Shown here: positions 1 to 53,033 of the stretch, in pieces
Position numbering within the stretch: position 1 is the stretch's first letter
How the letters are laid out: every line of letters begins with the position of its first letter
NCBI GenBank assembly: GCA_020051845.1
Contig: JAGVQG010000050.1
Coordinates: 1-53,033, forward strand
Length of the DNA: 53,033 nt
Reading direction: 5' to 3'
DNA from: an archaeon
Lineage (GTDB): Archaea; Nanobdellota; Nanobdellia; Woesearchaeales; ARS49
Notes under the pieces: model-generated
Told to the model about the DNA's origin: nothing
Databases searched by the model: none
The model's input: only the letters and a program-made list of their open reading frames with translations
Made by a program: the position numbers and the translations under genes

Positions 1-10
1 TTCTGCCCTC

Positions 11-547
11 GTGGTATCATTAATATCACCTCTTTCAGGCATTAGAGAACACAACTCCCTAATAAATATTTCGGATATTAATGAGAGATGCTATAAGATC
101 GCGGATAGGCAGGTTTTGACTAAGTTGGGGATCAGGATCGCGGAGAAGGGATATGATGTTATGGAGCACCTGGGGCACAGCTATTGGATGATGCTTCGCA
201 GGGGTATCAGAGTGGCGTGCCACATGATTGATGTCGTCGGTGATAAGTTGGATGAAAGGACTCGTCTTTTCGCGGCGTTCCACGCAATTTCACAAAGTGC
301 GATATGTGGTGTTGCTATAGAGAAAACGCTCGAGTTCGGACGTCGACAGACGGATGACGAAAGGCTGCATCAACCTAGTTTCCCTGAACATAATGATCTT
401 GTCATCAAAGCTTTTGAGAGCATTGATCCCACTACAGGTGATGTCGAGCCTTATCGGCAGTTCTTGAGGATGGATTATCTTTCGGCAAGGCTTTCCAGGC
501 TCGAGACCACTCTCGCGGAAATCTTGATGAAGTCCGTCAAGAAGTGA
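11..547 (+). CDS. hypothetical protein (GTG start; could be 5'-truncated by the window edge)
   Basis: Open frame of 178 aa converging on the PhoU-like gene; no family recognised. Confidence 0.5.
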   Translation: MVSLISPLSGIREHNSLINISDINERCYKIADRQVLTKLGIRIAEKGYDVMEHLGHSYWMMLRRGIRVACHMIDVVGDKLDERTRLFAAFHAISQSAICGVAIEKTLEFGRRQTDDERLHQPSFPEHNDLVIKAFESIDPTTGDVEPYRQFLRMDYLSARLSRLETTLAEILMKSVKK

Positions 548-1466
548 CTTTCTTTGTCTGCAATGTCGACGCGCTCATCGTGCTGTAGTGCGTCAGTATG
601 CTCTGCGCGAGGCGTTCGATGGCGTGGCACGCCGCGAGTGTCTGCTTATTAGCGCCGCTCACGCCGAGCATATTGAGGATCCTGTCGTTGAGGCTTCGCG
701 CTTTCTTGTTGAGCCTCGGCTCGGCTTTCTTTTGAGTGTATATCTCGCGGAACAGGTTGTTCGTCTCTTTGAGTATCAGTATCTCTGCTTCGGAATGTTT
801 GGACTGGTTATCCTTGAGCCATTGGTAGAGAAGCAAATATTCGCCGCCTATGGATGATATTACGACGGCTATGTCCTGCTTCGGGAATGTGCCGACGTCG
901 AACATCCTGTTCGTGTATATCGTCCTGCAAACGAGGTTCCTGTAATTCAGAAGGTTGTGCCGTAAGGCCTCGATGTGCGCGTGCTCCTTGAATTCACGGG
1001 ATTCTATCGCCTTGATCGTCATCTCGTGTATACTGTTGACTATGTGCGACATCTTCTGGAGGATGCCGTCAAGGTCTATGTCGAACGAGCCGACGATGCT
1101 CCTTATCTTGGCTTTGGTCGGTGTTTCCTGGAAGAATTCGTATCCGAGCGATCCTGTCACCGCTTTCTGCACTTCAAGCAGAAGGTCCGGCGTCGTCGCT
1201 CGTATGTTTATCTCGGAGATGCCTGCCCTGTACACCCCTCCTATTGTGCGTCTTATGTCGAGCCAGTCGCCATCGTCTATGTTCAGTGTTGCGGTGGTCT
1301 TCGATTCTTTCGTCTCGAGAGTCAATAGCAGGTCGTCGTCCTTCTCGACGATGTTGATCTCGTCGCCTTTCCCGAGGTCGTGGGACTTGACCCATGCGCG
1401 CGGCAGGCTTATCGTGAGCGTGCCTGTTCCTACCCGGTTCAATCGCCTTATCATGCAGTCTATCAT
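537..1466 (-). CDS. PhoU-like regulator with N-terminal AbrB/SpoVT-type domain
   Basis: N-terminus MIRRLNRVGTGTLTISLPRAWVKSHDLGKGDEINIVEKDDDLLL is AbrB-like; helical PhoU-like remainder. Confidence 0.8.
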   Translation of the reverse strand: MIDCMIRRLNRVGTGTLTISLPRAWVKSHDLGKGDEINIVEKDDDLLLTLETKESKTTATLNIDDGDWLDIRRTIGGVYRAGISEINIRATTPDLLLEVQKAVTGSLGYEFFQETPTKAKIRSIVGSFDIDLDGILQKMSHIVNSIHEMTIKAIESREFKEHAHIEALRHNLLNYRNLVCRTIYTNRMFDVGTFPKQDIAVVISSIGGEYLLLYQWLKDNQSKHSEAEILILKETNNLFREIYTQKKAEPRLNKKARSLNDRILNMLGVSGANKQTLAACHAIERLAQSILTHYSTMSASTLQTKKVTS

Positions 1467-1589
1467 GCTATTGGTGTATAAATATCTTGCGAATTAGTAT
1501 TTTTAGTATATACTATATTTCTTAGTAGTAATTATAATTCCAGAAGATAATTATTTCCGCAAATCTTACATGATCCTATCGGAGGAAAA

Positions 1590-2051
1590 ATGCAACAACC
1601 GACAATCAAGGACAGGAAAATCATGGCGTCGCTGCGCACTGACGCGCGGCAGCCGCTCACGATCATGAGCAGGAAGCTAGGCATCCCTGTCTCGACGATA
1701 TTCGACAGGATGCGCGCGCTCGAGGGGACGAGCGTGATGAGGACCACCGCCCTGATAGATTTCTCACGATTGGGATATTCGACTCGGGTCGCGCTGCTAC
1801 TGAAGGTGCCGTATCCGGAACGCCAGGCGCTCCAGGATTATCTGTTGAAGAGCCCATCCGTGAACACGGCGCATATAGTCGCGAACGACTATGATTTCTT
1901 CGTCGACGCCGTGTTCCGCGACCTTGGCGAGTGCACCGTGTTCATACATCAGATCGAGCAGCGTTTCAAGGTGCAGGAATCAAGGCCGATGTTCTTGGGT
2001 CAGGAGCTGGCTCGTGAGAGGTTCTTCTCCGATCTGGATATGGTGCCCTGA
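1590..2051 (+). CDS. Lrp/AsnC-family transcriptional regulator
   Basis: DRKIMASLRTDARQPLTIMSRKLGIPVSTIFDRMRALE winged-HTH; SD-like ggagg upstream of ATG. Confidence 0.8.
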   Translation: MQQPTIKDRKIMASLRTDARQPLTIMSRKLGIPVSTIFDRMRALEGTSVMRTTALIDFSRLGYSTRVALLLKVPYPERQALQDYLLKSPSVNTAHIVANDYDFFVDAVFRDLGECTVFIHQIEQRFKVQESRPMFLGQELARERFFSDLDMVP

Positions 2052-2063
2052 TTGGACGTTTTC

Positions 2064-2726
2064 CTATCTTACCATCTTCAGCACGTCGCTGAACTTCCTT
2101 AGCGTGTGGTCCGCCTTCGATGTCCTGTCCTTGGATCCGTAGGCGGCGAACGCGGTGTGCATCCCTAGCTTGCGGCCGCCGTCTATGTCGCGCTTGCTGT
2201 TGTCGCCGACCATGAGGATCTCCTCAGGTCTTAGCTTCATCTGTCCAAGGGCCTGCGCGAAAGGTTTAGGATGTGGTTTCCTTTGTCCTGTGTCGTCGAA
2301 TGTCACGACGAAATCGAAATAGTCCTCTATTCCCATCGTGCATAGCCGCATCCATGCCTTGAGGCGTGGTGCGTCAGAGAGGATGCCTATCTTAAGTCCT
2401 TTCTTCTTCAGCTTCGCAAGCGTCGTCTCGACTCCAGTGTAGGGCTTGATGAATCTCTGCCGTCGGTTCCTGTATGCGATGATTGCGCGCGCAAGTTTTC
2501 GGTAGTCCACACGGCCTTCAGTTTTCATCAGGAAGTCGTCGAAGATCTTTGGATATTCAAGTCCTTTCTTCTGGAAGATCGCGTAGATGTCTTTCTTTGC
2601 TCTCGTTTTGTTCAGCCGGAGTCCTGCATTGATCATCGCGTCGATCGCGGCGTTGCATGACTCTTCCTTGAAGCGATAGAAATCTATCAGTGTGTTGTCG
2701 ACATCGAACAATATCCCCTTTATCAT
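2064..2726 (-). CDS. HAD-superfamily hydrolase
   Basis: Motif I MIKGILFDVDNTLID, motif IV ILMVGDNSKRDIDGGRKLGM. The ORF track extends to 3047 but MIKGIL (start 2726) is the credible start. Confidence 0.88.
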   Translation of the reverse strand: MIKGILFDVDNTLIDFYRFKEESCNAAIDAMINAGLRLNKTRAKKDIYAIFQKKGLEYPKIFDDFLMKTEGRVDYRKLARAIIAYRNRRQRFIKPYTGVETTLAKLKKKGLKIGILSDAPRLKAWMRLCTMGIEDYFDFVVTFDDTGQRKPHPKPFAQALGQMKLRPEEILMVGDNSKRDIDGGRKLGMHTAFAAYGSKDRTSKADHTLRKFSDVLKMVR

Positions 2727-2859
2727 GTGTTCCTGTGATCGCTCTTTGAATATAAACATTACCTCAAGGAAAGTTGAGTGGGCTGTCTCCCGGTGAGGCA
2801 TCTCGCCGCTGTTCTGTAGTTTCATAATGATTAATAAGGCTCTTTGTGGCGTTCGACGG

Positions 2860-3381
2860 ATGAAGATAGCCGTCATAGGCACGCATGGCACTGGCAAGAC
2901 GACGCTTTGCCATGATATTGTCGCCGCGCTGCGCCATCTCGGCAAGGACGCGCAGGTGATGAACGAGGTCGCGCGTGTCTGCCCTTTCCAGGTGAACGAG
3001 GGTGCGTCCTTCGAGGCGCAATACTGGGTGTTGGCCACGCAGATCAAGCAGGAGCTTGAGTATCATGACCTGCACGATATCGTCCTTTGCGATCGGGGTG
3101 TCGTCGACAATTATATGTATCTTCTGAGGAAATTCCCCGATAAGGCCGCTTTCCTCACGCCGCTTGTGGTCGAGCACTGCAGGAGCTATGATTTGATCAT
3201 CAAGACAGTTCCCGACAACGCGCCCGTGGAGGACGGTTTCAGGTCTGTCGACACGGGTTTCCAGGATGATATCGAGAGGATGCTAACAGCTTTCCTTGAA
3301 GGCCACGGAATACCGCACGTCGTATTGCGCGGAGAGGGCCGTGTCGAGAAGGCCATTGATTTGATCGGGGCGCGGAAATGA
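2860..3381 (+). CDS. NadR-like P-loop ATPase/kinase
   Basis: Walker A MKIAVIGTHGTGKTTLC; internal start at 2860 lies about 30 nt after gattaataag (TATA-like). Confidence 0.8.
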   Translation: MKIAVIGTHGTGKTTLCHDIVAALRHLGKDAQVMNEVARVCPFQVNEGASFEAQYWVLATQIKQELEYHDLHDIVLCDRGVVDNYMYLLRKFPDKAAFLTPLVVEHCRSYDLIIKTVPDNAPVEDGFRSVDTGFQDDIERMLTAFLEGHGIPHVVLRGEGRVEKAIDLIGARK

Positions 3382-4658
3382 AGGAACATGTATGGGTACC
3401 TGTCATGGGCAGGCGCGGCGAGGTCAAGGGCGTCGACGTGGACTACACTGGTTGCGAGGGCGTTTTCTTCCATCCCAATGTCCAGCGCATGAACCACCGC
3501 CAGCAATTGGCGCTCGCCCACTTCGTCTATCCAGATGCCAAGCACGCGCGCCTTGGTCATTGCATCGGCACAGGCTATCTTGCGGCGATGCTTGGCGGGT
3601 ATTGCGGTCTTGGTGCCAAGTCCATCAATGACCTCAAGATCGCGGGCACGCTTCATGATGTGGGTCATCCCGCTTCCTGTCACGTCGGTGAGAACCTGAC
3701 GAAGATATTGGGTTTGAGCCACAAGAAGCACACTTCAGGATTGGTCGAAGGTATGAGGGCCGAGATCGCTTCCTGCGCGGATTATGATGTCGTCAAAGGG
3801 ATAGTCGATGGCACCCATGGGCTTTCCGCTCTCGTCGGAAGCATCATCGGCGCTGACAAGGTGGACTACGTCTCGCGCGATCCTCACTATTGCGCGCTCG
3901 TTAACAAGGTGGATGCCAGGAGGCTCTACAGCGGAGCGAGATTGGTCGATGGAAAGCTCGTCTTCAAGGACAGGGCTGAGGAGATCAAGATATTCCTGAA
4001 GCAATACTGGACCAACCACCTGGACATATACCTTCATCCTGAGGTCGAGATCCCGCGCACGATGTTCCAGCAGGCCATGATCCACCGCATGAAGACCGGT
4101 TGGTTTGTCGGCGAGATATACGATATGGTCGATTCTGAGCTGCACGAGAAACTGCGCGATTCGCACTCACCTGCGCGGCCTTTGATCGAGGCGCTGGATA
4201 CGGGTGCACGCCATCATGTTTATGGCGCGATACGCAGGACTGAAAAGGATCCGACGACGGATAACGTGGTGATCACGAGGCTGGCTCCTGATGCGTTCTC
4301 CTATTGCGAGGCTCACTTGCTTGCGGCTGATGTCGCTGACAAGGCAAAGATCCCGCCTCATGGTGTGGTGATCACGGTGTCGGAGGATGTGAGCCGCCTT
4401 AGCAGGAACGGCAAGGAATTATACGAGCTCACTCCGAGCGGGCCTGTCGACTTCTTCAAGCGCCATTCCCGTTTCGTCAATGGTCTTGAGCGCAAGGTGG
4501 ATGACCATTTCGCCTTGCGCGTCGTGCTGTTGCACGAGTTCAAGGACGCGAAGCTGCCTGATTTGGATTACATCGCCCGTCAGGCAGAGGTTCTGGCGAG
4601 TGCCGGACGACAGGTCAACATCGAAAGGGTGCTTGGCAAGGATTATGGGAAGAAGTGA
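3378..4658 (+). CDS. HD-domain phosphohydrolase (dNTPase-like)
   Basis: HARLGHCIGTGYLA...GTLHDVGHPASCHVGE HD signature; ATGA overlap with the upstream kinase. Confidence 0.83.
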   Translation: MKEHVWVPVMGRRGEVKGVDVDYTGCEGVFFHPNVQRMNHRQQLALAHFVYPDAKHARLGHCIGTGYLAAMLGGYCGLGAKSINDLKIAGTLHDVGHPASCHVGENLTKILGLSHKKHTSGLVEGMRAEIASCADYDVVKGIVDGTHGLSALVGSIIGADKVDYVSRDPHYCALVNKVDARRLYSGARLVDGKLVFKDRAEEIKIFLKQYWTNHLDIYLHPEVEIPRTMFQQAMIHRMKTGWFVGEIYDMVDSELHEKLRDSHSPARPLIEALDTGARHHVYGAIRRTEKDPTTDNVVITRLAPDAFSYCEAHLLAADVADKAKIPPHGVVITVSEDVSRLSRNGKELYELTPSGPVDFFKRHSRFVNGLERKVDDHFALRVVLLHEFKDAKLPDLDYIARQAEVLASAGRQVNIERVLGKDYGKK

Positions 4659-4660
4659 TC

Positions 4661-5131
4661 TCAGATCCCGTTCTTTTCGATCAATTCCGCAAGCTTGTCC
4701 GCTGTCTTGTGGAGTCTCTTGACCGCTTTCTCCTTGTCTTCCCTCGCTTCCCGGATGAAAAGTCGGGGATCAAGGACCGAGAGCTTGTCTGCGATCTGTA
4801 TGATCTTCCCTTCTTCTGTGGTAGGCGTCTCGTTTTTCGATCCATGGTGCGCGATGCAGTCCTTGACTATCGGATCCAATTTTCCGAACTCTTTCTCGGC
4901 GATCTCCACGCTCACCTGTGCGTGCCCTTCGTCGACTTGTGTCCTTCCTAGGTCGTGCAGCCATGCTGAGACTGTTAGGGCGTCGTTGTCGACGTCTTTT
5001 CCTTCTGCGAGGAGTTTGCAGCAATTGGCCACGTTCTGAAGATGCAATAGCGACCAAGAGAGGTCGTCGCCTTTGAAGTGTTTGGCATATAGTTCTCTTG
5101 TGAACTTCTCCGCTTGTACTGGTGTGATCAT
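4661..5131 (-). CDS. HD-domain protein
   Basis: SWSLLHLQNVANCCKLLAEG...SAWLHDLGRTQVDEGHAQVSVEIAEK...IAHHGSK. Confidence 0.82.
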   Translation of the reverse strand: MITPVQAEKFTRELYAKHFKGDDLSWSLLHLQNVANCCKLLAEGKDVDNDALTVSAWLHDLGRTQVDEGHAQVSVEIAEKEFGKLDPIVKDCIAHHGSKNETPTTEEGKIIQIADKLSVLDPRLFIREAREDKEKAVKRLHKTADKLAELIEKNGI

Positions 5132-5171
5132 GGTGTTTAGCTCTCCTTCTGCCTTTATATGCTTTTTTCGT

Positions 5172-5834
5172 TCAATCTCGGAAAATCTTCATCTTCGTCA
5201 ATTCCAACAATGACAGCTTTCCGCCGGCGTCGACGCCAGTGTCCATCATCGTCACGTTGTTGAACGTCACAGGCATCTGCTCCGGCTCGTCCAGGTGGAC
5301 TGTCCTGTTGTGTCCTATGAATATGCGGTCGTAGCCAGGGATTTTTTTGTTCATCGCTATCCTGAAAAGTTTCCTGTCCCATGTCAAGTCCTTGATATTC
5401 TGTATTGCTATCGGTCTTTCAGGGTCGAAACCGCCGTGCACGAAAAGGCATGTCTGCCTCTTTCCGTCGATCGCGATGGTCTCTTCGTGGTATGGTTTTC
5501 CTTTCTTGAAGAACTGCTTGTGGCTTGCAGGTACTTTCTTCCTGTCGTCGCCGTAGCTTTTGCGCGTCTCGCTGCCGCCGTTGAGGTCCCAGTTCGGGTC
5601 TTTCCCGCCTTCCAGCCAATCGATGAACCAGAGGTCGTGGTTTCCGAGCACAAGCGTGATGTTCTTGACTTTCAGCAGTTCTTCCACTGCTCCTTTCATG
5701 TCAGGCCCGCGGTCGCCGATGTCGCCGAGGACTATGAGTCTGTCGTTTGGAGAGTCGAACTTGGACTTTGCCAGCACTCTTTTGAGGTTGTCAGGATGTC
5801 CGTGTATGTCTCCGAGTACGAAAACGCGTGGCAT
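5172..5834 (-). CDS. calcineurin-like metallophosphoesterase
   Basis: VLGDIHGHPDNLKRVL...LIVLGDIGDRGPDM...LVLGNHDLWFI...FVHGGFDPERP...FIGHNRTVH. Confidence 0.92.
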   Translation of the reverse strand: MPRVFVLGDIHGHPDNLKRVLAKSKFDSPNDRLIVLGDIGDRGPDMKGAVEELLKVKNITLVLGNHDLWFIDWLEGGKDPNWDLNGGSETRKSYGDDRKKVPASHKQFFKKGKPYHEETIAIDGKRQTCLFVHGGFDPERPIAIQNIKDLTWDRKLFRIAMNKKIPGYDRIFIGHNRTVHLDEPEQMPVTFNNVTMMDTGVDAGGKLSLLELTKMKIFRD

Positions 5835-5881
5835 GGATCTCGGAATGGGTGTTGGTGTTCATATTGTTTTCTTAAGAAACG

Positions 5882-6685
5882 CTAGTTGAGCTTCTTGCCC
5901 TCTAGCAAAGGCCTGACATACTTGTCCCAGATGTGTTCTCCGTCCAAACGCAATATGCGTGGGTGTTCACGGAGTATTGCTCTGGTGTCGCCTTTGTATT
6001 GGTCGACCATCAGTTCACCGGCGATCGTCGGAAGATGGGTGAGTGTGTCTTTTATGTCTCGTCTGGATTTCACTCTCCCTTTTTTGTTTGCGAGTGTTTG
6101 TGTCTCGAGGACGCTCTCCCAGCTGCTGTCGCGCCGCGCGTATCTACCGCCAAGCACTCTCGCGACTCCGAGAGGGGGATAGAACTCATCCATGTCCATG
6201 TTTATGCTGTGCGCCGATATCACTTGGGCCGCATTGTAGGCGACCTTTCCGAAACGTGGTGATTGTCCTTTGAATTCGGGCAGGATCCTGGTAGGAACCA
6301 TCACTTCGCTTTTTTGGATGTTCACCAGCGCGTGCGTGAGTTCGTGCACTATGTCGTATTTGAAGAACTTCGGCGTTATCAGGATGTAGGGTGGGGTGTG
6401 GCTGCAAACGCTCTGGTCTTCGTCATTTACGAGGCAGCAAGTCACGGAACGTATCTCGTTGGGAGTCGGCTTCCTTGGCGCATAGTCGAGTCTTTCCTTC
6501 ACGTAGTCGTATCTTCTTTGGGGCTTGACTCTCTCTACCGATCGTCCATCCCAGTAGAATATCGGGGGTATGGTTGTGTTGAAGTCATGTTTTTTATCGC
6601 ATCCAGGATAGAATAGCGAGTGCAGTTCATCGTAAGCCCTTGACGCGTAATCGTGTATCCTTTCGGCAATGTTCTGTATGACCAT
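5882..6685 (-). CDS. putative HExxH zinc metallopeptidase-like protein
   Basis: IVHELTHALVNIQ contains HExxH; rest unrecognised. Confidence 0.6.
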   Translation of the reverse strand: MVIQNIAERIHDYASRAYDELHSLFYPGCDKKHDFNTTIPPIFYWDGRSVERVKPQRRYDYVKERLDYAPRKPTPNEIRSVTCCLVNDEDQSVCSHTPPYILITPKFFKYDIVHELTHALVNIQKSEVMVPTRILPEFKGQSPRFGKVAYNAAQVISAHSINMDMDEFYPPLGVARVLGGRYARRDSSWESVLETQTLANKKGRVKSRRDIKDTLTHLPTIAGELMVDQYKGDTRAILREHPRILRLDGEHIWDKYVRPLLEGKKLN

Positions 6686-6838
6686 TCGGTGCCTTTTTGG
6701 TCATTCCATTCTTAAGTTTTGAGTATTAATGGGACTTTTCGTTCTATTGCGGTCGTTTTCTGCTCGGTGTTTTGTTTTTCACCGCAACCCATTTAAACTA
6801 GAATATCTGCCTTTTTCACTGCAAAGGGTGATTTTCAA

Positions 6839-7669
6839 ATGAAGAGGATGACAAGCTACATATTCGTTCTGGGTGTTGTTGTTATGATGTTGTTGGCGGC
6901 GTGCGGGACAAAGGAATCTCCGCCAGCTCCTATTGATACGAGCAAGGAGCCGTTGGCTCAGAAGCCGACGACAGATACGACTCCGTCAGCGCCTTCGCAG
7001 CCAGCAGCGCCGCCGGCGCCTGGTGGCACTTCCCAGCCGACGACGCCTTCTGGAGAGGGAAGCGCTCCTTCGACCGCTCCTTCATCCACGACAACAGCTC
7101 CTTCAGGTGACTGCGCGATAACAGCCGAGCAGGTCAAGGAGATCTGCGCTTTGACTGTCCTACCCACTCAAGAGGGTTGCAAGTTCACGGTCGTCAGCAC
7201 TGATGATCTCGTCAACAGCGGTGATCTGTCAGTCACAAGGGCGAAGGCCACAGAGTCAGACTATGAGAAGCAGTGGCGCGCATACTACATCGGCGACGAG
7301 ACCTATGATTTGAAGCCGCGTTCGACCAGGGGCGAGAAGACTCCGTACGCGTACTTCTTCTGGTACACGGGCTCCGAATTGGTGTCTGTGAAGGCGACGA
7401 TCAAGTTGTGCAGGTCAGACAAGCTGCCAAAGATAGCGTTGGCGTTCTACGGGACTCCGGCTGCTCCGAAGGCGGACTTCTGCGGCACCTCGACAAAGGC
7501 CGCCTGTGAGATAGATGCGGATTGCATCGCGAGCGGTTGTTCAGGTCAGATCTGCCAGGCGAAGACCGAGCAGTCAGCCATAACCACGTGCGAGATGAAG
7601 GACTGCTACATAGCGAAGAACTATGGTGTCGGATGCCTCTGCCGCGACAAGAAGTGCCAGTGGCAGTGA
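6839..7669 (+). CDS. predicted lipoprotein with Pro/Thr-rich linker and Cys-rich C-terminus
   Basis: MLLAACGT lipobox-like; C-terminal region with multiple cysteines (CGTSTKAACEIDADCIASGCSGQICQ). Confidence 0.75.
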   Translation: MKRMTSYIFVLGVVVMMLLAACGTKESPPAPIDTSKEPLAQKPTTDTTPSAPSQPAAPPAPGGTSQPTTPSGEGSAPSTAPSSTTTAPSGDCAITAEQVKEICALTVLPTQEGCKFTVVSTDDLVNSGDLSVTRAKATESDYEKQWRAYYIGDETYDLKPRSTRGEKTPYAYFFWYTGSELVSVKATIKLCRSDKLPKIALAFYGTPAAPKADFCGTSTKAACEIDADCIASGCSGQICQAKTEQSAITTCEMKDCYIAKNYGVGCLCRDKKCQWQ

Positions 7670-7808
7670 GGATTGGATCCGTCTTTTTTTATTGTTTTTT
7701 ACTCATGTTTTTGTGTGATCCTTGATTGTATTGTGTCTTTTCTTCAATCCATGGATTTGACAGTATAACATCACAACCCTTAAATATCGACTCTTTTCTC
7801 GTCGACAC

Positions 7809-8630
7809 ATGAGTGAAGGATCGGTATTGGCTAGGAGACCTGTGAACAGGCTTGAGGGACTTCTTGGTCCGTCATTGTCGGACCTTCAAAAGGATGGCAA
7901 GGCGATGCACGATCGCGTCCATCCGAAGCCGTCGTATGGGGTGGCGATCGAATCCGCCCGTATGCTCGAGGGCAGGTTCAACGATCATGGTAGCGAAGAT
8001 GACGCTGGTTTTTGGGCTGATCGCGCGGCTGAATGGTACATCAAGGCAGGCGTTGCCGCGAAAACCAGCCAGGCAAGGCATGATGTGGTGAAGCGCGCCT
8101 ATGAGGTGGCCTCGAGCAGGCGGATCATGGATCGCGCGTTGGAGATGCGTCTGGATGCCGCCAAGCGCTTGTTCGATGAGAGGAAGGATGTCGGGTCTGC
8201 GCGCAACCTCTATGATGCGGGCGCGACACTTGTCGCAGAGCAGGTCGGTACTTCGCTGCCTGTGCGCGATTACCTGATCGCCGCCTGCAGGTTTGTCTGT
8301 GGTTCGGAGCACGACAAGGATCTGGCAAGGACTTGGCATAATCTCGCTCGCAAATGTCTCCAGGAGAATCCTTCTTACCACGCGCACATCGAGGTGTCGA
8401 TGGCGGCTCAGGTGCGTTACATCCAGACAAAGAACAAGGTTTTCCTGATCGAGCGTTATGATAATCTGATGAAGGCGACAAGGGATTGTCCCGCGGCTAT
8501 GAAAGCAGGACTTTTCAGGAACGCTGCGAAGACGGCCATGGCTCTTTCTAGGATCGAGCGTGATGATGGCTGGCACGACCGTGCCAACAACTGTTATTTG
8601 CGCATGGGCGATCATGAGCGGGCGCGATGA
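7809..8630 (+). CDS. hypothetical alpha-helical protein
   Basis: 273-aa ORF; TATA-like cttaaatat about 27 nt upstream; ATGA overlap with the next gene. Confidence 0.7.
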   Translation: MSEGSVLARRPVNRLEGLLGPSLSDLQKDGKAMHDRVHPKPSYGVAIESARMLEGRFNDHGSEDDAGFWADRAAEWYIKAGVAAKTSQARHDVVKRAYEVASSRRIMDRALEMRLDAAKRLFDERKDVGSARNLYDAGATLVAEQVGTSLPVRDYLIAACRFVCGSEHDKDLARTWHNLARKCLQENPSYHAHIEVSMAAQVRYIQTKNKVFLIERYDNLMKATRDCPAAMKAGLFRNAAKTAMALSRIERDDGWHDRANNCYLRMGDHERAR

Positions 8631-8908
8631 ACCAGGTCACTGATGAGAAGCTCGCCAAATATTTCGATGTGACGGGCCGTGCCCTGAAGAAGGCGAAGCC
8701 GGCTAAAGGCCACGAGGAGCAGGCGGCCATAATACTGGACATGGCGCAGCGTTATTTCGAGGACGCGAGCCATTTCGAGAAGAAGGGCGACAAGGTCTTG
8801 GCTTTCGCCGCCCTGAACTATGCCCATGGCTGGCTTGATGCGGGCGCGAGGCTTGGCATCCTTGATGTCGGCAAGGATAACGTGCTGTTCACGGTGGACG
8901 CCGATTGA
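8627..8908 (+). CDS. DUF357-like archaeal protein
   Basis: DMAQRYFEDASHFEKKGDKVLAFAALNYAHGWLDAGARLGIL resembles DUF357. Confidence 0.75.
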   Translation: MNQVTDEKLAKYFDVTGRALKKAKPAKGHEEQAAIILDMAQRYFEDASHFEKKGDKVLAFAALNYAHGWLDAGARLGILDVGKDNVLFTVDAD

Positions 8909-8972
8909 GTGACGGATTTCCGGTATCTTGTAGAAAGTATTTTATAGTTAATCTTACAATAAGATAATAAGA

Positions 8973-9257
8973 ATGGAAACTGTCGCTAATACGAGGATGT
9001 CATCAAGGGGCCAGGTTGTGATACCCCAGGAGATAAGGCGAATGATAGGGGCGGTGGAAGGGGACGTTTTTGCCGTGGCCGTCGAGGCGAACATGGTCAT
9101 TCTCAAGAAACTGGAGATGCCGTCAAAGGAGGAGATTCTTGCCAGGTTCCACATGAGGGCGGCCGAGAACCAGAAACGGGTTGAAGCCAGGGGCATCAAA
9201 GAATCGGATGTGCCGGAAATCATCCATCATTTCAGGCGAAGGGCACAAAAAGAGTAG
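8973..9257 (+). CDS. AbrB/MazE/SpoVT-type antitoxin
   Basis: TRMSSRGQVVIPQEIRRMIGAVEGDVFAVAVEANMVILKK; directly upstream of a PIN gene. Confidence 0.88.
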   Translation: METVANTRMSSRGQVVIPQEIRRMIGAVEGDVFAVAVEANMVILKKLEMPSKEEILARFHMRAAENQKRVEARGIKESDVPEIIHHFRRRAQKE

Positions 9258-9272
9258 AATGGATTACGATGC

Positions 9273-9671
9273 ATGCGCGTCGTGCTTGATACTAATGTGC
9301 TGATATCCGCCACACAATGGAATACTAGTGTCGCGAGTAGAATGGTGGATGCGCTGTTCCGTGCAGGCCACGTTTTGTGCGTCTCGCCGGCGATCATCGC
9401 GGAATTTGCAGACGTCCTGCAGCGAGAGTTTGAGCGAAGCAAGGAGGAAGTCAGGGACACCCTTCGTGATGTGAGTCCCCTCTTGTCGCCAGTGACGCCA
9501 CATGAGGTGGTGAGTATCGTCCATGCAGACCCGTCTGATGATAGGATAATTGAAGCGGCGATAGCTGCCTCCGCCGACTTCATCGTCACCTATGATAAGC
9601 ACTTGTTGTCTCTCAATACATTCAGGAACATCCGGATCGTGACGCCCGAACAGATTCTCAGGCATCTATAA
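9273..9671 (+). CDS. PIN-domain toxin
   Basis: MRVVLDTNVLISATQW...VHADPSDDRIIEAAIAASADFIVTYDKHLL. Confidence 0.9.
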   Translation: MRVVLDTNVLISATQWNTSVASRMVDALFRAGHVLCVSPAIIAEFADVLQREFERSKEEVRDTLRDVSPLLSPVTPHEVVSIVHADPSDDRIIEAAIAASADFIVTYDKHLLSLNTFRNIRIVTPEQILRHL

Positions 9672-9725
9672 TCATCTCCCGTCACGCCGAACATTTTTTA
9701 AAGCACCGCAGCAAATGCTTACGTC

Positions 9726-10274
9726 ATGAACGACATCGTAAAGGAGGATATTCTTCAGGTGTTCGCGGGCGCCATCGACGCTCTGAAGCAGCATGATTAC
9801 CTTCAGCTCTCGAACCTGAGCAACCAGGTGATCCACGACGCCATGATCTACCAGGATGAGGACAGCCTGGCCGTCGCCGTCCTTCTCTATGCCCTTGGCA
9901 AGCTTGAGCAGCGCGCCCACGAGCAGGGCACTTCCTGCCCGAACCTGACGTCTGTCCTGCAGGATGCCGACGGCTACCTTGCGCAGGGCAAGGTCGAGGA
10001 TTTCCGCAAGTTGATCAAGCAGATAATAGCCGACATAGGCAGGATCGACGAGAAGATGCACCTTTACATCGAAGAGGTGCTTCAGAAGGCCAGACTGAAG
10101 AAGGGCAGCAAGCTGCACGAGCATGGTTTGACGATCGCGCGCGCTTCTGAGATGCTGGGCATCTCGCAGTGGGAATTGATGTCCTATGTCGGCAAGTCCG
10201 AGATCCCCGAGGACCGCAGCAGGAAAGAGGATGCCAGGAAGCGCTACAAAGCGGCGAAGGAGCTGTTCAGATGA
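9726..10274 (+). CDS. putative HTH-containing antitoxin-like protein
   Basis: C-terminal HGLTIARASEMLGISQWELMSYVGKSEIPEDR looks like a small HTH; 4-nt overlap with a PIN-like gene. Confidence 0.65.
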   Translation: MNDIVKEDILQVFAGAIDALKQHDYLQLSNLSNQVIHDAMIYQDEDSLAVAVLLYALGKLEQRAHEQGTSCPNLTSVLQDADGYLAQGKVEDFRKLIKQIIADIGRIDEKMHLYIEEVLQKARLKKGSKLHEHGLTIARASEMLGISQWELMSYVGKSEIPEDRSRKEDARKRYKAAKELFR

Positions 10275-10963
10275 AGCGCCTTGTCTTCGACAGCGGTCCG
10301 ATAATCTCGTTGACCACGAACAATCTGTTGTGGCTCCTCGAGCCTCTCAAGGAGCGTTTCGGCGGGGTTTTCTCTATCACCGAGGGCGTGCACCAGGAGC
10401 TTGTCGACCGTCCTTTGCAGACGAAGAAGTTCAAGTTCGAGGCTTTGCAGGTCGAGGAGCTCATTGAATCCGGGGTGATCGAGGTCGTTCCGACCGCTCC
10501 GCTGGCTCCACGCGCAGAGCGCCTGATGTATCTTGCCAACGGGTCCTTCAGCACGCAGAACGAGTTGTTGCGTTTGGTGCAGCGCGGCGAGGTCGAGACC
10601 CTTGCCGCGGCGACCTTGGGCAACGCGCAGGCGGTCGTCATGGATGAACGCATCACCAGGAACATGATAGAGAAGCCCTACGCGCTCGCGGACCTCCTTT
10701 CGGACAGGCTGCACACCAAGGTGCACACCAATGTCGAGACCCTGCGCGAGTTCGAGCAGCTCGTCGCAAAACCAGTCATAATCAGGAGCGTCGAGCTGGT
10801 CACATTGGCCTACGAATTCGGTCTTCTTGACCGCTACAAGGTGCGCGTGCCGAACGTGGACAAGGAATTGATCGAGTCCGTTCTTTGGGGTATGAAGCTG
10901 CACGGCTGCTCCGTGTCCGAGCAGGAGATAGAGCAGCTTGTGGAAACGGTCACAGGACGATAA
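10271..10963 (+). CDS. PIN-like domain protein (putative toxin)
   Basis: MKRLVFDSGPIISLTTNNLLWLL ... RGEVETLAAATLGNAQAVVMDERITRNM: PIN-like acidic positions. Internal ATG at 10271 preferred to 10169. Confidence 0.68.
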   Translation: MKRLVFDSGPIISLTTNNLLWLLEPLKERFGGVFSITEGVHQELVDRPLQTKKFKFEALQVEELIESGVIEVVPTAPLAPRAERLMYLANGSFSTQNELLRLVQRGEVETLAAATLGNAQAVVMDERITRNMIEKPYALADLLSDRLHTKVHTNVETLREFEQLVAKPVIIRSVELVTLAYEFGLLDRYKVRVPNVDKELIESVLWGMKLHGCSVSEQEIEQLVETVTGR

Positions 10964-10997
10964 GTTTAAGAACGAAACGGCTTTACATCGCTGAATC

Positions 10998-11018
10998 ATG
11001 CGAAGGAGCGCTTCTTAG
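10998..11018 (+). CDS. possible 6-codon leader ORF (MRRSAS) upstream of the PLP decarboxylase
   Basis: ATG CGA AGG AGC GCT TCT TAG; ATG lies about 30 nt after the TATA-like element gtttaag (10964-10970). Confidence 0.3.
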   Translation: MRRSAS

Positions 11019-11027
11019 TTTCCGGCG

Positions 11028-12398
11028 ATGCACAGATATCTCGAGCCTCGTTGGGATTTTCTTTCGACCGACAAACGCGGTCGCCTCTATATAGAGGATG
11101 TCCCTGTCAAGGATTTGGCTGACAAGTACGGCACGCCGCTGCAGATAATCGTCGAGGACAAGCTTCGCCAGAAATTGCGTGAGTTCAGGAATTCGTTCCC
11201 TTACCACAAGCTGCGGACGCAGTACGCGTGCAAGTGCAACAGCAACCTGGAGATCATGCGTATCGTGCGGGAGGAGGGCTGGGAGCTTGACGCGAGCAGC
11301 GTCGGAGAGATAATCCTCGCGCTCATCGCGGATTTCCGTCCTGAACAGATAACCTTCACCAACCTTTACAAGACCGAGCAGGACATCACCTTCGCCGCAC
11401 AGGTCGGTGTCCGCGCCATAACGGTCGATTCCATGGAGGAGCTCGAGCGTGTCTGCCGCGTCGCCCAGCGTCTGAAGAAGCACATCAGGATATTCCTGCG
11501 GTTCAACCTCCTGCTCAAGCGTGGCATGTACAACACGAGGCTGCAGCAGTATGGTATCAGCGTGCTGCACGCCAAGAAGGCGATCAAGAAGGCGAAGGCG
11601 GCGAAATACGTCGATATCGTAGGCTTCCATTTCCATGGCAGCTACATCAAGGACCCGAAGATCTACAAGACAGCGGCCGCCAGGTTGGTCGAGCTGGCTG
11701 CCTGGGCGCGGGACAATTGCGGTGTACGTATCCGCGCCATCGATCTTGGTGGTGGTTTCCCGTTCGAGCACAAGGGCAGGCCGCCGTTCACTCCGATGTC
11801 CATGGGTTCCGATTTTGTCGCGTACTTCTACAAGCTGCTCAGCAAGTACCGTCTTATACCGCCGACATTGATATTCGAGCCAGGAAAATATGTGATGGGC
11901 AACGCGGGTATGGGACTTGCCAAGGTGATCGCCCGCAAACCCAGGGCGAACAAGGTGTTGATCGTCGTCGACGGTTCTGCGTACACCATGATCCCGGATG
12001 CCTTGATCTACCACCAGTATTATGATATCATTCCAGCAACTGACATGCATAAGCGAGTCCAGGAGAAGGTCGACATCCGCGGCTGCACCTGCGACTGCGC
12101 AGACATCATGGCTTCTGACAGGAAGCTGCCCCGGCTATACCAGGACGACCTGGTCGCGGTGATGGATTGTGGGGCCTACAGCAATGTCATGGCGTCCAAC
12201 TTCAACACATTGCGGCGGCCGCCGATGGTGCTCATCAAGCCGGATGGCAAGACCAAGCTCATCAGGAGGCGTGATCAGTACAGCGAGATGTTCGCGCCAG
12301 AGCTTGACGTCCTCAAAGTGGCCGACCCGAACGAGCTCAAGAAGCTCTACAGCCTAAGGGTGAACATCGACAAGATGTGGCGCGGCCAGAAGAAGTAG
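11028..12398 (+). CDS. fold-III PLP decarboxylase (diaminopimelate/ornithine decarboxylase family)
   Basis: YACKCNSNLEIMRIVREEGWELDASSVGEI (PLP-Lys region), AIDLGGGFPF, FEPGKYVMGNAGM, VAVMDCGAYSNVMASNFN. Confidence 0.88.
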   Translation: MHRYLEPRWDFLSTDKRGRLYIEDVPVKDLADKYGTPLQIIVEDKLRQKLREFRNSFPYHKLRTQYACKCNSNLEIMRIVREEGWELDASSVGEIILALIADFRPEQITFTNLYKTEQDITFAAQVGVRAITVDSMEELERVCRVAQRLKKHIRIFLRFNLLLKRGMYNTRLQQYGISVLHAKKAIKKAKAAKYVDIVGFHFHGSYIKDPKIYKTAAARLVELAAWARDNCGVRIRAIDLGGGFPFEHKGRPPFTPMSMGSDFVAYFYKLLSKYRLIPPTLIFEPGKYVMGNAGMGLAKVIARKPRANKVLIVVDGSAYTMIPDALIYHQYYDIIPATDMHKRVQEKVDIRGCTCDCADIMASDRKLPRLYQDDLVAVMDCGAYSNVMASNFNTLRRPPMVLIKPDGKTKLIRRRDQYSEMFAPELDVLKVADPNELKKLYSLRVNIDKMWRGQKK

Positions 12399-12425
12399 TT
12401 TCAAATAGTTTCTATGGATGGTACA

Positions 12426-12917
12426 TTATTTCTGTCCTATCAATTCCTTTGTCAGTTGCCGCCACGTATCGACTTGATCGCTGTTGATTCTTGTCGAGAA
12501 ATCGATCATCTTCTGCTTGAACCGCTGTGCCTTGCCGATCAGATCTCTGACATCGGTCACTGTGAGGTTTGTGATGTAGTATTGCTTGTCTACGCGTTCC
12601 TCTTTGGCGAAACTGATGTCGGTGTTGTCGATGCCGAAGACCTCGTTTAGGAGTATTATGGTCGCGCCGTGATTCTCGCACTTGATGCCTACACGAAAGA
12701 GAAGGGCGAGTGATGCGTTGTACATGCAATAATATGCATGTCCGACAGGTTCTTCGAGTTTTCCGTTGTCAACTAGGATCCGGGCGCTCTCGAGTTGGCT
12801 CTGCGCCTTGCGCAGATATGCTTCCTGTATGTCTTTGCTAGGGCTGACAAGTTCAAGCTTGCCTTCTTTGTGTAGTGTGTTCAAGAATCGGATTGACGGC
12901 ATGGTACTCTTCAACAC
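12426..12917 (-). CDS. HEPN-domain protein (start may be 12902)
   Basis: YLRKAQSQLESARILVDNGKLEEPVGHAYYCMYNASLALLFRVGIKCENHGATI; follows an MNT gene. Confidence 0.8.
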   Translation of the reverse strand: MLKSTMPSIRFLNTLHKEGKLELVSPSKDIQEAYLRKAQSQLESARILVDNGKLEEPVGHAYYCMYNASLALLFRVGIKCENHGATIILLNEVFGIDNTDISFAKEERVDKQYYITNLTVTDVRDLIGKAQRFKQKMIDFSTRINSDQVDTWRQLTKELIGQK

Positions 12918-13431
12918 CTTTTATGATGACGTGGTTCTTATGGATTTCGTTGACCAAGGGGCCACCTTCCGAAAGACTTCCGGTTTTCACAGCGGCACGG
13001 GAATCGACCATCTTGAGTCTCTCGCGATAGGTCCTATCTTTGGTCTGGATGAAGATATCGATGTCGCTTTGTTCTTTCGCGATCCCTTTGGCATGGCTTC
13101 CGAAGATGAGCGCGAGCTTGGTCTTTTTGTCTTTTTGGATATCTTCGATGACACTGCGCAATAATGGGTATTTCTTTATGAGCGATATGAGTTTATGATG
13201 CTCTGCGGCATTCAATGCGCTTCTGGATTCCACCGTATTCCTGAGGAAATAGACCTTGTTGCGTCCTTCCCTGGCATAATCGACCAGGAGTTGGCTCTGC
13301 AACTGCCGCAGCAGACGTGATGCTTGCATGCCACTGACATGGATCTCTTTAGCAAGCGCGCGGACGTGTGTTGACTCCTGGTAAAGAGCAAGGATTGCGT
13401 TATTGTAACTTATTTGTTCCATATGTATCAA
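12853..13431 (-). CDS. wHTH-fused nucleotidyltransferase (MNT)
   Basis: LALIFGSHAKGIAKEQSDIDIFIQ is the GSxAxG...SDIDI signature; N-terminal winged HTH. Confidence 0.85.
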   Translation of the reverse strand: MIHMEQISYNNAILALYQESTHVRALAKEIHVSGMQASRLLRQLQSQLLVDYAREGRNKVYFLRNTVESRSALNAAEHHKLISLIKKYPLLRSVIEDIQKDKKTKLALIFGSHAKGIAKEQSDIDIFIQTKDRTYRERLKMVDSRAAVKTGSLSEGGPLVNEIHKNHVIIKGVEEYHAVNPILEHTTQRRQA

Positions 13432-13527
13432 AAATGTTACATGACTATTTAATTGTTTCTACGAACTGAGGATTCATCTTCGATCTAGCGACTTTGGTAA
13501 GATGATGGAAAAATCAAGGAAACTTTC

Positions 13528-13938
13528 TCAATCAACGCACAGCGTCGCGTCTTTCTGTCCTTTCTGCATCGTGGAGAAGCATCCGAACTGCTGCTTGAGC
13601 CTTTGGCATTCGCCGGTAGTCTCGCTCGTCGATATGCAGTTCCCTAGGCAGTCTGCCTTGTCCAGGCAGGGTTTGCCCGCGTCTGCCATGATCTGGTTGC
13701 AGTAGGTCCGTCCTGACATGCCCCATCTTCCCCATTGGCCGTCCGCTTTCTCGCAAGCGGCATTGGCGTCTGCTTCTGCTATGCAGCTGCCGCTCTTGTC
13801 GTAGAATAGTCCGCTGCAGCCCATGCCCGCAGGGCATGTTTTCTGGCTGGAGCAGTCAGCGCCGGTTTCGGCTATCGCGGGTCCTTGCGTGCAGGCCGCG
13901 AGCGTCAATAACGCGAGTATCAGCAGCGTGCGCAGCAT
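13528..13938 (-). CDS. small Cys-rich predicted lipoprotein
   Basis: MLRTLLILALLTLAACTQGP lipobox-like; C-terminal cysteines. Start moved to 13938 to give a signal peptide at the N-terminus. Confidence 0.7.
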   Translation of the reverse strand: MLRTLLILALLTLAACTQGPAIAETGADCSSQKTCPAGMGCSGLFYDKSGSCIAEADANAACEKADGQWGRWGMSGRTYCNQIMADAGKPCLDKADCLGNCISTSETTGECQRLKQQFGCFSTMQKGQKDATLCVD

Positions 13939-14008
13939 TTTCTTCTTTCCTTCGGGTCGCTCAATCTCAGTCTTTTCTTGCTTCTTCGTTCTATGGCCAT
14001 TTTTCACC

Positions 14009-14893
14009 TCAATGTTCGTGCGAGACACGCTCTGTCCTGCGTCCCATCATGTCGTAGAACGCGTCGAATACAGGGATGTCCGAGGAGAAGGTGAAGAAAT
14101 GGGCGCCGCATTCCTCCGAGACTTTCTTTATGCGGTCATTGTGGACCGATAGCTTGTTTATGTATTGCTTCTTGAGGAACGGTGATATGTATGTCCTCAT
14201 GGTGTCAGGGCTCTCGGAGTCCTTCAACTTGTAGTCGCCGTCGAGGCCTTGCAGGTCGAGTTCCTGTTTGTCAAGCACCTGTATCAGAACGACCTTGTGC
14301 TTCCGCAGCCTTTGCAGTACATTCCGTATCTCCTCTGGCGGGTAGAGGAAGTCGCTTATGACGATTATCATGGAGCTCGTGTTTATCAGTTTCTTGTAGC
14401 GGGCCATGGCTGCTTCCAGGTCTGTCTTTCCAGAGGGCTTCTTGTCGTTGAGGTAGGACACTATCCCTGCGAGTTGCTTGCGTCCTTTCTTCGCCTTGAA
14501 AAGCTCGAGCTTGTCCGAGAATGTCGAGAGCACGAAGCGCTCGTTGTTCTTCATCGCCATGTAGGCGTAGCCTATTCCGAGCATGGCCGAGTACTCGCCT
14601 TTTGTCGTCTTGCCTGAGGCGAAGTGCATGCTGGCGGAGTAGTCGAGCACGATGTGCACTGTCAGGTTCCTCTCGGCCTCGTATCTCTTGACGTAGAGCC
14701 TGTCTGTCCTGCCGAACACCTTCCAATCTATGGAGCGGAAATCATCGCCTGGTCCGTAGGGTGAGTGGTCCCTGAAGACCAAACCCGCGCCGACTATGTT
14801 GGTCTTGCGTTCTCCTACGTAGTTGGAGGTGATCCTCTTGTTTATGATCAGCGAGAACCTGTCCAGGTGGCGCAGGTAGGCAAGGTCTATCAT
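14009..14893 (-). CDS. DUF58-domain protein
   Basis: GDDFRSIDWKVFGRTDRLYVKRYEAERNLTVHIVLDYSASM is DUF58-typical; ATGA overlap with moxR. Confidence 0.9.
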   Translation of the reverse strand: MIDLAYLRHLDRFSLIINKRITSNYVGERKTNIVGAGLVFRDHSPYGPGDDFRSIDWKVFGRTDRLYVKRYEAERNLTVHIVLDYSASMHFASGKTTKGEYSAMLGIGYAYMAMKNNERFVLSTFSDKLELFKAKKGRKQLAGIVSYLNDKKPSGKTDLEAAMARYKKLINTSSMIIVISDFLYPPEEIRNVLQRLRKHKVVLIQVLDKQELDLQGLDGDYKLKDSESPDTMRTYISPFLKKQYINKLSVHNDRIKKVSEECGAHFFTFSSDIPVFDAFYDMMGRRTERVSHEH

Positions 14894-15825
14894 AATAGCT
14901 TCTTGATTACGTCGTCCTCGGTCATGTTCTGGCGTTCGGCCTCGAAGGAAAGCACTATCCTGTGCCTTAGCACGGGGTAGGCCATCTCCTGGATGTCTTC
15001 CTTGGAGACGAACCTGCGTCCCGCGAGCAAGGCCCTGGCTTTTCCCGCGAGCACCAGTCCTATGGATGCCCTGGGCGAGGCGCCGTATTCGATCAGTTCC
15101 TTCTGCGAGCGCGTCTTCTGCACTAATGTGACGGCGTACTTCTTCACATCGTTGGAGATCGGCACCTGTCTGGTGAGTCCCTGTATGTACAGCAGGGTCT
15201 CACGGTTCAATATCGGCCGCAGCTTCGTCTTCTTTGTGAACTCGGTGAACCTGTCGACGATCTTGAGCTCGTCTTCCGCGGACGGGTATTCCATCCTGAT
15301 CTTGAGCAGGAACCTGTCGCTCTGGGCTTCTGGCAGAGGGTATGTGCCTTCCTGCTCGATCGGGTTCTGGGTGGCAAGCACGAAGAACGGTTCTTCCAGC
15401 TCGAATGTCTGGTTGCCTGCGGTGACCTGCTTCTCCTGCATCGCCTCAAGCATGGCGGACTGTGTCTTGGGTGTCGCCCTGTTAATCTCGTCCGCGAGCA
15501 CGATGTTTGCGAATATCGGTCCCTGTTGGAACTTGAACGTCCTCTTGCCGGTGGTCGTCTCCTCGACGAGGTAGGTGCCTGTGACGTCCGAGGGGAGCAG
15601 GTCGGGTGTGTTCTGGATACGTGAGAACTTGAGGTCCATCAGCTCGGCGAGCGTCTTGATGGTCAGCGTCTTCGCGAGACCAGGGTAACCTTCAAGCAGC
15701 ACGTGGCCGTTGCAGAATAATCCGACTACGACCTGGTGCAGGACTTCGTCCTGGCCGACTATGACCTTGCCTAGTTCGCCGAATAGGTAATCGAAAGTCT
15801 TTTTCACGTCCTCTACTGTTCTCAT
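14890..15825 (-). CDS. MoxR-family AAA+ ATPase
   Basis: VLLEGYPGLAKTLTIKTLAELMDLKFSRIQNTPDLLPSDVTG, ADEINRATPKTQSAMLEAMQEKQVT, ATQNPIEQEGTYPLPEAQSDRF; SD ggagg upstream. Confidence 0.95.
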   Translation of the reverse strand: MRTVEDVKKTFDYLFGELGKVIVGQDEVLHQVVVGLFCNGHVLLEGYPGLAKTLTIKTLAELMDLKFSRIQNTPDLLPSDVTGTYLVEETTTGKRTFKFQQGPIFANIVLADEINRATPKTQSAMLEAMQEKQVTAGNQTFELEEPFFVLATQNPIEQEGTYPLPEAQSDRFLLKIRMEYPSAEDELKIVDRFTEFTKKTKLRPILNRETLLYIQGLTRQVPISNDVKKYAVTLVQKTRSQKELIEYGASPRASIGLVLAGKARALLAGRRFVSKEDIQEMAYPVLRHRIVLSFEAERQNMTEDDVIKKLL

Positions 15826-15876
15826 TTGCGTACCTCCTTTGTTAATGGGATTATTTATCTATGATAATAACTTAAC

Positions 15877-16719
15877 CTATTGTGTGCCCACCTTCTCGAA
15901 GTAGGTCTTGACTATCTGCTGCTGGTCTTTCGGTATGTTGCATTCGTCGGTGCAAGCCCCTTGAGCCGCGGCTGTTATGTCTGCCGTCTGCTGGTCCCTA
16001 AACTTCTTCGCCTCCGGGTCCTGCACGTCCTTCAGGTTGGAGCCCGAGTATTCGGGCTGTATCTGGAGCTCGAGCGGTGTGTCGCCCAGGTCGACCATGT
16101 TCTCGTCTCCGTATAGCGACCTGTTGTCCTTGAGTTTCACGAACTTGCTCAGCGCGGATATGGTCCTGCCTTGCTTTATCTTGCCGTTCACGCTTTCGTT
16201 GTCTGTCGGCGCGAACGCGCCTATGGATCCGAAAGCGCCCTGAAGGATCGCCTGGTTGGCTACGAAGTCCTTGGTGGTGTCGAAGTTGACGTTGAAAGCG
16301 GCGAGGCCTATCACTATGAAGGACAGTCCTGTCAGGAGCAGCATCTGCCTTGTCGTGCTGCCCAGGCCGAGGAAGTAGCTGGTCTTGATGGATCGCATCT
16401 TCGCGAGCACGTCCAGCTGCAGTTCCTTGACCAGGACGCCTTCCTGCTTGCGGGTGTCGGCCGCTGTCTGCAGCGCCTCGCGCAGCTGCGGCACTTTCTG
16501 CTCGACCTCGTGGTAGGAGTTGACGTTCACTTTGTTGGTGAACGACCAGGCGAAATAGATCGCCCATGGCGCGAGTGCGTAGTACCATTCGAGCCGGAAA
16601 TAAGTCGTGACGACAAGGCTTGCGGCTATGACTATCAGGGACGCCAGCGCCACGTCGAAGAACTTGATGGACAGCAGCGTCCTTCTGAGTTCCCCGAGCG
16701 CCAGGTCTATGTCGGCCAT
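15877..16719 (-). CDS. membrane protein within the MoxR operon
   Basis: Hydrophobic segments FFDVALASLIVIAASLVVTTYF and MLLLTGLSFIVIGLAAF; 1-nt junction with the upstream gene. Confidence 0.75.
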   Translation of the reverse strand: MADIDLALGELRRTLLSIKFFDVALASLIVIAASLVVTTYFRLEWYYALAPWAIYFAWSFTNKVNVNSYHEVEQKVPQLREALQTAADTRKQEGVLVKELQLDVLAKMRSIKTSYFLGLGSTTRQMLLLTGLSFIVIGLAAFNVNFDTTKDFVANQAILQGAFGSIGAFAPTDNESVNGKIKQGRTISALSKFVKLKDNRSLYGDENMVDLGDTPLELQIQPEYSGSNLKDVQDPEAKKFRDQQTADITAAAQGACTDECNIPKDQQQIVKTYFEKVGTQ

Positions 16720-17267
16720 CAGCAGTTCGCCTCTTCGGTGTCGGCCGTGGATAGCAGGCAGCTTCTTTCGTCCTGCAGGTCGTCGATGTCGTCCTTGTAT
16801 TGCGTGATCTTGCTGTTGAGGTCGGTTATCTGGCTCTTGTATCCGGCTATCTCGGTCGACATGCTGATTATCTGTTGCGTGTTCTGGCTGAGTGTGTTCT
16901 GTGCTGCCGTGAGCCTGCTGGTGGTCTCTGCCAGGTTGGTCGTGAGCTTCTGCTTGTCGGACGCCAGTTTGTCCCTCTCTGCGAGGATGGCTTCCTTTGC
17001 GCTCTTTATGTCCGTGTACTGTGTCGTCAGCTCCTCTTCCCGCGTGCCCTTGAGCTGCAGCTCCTCCTTTGCCTTGTTGAGTATGCCCTGGTATTCTTCT
17101 AGCTGGGTGCTTACGTTGCGCAGCTGGGTCATCTTGGTGGTGTATTCGGAGTTTATGGAGTCGAATCTGGTCTGGAAATAGACCGTGGCGCCGACCAGCG
17201 CTGCCGCCGAGAGCAGTATCAGGAAAAGTAGTATTATGTTTGCGTTGCGTGTGATGTATCCTGCCAT
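16719..17267 (-). CDS. single-TM coiled-coil protein within the MoxR operon
   Basis: N-terminal TM IILLFLILLSAAALVGATVYF followed by a long heptad-rich region. Confidence 0.78.
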   Translation of the reverse strand: MAGYITRNANIILLFLILLSAAALVGATVYFQTRFDSINSEYTTKMTQLRNVSTQLEEYQGILNKAKEELQLKGTREEELTTQYTDIKSAKEAILAERDKLASDKQKLTTNLAETTSRLTAAQNTLSQNTQQIISMSTEIAGYKSQITDLNSKITQYKDDIDDLQDERSCLLSTADTEEANC

Positions 17268-17277
17268 TTTTTCCTCC

Positions 17278-19695
17278 TCAACTCTTGCCTAACAGCCTCC
17301 TGATGACCAGCTCTATTATCCAGACGCAGAAGATCGCGATGGCGATCGGCCAGCGCAGCGGGATCTCTTCCCGTACCACCTGCAATGACTTGGTGCGCGC
17401 GAATTCGGCTATCTGCTCGCTTGCGGTGGGCGCGAACCATCTGCCGTCTGTGGTCCCGACGGCCCTGTCGAGCGCCTTGCTCTCGCCTATCTGCCTGAAT
17501 TCCATCGGTCCATTGACTGCTGCTGTCGTGCCTAGTATGGTGACGAATCCTGTCTGCTCAGGCATTATCGTGCCCTTGTAGGTGTTCTCGCCAGTGCGTA
17601 CGAGCGTCATGTCCTTGCTTGTGGGTGGCGTGTCTGCCGTGACTTGGATCTCCAGCGGCTCGCCCATGTGCCCGTCGGCTATCTCGACGCGGTATTTGTC
17701 CTTGCGGTCAGGGTCGCCTATGGCCCAGTTGAGCGTGCGCAGTGCGAAGGCGCTGTTGTCCTTGTTGACCAGCGGTCCTGCCCAGCCAGTGCCGTCGTCG
17801 GTGCCAAGGGACGCGACGCGGCCGAGTCCGAGTCGCCACACGGCCAGTAGTGGCTCTCCAGAGGCCAATGTCGCCAGCAGCCTTGCGCTGCTCTTTGGTA
17901 TCATCGCGTTGTAGCCGGTGAGCATGGCGTCCTTGAAGTTGAATCCTTCGGTTATGAAATGGTTGCTGTCGAGCACCGTCGCCTGCCTGTCGTTGTCCGT
18001 CTTCTGCTTCTCATCCTTGGCAGGGTTGAATATTAGTTTGAGCCGGCTTGCCTCGTTGGCGCGGAAGTAGATGCCGTGGGATATGGTCGCGAGTTCCTTG
18101 AGCATGTCCTCTTCGACGCGGTCCTGTATGAACGCCTCGTCTCCTATGGCCGCTCCGATGGTGTAGACCTTGACTCCCTGGTCGAGCGCCTGCTGCACCA
18201 TGGTCCTGCTCTGGGCGGCTATCTGGCTTAGCAGCAGTCCGTCGCTGATGATGACCAGGTTCTTGCTTCCCTGTGACTTGCTCAGCATCTCCAGCGAGAC
18301 CTGTATGCCTTCTGCCATGTTGCTCGAGCCAGCGCCGTAGATGCGTTTGACCCTGTCGATGAGGTCGGCTGTCTGGTCCTTCCTCGCGAGTTCGGACACC
18401 ACCTCTGCGGACTGCCTGAAGGCCACGACGCCGAGGCGCGTCTTGGGGTCCATGTCCTCGATTATGCCGAGCGTCAGCTTCCTTGAGATGGTGATTCCGG
18501 CTCCTTCCTCGCCGGACGCCGATTGCGAGGCGTCGATGAGTATCACGATGTTGGTGTCGCCGATGTCCTTTCCTGGAGATCCGATGATGACTGGCAGCAG
18601 GTTCTTTATCTGCGATGTCTGGTAGCCGCCGCGGTCGTAGCTGTTGGGTCCGCCGATCACCAGCAGGCCTCCGCCGTCTGTGACGAACTCGTTGAGCGTC
18701 TGCACCTGGCTGTTGCTCATGCCGCTGCCTGGTATGTCGTCGACGACGATGGCGTAGTAGTTTGAGATGTCCGATGGCAGGTCGCCGGTGCGCGTCACGT
18801 CATATACTTGGCTGTAGAGCTGCTGCATGGGTGGGTCGTTTTTCTCCGACCAGTACAGCACTTTCGGCTTCGCGACGGCCTTGACCGTTTTGTGGAAGAC
18901 GTTGTTCTGTCCGAACGCGTCTTGGGCGTCTATGGTGGCGACGATCCTGTGCGTGCCTTCTGCGAGCGTCTTCTTGAAGCTCTGCGTGCCTGCAGGAACG
19001 GTCGCGTCGATCGCGCTCTCGCCGTCGATCGTCACCTTCAGTTTGACCGATGCCGCTGCGCCGGTCGTGCCGACCGTGACCGTGAACGTGCTTTCGACGT
19101 TGCTGGCCACCTTTGTGGGTCCGTCTAGCGTGACCCAGGCGTCTGACTTCGCTATGGGCATGCGCACTGCGCTGAGCGTTATGTTGTTGGCGGCCGCGAA
19201 CATCGCGACATCGCCCAGGGAAGGTCCGCTGGTGCTCTGGCCGTCGGTCACGAGCAGGACATTGTCCCCTTTCTTGACGCGCGCCAGGATGCCTTCTCCC
19301 AGGTCGCTGCGGTCTGCTTCGGCGATCGATGCCGCCTTCACGGTCAGCTTGCCCGACAGCTCTTTCTCGAGGTTCTCGATGACTGAGTTGTCGTAGATGC
19401 CCATCGATGAGCTGTTGTCTATGAGGAGTTTGATGAATGGCTCGGTCTGCACCGCGCGCTCCTCCACTTTGATGGGGGTTGCGAACGCGAGCATTATCAG
19501 CGTGATTATCATTATGCGCGTGACGACCATGACCCGTCTCGCGCGTCTTCGGCGCAGCGTGGCGAGCGCGTCCTCGCGCACCTCGATGAAGCTCTTGTTT
19601 ATGATGTATAGGACGATGACAAGCACAGGGATGGTCCAGAGCAGCATCGATGGCTTCTGCAAAGTCACGTCGTTGAGTATTGTCGCGAGGTCCAT
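17278..19695 (-). CDS. membrane protein with two VWA-like domains and a GATase1-like segment
   Basis: LLIDNSSSMGIYDNS and VILIDASQSASGEE MIDAS-like motifs; VVDDIPGSGMSNSQVQTLNEFVTDGGGLLVIGG; TM at both ends. Confidence 0.85.
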   Translation of the reverse strand: MDLATILNDVTLQKPSMLLWTIPVLVIVLYIINKSFIEVREDALATLRRRRARRVMVVTRIMIITLIMLAFATPIKVEERAVQTEPFIKLLIDNSSSMGIYDNSVIENLEKELSGKLTVKAASIAEADRSDLGEGILARVKKGDNVLLVTDGQSTSGPSLGDVAMFAAANNITLSAVRMPIAKSDAWVTLDGPTKVASNVESTFTVTVGTTGAAASVKLKVTIDGESAIDATVPAGTQSFKKTLAEGTHRIVATIDAQDAFGQNNVFHKTVKAVAKPKVLYWSEKNDPPMQQLYSQVYDVTRTGDLPSDISNYYAIVVDDIPGSGMSNSQVQTLNEFVTDGGGLLVIGGPNSYDRGGYQTSQIKNLLPVIIGSPGKDIGDTNIVILIDASQSASGEEGAGITISRKLTLGIIEDMDPKTRLGVVAFRQSAEVVSELARKDQTADLIDRVKRIYGAGSSNMAEGIQVSLEMLSKSQGSKNLVIISDGLLLSQIAAQSRTMVQQALDQGVKVYTIGAAIGDEAFIQDRVEEDMLKELATISHGIYFRANEASRLKLIFNPAKDEKQKTDNDRQATVLDSNHFITEGFNFKDAMLTGYNAMIPKSSARLLATLASGEPLLAVWRLGLGRVASLGTDDGTGWAGPLVNKDNSAFALRTLNWAIGDPDRKDKYRVEIADGHMGEPLEIQVTADTPPTSKDMTLVRTGENTYKGTIMPEQTGFVTILGTTAAVNGPMEFRQIGESKALDRAVGTTDGRWFAPTASEQIAEFARTKSLQVVREEIPLRWPIAIAIFCVWIIELVIRRLLGKS

Positions 19696-21518
19696 CAGAT
19701 GTCACCCCTGACCTTGAGGAATATTATCTCGAACAGCAGGAAAGCCGCTCCGATGATTATGAGTGTCAGTTCCCAGTTGAATTGCCGCTGCTCCTTGACA
19801 GTCGAGCCCGCGTTTTCGGCGTCGCCCGTTATCTCCGGGTGTGTCAGCAGGTTGCTTTCCCTGGCGTCGAGGCCGTTGACCGCCAGGGTCCTGTCGCCGA
19901 TCGTGTAGGTGCCGCGGTGTTCGAGCGGTATCAGCGGTCCGTCGAGGCGTTTGCCGTCGGGTCCTTCGACTTGGGTGTCTGAGTCTACGGCCAGCGTCTC
20001 GCCCGTGAGCTTGTTGAGCTCGCGCACGTCGACGCGCTGTGCCATGACGCGCATGAGGTTCTGCCAGAATATGGGGTAGTCGGGTTGCAGCTTGAACTCT
20101 GACTGGTCTTCGAGCAGGCCGTAGTAGGCGACCATGCCAGCGCCCTCTGCTTTGAGTGTTATTATCGTGCTGTTGTCGGTCGCCGAGGCAATGGATATGG
20201 CTCCGTCGACAGGCCTGGCCTGGATGTAGGCTTTGACGTTGCCGAAATCCAGGTTGCGCGTCAGAGCCACGTCCTGGTCCGTGCGCACGTAGGTGTTCTT
20301 TCCGTCGCCGGTTATGATTATGGGCAACAGCTTTCCGTAGTTGATGCTGGCCATGCCCTGTTGCGCCGTGATCACTACTCCCGAGCCGTCTTGCGCCCGT
20401 TGCAGTATGTCCTGGTATGTCCCTGGCAGCACGTCTTTGGCGTTGACGTTATCGATCACGTATACGTCGTATTTTTCCTTGGAGATGATCGGTGGTTCGC
20501 TCACTGCGAGGTCGATCCTTGGCGACGATGTCAACGCGCTGCGCAGGAAGCGTGATGGTTGTTTTGAGATGAGGAGCACTTTTATCTTCGCTTCTTCCGG
20601 CGCGCTCACGTAGGCGATGTCGTCGGCAGGGTAGGCGTCTCCTGTGTCTAGCTTGAGTTCGGTGATTCCTGGTGGTGTCTTGAACCTGATCGGCTCGATG
20701 CCATCTGCCGCTATCGTGAGCTGCTTTGTCGCCTCGCCGATGTGCAGTGTGACTATGGCTTGCTGTTTCTTGAAGTTGCGGACGTAGGCGACGGTCGCGT
20801 CCTCGCCCACGTTGAGATCGATGAAACCGATGTTCTCCACCGGGTTGCCCAGGTTGACGAGGGCGACGTTCTGTCCGCGTGATTCGAGCGCGTTCTTCGC
20901 TGTGGTGGGCGCGACGCCGTCGGTGTTGTCGAAGTCGCTGAGTACTATTATGCGTCCGTCGCCCTGGAGCGCCTGGCCTGCGAGCAGCATGGCTTCGCCG
21001 ATGCGTGATCCTGTGTCGGTGGCTTTGATGGTGTCGAGGGCCTTGTTCGCTTCTATGGAACCGACTTCGCGCGTTAGTACTTCGGGCGTGCCTTTCGCGA
21101 GTATGATGGTGTTCTTCTTGCCGAGCATGCCTTTCGCCTGTGATATCGCGAGGTCGAGTCGTGTGCCGCCGTCTGCCGTGGCTTGGCTGCTGGCGCTGGT
21201 GTCTATCACGAAGACGACGTGTTCTGCCGCGAGGTTGATTGTCGTGTTGTTGTAGGGTTGCGATGGTATGAGCAGCAGCGCTATGCAGATTATGAACTGG
21301 ATGAGGAACAGCATGTCGCGCATTATGTTCCGCAGGAAGCTCTGCACCACGCTTTTGCCGCCTGATTTAAGGAAGAACATCAGCGATGGGAGTTCCATTC
21401 GCTTTGGCCGTGGTCTTATGAGGTATAGAATGAGCAGTGGTATGATTCCAAGGATGGCCCACAGTCCTGTAGGTAGCCCGAAGAATACTGGGCCTATATT
21501 GCCAGGTAGTACAACCAT
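19695..21518 (-). CDS. BatA-like VWA membrane protein
   Basis: N-terminal FFGLPTGLWAILGIIPLLILYLIRPRPKRMELPSLMFF; VVFVIDTSASSQ; C-terminal TM; TGATG junction with the next gene. Confidence 0.85.
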   Translation of the reverse strand: MVVLPGNIGPVFFGLPTGLWAILGIIPLLILYLIRPRPKRMELPSLMFFLKSGGKSVVQSFLRNIMRDMLFLIQFIICIALLLIPSQPYNNTTINLAAEHVVFVIDTSASSQATADGGTRLDLAISQAKGMLGKKNTIILAKGTPEVLTREVGSIEANKALDTIKATDTGSRIGEAMLLAGQALQGDGRIIVLSDFDNTDGVAPTTAKNALESRGQNVALVNLGNPVENIGFIDLNVGEDATVAYVRNFKKQQAIVTLHIGEATKQLTIAADGIEPIRFKTPPGITELKLDTGDAYPADDIAYVSAPEEAKIKVLLISKQPSRFLRSALTSSPRIDLAVSEPPIISKEKYDVYVIDNVNAKDVLPGTYQDILQRAQDGSGVVITAQQGMASINYGKLLPIIITGDGKNTYVRTDQDVALTRNLDFGNVKAYIQARPVDGAISIASATDNSTIITLKAEGAGMVAYYGLLEDQSEFKLQPDYPIFWQNLMRVMAQRVDVRELNKLTGETLAVDSDTQVEGPDGKRLDGPLIPLEHRGTYTIGDRTLAVNGLDARESNLLTHPEITGDAENAGSTVKEQRQFNWELTLIIIGAAFLLFEIIFLKVRGDI

Positions 21519-21555
21519 TTATTACTCTCTTTTTCCGCGACAACACTTATCTTAT

Positions 21556-21573
21556 GTATACTAATTACTATAC
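21556..21573. promoter_or_regulatory. near-palindrome in the promoter region of the MoxR/VWA operon
   Basis: GTATACTAATTACTATAC (16/18 palindromic), 38 nt upstream of ATG and downstream of the minus-strand TATA-like atttataaatag. Confidence 0.45.
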
Positions 21574-21648
21574 TGGAATACTAAAAAGACACTTTCTATT
21601 TATAAATATATCTGTCGCAAAGAATTAGTTTCAATATTAAAAATATAT

Positions 21649-22656
21649 TTATTCTGGCGTGTTTATCCTCTTCGGATAAGTTCCTGGCTTCATGAAGACA
21701 GCAGTCACTTTCACTGCCACGCCTCGTTCTTTCTTCTGCATGTCTTCGGAGTTCATCCGGGCTATGCCAAGACACACCAATTCTCCTTTGAGGCTTAGGA
21801 CCGCGATATTGTTTCCTGGCTCGATGTCGTTGTGGAGCTTTGATATGCCTGGCGCGTTAAGCAGCGCTCCGTGGCATAGGGAGTCTATGCTGTTGTCATG
21901 CACCCAGACTGAAGGGACGTGCGCGACAGCTCTTTCGTAAGGCACGACTGCCTTGCGCAGCGCGTCTTCTTTTCCTTCTTCCTTGAGATAATAGAACGCA
22001 TCCTGCAGGTCCTGCAGCGACACCATGTCCGACATCTTGAACGGCCCTGCTTTGGTGCGGATCAGTTCTTCCATGTGCGCGCCTGTCTTGAGCGCGAGCC
22101 CCACGTCGTGGATCCACTTGCGCACGTAGGTTCCTGCTTCGCATCCCATGCGTATCAGCACATCCTGTCCGTCGATCTCTATGACGTCGAGATAGTATAT
22201 CGTCCGCGGCCGGATCTCTCTTTTCACCGCGCTGCGCAGCGGCGGCTTCTGCCTGATCGTGCCGGTGAATCTCTTTATGACCTCGTCGAGCTTCTCCCGT
22301 TCGACAGGATGGTGAAGGTGCATTATGGAGATGTACTCTTTTCCGGCGGGAAGCAGCGCCTGCACGATGCGTGTCGCTGTTCCGAGGCAGACAGGCAGCA
22401 CGCCTGTGACGCCGGGATCAAGGGTGCCGGAATGCCCTGACTTGTCTATGCAGAGGATGCGCTGCACGTAGGCGCTTGTCTGGTGTGATGTCGGGCCTTT
22501 TGGTTTGTTGACGATCACGATTCCGTAGTCGAGGAGTTGGGCTATCGGCCTATTGTAAGGATCGCAGCCATAGGCTGGATTCGTCTCGCCCTTGCAGCGC
22601 TCGATCACGACGCGCTGTCCTGCCGCTATCTCTGATGGAAGTCGATGTTCGTGCAT
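21649..22656 (-). CDS. cbf5: tRNA/rRNA pseudouridine synthase Cbf5 (TruB/dyskerin family)
   Basis: YGIVIVNKPKGPTSHQTSAYVQRILCIDKSGHSGTLDPGVTGVLPVCLGTATRI plus a PUA-like C-terminus. Confidence 0.95.
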   Translation of the reverse strand: MHEHRLPSEIAAGQRVVIERCKGETNPAYGCDPYNRPIAQLLDYGIVIVNKPKGPTSHQTSAYVQRILCIDKSGHSGTLDPGVTGVLPVCLGTATRIVQALLPAGKEYISIMHLHHPVEREKLDEVIKRFTGTIRQKPPLRSAVKREIRPRTIYYLDVIEIDGQDVLIRMGCEAGTYVRKWIHDVGLALKTGAHMEELIRTKAGPFKMSDMVSLQDLQDAFYYLKEEGKEDALRKAVVPYERAVAHVPSVWVHDNSIDSLCHGALLNAPGISKLHNDIEPGNNIAVLSLKGELVCLGIARMNSEDMQKKERGVAVKVTAVFMKPGTYPKRINTPE

Positions 22657-22720
22657 ATCAAAAGTGGTGATTGGCCGCTTTAAGAATCTGGCGTTTATTC
22701 GGAATCAACTTGATTTTCGT

Positions 22721-24985
22721 TCATCTTCTTCCAGGTTTTGGGCTCGTCGCGAAGAGCTTCTCAGGGACAATGATTGCTTTCAGGTCCTTGAATTGCTTGA
22801 CAGAGAGTTTCATGGGAGGTATGGGCCTGGTGTATAGTGCCCCTGGCCTTGGCACTTGGACAATGCCGCTCACCTCGACCAGGTCCTGGTCGGGTGTCGC
22901 GCCTTTGATCAGTCTTGCTTGGGATATGGCCAGTTTCGGTCTTTGTTCTGCTGTTTTACCATTGGAGAAACCTGCGAGAATGGCCAGATTTATCTTTCCG
23001 TTTTGGAATTCTGTGCGATCCTTTTCGAGTTCCTCGATCTTTTTCTCAAGATCTTTCTTGTTCGACTTGTCGTTCGTCGTAGCGAGTTCACGTTTGAGTT
23101 CATTTATTCGGGCATCGTCGTCCTTGATCGCTTTGTCCGCGTTCTCCTTTCCTAGGTCTAGCAACTTTTTACCGACGTCCTTGTTGATATCGACTCCGAC
23201 GATGCGTTCTTCATTAGCATCCTGTCCGGAACCTATTGTTACTGTGCTCTCCACATACGCCTGTTTGACCTCGTCGACCATCAGGTCCAATTCAGCGGGT
23301 TCGATGCTTGATGGTGAGGGTGGTAGGGTTATGACTGGTGATGGTTGCGTTGCCGGAGTGGTTGGTGGTGGCGTGCTGCCTGCTGTTTGGATCGCTTGCT
23401 TCTCATCGGATTTGTCTTGGCTTGGTGCTTGCGGGCCGATGAATTCGGGCGGTGTGACTGTGTCGTCTTTCGGCTCCGCTTTCTCGCCGCCTGCTGTGTC
23501 TATGCTCTTTGCTATGCTCGCATCAGGCGCCGCAGGGTCTGGAATGTCGACGACGACAGCCTTGACATCGTTGTCGAATTCCACTCCGCCGTCCTGGGGT
23601 ATCGCCGCGTTGACAGTGCCTTTCTCGGTCTTGACCTGGACATTCACTTGTTTGCCTGTCGCAGGGCCCAACAGTTCGTCTTTGGGCGTCTCGGTCGATC
23701 CGAACAGCAGTCTATTCGCGTCTATGAAGATTTTCGCCCCTTCTTTGAGTGTCTCTACGACGGTGTCAGCGTATCCTTTTGTTGCGTCGATCTGAAGGTT
23801 GCCTTGTCCGTCGAGCGTCCTTGGTGCGTCGCCCTTGCTGTCGATCTTGCCCTCGGTCATGTCGGTCGTGAATCTCACATCGCCCTTTGTCTTGAGCGCA
23901 CCGTTCTTGTCGATGAGCGCGGCGTCGGGTTCTTGATCGTAATCGGCTTGTCTTGTCGTAACCAATATCTCCGTGTTTCCAGGGTTCGAGGCCCGCACTG
24001 TCGTCATGCCTGCGTCTGTCGGGAATATGGCGGCGCTTTCCATTCCGACTGTCTTGAATTTGGTGAGTGCATTATCAGTGTAATATGCCCTGAAGTTGCC
24101 GATCAGTTGCAGTTCTTTGCCGTTTTCCATCGTCAACCGGGCCTTGCCGTTCGTACCTGTGATGGTGTGGGTTTTTTCGTCAAGGTAACCTATGCTGATG
24201 TCTCCATTCTTGACAGTCAGGAAGTTCTTCTGCCCTTCACCGAGTAGTGTTCCATCCATCCTGCATTCCGAGGTTGTTTCAACCAGGTCCGGACGCATCT
24301 TTTCATCGAATCTGATGCCTGTCTGTCCGAGCGGGTCTTTTGTTGCGAAGTTGTCGATCAAGCCGTTCGTGTTCTGTGATACGCTGACCGTGCCCAGGGT
24401 GTATATCTGATGATTCGTGATGGTGATCACGGAGTTGCGGTTCGCCACGAAAGCAAGGCTGGTCTGTCCCATCTTGATGTCTATTTTCGTGTCGTCTTTG
24501 ATTGTCTTGATGATCAGCGATCCATCCGCTTCCGTGAGCAGCGTGCTTCCTTTGAGCGTTGTCGTGTCGAGCTTTTTACCGTCGATGATGAACTCGTTTT
24601 TGCCGTTGACTTGCAGTGTCTTCGCGTTGTCGAACGAGCAGGCCGCCAGTCCTGAGACCTGCTGGCAGTACTTGTTCGCGAGCGCGTAGTCGTCTTTATT
24701 GAGCGGTGTCGTGAGCACGCCGAGGTGTTGTTCTGCGGCGCCGCGTTCCATCGCTGCGCTCAGGTCCGCTTTCGTGTTCATGTAGCGGTACCAGTCTGCG
24801 ATGTTCGCGGTCTTGAGATGGTTAAGGTCTGTCGCGCTCGGAGCGGCGATGTCCATGAACTGTTCCATCGTCGGAGATGCGAGCGTCGCGAAGGTCTCTG
24901 TTGTCATGTTGCCCTTGGCAGCGAGCGTTGCGGGCGCAAGCGCGATAATGATGGCGATGGCCAGGAGTACGTGCGCTGCTTTCAT
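22721..24985 (-). CDS. large secreted protein of unknown function
   Basis: Signal peptide MKAAHVLLAIAIIIALAPATLAAKG; beta-rich N-terminal half, Pro/Thr linker, charged coiled-coil; ATGA overlap with upstream gene. Confidence 0.75.
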   Translation of the reverse strand: MKAAHVLLAIAIIIALAPATLAAKGNMTTETFATLASPTMEQFMDIAAPSATDLNHLKTANIADWYRYMNTKADLSAAMERGAAEQHLGVLTTPLNKDDYALANKYCQQVSGLAACSFDNAKTLQVNGKNEFIIDGKKLDTTTLKGSTLLTEADGSLIIKTIKDDTKIDIKMGQTSLAFVANRNSVITITNHQIYTLGTVSVSQNTNGLIDNFATKDPLGQTGIRFDEKMRPDLVETTSECRMDGTLLGEGQKNFLTVKNGDISIGYLDEKTHTITGTNGKARLTMENGKELQLIGNFRAYYTDNALTKFKTVGMESAAIFPTDAGMTTVRASNPGNTEILVTTRQADYDQEPDAALIDKNGALKTKGDVRFTTDMTEGKIDSKGDAPRTLDGQGNLQIDATKGYADTVVETLKEGAKIFIDANRLLFGSTETPKDELLGPATGKQVNVQVKTEKGTVNAAIPQDGGVEFDNDVKAVVVDIPDPAAPDASIAKSIDTAGGEKAEPKDDTVTPPEFIGPQAPSQDKSDEKQAIQTAGSTPPPTTPATQPSPVITLPPSPSSIEPAELDLMVDEVKQAYVESTVTIGSGQDANEERIVGVDINKDVGKKLLDLGKENADKAIKDDDARINELKRELATTNDKSNKKDLEKKIEELEKDRTEFQNGKINLAILAGFSNGKTAEQRPKLAISQARLIKGATPDQDLVEVSGIVQVPRPGALYTRPIPPMKLSVKQFKDLKAIIVPEKLFATSPKPGRR

Positions 24986-25968
24986 CGGGCTATCACCTCG
25001 ATTGTCGTGTAGGTGATCCCGCCCTGTTCGTCAGCGACACGGATTGTCGGGTGGTAGACGCCCGGTTCTTCGCAGAGGCAGGTGAGCATCCCGTTTCCGT
25101 CGATGCTGCAGAAGTCCGAGATTATGTCGTAGCTTAGCCTGCTTCCTTCAGGATCATTCGCGTTGATCTTGACCGTGCGGCTCACTCCTGTGTCGAGCAG
25201 GATCGGCGCGACTCTTTCAATGATCGGTTCCCTGTTGCCCTGCGGTTCTCCGAGTCTGACGGCGAAGGCGAACACGAAAGTGCCTCTTGGCGAGTCGTCG
25301 CGCATCGCTATCACCTTGTCGCGGCCGGTCGCGTTGTATATGACGTCTTGTGTCGGAGACTCGAGTATGGGCATTATGTTTATGCTGCTCTTGTCGATCG
25401 CGATCTGGTCCACTATGGAGTTCGCTTGCTCGATGGCGGCGCCGACGCGAAGCTCGCTTTTCGCGCCGAACTCGTCCATTTGGAGTGTGGCGTCGCCGCT
25501 TTTCACTGTTATCGGCATCCCGACCTGCGCGATGACGCGCTCGTTCGCGATTGTGACCTTGACGTCGGGATGGCTTCTGCGCGTCGCCGTGAATCCTGGC
25601 AGGTCGAGCTTGTCGACGCAGGCGCCTGCGTTGATGCGCATGTAGTCTGATATGTGGTTCTCGATGGCTTCGCGCTGCACTGTCTGCTTTGTCTCGGGCT
25701 TGTACCAGAATGGTATGTGTACGGTGCGTACTGTGACTGATTCCACATCGGCAGGGACTTCAATATACCCGCCTTGCACGCCTAAGATTATTATCGCCTT
25801 CTCTAGTGTGTTGTCGAGGCAGCTTTCGATGTTGGTCTGCACAGGTCTGAACTGTTCAGGTATGATCATCTGACGGTTCGATGGTGAGTTAAGGAAAAGT
25901 ATGAGGCTGGCAGTGATTATCAAGAACAATCCGACTATTACTATCAGCGACAACTGCCCCTTTTGCAT
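24982..25968 (-). CDS. type IV pilin-like surface protein
   Basis: MQKGQLSLIVIVGLFLIITASLILFL N-terminal hydrophobic helix after KGQ; CLDNTLEKAIIILGVQGGYIEVP. Confidence 0.68.
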   Translation of the reverse strand: MQKGQLSLIVIVGLFLIITASLILFLNSPSNRQMIIPEQFRPVQTNIESCLDNTLEKAIIILGVQGGYIEVPADVESVTVRTVHIPFWYKPETKQTVQREAIENHISDYMRINAGACVDKLDLPGFTATRRSHPDVKVTIANERVIAQVGMPITVKSGDATLQMDEFGAKSELRVGAAIEQANSIVDQIAIDKSSINIMPILESPTQDVIYNATGRDKVIAMRDDSPRGTFVFAFAVRLGEPQGNREPIIERVAPILLDTGVSRTVKINANDPEGSRLSYDIISDFCSIDGNGMLTCLCEEPGVYHPTIRVADEQGGITYTTIEVIAR

Positions 25969-26111
25969 TGTTATTCTTTCTCGTTATTTCTATATAATAA
26001 TGTTATCATGAATCTGTCATGGCAGGGTCACGATTGCTAGTATACGTATTCCCACACGCAAGTGGTTAATTTTATATATTGGGCACCATATTATGTGGTT
26101 GTGAGTGAAAC

Positions 26112-26234
26112 ATGACACCAAAATTCTTCAAATTGCAGAATGACCCGTGTTTCGGGAAAAACTACGATCAGATCGAGCAGTGCCAGCGCTGCTTCCTTAA
26201 GCAGTCCTGCCTTGTGACATTCCGTAACCGCTAG
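26112..26234 (+). CDS. 40-aa Cys-rich small protein
   Basis: Not in the supplied ORF track: MTPKFFKLQNDPCFGKNYDQIEQCQRCFLKQSCLVTFRNR*; TATA-like ttttatatatt upstream. Confidence 0.6.
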   Translation: MTPKFFKLQNDPCFGKNYDQIEQCQRCFLKQSCLVTFRNR

Positions 26235-26278
26235 TTACGTTAACAAAATTAATAAACGGGACTCAAGCCGCTCGTTCT

Positions 26279-27082
26279 ATGAAGTTCGCACTTTCAATAT
26301 TGGCTATCGTGCTCCTCGCAATGCCTGTCCTCGCCCAGCAGGGTGATTTTCTGCGTTCCATAAATTCCTACGGAACGACCTACAAACCGATTGTTGTAGA
26401 GGACCTGCGTTTGCCTGAGCCGGTGAACTACACGATGCCGCTCTTCGGCAACTATTCCTATAATGAGATACTGGCAGCCAAGGTGGTGTCTGGTGAATAT
26501 TATTCCATGATGGCGGATTATTTCAGGAATGATCTTGCGAAGCCAGGAATAAACGTCACTGATACTATCAACAACCGCAGCAGCATGATATGCAACGTGA
26601 CCTCTGGCCGTCCTACGAAGCAGAAGGACCGTGATTGCATGAAGTTCTTCGGCGAGATGGGATTGCGGAGCTATGAGCTTTCGGTGGTTGCTTCCTATGA
26701 TCTGTGCCGCGGCAATACCGCTTCTGACCTGAACACGATTCTCGATGCTCAGAAGTCAGGCACCTTGACTGATATCGGCGCTGTCGCGCAATATTCCATA
26801 CTCGCGACCGCGCTCAAGTGGTGCCAGGCCGAGTTCGGCATGCCTTTCACTGTCTTGCCTCCGACTGCTGAGAACACCAAGCCGTCGATGGGTGATTCCT
26901 GGGCAGCCGAGCCCGTGCAGCCGAATCCGGATTTCACTGATTCGCTTACAGACACTTCATCCACGGCCTCGGATTATTCCTGGGTGTGGTATGCGGCAAT
27001 AGCTGTCTTGATATGCGTTGTCGGTGCGTTCTTCATCCTGCGCAAGCCGAAGTCAGGTCCGCCCGCAGGCGAAGCGTTCTGA
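26279..27082 (+). CDS. secreted protein with C-terminal TM anchor
   Basis: Signal peptide MKFALSILAIVLLAMPVLAQQ; C-terminal WVWYAAIAVLICVVGAFFILRKPK; TATA-like ttaataaa about 30 nt before ATG. Confidence 0.75.
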   Translation: MKFALSILAIVLLAMPVLAQQGDFLRSINSYGTTYKPIVVEDLRLPEPVNYTMPLFGNYSYNEILAAKVVSGEYYSMMADYFRNDLAKPGINVTDTINNRSSMICNVTSGRPTKQKDRDCMKFFGEMGLRSYELSVVASYDLCRGNTASDLNTILDAQKSGTLTDIGAVAQYSILATALKWCQAEFGMPFTVLPPTAENTKPSMGDSWAAEPVQPNPDFTDSLTDTSSTASDYSWVWYAAIAVLICVVGAFFILRKPKSGPPAGEAF

Positions 27083-27098
27083 GCAGTTCATTCATTTT

Positions 27099-28229
27099 TC
27101 ATCTCTCTTTCAATTGCATCGCGAATGATGTGCTGTAGCTTCCGCTTCCTGCGTTGTCAGGCAGCGTCAGCGTTATTGACAACGGCTTGGCCTCGCCAGG
27201 AAGTATTGTGATCAGCAACGATGCTTTGGTCGTCACGTTGATGGCTTGTCCGTCGCTTCTTGCGTTCACTGTCGCCGTCGTCTTGGTTCCGTTGTTGAGC
27301 ACAGTGGTCCTGGACAGATAGACCTCGACAGCTACGTTGCCGCTGTTTCGCAGCGTGGGTGCTGGCGTTCCGAAGATGGTGTCGCCTGTGACTGATAGGT
27401 TCTTTTTCGAGATGTTGCCGAGCTGCAGAGTGGTGATGTCACTCTCGATCGCGAGCAGTGGCAGCACAGTGATCGGATAGTTTATCATCCTTTCAGCGAC
27501 GGCTGTGACGTTGTATGCTCCTGGCGCTGTTGTGTGGTTGAGCGGTATTGTCGCTGTGTAGCTTCCATCGCCAGTCCTGTCCATCGATTGGCTCTTGCCG
27601 AGGAACATGATGAACGGCTCTGTGTCGCTTTCGACGGTGACCTCGAGATTCTTGTTGCCGCCCGCGACCAGTCGGATGTTTCCTGCCGGCTTTCCGTCGT
27701 CTAGCACTTGGATCGAGCCGTTGGAATTCCCCTTGCTGCCTGCCAACGTCAATGTGTATAGGGCATCAAGAGGCGCGGTGAACAACGGTTCTGTGGGGAC
27801 GACGAGCGTGTTTCCATCGCGCCAGTACGCAATGCCTTCTGTCGCGGCAGGATAGGTTGTGTTGTCTATTGTGCTGTTGCCGTTCCGAAGCGCGACGCTT
27901 CCTCCTGCGTTGTTCAGTGTGATGGCTTCTTCGTGGTCTGCGTCAGCCCAGCTTTCGTCGTCCTTGTTCGTCGAGAATCCTAGGTCGGAGATCAGGTAGA
28001 GTTGGTGCGGCTCGAGCGTGGTGTTCGCGGGTATCGTCGCGTCTATGGCGCTGCTTGGCGTGGCCAAAGTCCAGCCGCTGATGTCGATGGCGCTGTTCTC
28101 GTTGTTGTATAGGAGCACGGCTTCTCCACCGGTGTCTGTCTTTATCGGATCAGGATAGATCTCCTGGATTAGCATGGCGTTGACCGCTGTCGATGCGAGC
28201 AACAATGCAATGACGGATGTGAGTTTCAT
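27099..28229 (-). CDS. lamin-tail-domain (LTD) secreted protein
   Basis: MLIQEIYPDPIKTDTGGEAVLLYNNENSAIDISGWTLATPSS...EEAITLNNAGGSVALRNGN. Confidence 0.8.
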   Translation of the reverse strand: MKLTSVIALLLASTAVNAMLIQEIYPDPIKTDTGGEAVLLYNNENSAIDISGWTLATPSSAIDATIPANTTLEPHQLYLISDLGFSTNKDDESWADADHEEAITLNNAGGSVALRNGNSTIDNTTYPAATEGIAYWRDGNTLVVPTEPLFTAPLDALYTLTLAGSKGNSNGSIQVLDDGKPAGNIRLVAGGNKNLEVTVESDTEPFIMFLGKSQSMDRTGDGSYTATIPLNHTTAPGAYNVTAVAERMINYPITVLPLLAIESDITTLQLGNISKKNLSVTGDTIFGTPAPTLRNSGNVAVEVYLSRTTVLNNGTKTTATVNARSDGQAINVTTKASLLITILPGEAKPLSITLTLPDNAGSGSYSTSFAMQLKER

Positions 28230-28404
28230 TTGAGCACCCCTTGTGTCAGTTCAGGAGTGCGCCAAAGTTAAGATGTCTTTCGTCGAGAAACGTGGATTTC
28301 TTCCGGATTCTTCGGATAACGGACGTATTTCCGCTCGCGTTGTTTATTAAAAAACGTTTGAGAATGAAAGATGAAAGAAAATAAAAAAGAAAAAGTTGTG
28401 CTTC

Positions 28405-29880
28405 CTAGACTGCGCGAGGCCTGACGAGCAGGACGACTAGCACTATCAAGAGCGCGACCACGATGACGATGCCGCCTATCAGGAGGGGCATCGAGTAGTC
28501 TGTCTTGGTTGAGCTTGTCGAGCTGACCTTGGCCTTGGGCACGCTTGCCGTCGCTCCTGTGCTGCCTGTCGATGTGCTTGTTGAGGGCACGTTCGAGGGC
28601 GGCGTCACGACGACTGCTGTGGTCGAGCCAGTGCCGGTGGTTCCAGTTGTGGAGCCGGTGGTCGTTCCAGTTCCGGTTGTGCCGGTCGTGGTCGTTGTCG
28701 TGGTGGTTGTCGGGCATGCCGCGACTGTCAGGGTTATCTGCTCGCGGTGGCTTTCAACGCTGCCTGCGAAGTAGCTTATGACGTCGATGGTGTATGTGCC
28801 TGGCGTCGTTGTCTTCGGGGCGAGGTTGAAGTTCCTTGAGAGGCTTTCGTCTTCGTCGATCTCGATCTTGTCCAGTCTTGAGCTGATGCCGAGAGCGGAG
28901 TTGACTACCGAGACCGCGACTGCGTCTTCATCGTGCTTGCCTATGTTGGCGAGCCTGACCGAGAGGTCGGTGGTCGGGCTGTCGCACGCGATGGTCGTCT
29001 TGCTCAAAGACATGCTGCGGACGTCGATCTCGTGGCTTTCACGTTCGACACGGAGTTCGATCCTGGCTTCTGCACCGTGGCGCGCGCCGTTCGTGTCCTT
29101 GCCGTCGATTGTGATGTCGAGGTTGTAGGTTCCGTCGCTTGTGTCGTCTTCGACGAGCAGGTCGCTGAATTCGACCACGTCTTCGTCATCTGCGTCGACG
29201 TCGATTGTGTCATCCTCGTTGATGTCAAGATCGCTGTTGGTCGTCTTTGCCCTGACCTTGATGTTGCGGATGTCGATGTTCGTTCCGTCGCTCGAGGAGC
29301 CGCCGAAGTTGTTCCGGACAGTGATCTCGATGGCGATGTCGTCGCCGACCTTGATCTTCCTGACTTCGGAGCCGTCACTGACTGACTTGGTCACGTCGTT
29401 GACGGTGATCCTTATCTTGTCGAGTACGAGGTGGTTGGCAGCCCGCATGTTGATGGCCGCTGTGGTCGAGTCCCTGTTGTTGCTTATGGTGCCGACATTC
29501 ACAGTTACTCCGTTGAGTGTGCTGTCGACTGCGTCGAGCGTCGTAGGTATGGTTCCCTTGATTGGGAGGCTCTTGGCTGTTCCGTCCCAGTTGGTTATCG
29601 TGGCAGTCTTTCCATCGCTGGAGACTGTCGTGTTGGTCGGGAGACCTGCGGTGTCGAATGTGACGACATTTGTGCCGCTTGCGATCACGAAATTGACAGT
29701 CGCTGTCGTTGTGCTGTTGAGCGTGTTGTCGCTCACCGAGAACGTCGTTGAGGCGTTCGTGTTGCGCTCTGTCGTGTCGCTTCCGATGGTCGGTGAACCG
29801 ATGCTCACCGTTGCCTGGACCGCTCCTGCGAAAAGCAGGGTCGCGACGACCAGCAAAGCTGCGATTACATACTTCTTCAT
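28405..29880 (-). CDS. putative S-layer-like cell-surface protein
   Basis: Signal peptide, repeated beta-rich domains, Thr/Gly-rich stalk, C-terminal TM MPLLIGGIVIVVALLIVLVVLLVRPR; strong TATA box upstream. Confidence 0.7.
   Translation of the reverse strand: MKKYVIAALLVVATLLFAGAVQATVSIGSPTIGSDTTERNTNASTTFSVSDNTLNSTTTATVNFVIASGTNVVTFDTAGLPTNTTVSSDGKTATITNWDGTAKSLPIKGTIPTTLDAVDSTLNGVTVNVGTISNNRDSTTAAINMRAANHLVLDKIRITVNDVTKSVSDGSEVRKIKVGDDIAIEITVRNNFGGSSSDGTNIDIRNIKVRAKTTNSDLDINEDDTIDVDADDEDVVEFSDLLVEDDTSDGTYNLDITIDGKDTNGARHGAEARIELRVERESHEIDVRSMSLSKTTIACDSPTTDLSVRLANIGKHDEDAVAVSVVNSALGISSRLDKIEIDEDESLSRNFNLAPKTTTPGTYTIDVISYFAGSVESHREQITLTVAACPTTTTTTTTTGTTGTGTTTGSTTGTTGTGSTTAVVVTPPSNVPSTSTSTGSTGATASVPKAKVSSTSSTKTDYSMPLLIGGIVIVVALLIVLVVLLVRPRAV
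28595..28712. repeat. low-complexity Thr/Gly/Ser linker-coding DNA
   Basis: Encodes TTTTTTTTGTTGTGTTTGSTTGTTGTGSTTAVVV. Confidence 0.7.
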
Positions 29881-29893
29881 GTTGTTGACCCCC

Positions 29894-29921
29894 CTAGGCC
29901 TCCTTGGAGGCTATGACTAGG
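29894..29921 (-). promoter_or_regulatory. inverted repeat in the 5'UTR of the S-layer-like gene
   Basis: CCTAGGCCTCCTTGGAGGCTATGACTAGG region: GCCTCC/GGAGGC arms inside CCTAG/CTAGG arms, 14-41 nt upstream of the ATG at 29880; contains an AGGAGG SD-like sequence on the coding strand. Confidence 0.5.
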
Positions 29922-29947
29922 AATGTTATATCTCAAGAGTAGTGAAC

Positions 29948-29961
29948 ATCTATATATAAAG
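29948..29961 (-). promoter_or_regulatory. TATA box for the S-layer-like gene
   Basis: Coding-strand ctttatatataga. Confidence 0.6.
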
Positions 29962-30072
29962 GTTGTGGTATGTTCAGGTCGAGAACGAGGTTGGCTTAAA
30001 AGAGCGAAAACAATGGATACGAGGGGTATTGGTTTAAGGTTGAAACCGATAGAAAAACAGCCAGAAACGGTC

Positions 30073-30672
30073 TTATCTTGCGGCGTCTGCCGAGCGCTCG
30101 ACATCGAGCTTCTTTGATATGGCGCTGCTCTTCGCATCCAGCTTGGCGGCCATCAATATCTCCTCTGCCAGGCAGTCCTCGATCTTGCGCCTCGTGTTGA
30201 AGGACTTGTTATAGGCGCCCTGTGTCATGAGGCGCAAGGCGAGGTCGACGCGTCTCTGGGGCGCGCACTCTGTGGCCTTGGGATAGCGGGCTCCGCCGTA
30301 TTCGATAGTGACTATCTGTTCGCGCGGCGCGGCGTTGATTATCGCCTCGACGAGCATCTTGATGGGGTTCTCCTTTGTCTTCTTCTCGACGATCTCGAAT
30401 GCCTTTTCGACGATGTCGTAGGCCTGCTGCGCCTGGCCGCCCATGTGGCCGCTCGAGCGCCAGTGCTTCCTGCCCTTGTGGCCAGGACCCATGACTTTGT
30501 TGATCAGTCTCTCGACGATGAATATCTTGCTCTTGTGGAACTTCGCGCCGGCGTAGCGCGCGCCGGTCTTGGGCACGATGCGCGGCTTGATGGTTATGTA
30601 TTTCTCGAGGCCGACGTCTGAGACGACGATTCCTTCCGTCGACCATCGGTTGAACGCGAGCACTTCTGTCAT
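30073..30672 (-). CDS. rps7: 30S ribosomal protein S7
   Basis: VERLINKVMGPGHKGRKHWRSSGHMGGQAQQAYDIVEKAFEIVEKKTKENPIKMLVEAIINAAPREQIVTIEYGGARYPKATECAPQRRVDLALR. Confidence 0.97.
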   Translation of the reverse strand: MTEVLAFNRWSTEGIVVSDVGLEKYITIKPRIVPKTGARYAGAKFHKSKIFIVERLINKVMGPGHKGRKHWRSSGHMGGQAQQAYDIVEKAFEIVEKKTKENPIKMLVEAIINAAPREQIVTIEYGGARYPKATECAPQRRVDLALRLMTQGAYNKSFNTRRKIEDCLAEEILMAAKLDAKSSAISKKLDVERSADAAR

Positions 30673-30676
30673 TCTA

Positions 30677-31114
30677 TTACTTCCTTGCCTTCTCGATCTT
30701 CTTCTTTAGGAGGGCGTCGAGTGATTGCCCGTTGACCTTGATGACCTGCCATCGGACGCCCGGGATGTCGCCCTTTGCGCGTCCCTTCTTTCCGCCGATG
30801 GATTCGATTATGACCTCATCGTGCTCGTCGATCATCTTCTGCGCTCCGTCCTTCGGCATGAACGCGGTGACCTGGCGGCCGTTCTTGATGAGTTGCACGA
30901 CGCAGCATTTCCTCATGGCAGAGTTGGGCTGCTTGGCTTCGAGCTGTCTTTTCTCTATTACTATGCCCTTTGCCTGGGAGACGCCGCCTAGTGGGTCGGA
31001 CTTGGACTTGAGATGGAGCGTTCGTCTCTTCCACATCTTGTCAGCCCAGTGGCCGGTCTTTCTGCGACGCTTAAGCGCCTTGCCGACATTGAGTCCGTTT
31101 GGCTTTCTCCCCAT
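30677..31114 (-). CDS. rps12: 30S ribosomal protein S12
   Basis: [31 protein letters not shown]...[31 protein letters not shown]. Confidence 0.97.
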
Positions 31115-31164
31115 TGTTCTTCTGGGGAAAGGGAGTGGTTTATAAAGGTTGCTGTCAGGCAGAG

Positions 31165-31581
31165 TTATTGTGCGTTTCTTGACTTCCTTAATATCGACGA
31201 CTTATATACTTCGGGCTTGTGCGCATCGAGCCTTATCACGTTGACAAACAGCCCTCTTTCGGACAATCTTTGCTTCAGCTCTTCTCCATCCATTTTCTGG
31301 TCATATCCCAGGCAGATGACGTCGGGCTTCTCCTCGTGCACGACCGTCAAAAGGTCGCCCTCATTTCCGAGCCGTGCTTTGTCGACTAATGGATTGGCCG
31401 CGACCGCGGCGAGCCTTGTCTTCTCGTCGTGGTGCGCAGCTTTGCCTTTCACGCGCAGCACTGTGCTGTCGCGGGCCACGATCACGACGAGCCGGTCTCC
31501 GTGGATTTTCGCCTGGCTGAAGAAATCATTATGGCCGGGGTGCAGGATGTCGAAAGTGCCTGCGACAAGGACGGTCCTCAT
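31165..31581 (-). CDS. cytidylyltransferase-family nucleotidyltransferase (FAD synthase RibL-like)
   Basis: [22 protein letters not shown] (HxGH) and [17 protein letters not shown]. Confidence 0.87.
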
Positions 31582-31622
31582 ATATCCAATCAGGATTGTC
31601 GTCTATAAAAAAGAAGCGGACG

Positions 31623-32072
31623 TCATCTCTTGCTGAGGATAAGTTGTGCCATCTCGGGATAGTTGTGTTCGCGCAGGCTCCTGATGACTTCTTCGATCCC
31701 TGCAGTTTTGAGGACTTCAGCTATCTTCAGTTCCCGCGGCAACACCTGCCACGTGCCACGATAAAGCCCGCAGAGATCCTTGTGCGGTTCGCATTCGAGT
31801 TGGTATAGCGTGCTGGTGAGGTCAAAGCCAGGGGGTAGTTTGACGAACTTGAGAATGGCCGTCGTGCCGTCTGTCCTGGCGCTGCCGACGATGTCCTGCT
31901 CAGGCGCGTTCGGGCCGATGTCTTGCAGCGTTCCGGTGAGCACGGTCCCTTCGATATCGATCCTGCCCGTGAAGGTGCCTCGCGTGCCGCCGTACGCGTA
32001 CAATCCCTTGAAATTGTATTTCATGCGGTGGCGTTGGCGCGTCGGGCAATAAGCATCTTCCGGTTTTGCCAT
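31623..32072 (-). CDS. hypothetical protein
   Basis: 149 aa from MAKPEDAYCPTRQRHRMKYNF; lies between nusA and ribL-like genes. Confidence 0.6.
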   Translation of the reverse strand: MAKPEDAYCPTRQRHRMKYNFKGLYAYGGTRGTFTGRIDIEGTVLTGTLQDIGPNAPEQDIVGSARTDGTTAILKFVKLPPGFDLTSTLYQLECEPHKDLCGLYRGTWQVLPRELKIAEVLKTAGIEEVIRSLREHNYPEMAQLILSKR

Positions 32073-32114
32073 AATCCGCAACCAATTAATAGGGCCGTCC
32101 TGCAACCTCCAATC

Positions 32115-32657
32115 ATGGCTGATTACACCGTCGACAAAACCTGCGTGACTTGGCATCTTGATGGTCTTGTGGCGATAGCTTCGCAGGGCAGGATGTCGCT
32201 TCCTTTGTCTCGTGTCAGGAGGCTTTATCGCAATAAGGATGTCGAGTTCTCTCCTGTCAGGGAAGAGGAGGGCCGTGACATGCTGTTCATGTTCCATAAT
32301 CCTCCTTGTTTTGATCTGATCATGGCGAAGCCGTTGTATGAGTCATCGATAATGGCAGTGGGGTGTTACGGTCAGAAGATGCGGCAGGTCGTGGATGATC
32401 TGTCTGCGGCGATACATTTCGTGCCGCAAAGGCCTGATGATGGTTTCATCACCTCGATCTCTCAGGCGGTCGCGATGGAGTTCGAGACTTACAAGGGCGC
32501 AAAGCTTGTGGCGCATAAGGTCGGGCTGTGCCAGGAGGAGATGTTCGGTCTTATGCACTACGCCTATTTCCTCAAGACATACAATAATGTGCGGAACGCG
32601 TCTGAAGTCGCGACGAAGCGTTTCGGCGTACCGGCCGGGACGATACCCAAGATTTAG
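32115..32657 (+). CDS. hypothetical protein
   Basis: 180 aa from MADYTVDKTCVTWHL; aattaatag TATA-like about 30 nt upstream; opposite strand to the RNAP operon. Confidence 0.65.
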   Translation: MADYTVDKTCVTWHLDGLVAIASQGRMSLPLSRVRRLYRNKDVEFSPVREEEGRDMLFMFHNPPCFDLIMAKPLYESSIMAVGCYGQKMRQVVDDLSAAIHFVPQRPDDGFITSISQAVAMEFETYKGAKLVAHKVGLCQEEMFGLMHYAYFLKTYNNVRNASEVATKRFGVPAGTIPKI

Positions 32658-33076
32658 GCGACTTTCAATTCATCTACCTGCGGGAAGAATCTCTTGACGA
32701 TCATCTCGAATGTGCGCAGATGCATCGCGTTTCGTCCGATCAGAAGTGAGCGTGAGCGCTGGTCAGCGGCGTGCAATATCACCGTGTTGCCGTCCATCTC
32801 CATGCCTTCGAGCTGCAGCGGCCTGACCGTGTTCTTGATGAAGTTGCCGAGGTCCGGGTCGTAGGCGACGATGCGCACTCTTTTCTTCAAGGCCTCTTCC
32901 ATGACACGGACGTTGCGGCCGTTCGGGCCGATGGCCCTTCCGATCTCGGCCGCGTCGACGACGAATGTCATCGATTCGTCCTGGCCGAGTATGGTGTCCT
33001 TCGGTGAGACGCCTGAGATTTTCGAGAAATGCACGACCAGTTGGAACAGTTCGTTGTCTATCTTGACTCTGGTCAT
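32654..33076 (-). CDS. nusA: NusA-like KH-domain transcription factor
   Basis: TFVVDAAEIGRAIGPNGRNVRVMEEALKKRVRIVAYDPDLGNFIKN; start at MTRVKIDN (33076) gives an ATGA overlap with rpl30e. Confidence 0.93.
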   Translation of the reverse strand: MTRVKIDNELFQLVVHFSKISGVSPKDTILGQDESMTFVVDAAEIGRAIGPNGRNVRVMEEALKKRVRIVAYDPDLGNFIKNTVRPLQLEGMEMDGNTVILHAADQRSRSLLIGRNAMHLRTFEMIVKRFFPQVDELKVA

Positions 33077-33348
33077 TTCGAGCTCGAGATCACTGAGACC
33101 GAGAAAGGCTTGCGGCATAGGGTGCCGAGCTCCTCATTGCTCTGCGGTAGTTCTATGACTTCGACGTTGTCCAGGCCTGCGTAGTGCCTTATGTCCTCGA
33201 GAAGGTCCTGGCGTACGTTCTTGGAGACCCAGATCTTCGCGGCTTTCTTTGCGCGCAGCATCTTGATGGCTTCTGTCGCGCCAAGGGTCAGCTTGCCGGT
33301 GTCGAGCAGTTTCTTGATCTCGTTGATCTGCGATACGGTGATTGTCAT
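33073..33348 (-). CDS. rpl30e: 50S ribosomal protein L30e
   Basis: INEIKKLLDTGKLTLGATEAIKMLRAKKAAKIWVSKN; position after rpoA2. Confidence 0.92.
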   Translation of the reverse strand: MTITVSQINEIKKLLDTGKLTLGATEAIKMLRAKKAAKIWVSKNVRQDLLEDIRHYAGLDNVEVIELPQSNEELGTLCRKPFSVSVISSSK

Positions 33349-33352
33349 TTTC

Positions 33353-37235
<3,883 letters not shown>

Positions 37236-37236
<1 letters not shown>

Positions 37237-39041
37237 CAGTACTTGCTCCTCAGCACGAGTTTTGGATAGATGCCCATGGCCTTGAACTCGTCAAGCATAA
37301 GCTTGAACGCGTAGGCGATCTCGATGTCGTTGACCTCGCTGTGGTCTCCGCACGTCGGGCAGTAGCGTTTGTTCTTGTATGGGTCGTGTATGGCGATGAT
37401 TCCGCATTCCTCGCATACTGGGACCACGGTCTTGTCGGAGTCGAAGCGCTCCTTGAGGAGCATCGACGCGCCGTGCGCGACGAAGGTGTCCTTCTCCATC
37501 TCTCCCAGCCTCAATCCGCCTTCCTTGGCGCGACCTTCTGTTGGCTGGCGCGTGAGCAGTTGGATCGGACCGCGTGCGCGGCTGTGGATCTTGTTCGCGA
37601 CCATGTGTTTGAGTCTCAGGTAGTACATGTTGCCGATGAATATCTTGGATTGCATCATCTCGCCGGTCTCGCCGTTGTAGACCCTCTCGGTCCCGTTCTC
37701 GTGGAATCCGAGCGATGCGAGTTCCTTGCGCAGGTCGTCTTCCTTCTCCGAGGCGAAGATGGTGCCGTCGACGTAGCGGCCGCTGAGCGCGCCCACTTTT
37801 CCGCCGACCAGTTCGACCAGGTGCGAGATCGTCATACGCGACGGGATTCCGTGCGCCGAGAAGATCAGGTCCGGCTTGATTCCGTTGGCCGTGAATGGCA
37901 TGTCCGCTTCGGGCACGATGATGCCGACGACTCCCTTCTGGCCGTGGCGTGACGTGAACTTGTCGCCGATCTCCGGCATGCGCGTCTCGCGCAGCCTGAC
38001 CTGGACTAGCTTGTTGCCTTCCTCGTTCTCCGTGAGGAGCACGAAGTCGACCACGCCTTCCTCGCCGTGGCGCAATGCGACGCTTGATTCGCGCCTGATG
38101 TTGCTCGCGAGGCTGTATTCCTCGAGAGATGATAGGAACCTTGGAGGTGAGGTCTTTCCGATTATGACGTCGTCCTCGTGCACCTTTGCTTCGGGATAGA
38201 CGATGCCGTCTCCCTCGAGGAGCCTGTAGTCCTTCTCGGATTTGTAGCCCTTGACTTCCTTGTCAGGGACGCTGACCTCGTCCATGAGACCGCCTGAGTA
38301 GCGTAATTCCTCGGCCTGGGCAGGCCTGAAATATGTCGAGCGTCCGAATCCGCGCTGGATCGAACCCTCGTTGATGACGACCGCGTCCTCGATCGTGTAT
38401 CCGCGGAAGCTCATTATGGCGACGACGATGTTCTGTCCTGCCGGGTGCTTCTCGTAGTGCGCGATGTCGTGCATTATCGTGTTGACGATCGGCTTCTGAG
38501 GGGTGTGCATCAGGTTGACGTCCATGTCCATGCGCACGTTGAAGTTCGCGGCGTAGAATCCGACGGACTGCTTCTGGTTCTTCGAACCGATGATGATACG
38601 TGAGCTTGCCATGTGGTTGGCGTACGGCACTAGCGCCGTGACGAGGCCGACCATTGCGACCGGTGAGATCTCCAGGTGGGTGTGCTCGTGCGTGACTTCC
38701 GCTTCGTCGAAGGCGACGAGGCAGTCCTCTTCCTCTGCGGCGTCGAGATATTCTATGACGCCCTGTTCGACCAGGTCTGTCCAGGTTATCTCGTTCTTCT
38801 GCAGCTGCTTGACGTGCTTATCGGTGAGCATGGGCATGCCGTCCTTGACGACGATGAGCGGGCGTCTTGCGCGGCCGCGTCCTGCTTCGATGAGCACCTG
38901 GTTGGAGTCCTTGTCGTGGTGGACGTTGACCGAGTTGCTTATGGCGCCCTTGCGGCGCTCGGCGCGCACCTGCTGCGCGTAGTGTGGGGCATCGTCGGTG
39001 AATCCGACGAACTTGCCGTTGAGGAAGACTTCAGTGTGCAT
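37236..39041 (-). CDS. rpoB1: DNA-directed RNA polymerase subunit B'
   Basis: EDAVVINEGSIQRGFGRSTYFR, KFTSRHGQKGVVGIIVPEADMPF, GGLRLGEMEKDTFVAHGA. Confidence 0.98.
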
Positions 39042-40518
39042 TGGGCCCCTCCTTGAGTCCTATCTCGCGCAACGCCCGGAGCACTTCTGCTTCGTCGGTG
39101 CGCGTCGTTATGCTGGCCATGAGCGCGAGGTTCTTGCGCAGGCCGATGTTCGTTCCTTCGGGTGTCTCGACAGGGCAGAGCCTGCCGAGGTGCGTCGGGT
39201 GCAGCTCACGGGCCTCGAAGTTCTCCTGCGAGGCCGACAGCGGGCTGACCACTCGCTGAAGGTGTGAAAGTGTGTTCAGGTTGTTGAGGCGCTGGATGCG
39301 CTGGCTGATGCCCTTTCTTGCGCCGACCCAGTTGCCCGTGGCCATCGAGCTGTAGATCCTCGAGGTGAGGAGCTTGTCGCGGATGATGACCTTGATGCTC
39401 GGGAACTTGCCGCGTTTCACCAGGCGCTGGAAGTTGTAGAGCAGGTCGCCGATGAGGACCTTCAGGTTGACCCTGAATAGGTCTCCGAGAAGGTCGTCGC
39501 TGAGCTTGAGGCGCTTGTTGCCGTAGTGGTCCTTGTCGTCGGCAGGCAGTGCGCCGCTTTCGACGAGTATGAACTTGTGGAGCATCTTGCAGAGGTTGAG
39601 CGCCTTTGCCGCGCGGTGCTCCGTGCCGATGCCTATGTGGGGCAGCAGGTAGCGGTCGAGTATGTCTTCCATCCTTTCGAGGCGGACGTCCTTGGCCTGC
39701 GTGATGCCTATGCGCTTGGCTATCTGGTCGATGGCGTCCTCGGTTGTCTTGATGCCGACGAATTCGAAGAGGTTGATGAGCACGTCGTCGTACTGCTTGT
39801 CCAGCGATATCGTGGTCATTATCTCCTCGTCCTTGAGCAGGCCTAGGGCCTTGATTATGATGACGAGCGGCACGCGCTTGACTCGGGTGAAGGTGAGGTA
39901 GAACACGCCGTCCTTGCCCTTCTCGATGGTGTGCGGGATCTTGTAGCTGCCCGCTTCCGAGAATAGCTTGGCGACCAGTCCGTCCTTCCAGTCGGTGACC
40001 ATGCAGACGTTGCTTGCGAGGTCTTCGACGGTGATGAGCACTCTTTCCGTGCCGTTGATTATGAAGTATCCACCGGGGTCGTCAGGGTCCTCGCCCTTCT
40101 CGATGAGCTCTTCGCGGTTCATGTTGGCGAGGTGGCAGACGTTGCTCTTGAGCATGACCGGCAGCGAACCTATCTGGGTCGTGAAGCTTTCGCGCTGGAC
40201 GTCGTTGACGTGGGCGCTGACTTCGATGTAGACTGGCGCGGCGTAGCTGATCTTGCGCAGGCGCGCCTCGACAGGGTAGATCGGACGCTTGCTTCCGTCC
40301 GCTTCCGTGATCTCGGGCTTGGTCACCCAGATCTTGTCGAGCTTGATCCTGAAGGAGTCGACGTTCGGAGGGATGATGGTCGGTTCTATGACCTTGTTCT
40401 CCTCGAGTATCACCTGGAGCTCATGGTCGACGAAATTGTTGAAGCTCTCGATGGCGGAACGCACGAGGCTGTTCTCCTCGAAATACTTCTTTATGAGCAG
40501 AGGCGAATAGTTAGCCAT
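39031..40518 (-). CDS. rpoB2: DNA-directed RNA polymerase subunit B''
   Basis: YFIINGTERVLITVEDLASN, SHLQRVVSPLSASQENFEARELHPTHLGRLCPVETPEGTNIGLRKNLALMA. Confidence 0.98.
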   Translation of the reverse strand: MANYSPLLIKKYFEENSLVRSAIESFNNFVDHELQVILEENKVIEPTIIPPNVDSFRIKLDKIWVTKPEITEADGSKRPIYPVEARLRKISYAAPVYIEVSAHVNDVQRESFTTQIGSLPVMLKSNVCHLANMNREELIEKGEDPDDPGGYFIINGTERVLITVEDLASNVCMVTDWKDGLVAKLFSEAGSYKIPHTIEKGKDGVFYLTFTRVKRVPLVIIIKALGLLKDEEIMTTISLDKQYDDVLINLFEFVGIKTTEDAIDQIAKRIGITQAKDVRLERMEDILDRYLLPHIGIGTEHRAAKALNLCKMLHKFILVESGALPADDKDHYGNKRLKLSDDLLGDLFRVNLKVLIGDLLYNFQRLVKRGKFPSIKVIIRDKLLTSRIYSSMATGNWVGARKGISQRIQRLNNLNTLSHLQRVVSPLSASQENFEARELHPTHLGRLCPVETPEGTNIGLRKNLALMASITTRTDEAEVLRALREIGLKEGPNAH

Positions 40519-40765
40519 TTGTCACCCTCCTATAGAATAGGGAATTTCCCGAGTGCGGGTTTTCGCGTGTTATCTTGATGATGTCGCCTTCCTTCACGTC
40601 GAGGTGTTGGATGGCGGGATCCGAGCTGAGTATCTTCGGCAGTTCCTTTGCAGTGATGGAATAGTCCTTGAGAAGCTCTTCAGTGTCCTTCTCGCTCAGT
40701 TTTTTGTGTTCTGGGACGAGGTGGTGTTTCGTGACGTCGTACACGGTGGTTGTTTTCTTTGCCAT
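40511..40765 (-). CDS. rpoH: DNA-directed RNA polymerase subunit H (Rpb5 C-terminal)
   Basis: HHLVPEHKKLSEKDTEELLKDYSITAKELPKILSSDPAIQHLDVKEGDIIKITRENP. Start at MAKKTT; the longer ORF would run through the tRNA. Confidence 0.95.
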   Translation of the reverse strand: MAKKTTTVYDVTKHHLVPEHKKLSEKDTEELLKDYSITAKELPKILSSDPAIQHLDVKEGDIIKITRENPHSGNSLFYRRVTNG

Positions 40766-40776
40766 TGTCAGTGTAA

Positions 40777-40869
40777 CGGGGCGGACGGGACTTTCGGCCG
40801 TCATCGGCTTTCGAACCCGCAACCTGCTGGTTAAAAGCCAGATGCTCTACCAGGTTGAGCTACCGCCCC
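40777..40869 (-). tRNA. tRNA-Lys (anticodon UUU), predicted to contain a T-loop intron
   Basis: Coding strand: GGGGCGG TA GCTC AACCTGGTA GAGC A TCTGG CTTTTAA CCAGC AGGTT GCGGG TTCGAA[19 nt]T CCCGT CCGCCCC G. 7/7 acceptor pairs; anticodon TTT at 40833-40835. Confidence 0.92.
40791..40809 (-). other. 19-nt predicted archaeal tRNA intron (noncanonical, between positions 59 and 60)
   Basis: GCGGG|TTCG|AAA|GCCG|ATGA|CGGC|CGAA|AGT|CCCGT folds as hBHBh': 4-bp central helix TTCG/CGAA flanked by 3-nt bulges AAA and AGT on opposite strands. Cleavage AA^A and AG^T restores T-loop TTCGAAT. Confidence 0.87.
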
Positions 40870-41190
40870 ATGATCGTTTTTCGCGAATTTGTGATTCTGA
40901 GACAGCGCTTTGGCTGGAAACAGTTAGGTTTGCTGAAGATTTTGGCCCCGACACCCGTGCTCCTCCGCTCGCTTCTTCACTCTACTGGTGATTATTAATA
41001 AAGGATAGTTCAGGGCTTAGGGGGTTATTTATAAATGTTTCGCTATTTTAGGCACAACTGCAGTTTTTGGCATTAGGATGGTTTGTCTCGTTTTGCTGCA
41101 CAACCAATATATAATGTGTTCAAGGGGCTGCTCGCGATGGATTCTCCAGTGGGGTATGTTATGAGTCATCTCGCAGGCAGACGCTGAGAA

Positions 41191-41724
41191 TTATCGTCTT
41201 TTTCCGCTGCCCATGAATGTTATGTCGAGCTCGTCGGCGGTCGTGCGCGGTTTGGCTTGTTTAGGTTCGTCCGCGTCATCGTCGTCATCACGGGCATTCA
41301 TCTGCGCCTTCGCCCTCGCGATGTCCCTGGCGTCCTCGAAGCTTGCCTTGTGCTTCATCACCTGGAGTTCCAGATCCCAGTAGGATGTCTGGTTGAATCG
41401 TGTGGTCCTGAACTTGTCCCTGAGCGTCGTCAGGTATTTCGACAATCTTTCGACGATGAATTCCTCGTCCTGCTTGAACCTTACGTTGACCACTCCGCCC
41501 AGCGGATCGTCGTCGTCGACGCTGTCCCTGTTGGCTGCTCTTAGCTTGTCGCGTATCTCGTTGAAGATCAGCTGAGCCTGGCCGTTGGGGTCCTTGATGT
41601 CGACCGCCTTGATGAGCGCCTTGTCTTTGCCGTCGTTTATTATCAGCTTGATTTCTACTGCTTGTGTCCTTGCGTTGCAGGTATGGATCTCGGCGGTCTT
41701 GAAGGAGACATCGACATTTCTCAT
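41191..41724 (-). CDS. hypothetical protein with acidic linker
   Basis: 177-aa ORF, DDDDDADE acidic stretch near the C-terminus; no family recognised. Confidence 0.7.
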   Translation of the reverse strand: MRNVDVSFKTAEIHTCNARTQAVEIKLIINDGKDKALIKAVDIKDPNGQAQLIFNEIRDKLRAANRDSVDDDDPLGGVVNVRFKQDEEFIVERLSKYLTTLRDKFRTTRFNQTSYWDLELQVMKHKASFEDARDIARAKAQMNARDDDDDADEPKQAKPRTTADELDITFMGSGKRR

Positions 41725-41831
41725 GGTCCTGCCGAACAGGCGGTTTCTTTTAAAGTTTGTGGGTCGTGTTCCGTCAATTCATTTCGTTTCTGGTGCATAA
41801 CTTTATATGTTTCGTGAACATGTCTTTTCCC

Positions 41832-42134
41832 ATGTTTGCCAAAGGCGACAATCTGGATGATGAATTGGCGCTGACGGATGAGGCCTTCAACATAACTAGT
41901 GTGGTTGCCGGCCAGCATGAGGATATCGCCAAGGAGTCTGCCCGTAGGACTGTCGAGTACATGATCCAGGTGTTCAATTGGAATTGGTTCAACACTCTTG
42001 CGTCAAAGCTTGGTTGTGCGACTAAGTATGAGGATAAGCGCAGGGCGGCGAACGGTCTTGCTCCGGGCTATGGTTATTTCGTCTATCGAGGGAAGATGGT
42101 GGTCTGTCCTAAACAGCAACAGGTCATTCAGTGA
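41832..42134 (+). CDS. hypothetical protein
   Basis: MFAKGDNLDDELALTDEAFNI; ATG at 41832 lies about 27 nt after ctttatatg; alternative start 41820. Confidence 0.65.
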   Translation: MFAKGDNLDDELALTDEAFNITSVVAGQHEDIAKESARRTVEYMIQVFNWNWFNTLASKLGCATKYEDKRRAANGLAPGYGYFVYRGKMVVCPKQQQVIQ

Positions 42135-42184
42135 ATCCTGAGAAATAATTGATAATAAGAAATAAAAAAATAAAATTTCTTTTC

Positions 42185-43000
42185 TTACGCCAGTTCAGGG
42201 TCGATCACTGCCTTGAACGCGCTGAAGGGCTGTGCGCCGCTGACTTCCTTGCCGTTGATGAAGAAGGCGGGCGTTCCCTGCACTCCTTCGCTCTGGCCCT
42301 GGGCAAAGTCTCCGTCGACGATCGTAGCCGTCTTGGGGTCCTTGATGCAGGTCTTGAACTTATCTACGTCCAGCTTCAGGTCTGTGGCGTACTGCACGAG
42401 GTTGTCGGCTGTGAGCGCCGGCGACTTCTCGAAGAGAATGTCGTGGTACTCCCAGAACTTGCCCTGGGCAGCTGCGCATTCAGATGCTATGGCTGCGGGC
42501 TTCGCGTTCGCGTGGAAGCTGAGCGGGAAGTGCCTGAATACCAGTGCCACGTCCTTGCCATAGGTTGTGCTGACCTGTTCGACTGTAGGGTTTGCGCGTT
42601 TGCAGTATGGGCACTCGAAGTCGGAGTATTCGACTATCAGCACCTTCGCGTTCTTGTCGCCGCGTATGTGGTCGGTCGGCCGTAGCTTTATGTCGACTAC
42701 GGTCGGAGCCTCGGGTTGTGTGGGTTGCGTCGGCGCCACTGCTGCGGCAGTTGGCGCGGTCGGCACGCTGGGTGCCGCCGTTCCCTTGTTGATCACATTG
42801 TTGACCAGCGAATAGTTCATGTAGAGCGATACTATCAGAAGCACCGCGAGAAGTATGCTGACGAGCATCCAGGATGTGTTGTTGTTGCCGATGGGTATTG
42901 GGCCGTGGCCTGGGTGGTGTGTATGCGCCTCGCGATGGATATGCGCCTCGTGGTGCACCTCGCGTTCGGGCTGATTTTCATGACTCTTGGATTCTTCCAT
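42185..43000 (-). CDS. membrane-anchored DsbA-family thiol:disulfide oxidoreductase with His-rich N-terminus
   Basis: VEYSDFECPYCKRANPTVEQ (CPYC), VFRHFPLSFHANA, GTPAFFINGKEVSGAQPF; N-terminal tail HHEAHIHREAHTHHPGHGP then a TM. Confidence 0.92.
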   Translation of the reverse strand: MEESKSHENQPEREVHHEAHIHREAHTHHPGHGPIPIGNNNTSWMLVSILLAVLLIVSLYMNYSLVNNVINKGTAAPSVPTAPTAAAVAPTQPTQPEAPTVVDIKLRPTDHIRGDKNAKVLIVEYSDFECPYCKRANPTVEQVSTTYGKDVALVFRHFPLSFHANAKPAAIASECAAAQGKFWEYHDILFEKSPALTADNLVQYATDLKLDVDKFKTCIKDPKTATIVDGDFAQGQSEGVQGTPAFFINGKEVSGAQPFSAFKAVIDPELA

Positions 43001-43246
43001 GATAAAACCTCCTTATGGTAATAGTGGCGACCAAAGGGCTGCATATTAATACTTTTCGCACCTGCAATATTATGATGTTATCACTGTTTTCGACGATATT
43101 GATCAGATCAGGATGGCGCTTGTTCGGCATTTCTGGTTCGGTCTTCATCACTTCAAGATGACAATCATCGCTAGATTTATTAACTTCAAAGCCATATACT
43201 TCCATTCCGGACGTGTGTTTTTGGGTGCTTTGGTGGGGGATTGCAG

Positions 43247-44029
43247 ATGCCTTACATATCGATAGATGGGGTGCTCATTTGGTACGAGGTCCACGGCAAG
43301 GGTGAGCCTTTGCTGTTCTTGCATGGTTGGACCGGGTCTATCTCCAGCTTCAAGCGCAATGTGCTCAAGAAGATAGCTCCCCATGCGCGTGTCATCCTTA
43401 TCGACTTGCCAGGCCATGGCCGTTCTGGTTGCATGCGTCCTACGGCCGAGCACCTGCGCAGGATCATCGACATCCTTCTTGACGGGATGTACATCGACAA
43501 GGTCACCATCGCAGGCCATTCCATGGGTGCTGTCGTGGCTTTGGACTACTCGCTCGCCCGTCCTGAGCGCGTCGAGAAGCTCATCCTCATCGAGCCGCAC
43601 ATCGAGTTCCCGACGTTGCTTTATCCTTTGCTTGTGCACAGCGTCCGTGTGCCTCTCTTGCGCTTCTTTTTGCATTCTCCCACTGGTCTGGGCATAACGC
43701 GACGCTACATGTTGTTGCGTGACCACTGGTATCGCGCTGATTTCTTCAGCAGGTCTCCGCGCGTGAACACCTTGCTTTCGCTTGATTATGTGGAGATGAT
43801 GCACAAGTGCTCCATCGAGAACAGGGGTGAGAAGCTGAAAGCCCTCGCTCAAAGATTGCACGTCGTCATCGGAAGCCTGACGCTAAAGAGCATCCGCAAG
43901 GGCGCTGCCTTGCTGCAGAAGACGATCGACGGCACAGCGATGCATGTCATAAGGGGCGCGGGCCATTTCCCGATAGATGAGAACAGGGACGCGACAGCGG
44001 CGGTGTTGCTCGCGATTATAGGGAGTTAG
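43247..44029 (+). CDS. alpha/beta hydrolase
   Basis: LLFLHGWTGSISSF, VTIAGHSMGAVVALDYS nucleophile elbow, MHVIRGAGHFPIDENRD. Confidence 0.93.
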   Translation: MPYISIDGVLIWYEVHGKGEPLLFLHGWTGSISSFKRNVLKKIAPHARVILIDLPGHGRSGCMRPTAEHLRRIIDILLDGMYIDKVTIAGHSMGAVVALDYSLARPERVEKLILIEPHIEFPTLLYPLLVHSVRVPLLRFFLHSPTGLGITRRYMLLRDHWYRADFFSRSPRVNTLLSLDYVEMMHKCSIENRGEKLKALAQRLHVVIGSLTLKSIRKGAALLQKTIDGTAMHVIRGAGHFPIDENRDATAAVLLAIIGS

Positions 44030-44105
44030 GGACTAATGATGGTTACTTGAAATATCCTTATTCTGTCAAGCGATCATCAGTCTTATTTTTGCGATGAAGC
44101 AGTCT

Positions 44106-44699
44106 TCAAACGCGTTCTTGTACTCGGTTTTGAAGTCCGTCTAGCACCAGTGTCCAGAACGCTTCAGGGTTTCTTAACACTATGTGCCCTTTGACCGTTT
44201 GTTTTCCGACGTTTTCGTGTTTTTCGCGGAGCATCTGTATGAATTCTGATCTTTTGATGAATATTGGGTGTATTTTTTTCTTGTAGAGTAGCTCTTGTTC
44301 AGTGAACGAGTCTGTCCGTTCTCCTTTCTTGTTTATGATCATCAAGTCGATATCCGATCTCTCCGTTGCTTGATGCTTGGCCTGGCTTCCGAACAAGACG
44401 ACTATCTCCCCTTTGGCGTCGGACGCGATTGTCCTTATTATTGGATTGGTCTTGAGGAATTCTTCCTTTTCTTCGTTGGATGCTATGGATAGGTAGGATC
44501 TCACAGTGGGATGCGCCAGGTTCAGTGTCATCACCTTTGATTTGCCTATGCTGTCAATATTCACGAGTCCGTTCATCTTCTGTGCTTCTCTATGGAATGT
44601 GGCATAGGGTATGCTCAGTTTCTTGCTGAGGTCGTGCATGGTGAACCCTTTTGGATGGTTCTTTCCCAGGAAGCAGGTGATCTTCAGCTTGTTATCCAT
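44106..44699 (-). CDS. wHTH-nucleotidyltransferase (MNT-like), no adjacent HEPN gene seen
   Basis: IVVLFGSQAKHQATERSDIDLMIINKKG; N-terminal wHTH. Confidence 0.83.
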   Translation of the reverse strand: MDNKLKITCFLGKNHPKGFTMHDLSKKLSIPYATFHREAQKMNGLVNIDSIGKSKVMTLNLAHPTVRSYLSIASNEEKEEFLKTNPIIRTIASDAKGEIVVLFGSQAKHQATERSDIDLMIINKKGERTDSFTEQELLYKKKIHPIFIKRSEFIQMLREKHENVGKQTVKGHIVLRNPEAFWTLVLDGLQNRVQERV

Positions 44700-44799
44700 A
44701 TTCGGGTAATGTTATCCATAATTGATATATAAATCTATCTCGTGGTGGGTGTTGTCTCCACAGTTCCCCTTATATACCCCTCCCTATTCTATAATTGTT

Positions 44800-45543
44800 A
44801 TGCGTAATTATTGGAAGATCGTGAAGAAGGTCATCGGCAAGTCGGATGTCATACTGATATTGCTGGATTCGCGCATGGTTCCCGAGTCGCGCAACAAGGA
44901 CATCGAGGCGAATGTCATAGCGACCGGCAAACCGTTCATTTATGTCCTCACGAAGTGCGATCTGATAAGCAAGGCCGAGTCAGAGGTCCTCAAGCGCGAC
45001 TTCAACCCCTGCGTCTTCGTCTCAGCGACAAAATATCACGGTCTGAACCTTTTGCGTGAACGCATCAATATCCTCGCTACCAGGGCTCACATAAAGCGCG
45101 CCAAGACCCGCGTCGGTGTGCTTGGTTATCCCAATGTCGGCAAGTCTTCATTGATCAACGCGATGACAGGGCGCAGCTCGGCGCAGACGAGCATCGTGAG
45201 CGGGCATACGAAAGCGATGAAGTATGTGGCAGTGGAGAATTTGTTGTTCGTCGACACTCCTGGAATCATCCCATTGGGCGAACGAGGCGATATCGCCAAC
45301 GCATTGATAGGCGCTGTCGACTTCAGCAAGGAGACGGATCCGGATCTCGTGGTGATGCTGCTTTTCGATCGTTTCCCTGGACGGCTCGAGAAGTTCTACG
45401 GTGTCGAGACAGATGAGGATAGGGAAGTGATCATCGAGCGCGTCGCCTTGAAGCGTAATATCATCAAGCGTGGCGGCGTGGCTGACATCAAGCGCGCTTC
45501 AGTCATGATACTGAAAGACTGGCAGACTGGGAAGATCAAGTGA
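44800..45543 (+). CDS. circularly permuted GTPase (YlqF/RbgA-like)
   Basis: G4 VLTKCDLI precedes G1 GYPNVGKSSLINAMTG and G3 DTPGI; start MRNYWKIV about 30 nt after cttatatac. Confidence 0.9.
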   Translation: MRNYWKIVKKVIGKSDVILILLDSRMVPESRNKDIEANVIATGKPFIYVLTKCDLISKAESEVLKRDFNPCVFVSATKYHGLNLLRERINILATRAHIKRAKTRVGVLGYPNVGKSSLINAMTGRSSAQTSIVSGHTKAMKYVAVENLLFVDTPGIIPLGERGDIANALIGAVDFSKETDPDLVVMLLFDRFPGRLEKFYGVETDEDREVIIERVALKRNIIKRGGVADIKRASVMILKDWQTGKIK

Positions 45544-45598
45544 TGATTGTTTTGTGTATTGATTTTATTGACTGATTATCGGAAAGATAAATCTTAAA

Positions 45599-45688
45599 GT
45601 GGTTACTGTCCCTGAGTTCGGCACCTGGGCGATGATATTGTCGCTCTCGGTCGTTATCGGGGCCGTTCTTTTGAGACGGCAGAAGTGA
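45599..45688 (+). pseudogene. orphan PEFG-CTERM-like C-terminal fragment
   Basis: Frame reads VVTVPEFGTWAMILSLSVVIGAVLLRRQK*; preceded in frame by a TGA at 45569 and no ATG. Confidence 0.55.
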
Positions 45689-45752
45689 GTTGTTTCGGAC
45701 TCGCTTCTTCCGTTTTTTCCCTTTGTTTTCTTATGCTGTCTTTGCGTGGTTT

Positions 45753-46004
45753 TCAGTCGTAGACGTTCTTCCTGTGGCCTATTCTGATGATTATTATTGT
45801 GTTCCTGGTCACTACTACGTCTATGATTGCCCTATAGTCAAAGATGCGAAGCCGCCATAGTTTCTCTCCTTGTAATCGCTTTAGATAATGTAAGGGGTCA
45901 TCTCGTATCGAGCCTAGCTTCTTTAATATCGCGTTATGATGTTCGACCGGTAACTTTCTCAGGAATTGTTTGGCCGTTCTTGTGATCTGTACGTGATAGG
46001 TCAC
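45753..46004 (-). CDS. RelE/ParE-superfamily toxin
   Basis: MTYHVQITRTAKQFLRKLPVEHHNAILKKLGSIRDDPLHYLKRLQGEKLWRLRIFDYRAIIDVV...IIRIGHRKNVYD. Confidence 0.9.
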   Translation of the reverse strand: MTYHVQITRTAKQFLRKLPVEHHNAILKKLGSIRDDPLHYLKRLQGEKLWRLRIFDYRAIIDVVVTRNTIIIIRIGHRKNVYD

Positions 46005-46282
46005 AGTTTCACGCCGAACTCAGCCGCGACTTTTTCCAGTGATTCTACTCTTCCTTTTTTGACGTCTTCAAGGCCTTGTTTTATCTCTTCTATTTCTTCA
46101 CGGGTTAATGGTTCCTCTTCAGATTCGTCCAGTAGACTATTGAGCAACTCGTCATATGATTCTCGTTCGTGCGTCTTATGTGCTTTTAGCCGTTTCAACG
46201 TCTCTGTTTTGAGTTGTACTGTGGTGAGTCCCATAGTTATATGGTTCCCATAGTTACTATATAAGCTTTGCGTGTCAGCCAT
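46001..46282 (-). CDS. cognate antitoxin-like protein
   Basis: MGLTTVQLKTETLKRLKAHKTHERESYDELLNSLLDE; 4-nt overlap with RelE gene; start may be the internal MGLTTVQ. Confidence 0.82.
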   Translation of the reverse strand: MADTQSLYSNYGNHITMGLTTVQLKTETLKRLKAHKTHERESYDELLNSLLDESEEEPLTREEIEEIKQGLEDVKKGRVESLEKVAAEFGVKL

Positions 46283-46332
46283 GTGGACAGTTGAGGCGGG
46301 GAGAGTTATATCATTTACGCGGCTCTGTCCAC
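46283..46332. repeat. inverted repeat, 8-bp arms
   Basis: GTGGACAG (46283-46290) and CTGTCCAC (46325-46332). Confidence 0.6.
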
Positions 46333-46343
46333 TTGGAAGTGGG

Positions 46344-46372
46344 TTTTCCGTCGGCGGATTTCCGACGGAAAA
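46344..46372. repeat. perfect 11-bp hairpin
   Basis: TTTTCCGTCGG-CGGATTT-CCGACGGAAAA. Confidence 0.75.
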
Positions 46373-46435
46373 GTGCGGAAGATTTCCGGTTTCTGAACAC
46401 TAATTTAAATATGATAGAAGAACGTGATATATATC

Positions 46436-46966
46436 ATGAAAGATCAAGAATATGAAAGGGTGTTCCTGGTCAGGTGCTTGCCCGAGGACGTTGAGGAACA
46501 CAAAAGGATCGAGATTCAAGTCGGAGACTTCTATGATTCGAACGCGGTCGATGCGCTGAAGATCAGGCGCAAGGGAAAGTCGTGCGAGCTCATCAAGAAA
46601 GAAGGGACGCTGGAGAAGGGAAGGACCGAACATAGGATACCGATAAAAAAAGAAGAATTCGACATACTATTCAAAGCGACTTCCCAGAATCACTTCAAAG
46701 TTAGATACTTCTATCCATTGGGCGATTACGTGGCCGAGATCGATCTCTACAAAGGAAGACTTGATGGGTACGTGAGGGTCGAAGTCGAGTTCCCTGACGC
46801 CGAGGCGATGCGGGATTTCAAGCCGCCGGAATGGTTCGGTGCAGAGATCACGCGGCACAATCATGCGATACACGAGAATCTTGGGATCATATCGTTTGAT
46901 GACATGAAAGCAAGGCTCAAAGCCAGGAAGCTGACGCTTTCGATGATTAAAGTCTGCGCGCGATAG
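46436..46966 (+). CDS. CYTH-domain (triphosphate tunnel metalloenzyme-like) protein
   Basis: MKDQEYERVFLVRCLPEDVEEHKRIEIQVGDFY...YVRVEVEFPDAEAMRDFKPPEWFGAEIT; TTTAAATA about 27 nt upstream. Confidence 0.8.
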   Translation: MKDQEYERVFLVRCLPEDVEEHKRIEIQVGDFYDSNAVDALKIRRKGKSCELIKKEGTLEKGRTEHRIPIKKEEFDILFKATSQNHFKVRYFYPLGDYVAEIDLYKGRLDGYVRVEVEFPDAEAMRDFKPPEWFGAEITRHNHAIHENLGIISFDDMKARLKARKLTLSMIKVCAR

Positions 46967-47012
46967 TTTCTGGATGGAAATGATTTTAAAATCCGTCCCC
47001 TTCTCATCAAGG

Positions 47013-47294
47013 ATGGCTTATATCAGATGGGGAGAGGGATTGCCTTCAGGGAAGAGGAGTTCTTCTTATGTTTTCGGCGGTCCGGATGGATTGGTCAGCA
47101 TGGATAAAGGAGGGCTGGTCCCCTATCACGTGATCCGGCAGTGGTTCAAGACAGGTACTGATGCTGAAGTCAAGGGGGAGTTAAGCCGGCGATTGGAGTT
47201 GCACGGCGAGGAATTGGAGGTCGTCTGCCAGAGACTGTTCGATGAAAGGAACAATGGCGGATGGAACGAGCCGTTCGACTTCGAGAAAAAGTGA
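47013..47294 (+). CDS. hypothetical protein
   Basis: MAYIRWGEGLPSGKRSSSYVFGGPDGL; the ORF track starts at 46974, but ttttaaaat about 28 nt upstream supports 47013. Confidence 0.55.
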   Translation: MAYIRWGEGLPSGKRSSSYVFGGPDGLVSMDKGGLVPYHVIRQWFKTGTDAEVKGELSRRLELHGEELEVVCQRLFDERNNGGWNEPFDFEKK

Positions 47295-47363
47295 TTTTCT
47301 GGGAACGCGGCATAGAACGACAGTGGAATCCTTAATATATGGAAAGTTCATTGATACTTAGTT

Positions 47364-48371
47364 ATGAGGTCGCTGACACTGTTGTTCGTGATTGGGCTTG
47401 TTCTATTGATGGCCTGTAAGCCTGAACAGGCCGTTCCGGTCTTACCGACTCCTGTGATTCCTCCTCTTCAGGTCTCTTTGTCTGCTGACAGGATGACTGG
47501 TGAGCTTTCGCTGTCCACGACGCTTCGTTGCAAGGCTATGGGATCTGATGGGAATTATGCGTACTCTTGGTCAGGTTTGTCCGCTGGGAACTGCTCTGGC
47601 GCTGAATGTGATGTTATGATCAAGACATTAGGCAATCATTCTGTTGGTTGTTCAGTGAGTTCAAAGAACAGCACGACTTCTGTTTCTCTCGTCCTTCAGG
47701 TCACGAAGCGTGCTAAACCTATAGCTGATGTGTATGTCTTTGGCGACAGTCTTTCATATGGTTATGGGCTTGTCGACCCTGCCAATGAGAGTTGGCCTGT
47801 GCTTTACTCTCGTTCTTTCAATAGCGCTCAGCTTCATAATTTTGCCGTCACAGGAGCGGACAGCAGGTACTTGCTTGATGTCGAACTGTCCCGATTCCGC
47901 AACGGAAGCTATCCTGTTGGTGATAATCTGGTGTTTGTCTGGATTGGCGCCAATGACATTCAATATCTTGTTGCGCCGCAGGTGTTCAAGCAGAATTATG
48001 GGCAGATACTTGATGGGCTTTCGAACTTCACTGATGTCATCCTGATGACCATTCCAGATGTGTCGAGGTTGAGCGTCGCTAATGATTTTCAGCAAGGCCT
48101 TGATTCGTTCCTCCTTAAGTCAGGTCTCAACATAAAGGTGGATGTCAAGACAATCAGTCAGGAGGTGGTGACGCAATACAATGATATCATCAAGGCAGAA
48201 GGCGAGGCTCGTCATCTGCCTGTCATCGACATGTTCGATTTCATGAGCTCAGTGCCTGATTCCATCCTGTATAGCGACCGTGTGCACCCGAACGAAGAAG
48301 GCCATTCACTTATCGCGAAAAGAGTCAGTGCGGATGTCGGATCATTCTATCCGGATGATGAGTTGATATGA
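47364..48371 (+). CDS. SGNH/GDSL-hydrolase lipoprotein
   Basis: Lipobox VLLMACKPEQ; VFGDSLSYGYG, IGANDIQ, DRVHPNEEGH. Confidence 0.87.
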   Translation: MRSLTLLFVIGLVLLMACKPEQAVPVLPTPVIPPLQVSLSADRMTGELSLSTTLRCKAMGSDGNYAYSWSGLSAGNCSGAECDVMIKTLGNHSVGCSVSSKNSTTSVSLVLQVTKRAKPIADVYVFGDSLSYGYGLVDPANESWPVLYSRSFNSAQLHNFAVTGADSRYLLDVELSRFRNGSYPVGDNLVFVWIGANDIQYLVAPQVFKQNYGQILDGLSNFTDVILMTIPDVSRLSVANDFQQGLDSFLLKSGLNIKVDVKTISQEVVTQYNDIIKAEGEARHLPVIDMFDFMSSVPDSILYSDRVHPNEEGHSLIAKRVSADVGSFYPDDELI

Positions 48372-48443
48372 TGTTGCGTCTCTTCACTTGGTTGCGGATT
48401 ATTCCTTCACAATCTTAATAAAACGTTATTATTCGTCGTGCTC

Positions 48444-48938
48444 ATGGATGAATATCTATCCGAGATCCTGAGAAAGTATGACGATCAGTATTTGAGGCCC
48501 CAGGTCGGCGATGGAAGGGTGAGGCAGAAGTTGTATAAGGGATTGGAATCGTTGATGAGCGGTTCCGAGAACCCTCAAACGAATGATCAAACAAGTATTG
48601 CTGGCGGATCCGAGCCGATTCAGGACCTGACCGAACACGAGAATTGCACTGTGCGATTGGATCAACCTGTTGATTTAGTGAAGCTTGTGAGTTCAGGTAG
48701 TGCGAATGTCAAGAGATTGAGGCTTGGTTTTCGCCTATTGAATATTCACACGTATCAAGACCTGATAAATCATGTCAATAATGCCAGACGCCATAATGTG
48801 ACATATGTTGGGAAAGAACTTACGAAGGATCCTTTCAGGATCGTCGGAGTCGGCGAGTTCACCTTGCAGTGTCTGTATGATGGGTTGAGATCGGTGGGAA
48901 TCGAACTTTTCCCGGAAGATAAACGACAGGGGCAATAG
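48444..48938 (+). CDS. hypothetical protein
   Basis: MDEYLSEILRKYDDQYL...VGEFTLQCLYDGLRSVGIEL; TATA-like cttaataaa about 28 nt upstream of 48444. Confidence 0.6.
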   Translation: MDEYLSEILRKYDDQYLRPQVGDGRVRQKLYKGLESLMSGSENPQTNDQTSIAGGSEPIQDLTEHENCTVRLDQPVDLVKLVSSGSANVKRLRLGFRLLNIHTYQDLINHVNNARRHNVTYVGKELTKDPFRIVGVGEFTLQCLYDGLRSVGIELFPEDKRQGQ

Positions 48939-49012
48939 CTGCGTTTGTTAAAGATATTGCATTGAGTGGTGGTCGAATCTTTAATATATGGATAGTGAAT
49001 GCACTGTCTGTT

Positions 49013-50185
49013 ATGGGATCTGGTCTCATGAAAAATATTCTACTGTTCATTGTCTTGATTTTGATCGTCGCAGTTGGCTGGAATATTGCTTCGACATGGG
49101 TTATTGCGCCAAAAGCACCAGCCTCAACTGAGGTGGTGCGTCCTGCTCATTGTCAGGACAGCACGCCCGATCATTATTGTTCTCAGGATCGGCCGATGTA
49201 TTGTATGAATGGTACTTTGACTTCAAAGCCGTCTTTGTGCGGCTGTCCTGATGGTCAGGTTGTCAAAGGTGAGTCTTGCTATACACCGACCCGTTGTCAA
49301 GATGGGACGATTGAAGGTCAATGCTCATCCAGGAAACCGTACATCTGCCAACATGATGGGGGTATGACTGTCAACGCATCTATTTGTGGTTGCCCAGCCA
49401 ATTACGAGCCTGATGGAGAAAACTGTGTATCCAGTCTGAAAAAAGGTCCTGTTGTGCGAAGTTTCTCGTATGTTCTGCGCTCAGCGAAGGAGGAGATTTC
49501 CGGAATTACGTTGTATAAGGGGATCAGTGATATGGTTGCGTCGATTCCAAGGACGTATGTTTGCAATCCAACGTGCCCTTCAGATAGTGAGCTGGCTCTT
49601 AGGGAGATAAACCAGCCAGAGCAACTCGAGAATATCCGTCCTCTTGCCGATGCGATATATTCTATGAGTCAGGTTCCTGATGAACGTGCGCGTATCGCCA
49701 TATCTTTGGTTCAACAAATACCTTATAATCAGGCTGGCTTCCTTGGCTGGGATTCTATATCCCGATATCCTTACGAAGTGTTGTATGAATATCATGGAGT
49801 GTGCGGCGAGAAGTCGCATTTGTTGGCTTTACTGCTTCGTGAACTGGGTTATGGTACGGTCTTGATGCGTTTCAGCGCAGAGAACCACATGACTGTCGGC
49901 ATCAAGTGTCCTGTTGAGTATAGCTTCCGCGGCTCTGGCTATTGCTTCATTGAGAGCACGAAGGGGTCTATAGTCACAGATGACCAGGGTGACTATGGCG
50001 GCGACACAACACTGTCATCCAATCCAGAACTCATCTTCATTTCTGACGGGCGTTCATTCGACAGCGTGAAGCAGGAGTATGACGACGCGAGGGCTTGGCA
50101 GCAGATCCGCAGCGGCCCTGAGGTCGTCGATGCCAAGACATACGCAGAATACAAAGAACTCAAGAGAAAGTATGGGATACCTTAG
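49013..50185 (+). CDS. membrane-anchored transglutaminase-like protein
   Basis: YHGVCGEKSHLLALLLRELGYGTVLMRFSAENHMTVGI (Cys/His of a transglutaminase-like core), Cys-rich ectodomain, N-terminal TM; 49013 ATG about 28 nt after ctttaatatat. Confidence 0.72.
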   Translation: MGSGLMKNILLFIVLILIVAVGWNIASTWVIAPKAPASTEVVRPAHCQDSTPDHYCSQDRPMYCMNGTLTSKPSLCGCPDGQVVKGESCYTPTRCQDGTIEGQCSSRKPYICQHDGGMTVNASICGCPANYEPDGENCVSSLKKGPVVRSFSYVLRSAKEEISGITLYKGISDMVASIPRTYVCNPTCPSDSELALREINQPEQLENIRPLADAIYSMSQVPDERARIAISLVQQIPYNQAGFLGWDSISRYPYEVLYEYHGVCGEKSHLLALLLRELGYGTVLMRFSAENHMTVGIKCPVEYSFRGSGYCFIESTKGSIVTDDQGDYGGDTTLSSNPELIFISDGRSFDSVKQEYDDARAWQQIRSGPEVVDAKTYAEYKELKRKYGIP

Positions 50186-50201
50186 ATGAGATGGTTGGGT
50201 T

Positions 50202-51659
50202 CTACCGTCTGCGCATGTTGATGACGCCTAATGCCATTATCCCTAAAGCGAGCAGGAGCGCCCATGTGCCGAATTCAGGGATGGGGGGTGTTTCGTCTTG
50301 TTCTGCGAAGCCGTCGAAGTGCTGGGCCGTGAAGGTCAATGTGTTTGCTGAACATGCGACGTTCGTGCAGATGGAGGGATCAGTGCAGTCGCCACCTATG
50401 TTGGCTTGAGTGGCTATGATGCCTCCATGTGCGATGATGCTTGCGGCGGTGGGATAGAATGAAGATGAATAGTATAGTTTGAAGTGGCTGCAATCGATGC
50501 CCCACATCTGAACATGTGCGGTGTTATTGAGGGTTGGGTTTAGATAAGGCATGTTCAAGCTGACAAATTTGTTGCCGATCTTTACATACGCGTCGAAATC
50601 TTGTCCTTCTGCATCAATAGTGCCTGGCCATTGAATTCTGCCTTGATCCGTGACAAGAGTTGCGTTCGGGATGTTGTGGATGTCGGAGACGGCCGCCCAG
50701 ATAGTGGTGCCATTTTCGAATTTTGTTGAGATAGGCACTGAGACGTTTTCCAGGCTATTATTGTAAGAAACCAAGACCTGGCTTGTGTAATTAATTGCCG
50801 TAATTATGCTTGCATTGCTGCTCATCGCAAGACCACGCCAGTTGCCGCTACCAGTATCGTTCCAGGTTTGGCCATAATCTGTGGAGATGTAGAGGGTATT
50901 GATGTTGCCTGCAATCTGTATCTGCCCTGTGCTGCTCATGGCGACATTATTGTAGTTGCTGGACGCTCCCTTATCTGTCCACGTTAGTCCGTAATCCGAG
51001 GAGACGGACAACGGGCCGTCGTCTCTGATCGCGGTCTGGAATCTTCCATTAGAACTCATAGCTACATCTTCCCAAGATCCGATGCTGCCTTGTGGAGACC
51101 AAGTTTGACCAGAATCATTTGATACATACAACTTTTGATAGGTATCGGTGCAGGCAGTCCGGTATTGGCCGTCAGCACTCATGGCGACGCCGCGCCATGA
51201 GTTGACGCTGGCTTTGGACGTCCATGTTTGACCGTAATCTGATGAGATGTATATGTTGCCCCCGTTCAAAGTGGCGGTTTGTAGTGTGCCGTTGCTAGAA
51301 ATCGCAACATCCCACCAATTACCCGAGATGCCTTTAGGCGTCCAGGTTTGACCGGAATCATTTGATACTATCAGTCTGCCCCCATAATATTCGGTTGCGG
51401 TCTGGTACGTGCCGTTGCTGCTCATCGCAACATCCCATCTGGAAGAACTATTGTGCTTAGGCGTCCAGCTTTGACCAGAATCATTTGAAACGTATAATGT
51501 ATCGCCCTCAGTGCATAACGTCTGGATCTGACCATCTGAACTCATCGCGACACCATACCAGTTATTTGCCCCAAGTACAACAGTCCAATTAATCGCAAGA
51601 ACAGGCAACGAGAACACTACGCACATGACGACCAGTATCAAGACTATCTTGCAACGCAT
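50202..51659 (-). CDS. PEFG-CTERM-like anchored BNR/beta-propeller protein
   Basis: About seven repeats of WxxVAMSSxGxxQTAxxxGxLYVSxDSGQTWTPKG; C-terminus PIPEFGTWALLLALGIMALGVINMRRR; signal peptide. Confidence 0.85.
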   Translation of the reverse strand: MRCKIVLILVVMCVVFSLPVLAINWTVVLGANNWYGVAMSSDGQIQTLCTEGDTLYVSNDSGQSWTPKHNSSSRWDVAMSSNGTYQTATEYYGGRLIVSNDSGQTWTPKGISGNWWDVAISSNGTLQTATLNGGNIYISSDYGQTWTSKASVNSWRGVAMSADGQYRTACTDTYQKLYVSNDSGQTWSPQGSIGSWEDVAMSSNGRFQTAIRDDGPLSVSSDYGLTWTDKGASSNYNNVAMSSTGQIQIAGNINTLYISTDYGQTWNDTGSGNWRGLAMSSNASIITAINYTSQVLVSYNNSLENVSVPISTKFENGTTIWAAVSDIHNIPNATLVTDQGRIQWPGTIDAEGQDFDAYVKIGNKFVSLNMPYLNPTLNNTAHVQMWGIDCSHFKLYYSSSFYPTAASIIAHGGIIATQANIGGDCTDPSICTNVACSANTLTFTAQHFDGFAEQDETPPIPEFGTWALLLALGIMALGVINMRRR

Positions 51660-51833
51660 ATGTGCCTCTTTGAGGGACCGTCATTGAAAGAAGTATATAT
51701 AATGGTGCGTCTGTGAAAGACCGGATAGTTCGACGGAAAAGTGTGGGCACGGGAGTGCTACGGGTCGTGTTTTTCGAGAGCATTCCTAAATTCTTGCGAA
51801 AGCTTTATATACTACCAAGTATTACCATATATC

Positions 51834-51860
51834 ATGGAGATACAAGAAATAACATGGTAA
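51834..51860 (+). CDS. possible 8-codon leader ORF (MEIQEITW)
   Basis: ATG GAG ATA CAA GAA ATA ACA TGG TAA, ATG about 27 nt after ctttatata; overlaps the ATG at 51854 out of frame. Confidence 0.35.
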   Translation: MEIQEITW

Positions 51861-52021
51861 AAATCCAACTAGATTTGTCCGACGAGGAAGATCAGATTGT
51901 TGAAGTTTTCAAACTGGTCAAGAGAGCAAAAACCAAGCAAGAAGCGATCAAGAAAATGATTGCTTACTTCGCGGTCGATATCAAACCGACGAAAGTCGAG
52001 GAAAAACAGTATTTCAAGTAA
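51854..52021 (+). CDS. DUF2683-like small protein
   Basis: MVKIQLDLSDEEDQIVEVFKLVKRAKTKQEAIKKMIAYF. Confidence 0.7.
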   Translation: MVKIQLDLSDEEDQIVEVFKLVKRAKTKQEAIKKMIAYFAVDIKPTKVEEKQYFK

Positions 52022-52032
52022 TGGAGGATAAA

Positions 52033-52836
52033 ATGGCATTCAAACACGCAGAATTCAACAGTACTAGGCAAGTTGAAGAGAAAGGTAGTTGGTTGACGGG
52101 TCGACCTGAGGCGATATGGGTCCGCAATAAGTACCAAACCGAATTGGATAACTCACATTCGGCTGTTGTCAATATGGTTCATTATTGCGAAGAGAAGAAC
52201 GAGGAACTCAAGAGTGCATATAATTTCGCACAAGGCATAAAACGCAATATAGATGCGCACATGTCAGAACGCGCATCAGCGTTCGACAGTCTCAATAATT
52301 TGTTGAACAAGGAAACTAAGTTTGAAGAAGGCATGTGGAAAACGACCCAAAAGGGTCGGAAGGTAAAATCAATTACAGTCAAACAGAAGTTCAAGGAATC
52401 TGATGTTGACGAAATGCGATTTGATTCCATGTTGGAGTACTTGAAGCAGTACCCAGAATACGCATCAAAATCAAGTTTCAGAAAGATTCTAGACAAGATC
52501 GAGGAAAAAGAACGCGAGATTCGTCATGCAAAACAAGAATATCATAAGGCAGTATCAAACTACAACCACTTGTTGTCCATGTTTGCCACGTACATACAAA
52601 AGGCACAGGATAAAATTGATGTTTATGAAAAGATTCTAACCGAAGGCGAGAAGAAACTGGCATCTACACGATATGTGAAGAGTGTATTCTTCAAGTTAGC
52701 ATCAGAGAAGACAAAGTCAGAGGTAACTCTAGATACTTTGCAGCACAGAATCAAACAATTCAGTAACACATTGGATCTAATCAAGAAAGATCACGCACAG
52801 AACAAAGGAAAAGAATTCGTTGAAATGGAGTACTAG
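52033..52836 (+). CDS. hypothetical coiled-coil protein
   Basis: MAFKHAEFNSTRQVEEKGSW; SD ggaggataaa directly before 52033; long charged helices. Confidence 0.7.
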   Translation: MAFKHAEFNSTRQVEEKGSWLTGRPEAIWVRNKYQTELDNSHSAVVNMVHYCEEKNEELKSAYNFAQGIKRNIDAHMSERASAFDSLNNLLNKETKFEEGMWKTTQKGRKVKSITVKQKFKESDVDEMRFDSMLEYLKQYPEYASKSSFRKILDKIEEKEREIRHAKQEYHKAVSNYNHLLSMFATYIQKAQDKIDVYEKILTEGEKKLASTRYVKSVFFKLASEKTKSEVTLDTLQHRIKQFSNTLDLIKKDHAQNKGKEFVEMEY

Positions 52837-52862
52837 ATTAATGGATATTAACGGAGGATAAA

Positions 52863-52955
52863 ATGAAACATCACAGACGTTTTCATAGAACGCCAAGCAG
52901 GGAATCGGAAGCAACAAGATACTATGTCAGAGCGGGCTTAGTAGAAAGTCATTAA
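52863..52955 (+). CDS. 30-aa basic small ORF
   Basis: MKHHRRFHRTPSRESEATRYYVRAGLVESH*; same GGAGGATAAAATG initiation context as the upstream gene; absent from the ORF track. Confidence 0.4.
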   Translation: MKHHRRFHRTPSRESEATRYYVRAGLVESH

Positions 52956-52963
52956 AGTAAACG

Positions 52964-53021
52964 CCGCCCAATAGCGTCTGAGAAGACGCAATGGGCGGGT
53001 GGCGGAGGTACTAGCTCCACC
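52964..53021 (+). ncRNA. possible structured RNA element (tandem hairpins), truncated by window end
   Basis: CCGCCCA-ATA-GCGTCT-GAGA-AGACGC-AA-TGGGCGG followed by GGTGG...CCACC. Confidence 0.35.
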
Positions 53022-53033
53022 ATGCAAAATAAA

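Follow-up and report, generated by a model that had tools for sequence, protein, structure and literature searches.

At the head of the gene row rpoH-rpoB''-rpoB'-rpoA', on the minus strand of the window (the whole 53,033-nt stretch of archaeal DNA analysed here), lies a 93-nt gene for a precursor of tRNA-Lys(UUU) (40777..40869, minus strand), which would be 74 nt long once spliced. The gene for RNA polymerase subunit H, rpoH (40511..40765, minus strand), begins with an ATG 11 nt past the 3' end of the tRNA, and its own end is overlapped by rpoB'' (39031..40518, minus strand; 495 aa), which served to find the syntenic loci in relatives. Read on the minus strand, the tRNA gene runs GGGGCGG-TA-GCTC-AACCTGGTA-GAGC-A-TCTGG-CTTTTAA-CCAGC from the acceptor to the anticodon stem, with the anticodon UUU at 40835-40833, and continues AGGTT-GCGGG-TTCGAA-AGCCGATGACGGCCGAAAG-T-CCCGT-CCGCCCC-G. 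The acceptor stem is paired in 7/7 positions, the D-stem in 4/4, the anticodon stem in 4/5 (pair 27-43 is a U-C mismatch) and the T-stem in 5/5, including one G-U. The 19-nt segment AGCCGATGACGGCCGAAAG (40791..40809, minus strand) sits exactly between tRNA positions 59 and 60, the position of the non-canonical 59/60 introns.

With this segment in place, the T-arm has the outer helix, the 4-bp central helix and the two opposed 3-nt bulges of an archaeal BHB tRNA intron. The outer helix is the T-stem itself, GCGGG (40820-40816) pairing with the CCCGT of positions 61-65 (40785..40789, minus strand). In the central helix, the exon TTCG of positions 54-57 (40812..40815, minus strand) pairs with the intron CGAA (40796-40793). 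The archaeal BHB rule predicts one cut in the 5' bulge, AA/A (40809..40811, minus strand), at 40810/40809, and one in the 3' bulge, AG/T (40790..40792, minus strand), at 40791/40790; between them stands an inner helix, GCCG/CGGC, with an ATGA loop (40797..40808, minus strand). Folded alone in silico, the T-arm adopts exactly this arrangement of three helices and AAA and AGT bulges. When the 19 intron letters were shuffled, a 4/4 central helix together with a 4-bp inner helix arose in 0.014% of trials, or in 0.003% if only Watson-Crick pairs were counted. One result counts against the interpretation that we prefer below: the whole precursor reaches its minimum energy, -41.5 kcal/mol, in a non-cloverleaf fold that is in silico 3.3 kcal/mol more stable than the cloverleaf with the BHB (-38.2 kcal/mol). 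Removal of the segment at the bulges in silico gives a standard 74-nt tRNA with a restored T-loop, which ARAGORN calls as tRNA-Lys(ttt). An earlier note on this DNA had described the gene in these terms, and rereading the minus strand bears it out to the base for the coordinates and the 7/7 acceptor pairing, and equally for the 5-bp outer helix with its one G-U, the TTCG/CGAA central helix, the 3-nt bulges, the inner helix and its loop; the standard tRNA that it expected from removal of the 19 nt is the one that ARAGORN recognises.

The unspliced gene escapes common tools. ARAGORN reports nothing for it, with or without introns allowed, and its Rfam score of 27.9 bits falls short of the cut-off of 29, with the 3' end aligned into the intron. 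A scan of the window with Rfam at the gathering threshold and ARAGORN without introns found nothing; weak Rfam matches to mir-278 and YrlA were dismissed as chance, lying far below their cut-offs. The warning in the earlier note that standard annotation may miss this gene thus holds for ARAGORN and Rfam, the two programs run. tRNAscan-SE 2.0 contains BHB models (PMC8450103).

The window makes up contig 40 of G000, an assembly of 1.33 Mb in 68 contigs that is 96.6% complete. Identity of its rpoB'' to those of Candidatus Woesearchaeota genomes reaches about 75%, which marks the organism as a DPANN archaeon. Among the 40 tRNAs recognised in this assembly, the window tRNA-Lys is the sole gene with a UUU anticodon. 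A second intact tRNA-Lys(UUU), which the earlier note held would, together with a lack of spliced reads from the locus, speak against its reading, was sought in this set and is absent from it, the other Lys gene being CUU. The adjacent polymerase genes contain AAA codons (9 across three genes). It could be argued that the gene is a pseudogene broken by an insertion, AAA being read by a tRNA missed in the assembly or in the search, given that the assembly is fragmented and slightly incomplete and that some other expected tRNAs, e.g. Ser-GCU and Cys-GCA, also went unrecognised in it. We find this scarcely credible, since apart from pair 27-43 every stem is intact, the insertion forms an exact BHB of the kind that shuffling rarely yields, synteny of the locus extends across the order, and the orthologous insertions keep the exon-intron helix. 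The earlier observation is correct, and its interpretation as a 59/60 BHB intron in a functional-looking, single-copy tRNA-Lys(UUU) is supported.

This intron is not the only one of its kind in the genome. The tRNA-Ala(UGC) gene (L039:242-358, on contig 17) has a 45-nt 59/60 intron with a 9-bp inner helix and, again, a TTCG/CGAA central helix; without these 45 nt it becomes a 72-nt tRNA-Ala, which makes this the second T-loop intron of the genome. Twelve other tRNAs have introns at 37/38, and a comparison of their geometry shows several to be relaxed motifs, so that the strict BHB is not general in this genome. tRNA-His(GUG) is found twice (L009 and L037), once with a 20-nt intron and once without, which possibly reflects contamination (2.2%) or a real duplicate. 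In a related genome that is 100% complete in a single contig (G034), few tRNAs reach the Rfam cut-off, and 20 matches are obtained at E<=1, versus about 40 in G000 and in a further relative, G016; its remaining tRNAs may be split or escape notice because of multiple introns.

Relatives use the same site. Among 76 non-redundant syntenic tRNA-Lys(UUU) loci, the window's own included, 39 carry 13-83 extra nt inserted exactly between positions 59 and 60, never shifted from that point, and 37 have an intact T-loop. Altogether, 70 of the 76 exceed the length of a mature tRNA and 6 are without any extra sequence, while 28 of the 39 genes with a 59/60 intron also carry extra length elsewhere. We are thus looking at a clade-wide 59/60 hotspot at one syntenic tRNA-Lys(UUU) locus; GtRNAdb aside, we found no systematic account of tRNA introns in Woesearchaeota or DPANN archaea in the openly readable literature. 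On the rpoB'' tree, presence of the intron changes at least 17 times, compared with a mean of 25.8 and a minimum of 19 for shuffled labels. This phylogenetic signal indicates that the intron is inherited and yet turns over rapidly. In other Woesearchaeota, ordinary tRNA-Ser genes (GCU, GGA, CGA, UGA) also have 59/60 insertions (L254, L255, L257, L258, L260, L264).

The helix that joins exon and intron is maintained in these relatives. All four pairs between exon positions 54-57 and intron positions -6 to -3 are present in 32/39 introns, and the pairing tracks the exon: TTCG is found with CGAA, TTCA with TGAA and TCCG with NGG-type partners, the matched changes being G57A with C-to-U and U55C with A-to-G. 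Watson-Crick cells number 138/156, whereas a permutation with 20,000 re-pairings, which ignores relatedness, gave 116 on average and never more than 129. Independent covarying changes are few: position 57 has about 3-4, a number with which a sign test on the tree cannot reach significance. Because the permutation is blind to kinship and the independent changes are few, we take the covariation as support, short of proof. The inner helix is less constant: 12 of the 39 introns have, like that of the window, a contiguous one in strict register that is 3 bp or longer, and the other 27 are without it, eight of them, of 13-15 nt, being too short to form one. The existence of such short introns at the same site means that the lineage does not have its minimum near 19 nt, and here the earlier note, which had placed it near the size floor, was mistaken.

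The comparison among relatives also bears on whether the insertion could survive into the mature tRNA as a hairpin that extends the T-loop. DNA alone is no proof of excision, and a tRNA-Ser-like family does show long structured T-loop insertions in this order. However, retention would destroy the T-loop/D-loop elbow, the tRNA-Lys inserts vary over their whole 13-83 nt range with no conserved core while the point of insertion stays at 59/60, and about half of the loci do with an intact T-loop. We therefore regard retention as very unlikely and an intron that is removed as the better reading.

The serine-type family deserves a description of its own. A search of related genomes with the pattern of a 59/60 intron turned up many serine-type tRNA genes of class II whose inserts are long and whose anticodons are not those of serine (L219-L238, L171, L180, L186, L188-L190, L195, L197, L198, L242-L251) in the genomes G013, G016, G015, G014, G028, G092 and others; none is evident in G000. 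They share a GCCGGSG acceptor, G73, a variable arm and a 59/60 insertion, their anticodons are GAA, GAG, GAC, GAU, CAG and GUC, and many two-sided changes back their cloverleaf. By a strict pattern G013 has about 13 copies, and in G016 these genes are additional to the about 40 tRNAs above the Rfam cut-off. A covariance model of these genes scores highly in many families of the order, the weaker and shorter matches being ordinary class II tRNAs. The genes resemble the bacterial allo-tRNAs (PMC7609411), from which they differ in having an ordinary 7/5 acceptor branch and a T-loop insert. In about half of them (L235, L236, L190, L228, L219 and others) the insert is complementary to the gene's own anticodon arm, over up to 17 bp in L235, and own pairs bind better than swapped ones (permutation P = 0.0005, which ignores relatedness). 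At L239 (G016 contig 1, 29500-35000), two of these genes adjoin a paralogous protein cluster beginning MSDERLRELERKWQETG, and in some serine-type copies a hairpin, TGCCGA..TCGGCA, lies immediately 5' of the acceptor stem.

The machinery to splice the tRNA-Lys precursor appears simple. A PF01974 search found one splicing endonuclease gene in the window's genome, encoding an alpha-type EndA of one unit and 176 aa, and there is one gene for the ligase RtcB. The catalytic residues Tyr112/His122/Lys153 of EndA are intact and are invariant in 12 family members. The protein aligns over its full length with the alpha4 enzyme of Methanocaldococcus jannaschii and over the whole of the shorter Nanoarchaeum equitans alpha subunit, and it conserves an acidic VDDEGD segment, the counterpart of VDADGD in the M. 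jannaschii enzyme. In the alignment it is without the VEKPRGADF insertion of Aeropyrum pernix, the Crenarchaea-specific loop (CSL) in which lysine K44 lies, whose role is described in PMC12397907. At 176 aa it is not the three-unit fusion of about 390 aa that defines epsilon2 enzymes. A single-sequence fold of EndA was set aside for its mean pLDDT of 40. Across the order, 223/238 genomes have EndA matches, nearly all exactly one, and neither PF01974 nor an order-specific profile found a second copy or a beta subunit in the window's genome or in single- to few-contig genomes. The (alpha-beta)2 or epsilon2 enzyme of broad specificity for which the earlier note had said to look was thus not found, the genome having one alpha-type gene in its place.

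Taken together, the window very probably holds the cell's essential tRNA-Lys(UUU), interrupted by a 19-nt T-loop BHB intron that EndA cuts out and whose flanking exons RtcB joins. The gene would be transcribed as a precursor with the intron in its T-loop, and exon nucleotides 54-57 with intron nucleotides -6 to -3 would build a strict hBHBh' motif atop the T-stem. EndA, presumably as a homo-oligomer of the single alpha-type protein, would then cut each 3-nt bulge once, after nucleotide 59 and before nucleotide 60, and RtcB would join the exons, which would yield a normal tRNA of 74 nt with the T-loop UUCGAAU. Because EndA recognises secondary structure, we would expect an alpha4 enzyme to accept the strict BHB of the window at any position.

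A real conflict between enzyme and introns lies in the relaxed introns of relatives, not in the strict BHB of the window. According to reviews, efficient removal of relaxed BHB introns is confined to (alpha-beta)2 and epsilon2 enzymes, and introns are few and for the most part canonical in genomes with alpha4 or alpha'2 enzymes (PMC6379350, PMC4090602). It is tempting to speculate that Woesearchaeales splice non-canonical introns, including those of 13-15 nt without an inner helix, by a single alpha-type EndA without a CSL or ASL; we give this somewhat less than an even chance. A rival for the enzyme is a broad heteromer whose beta subunit has diverged too far to be recognised, as in N. equitans, in place of the alpha-type EndA alone. 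The relaxed motifs in relatives would suit such an enzyme, and the nearest solved relatives of EndA include the N. equitans alpha subunit, the partner of a beta subunit (PMC6379350). Against it stand the exactly one copy found by both searches and the conserved acidic segment; moreover, the N. equitans beta itself scores 1.8e-15 against the order-specific profile, so that a similar beta in the searched genomes would have been seen. A heteromer seems to us less likely than not, and since it concerns the enzyme only, it is compatible with the intron of the window being spliced as proposed.

In kind, the window intron joins the non-canonical 59/60 introns already known from archaea, as the earlier note had rightly said (PMC4090602 gives the position). 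It is like those of Crenarchaeota and Nanoarchaeota in its position, BHB splice sites, shortness and the multi-intron genes within its clade, and differs in its host, a member of the Woesearchaeota, in its recurrence at one syntenic tRNA-Lys(UUU) locus and in the one alpha-type endonuclease gene that goes with it. The high intron load, with 70/76 loci overlong and 28 combining a 59/60 intron with extra length, is shared with the multi-intron tRNA genes of Thermoproteales (PMC4033280, PMC8450103); in contrast, the enzymes of Crenarchaeota are of the (alpha-beta)2 type and have a Crenarchaea-specific loop, and neither feature was found here. ARMAN-2 (Micrarchaeota; PMC12397907) is likewise an ultrasmall archaeon with introns at varied positions, but its epsilon2 enzyme has 390 aa, three units and an ARMAN-specific loop. 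The closest likeness in size, single gene, full-length alignment, catalytic triad and freedom from an added specificity loop is to the M. jannaschii alpha4 EndA (1A79), which differs in being described as narrow, such genomes having mostly canonical 37/38 introns only (PMC6379350, PMC4090602).

The neighbourhood of the tRNA is conserved too, rpoH lying downstream in 61 of the 76 loci with recognisable tRNA-Lys, at a median gap of 22 nt. Given this linkage, the RNA-polymerase mRNA might owe its 5' end to processing of the tRNA. Moreover, since two common annotation tools do not see an essential tRNA of this lineage, what look like losses of tRNAs from DPANN genomes may be artefacts. Finally, if Woesearchaeales do remove non-canonical introns with a single alpha-type EndA, theirs would be a single-gene class of endonuclease with broad specificity, and the accepted coupling of enzyme architecture to intron diversity would be broken. 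Recurrent 59/60 introns at one locus, together with an endonuclease encoded by one gene, make the proposed co-evolution of intron diversity and endonuclease architecture directly testable.
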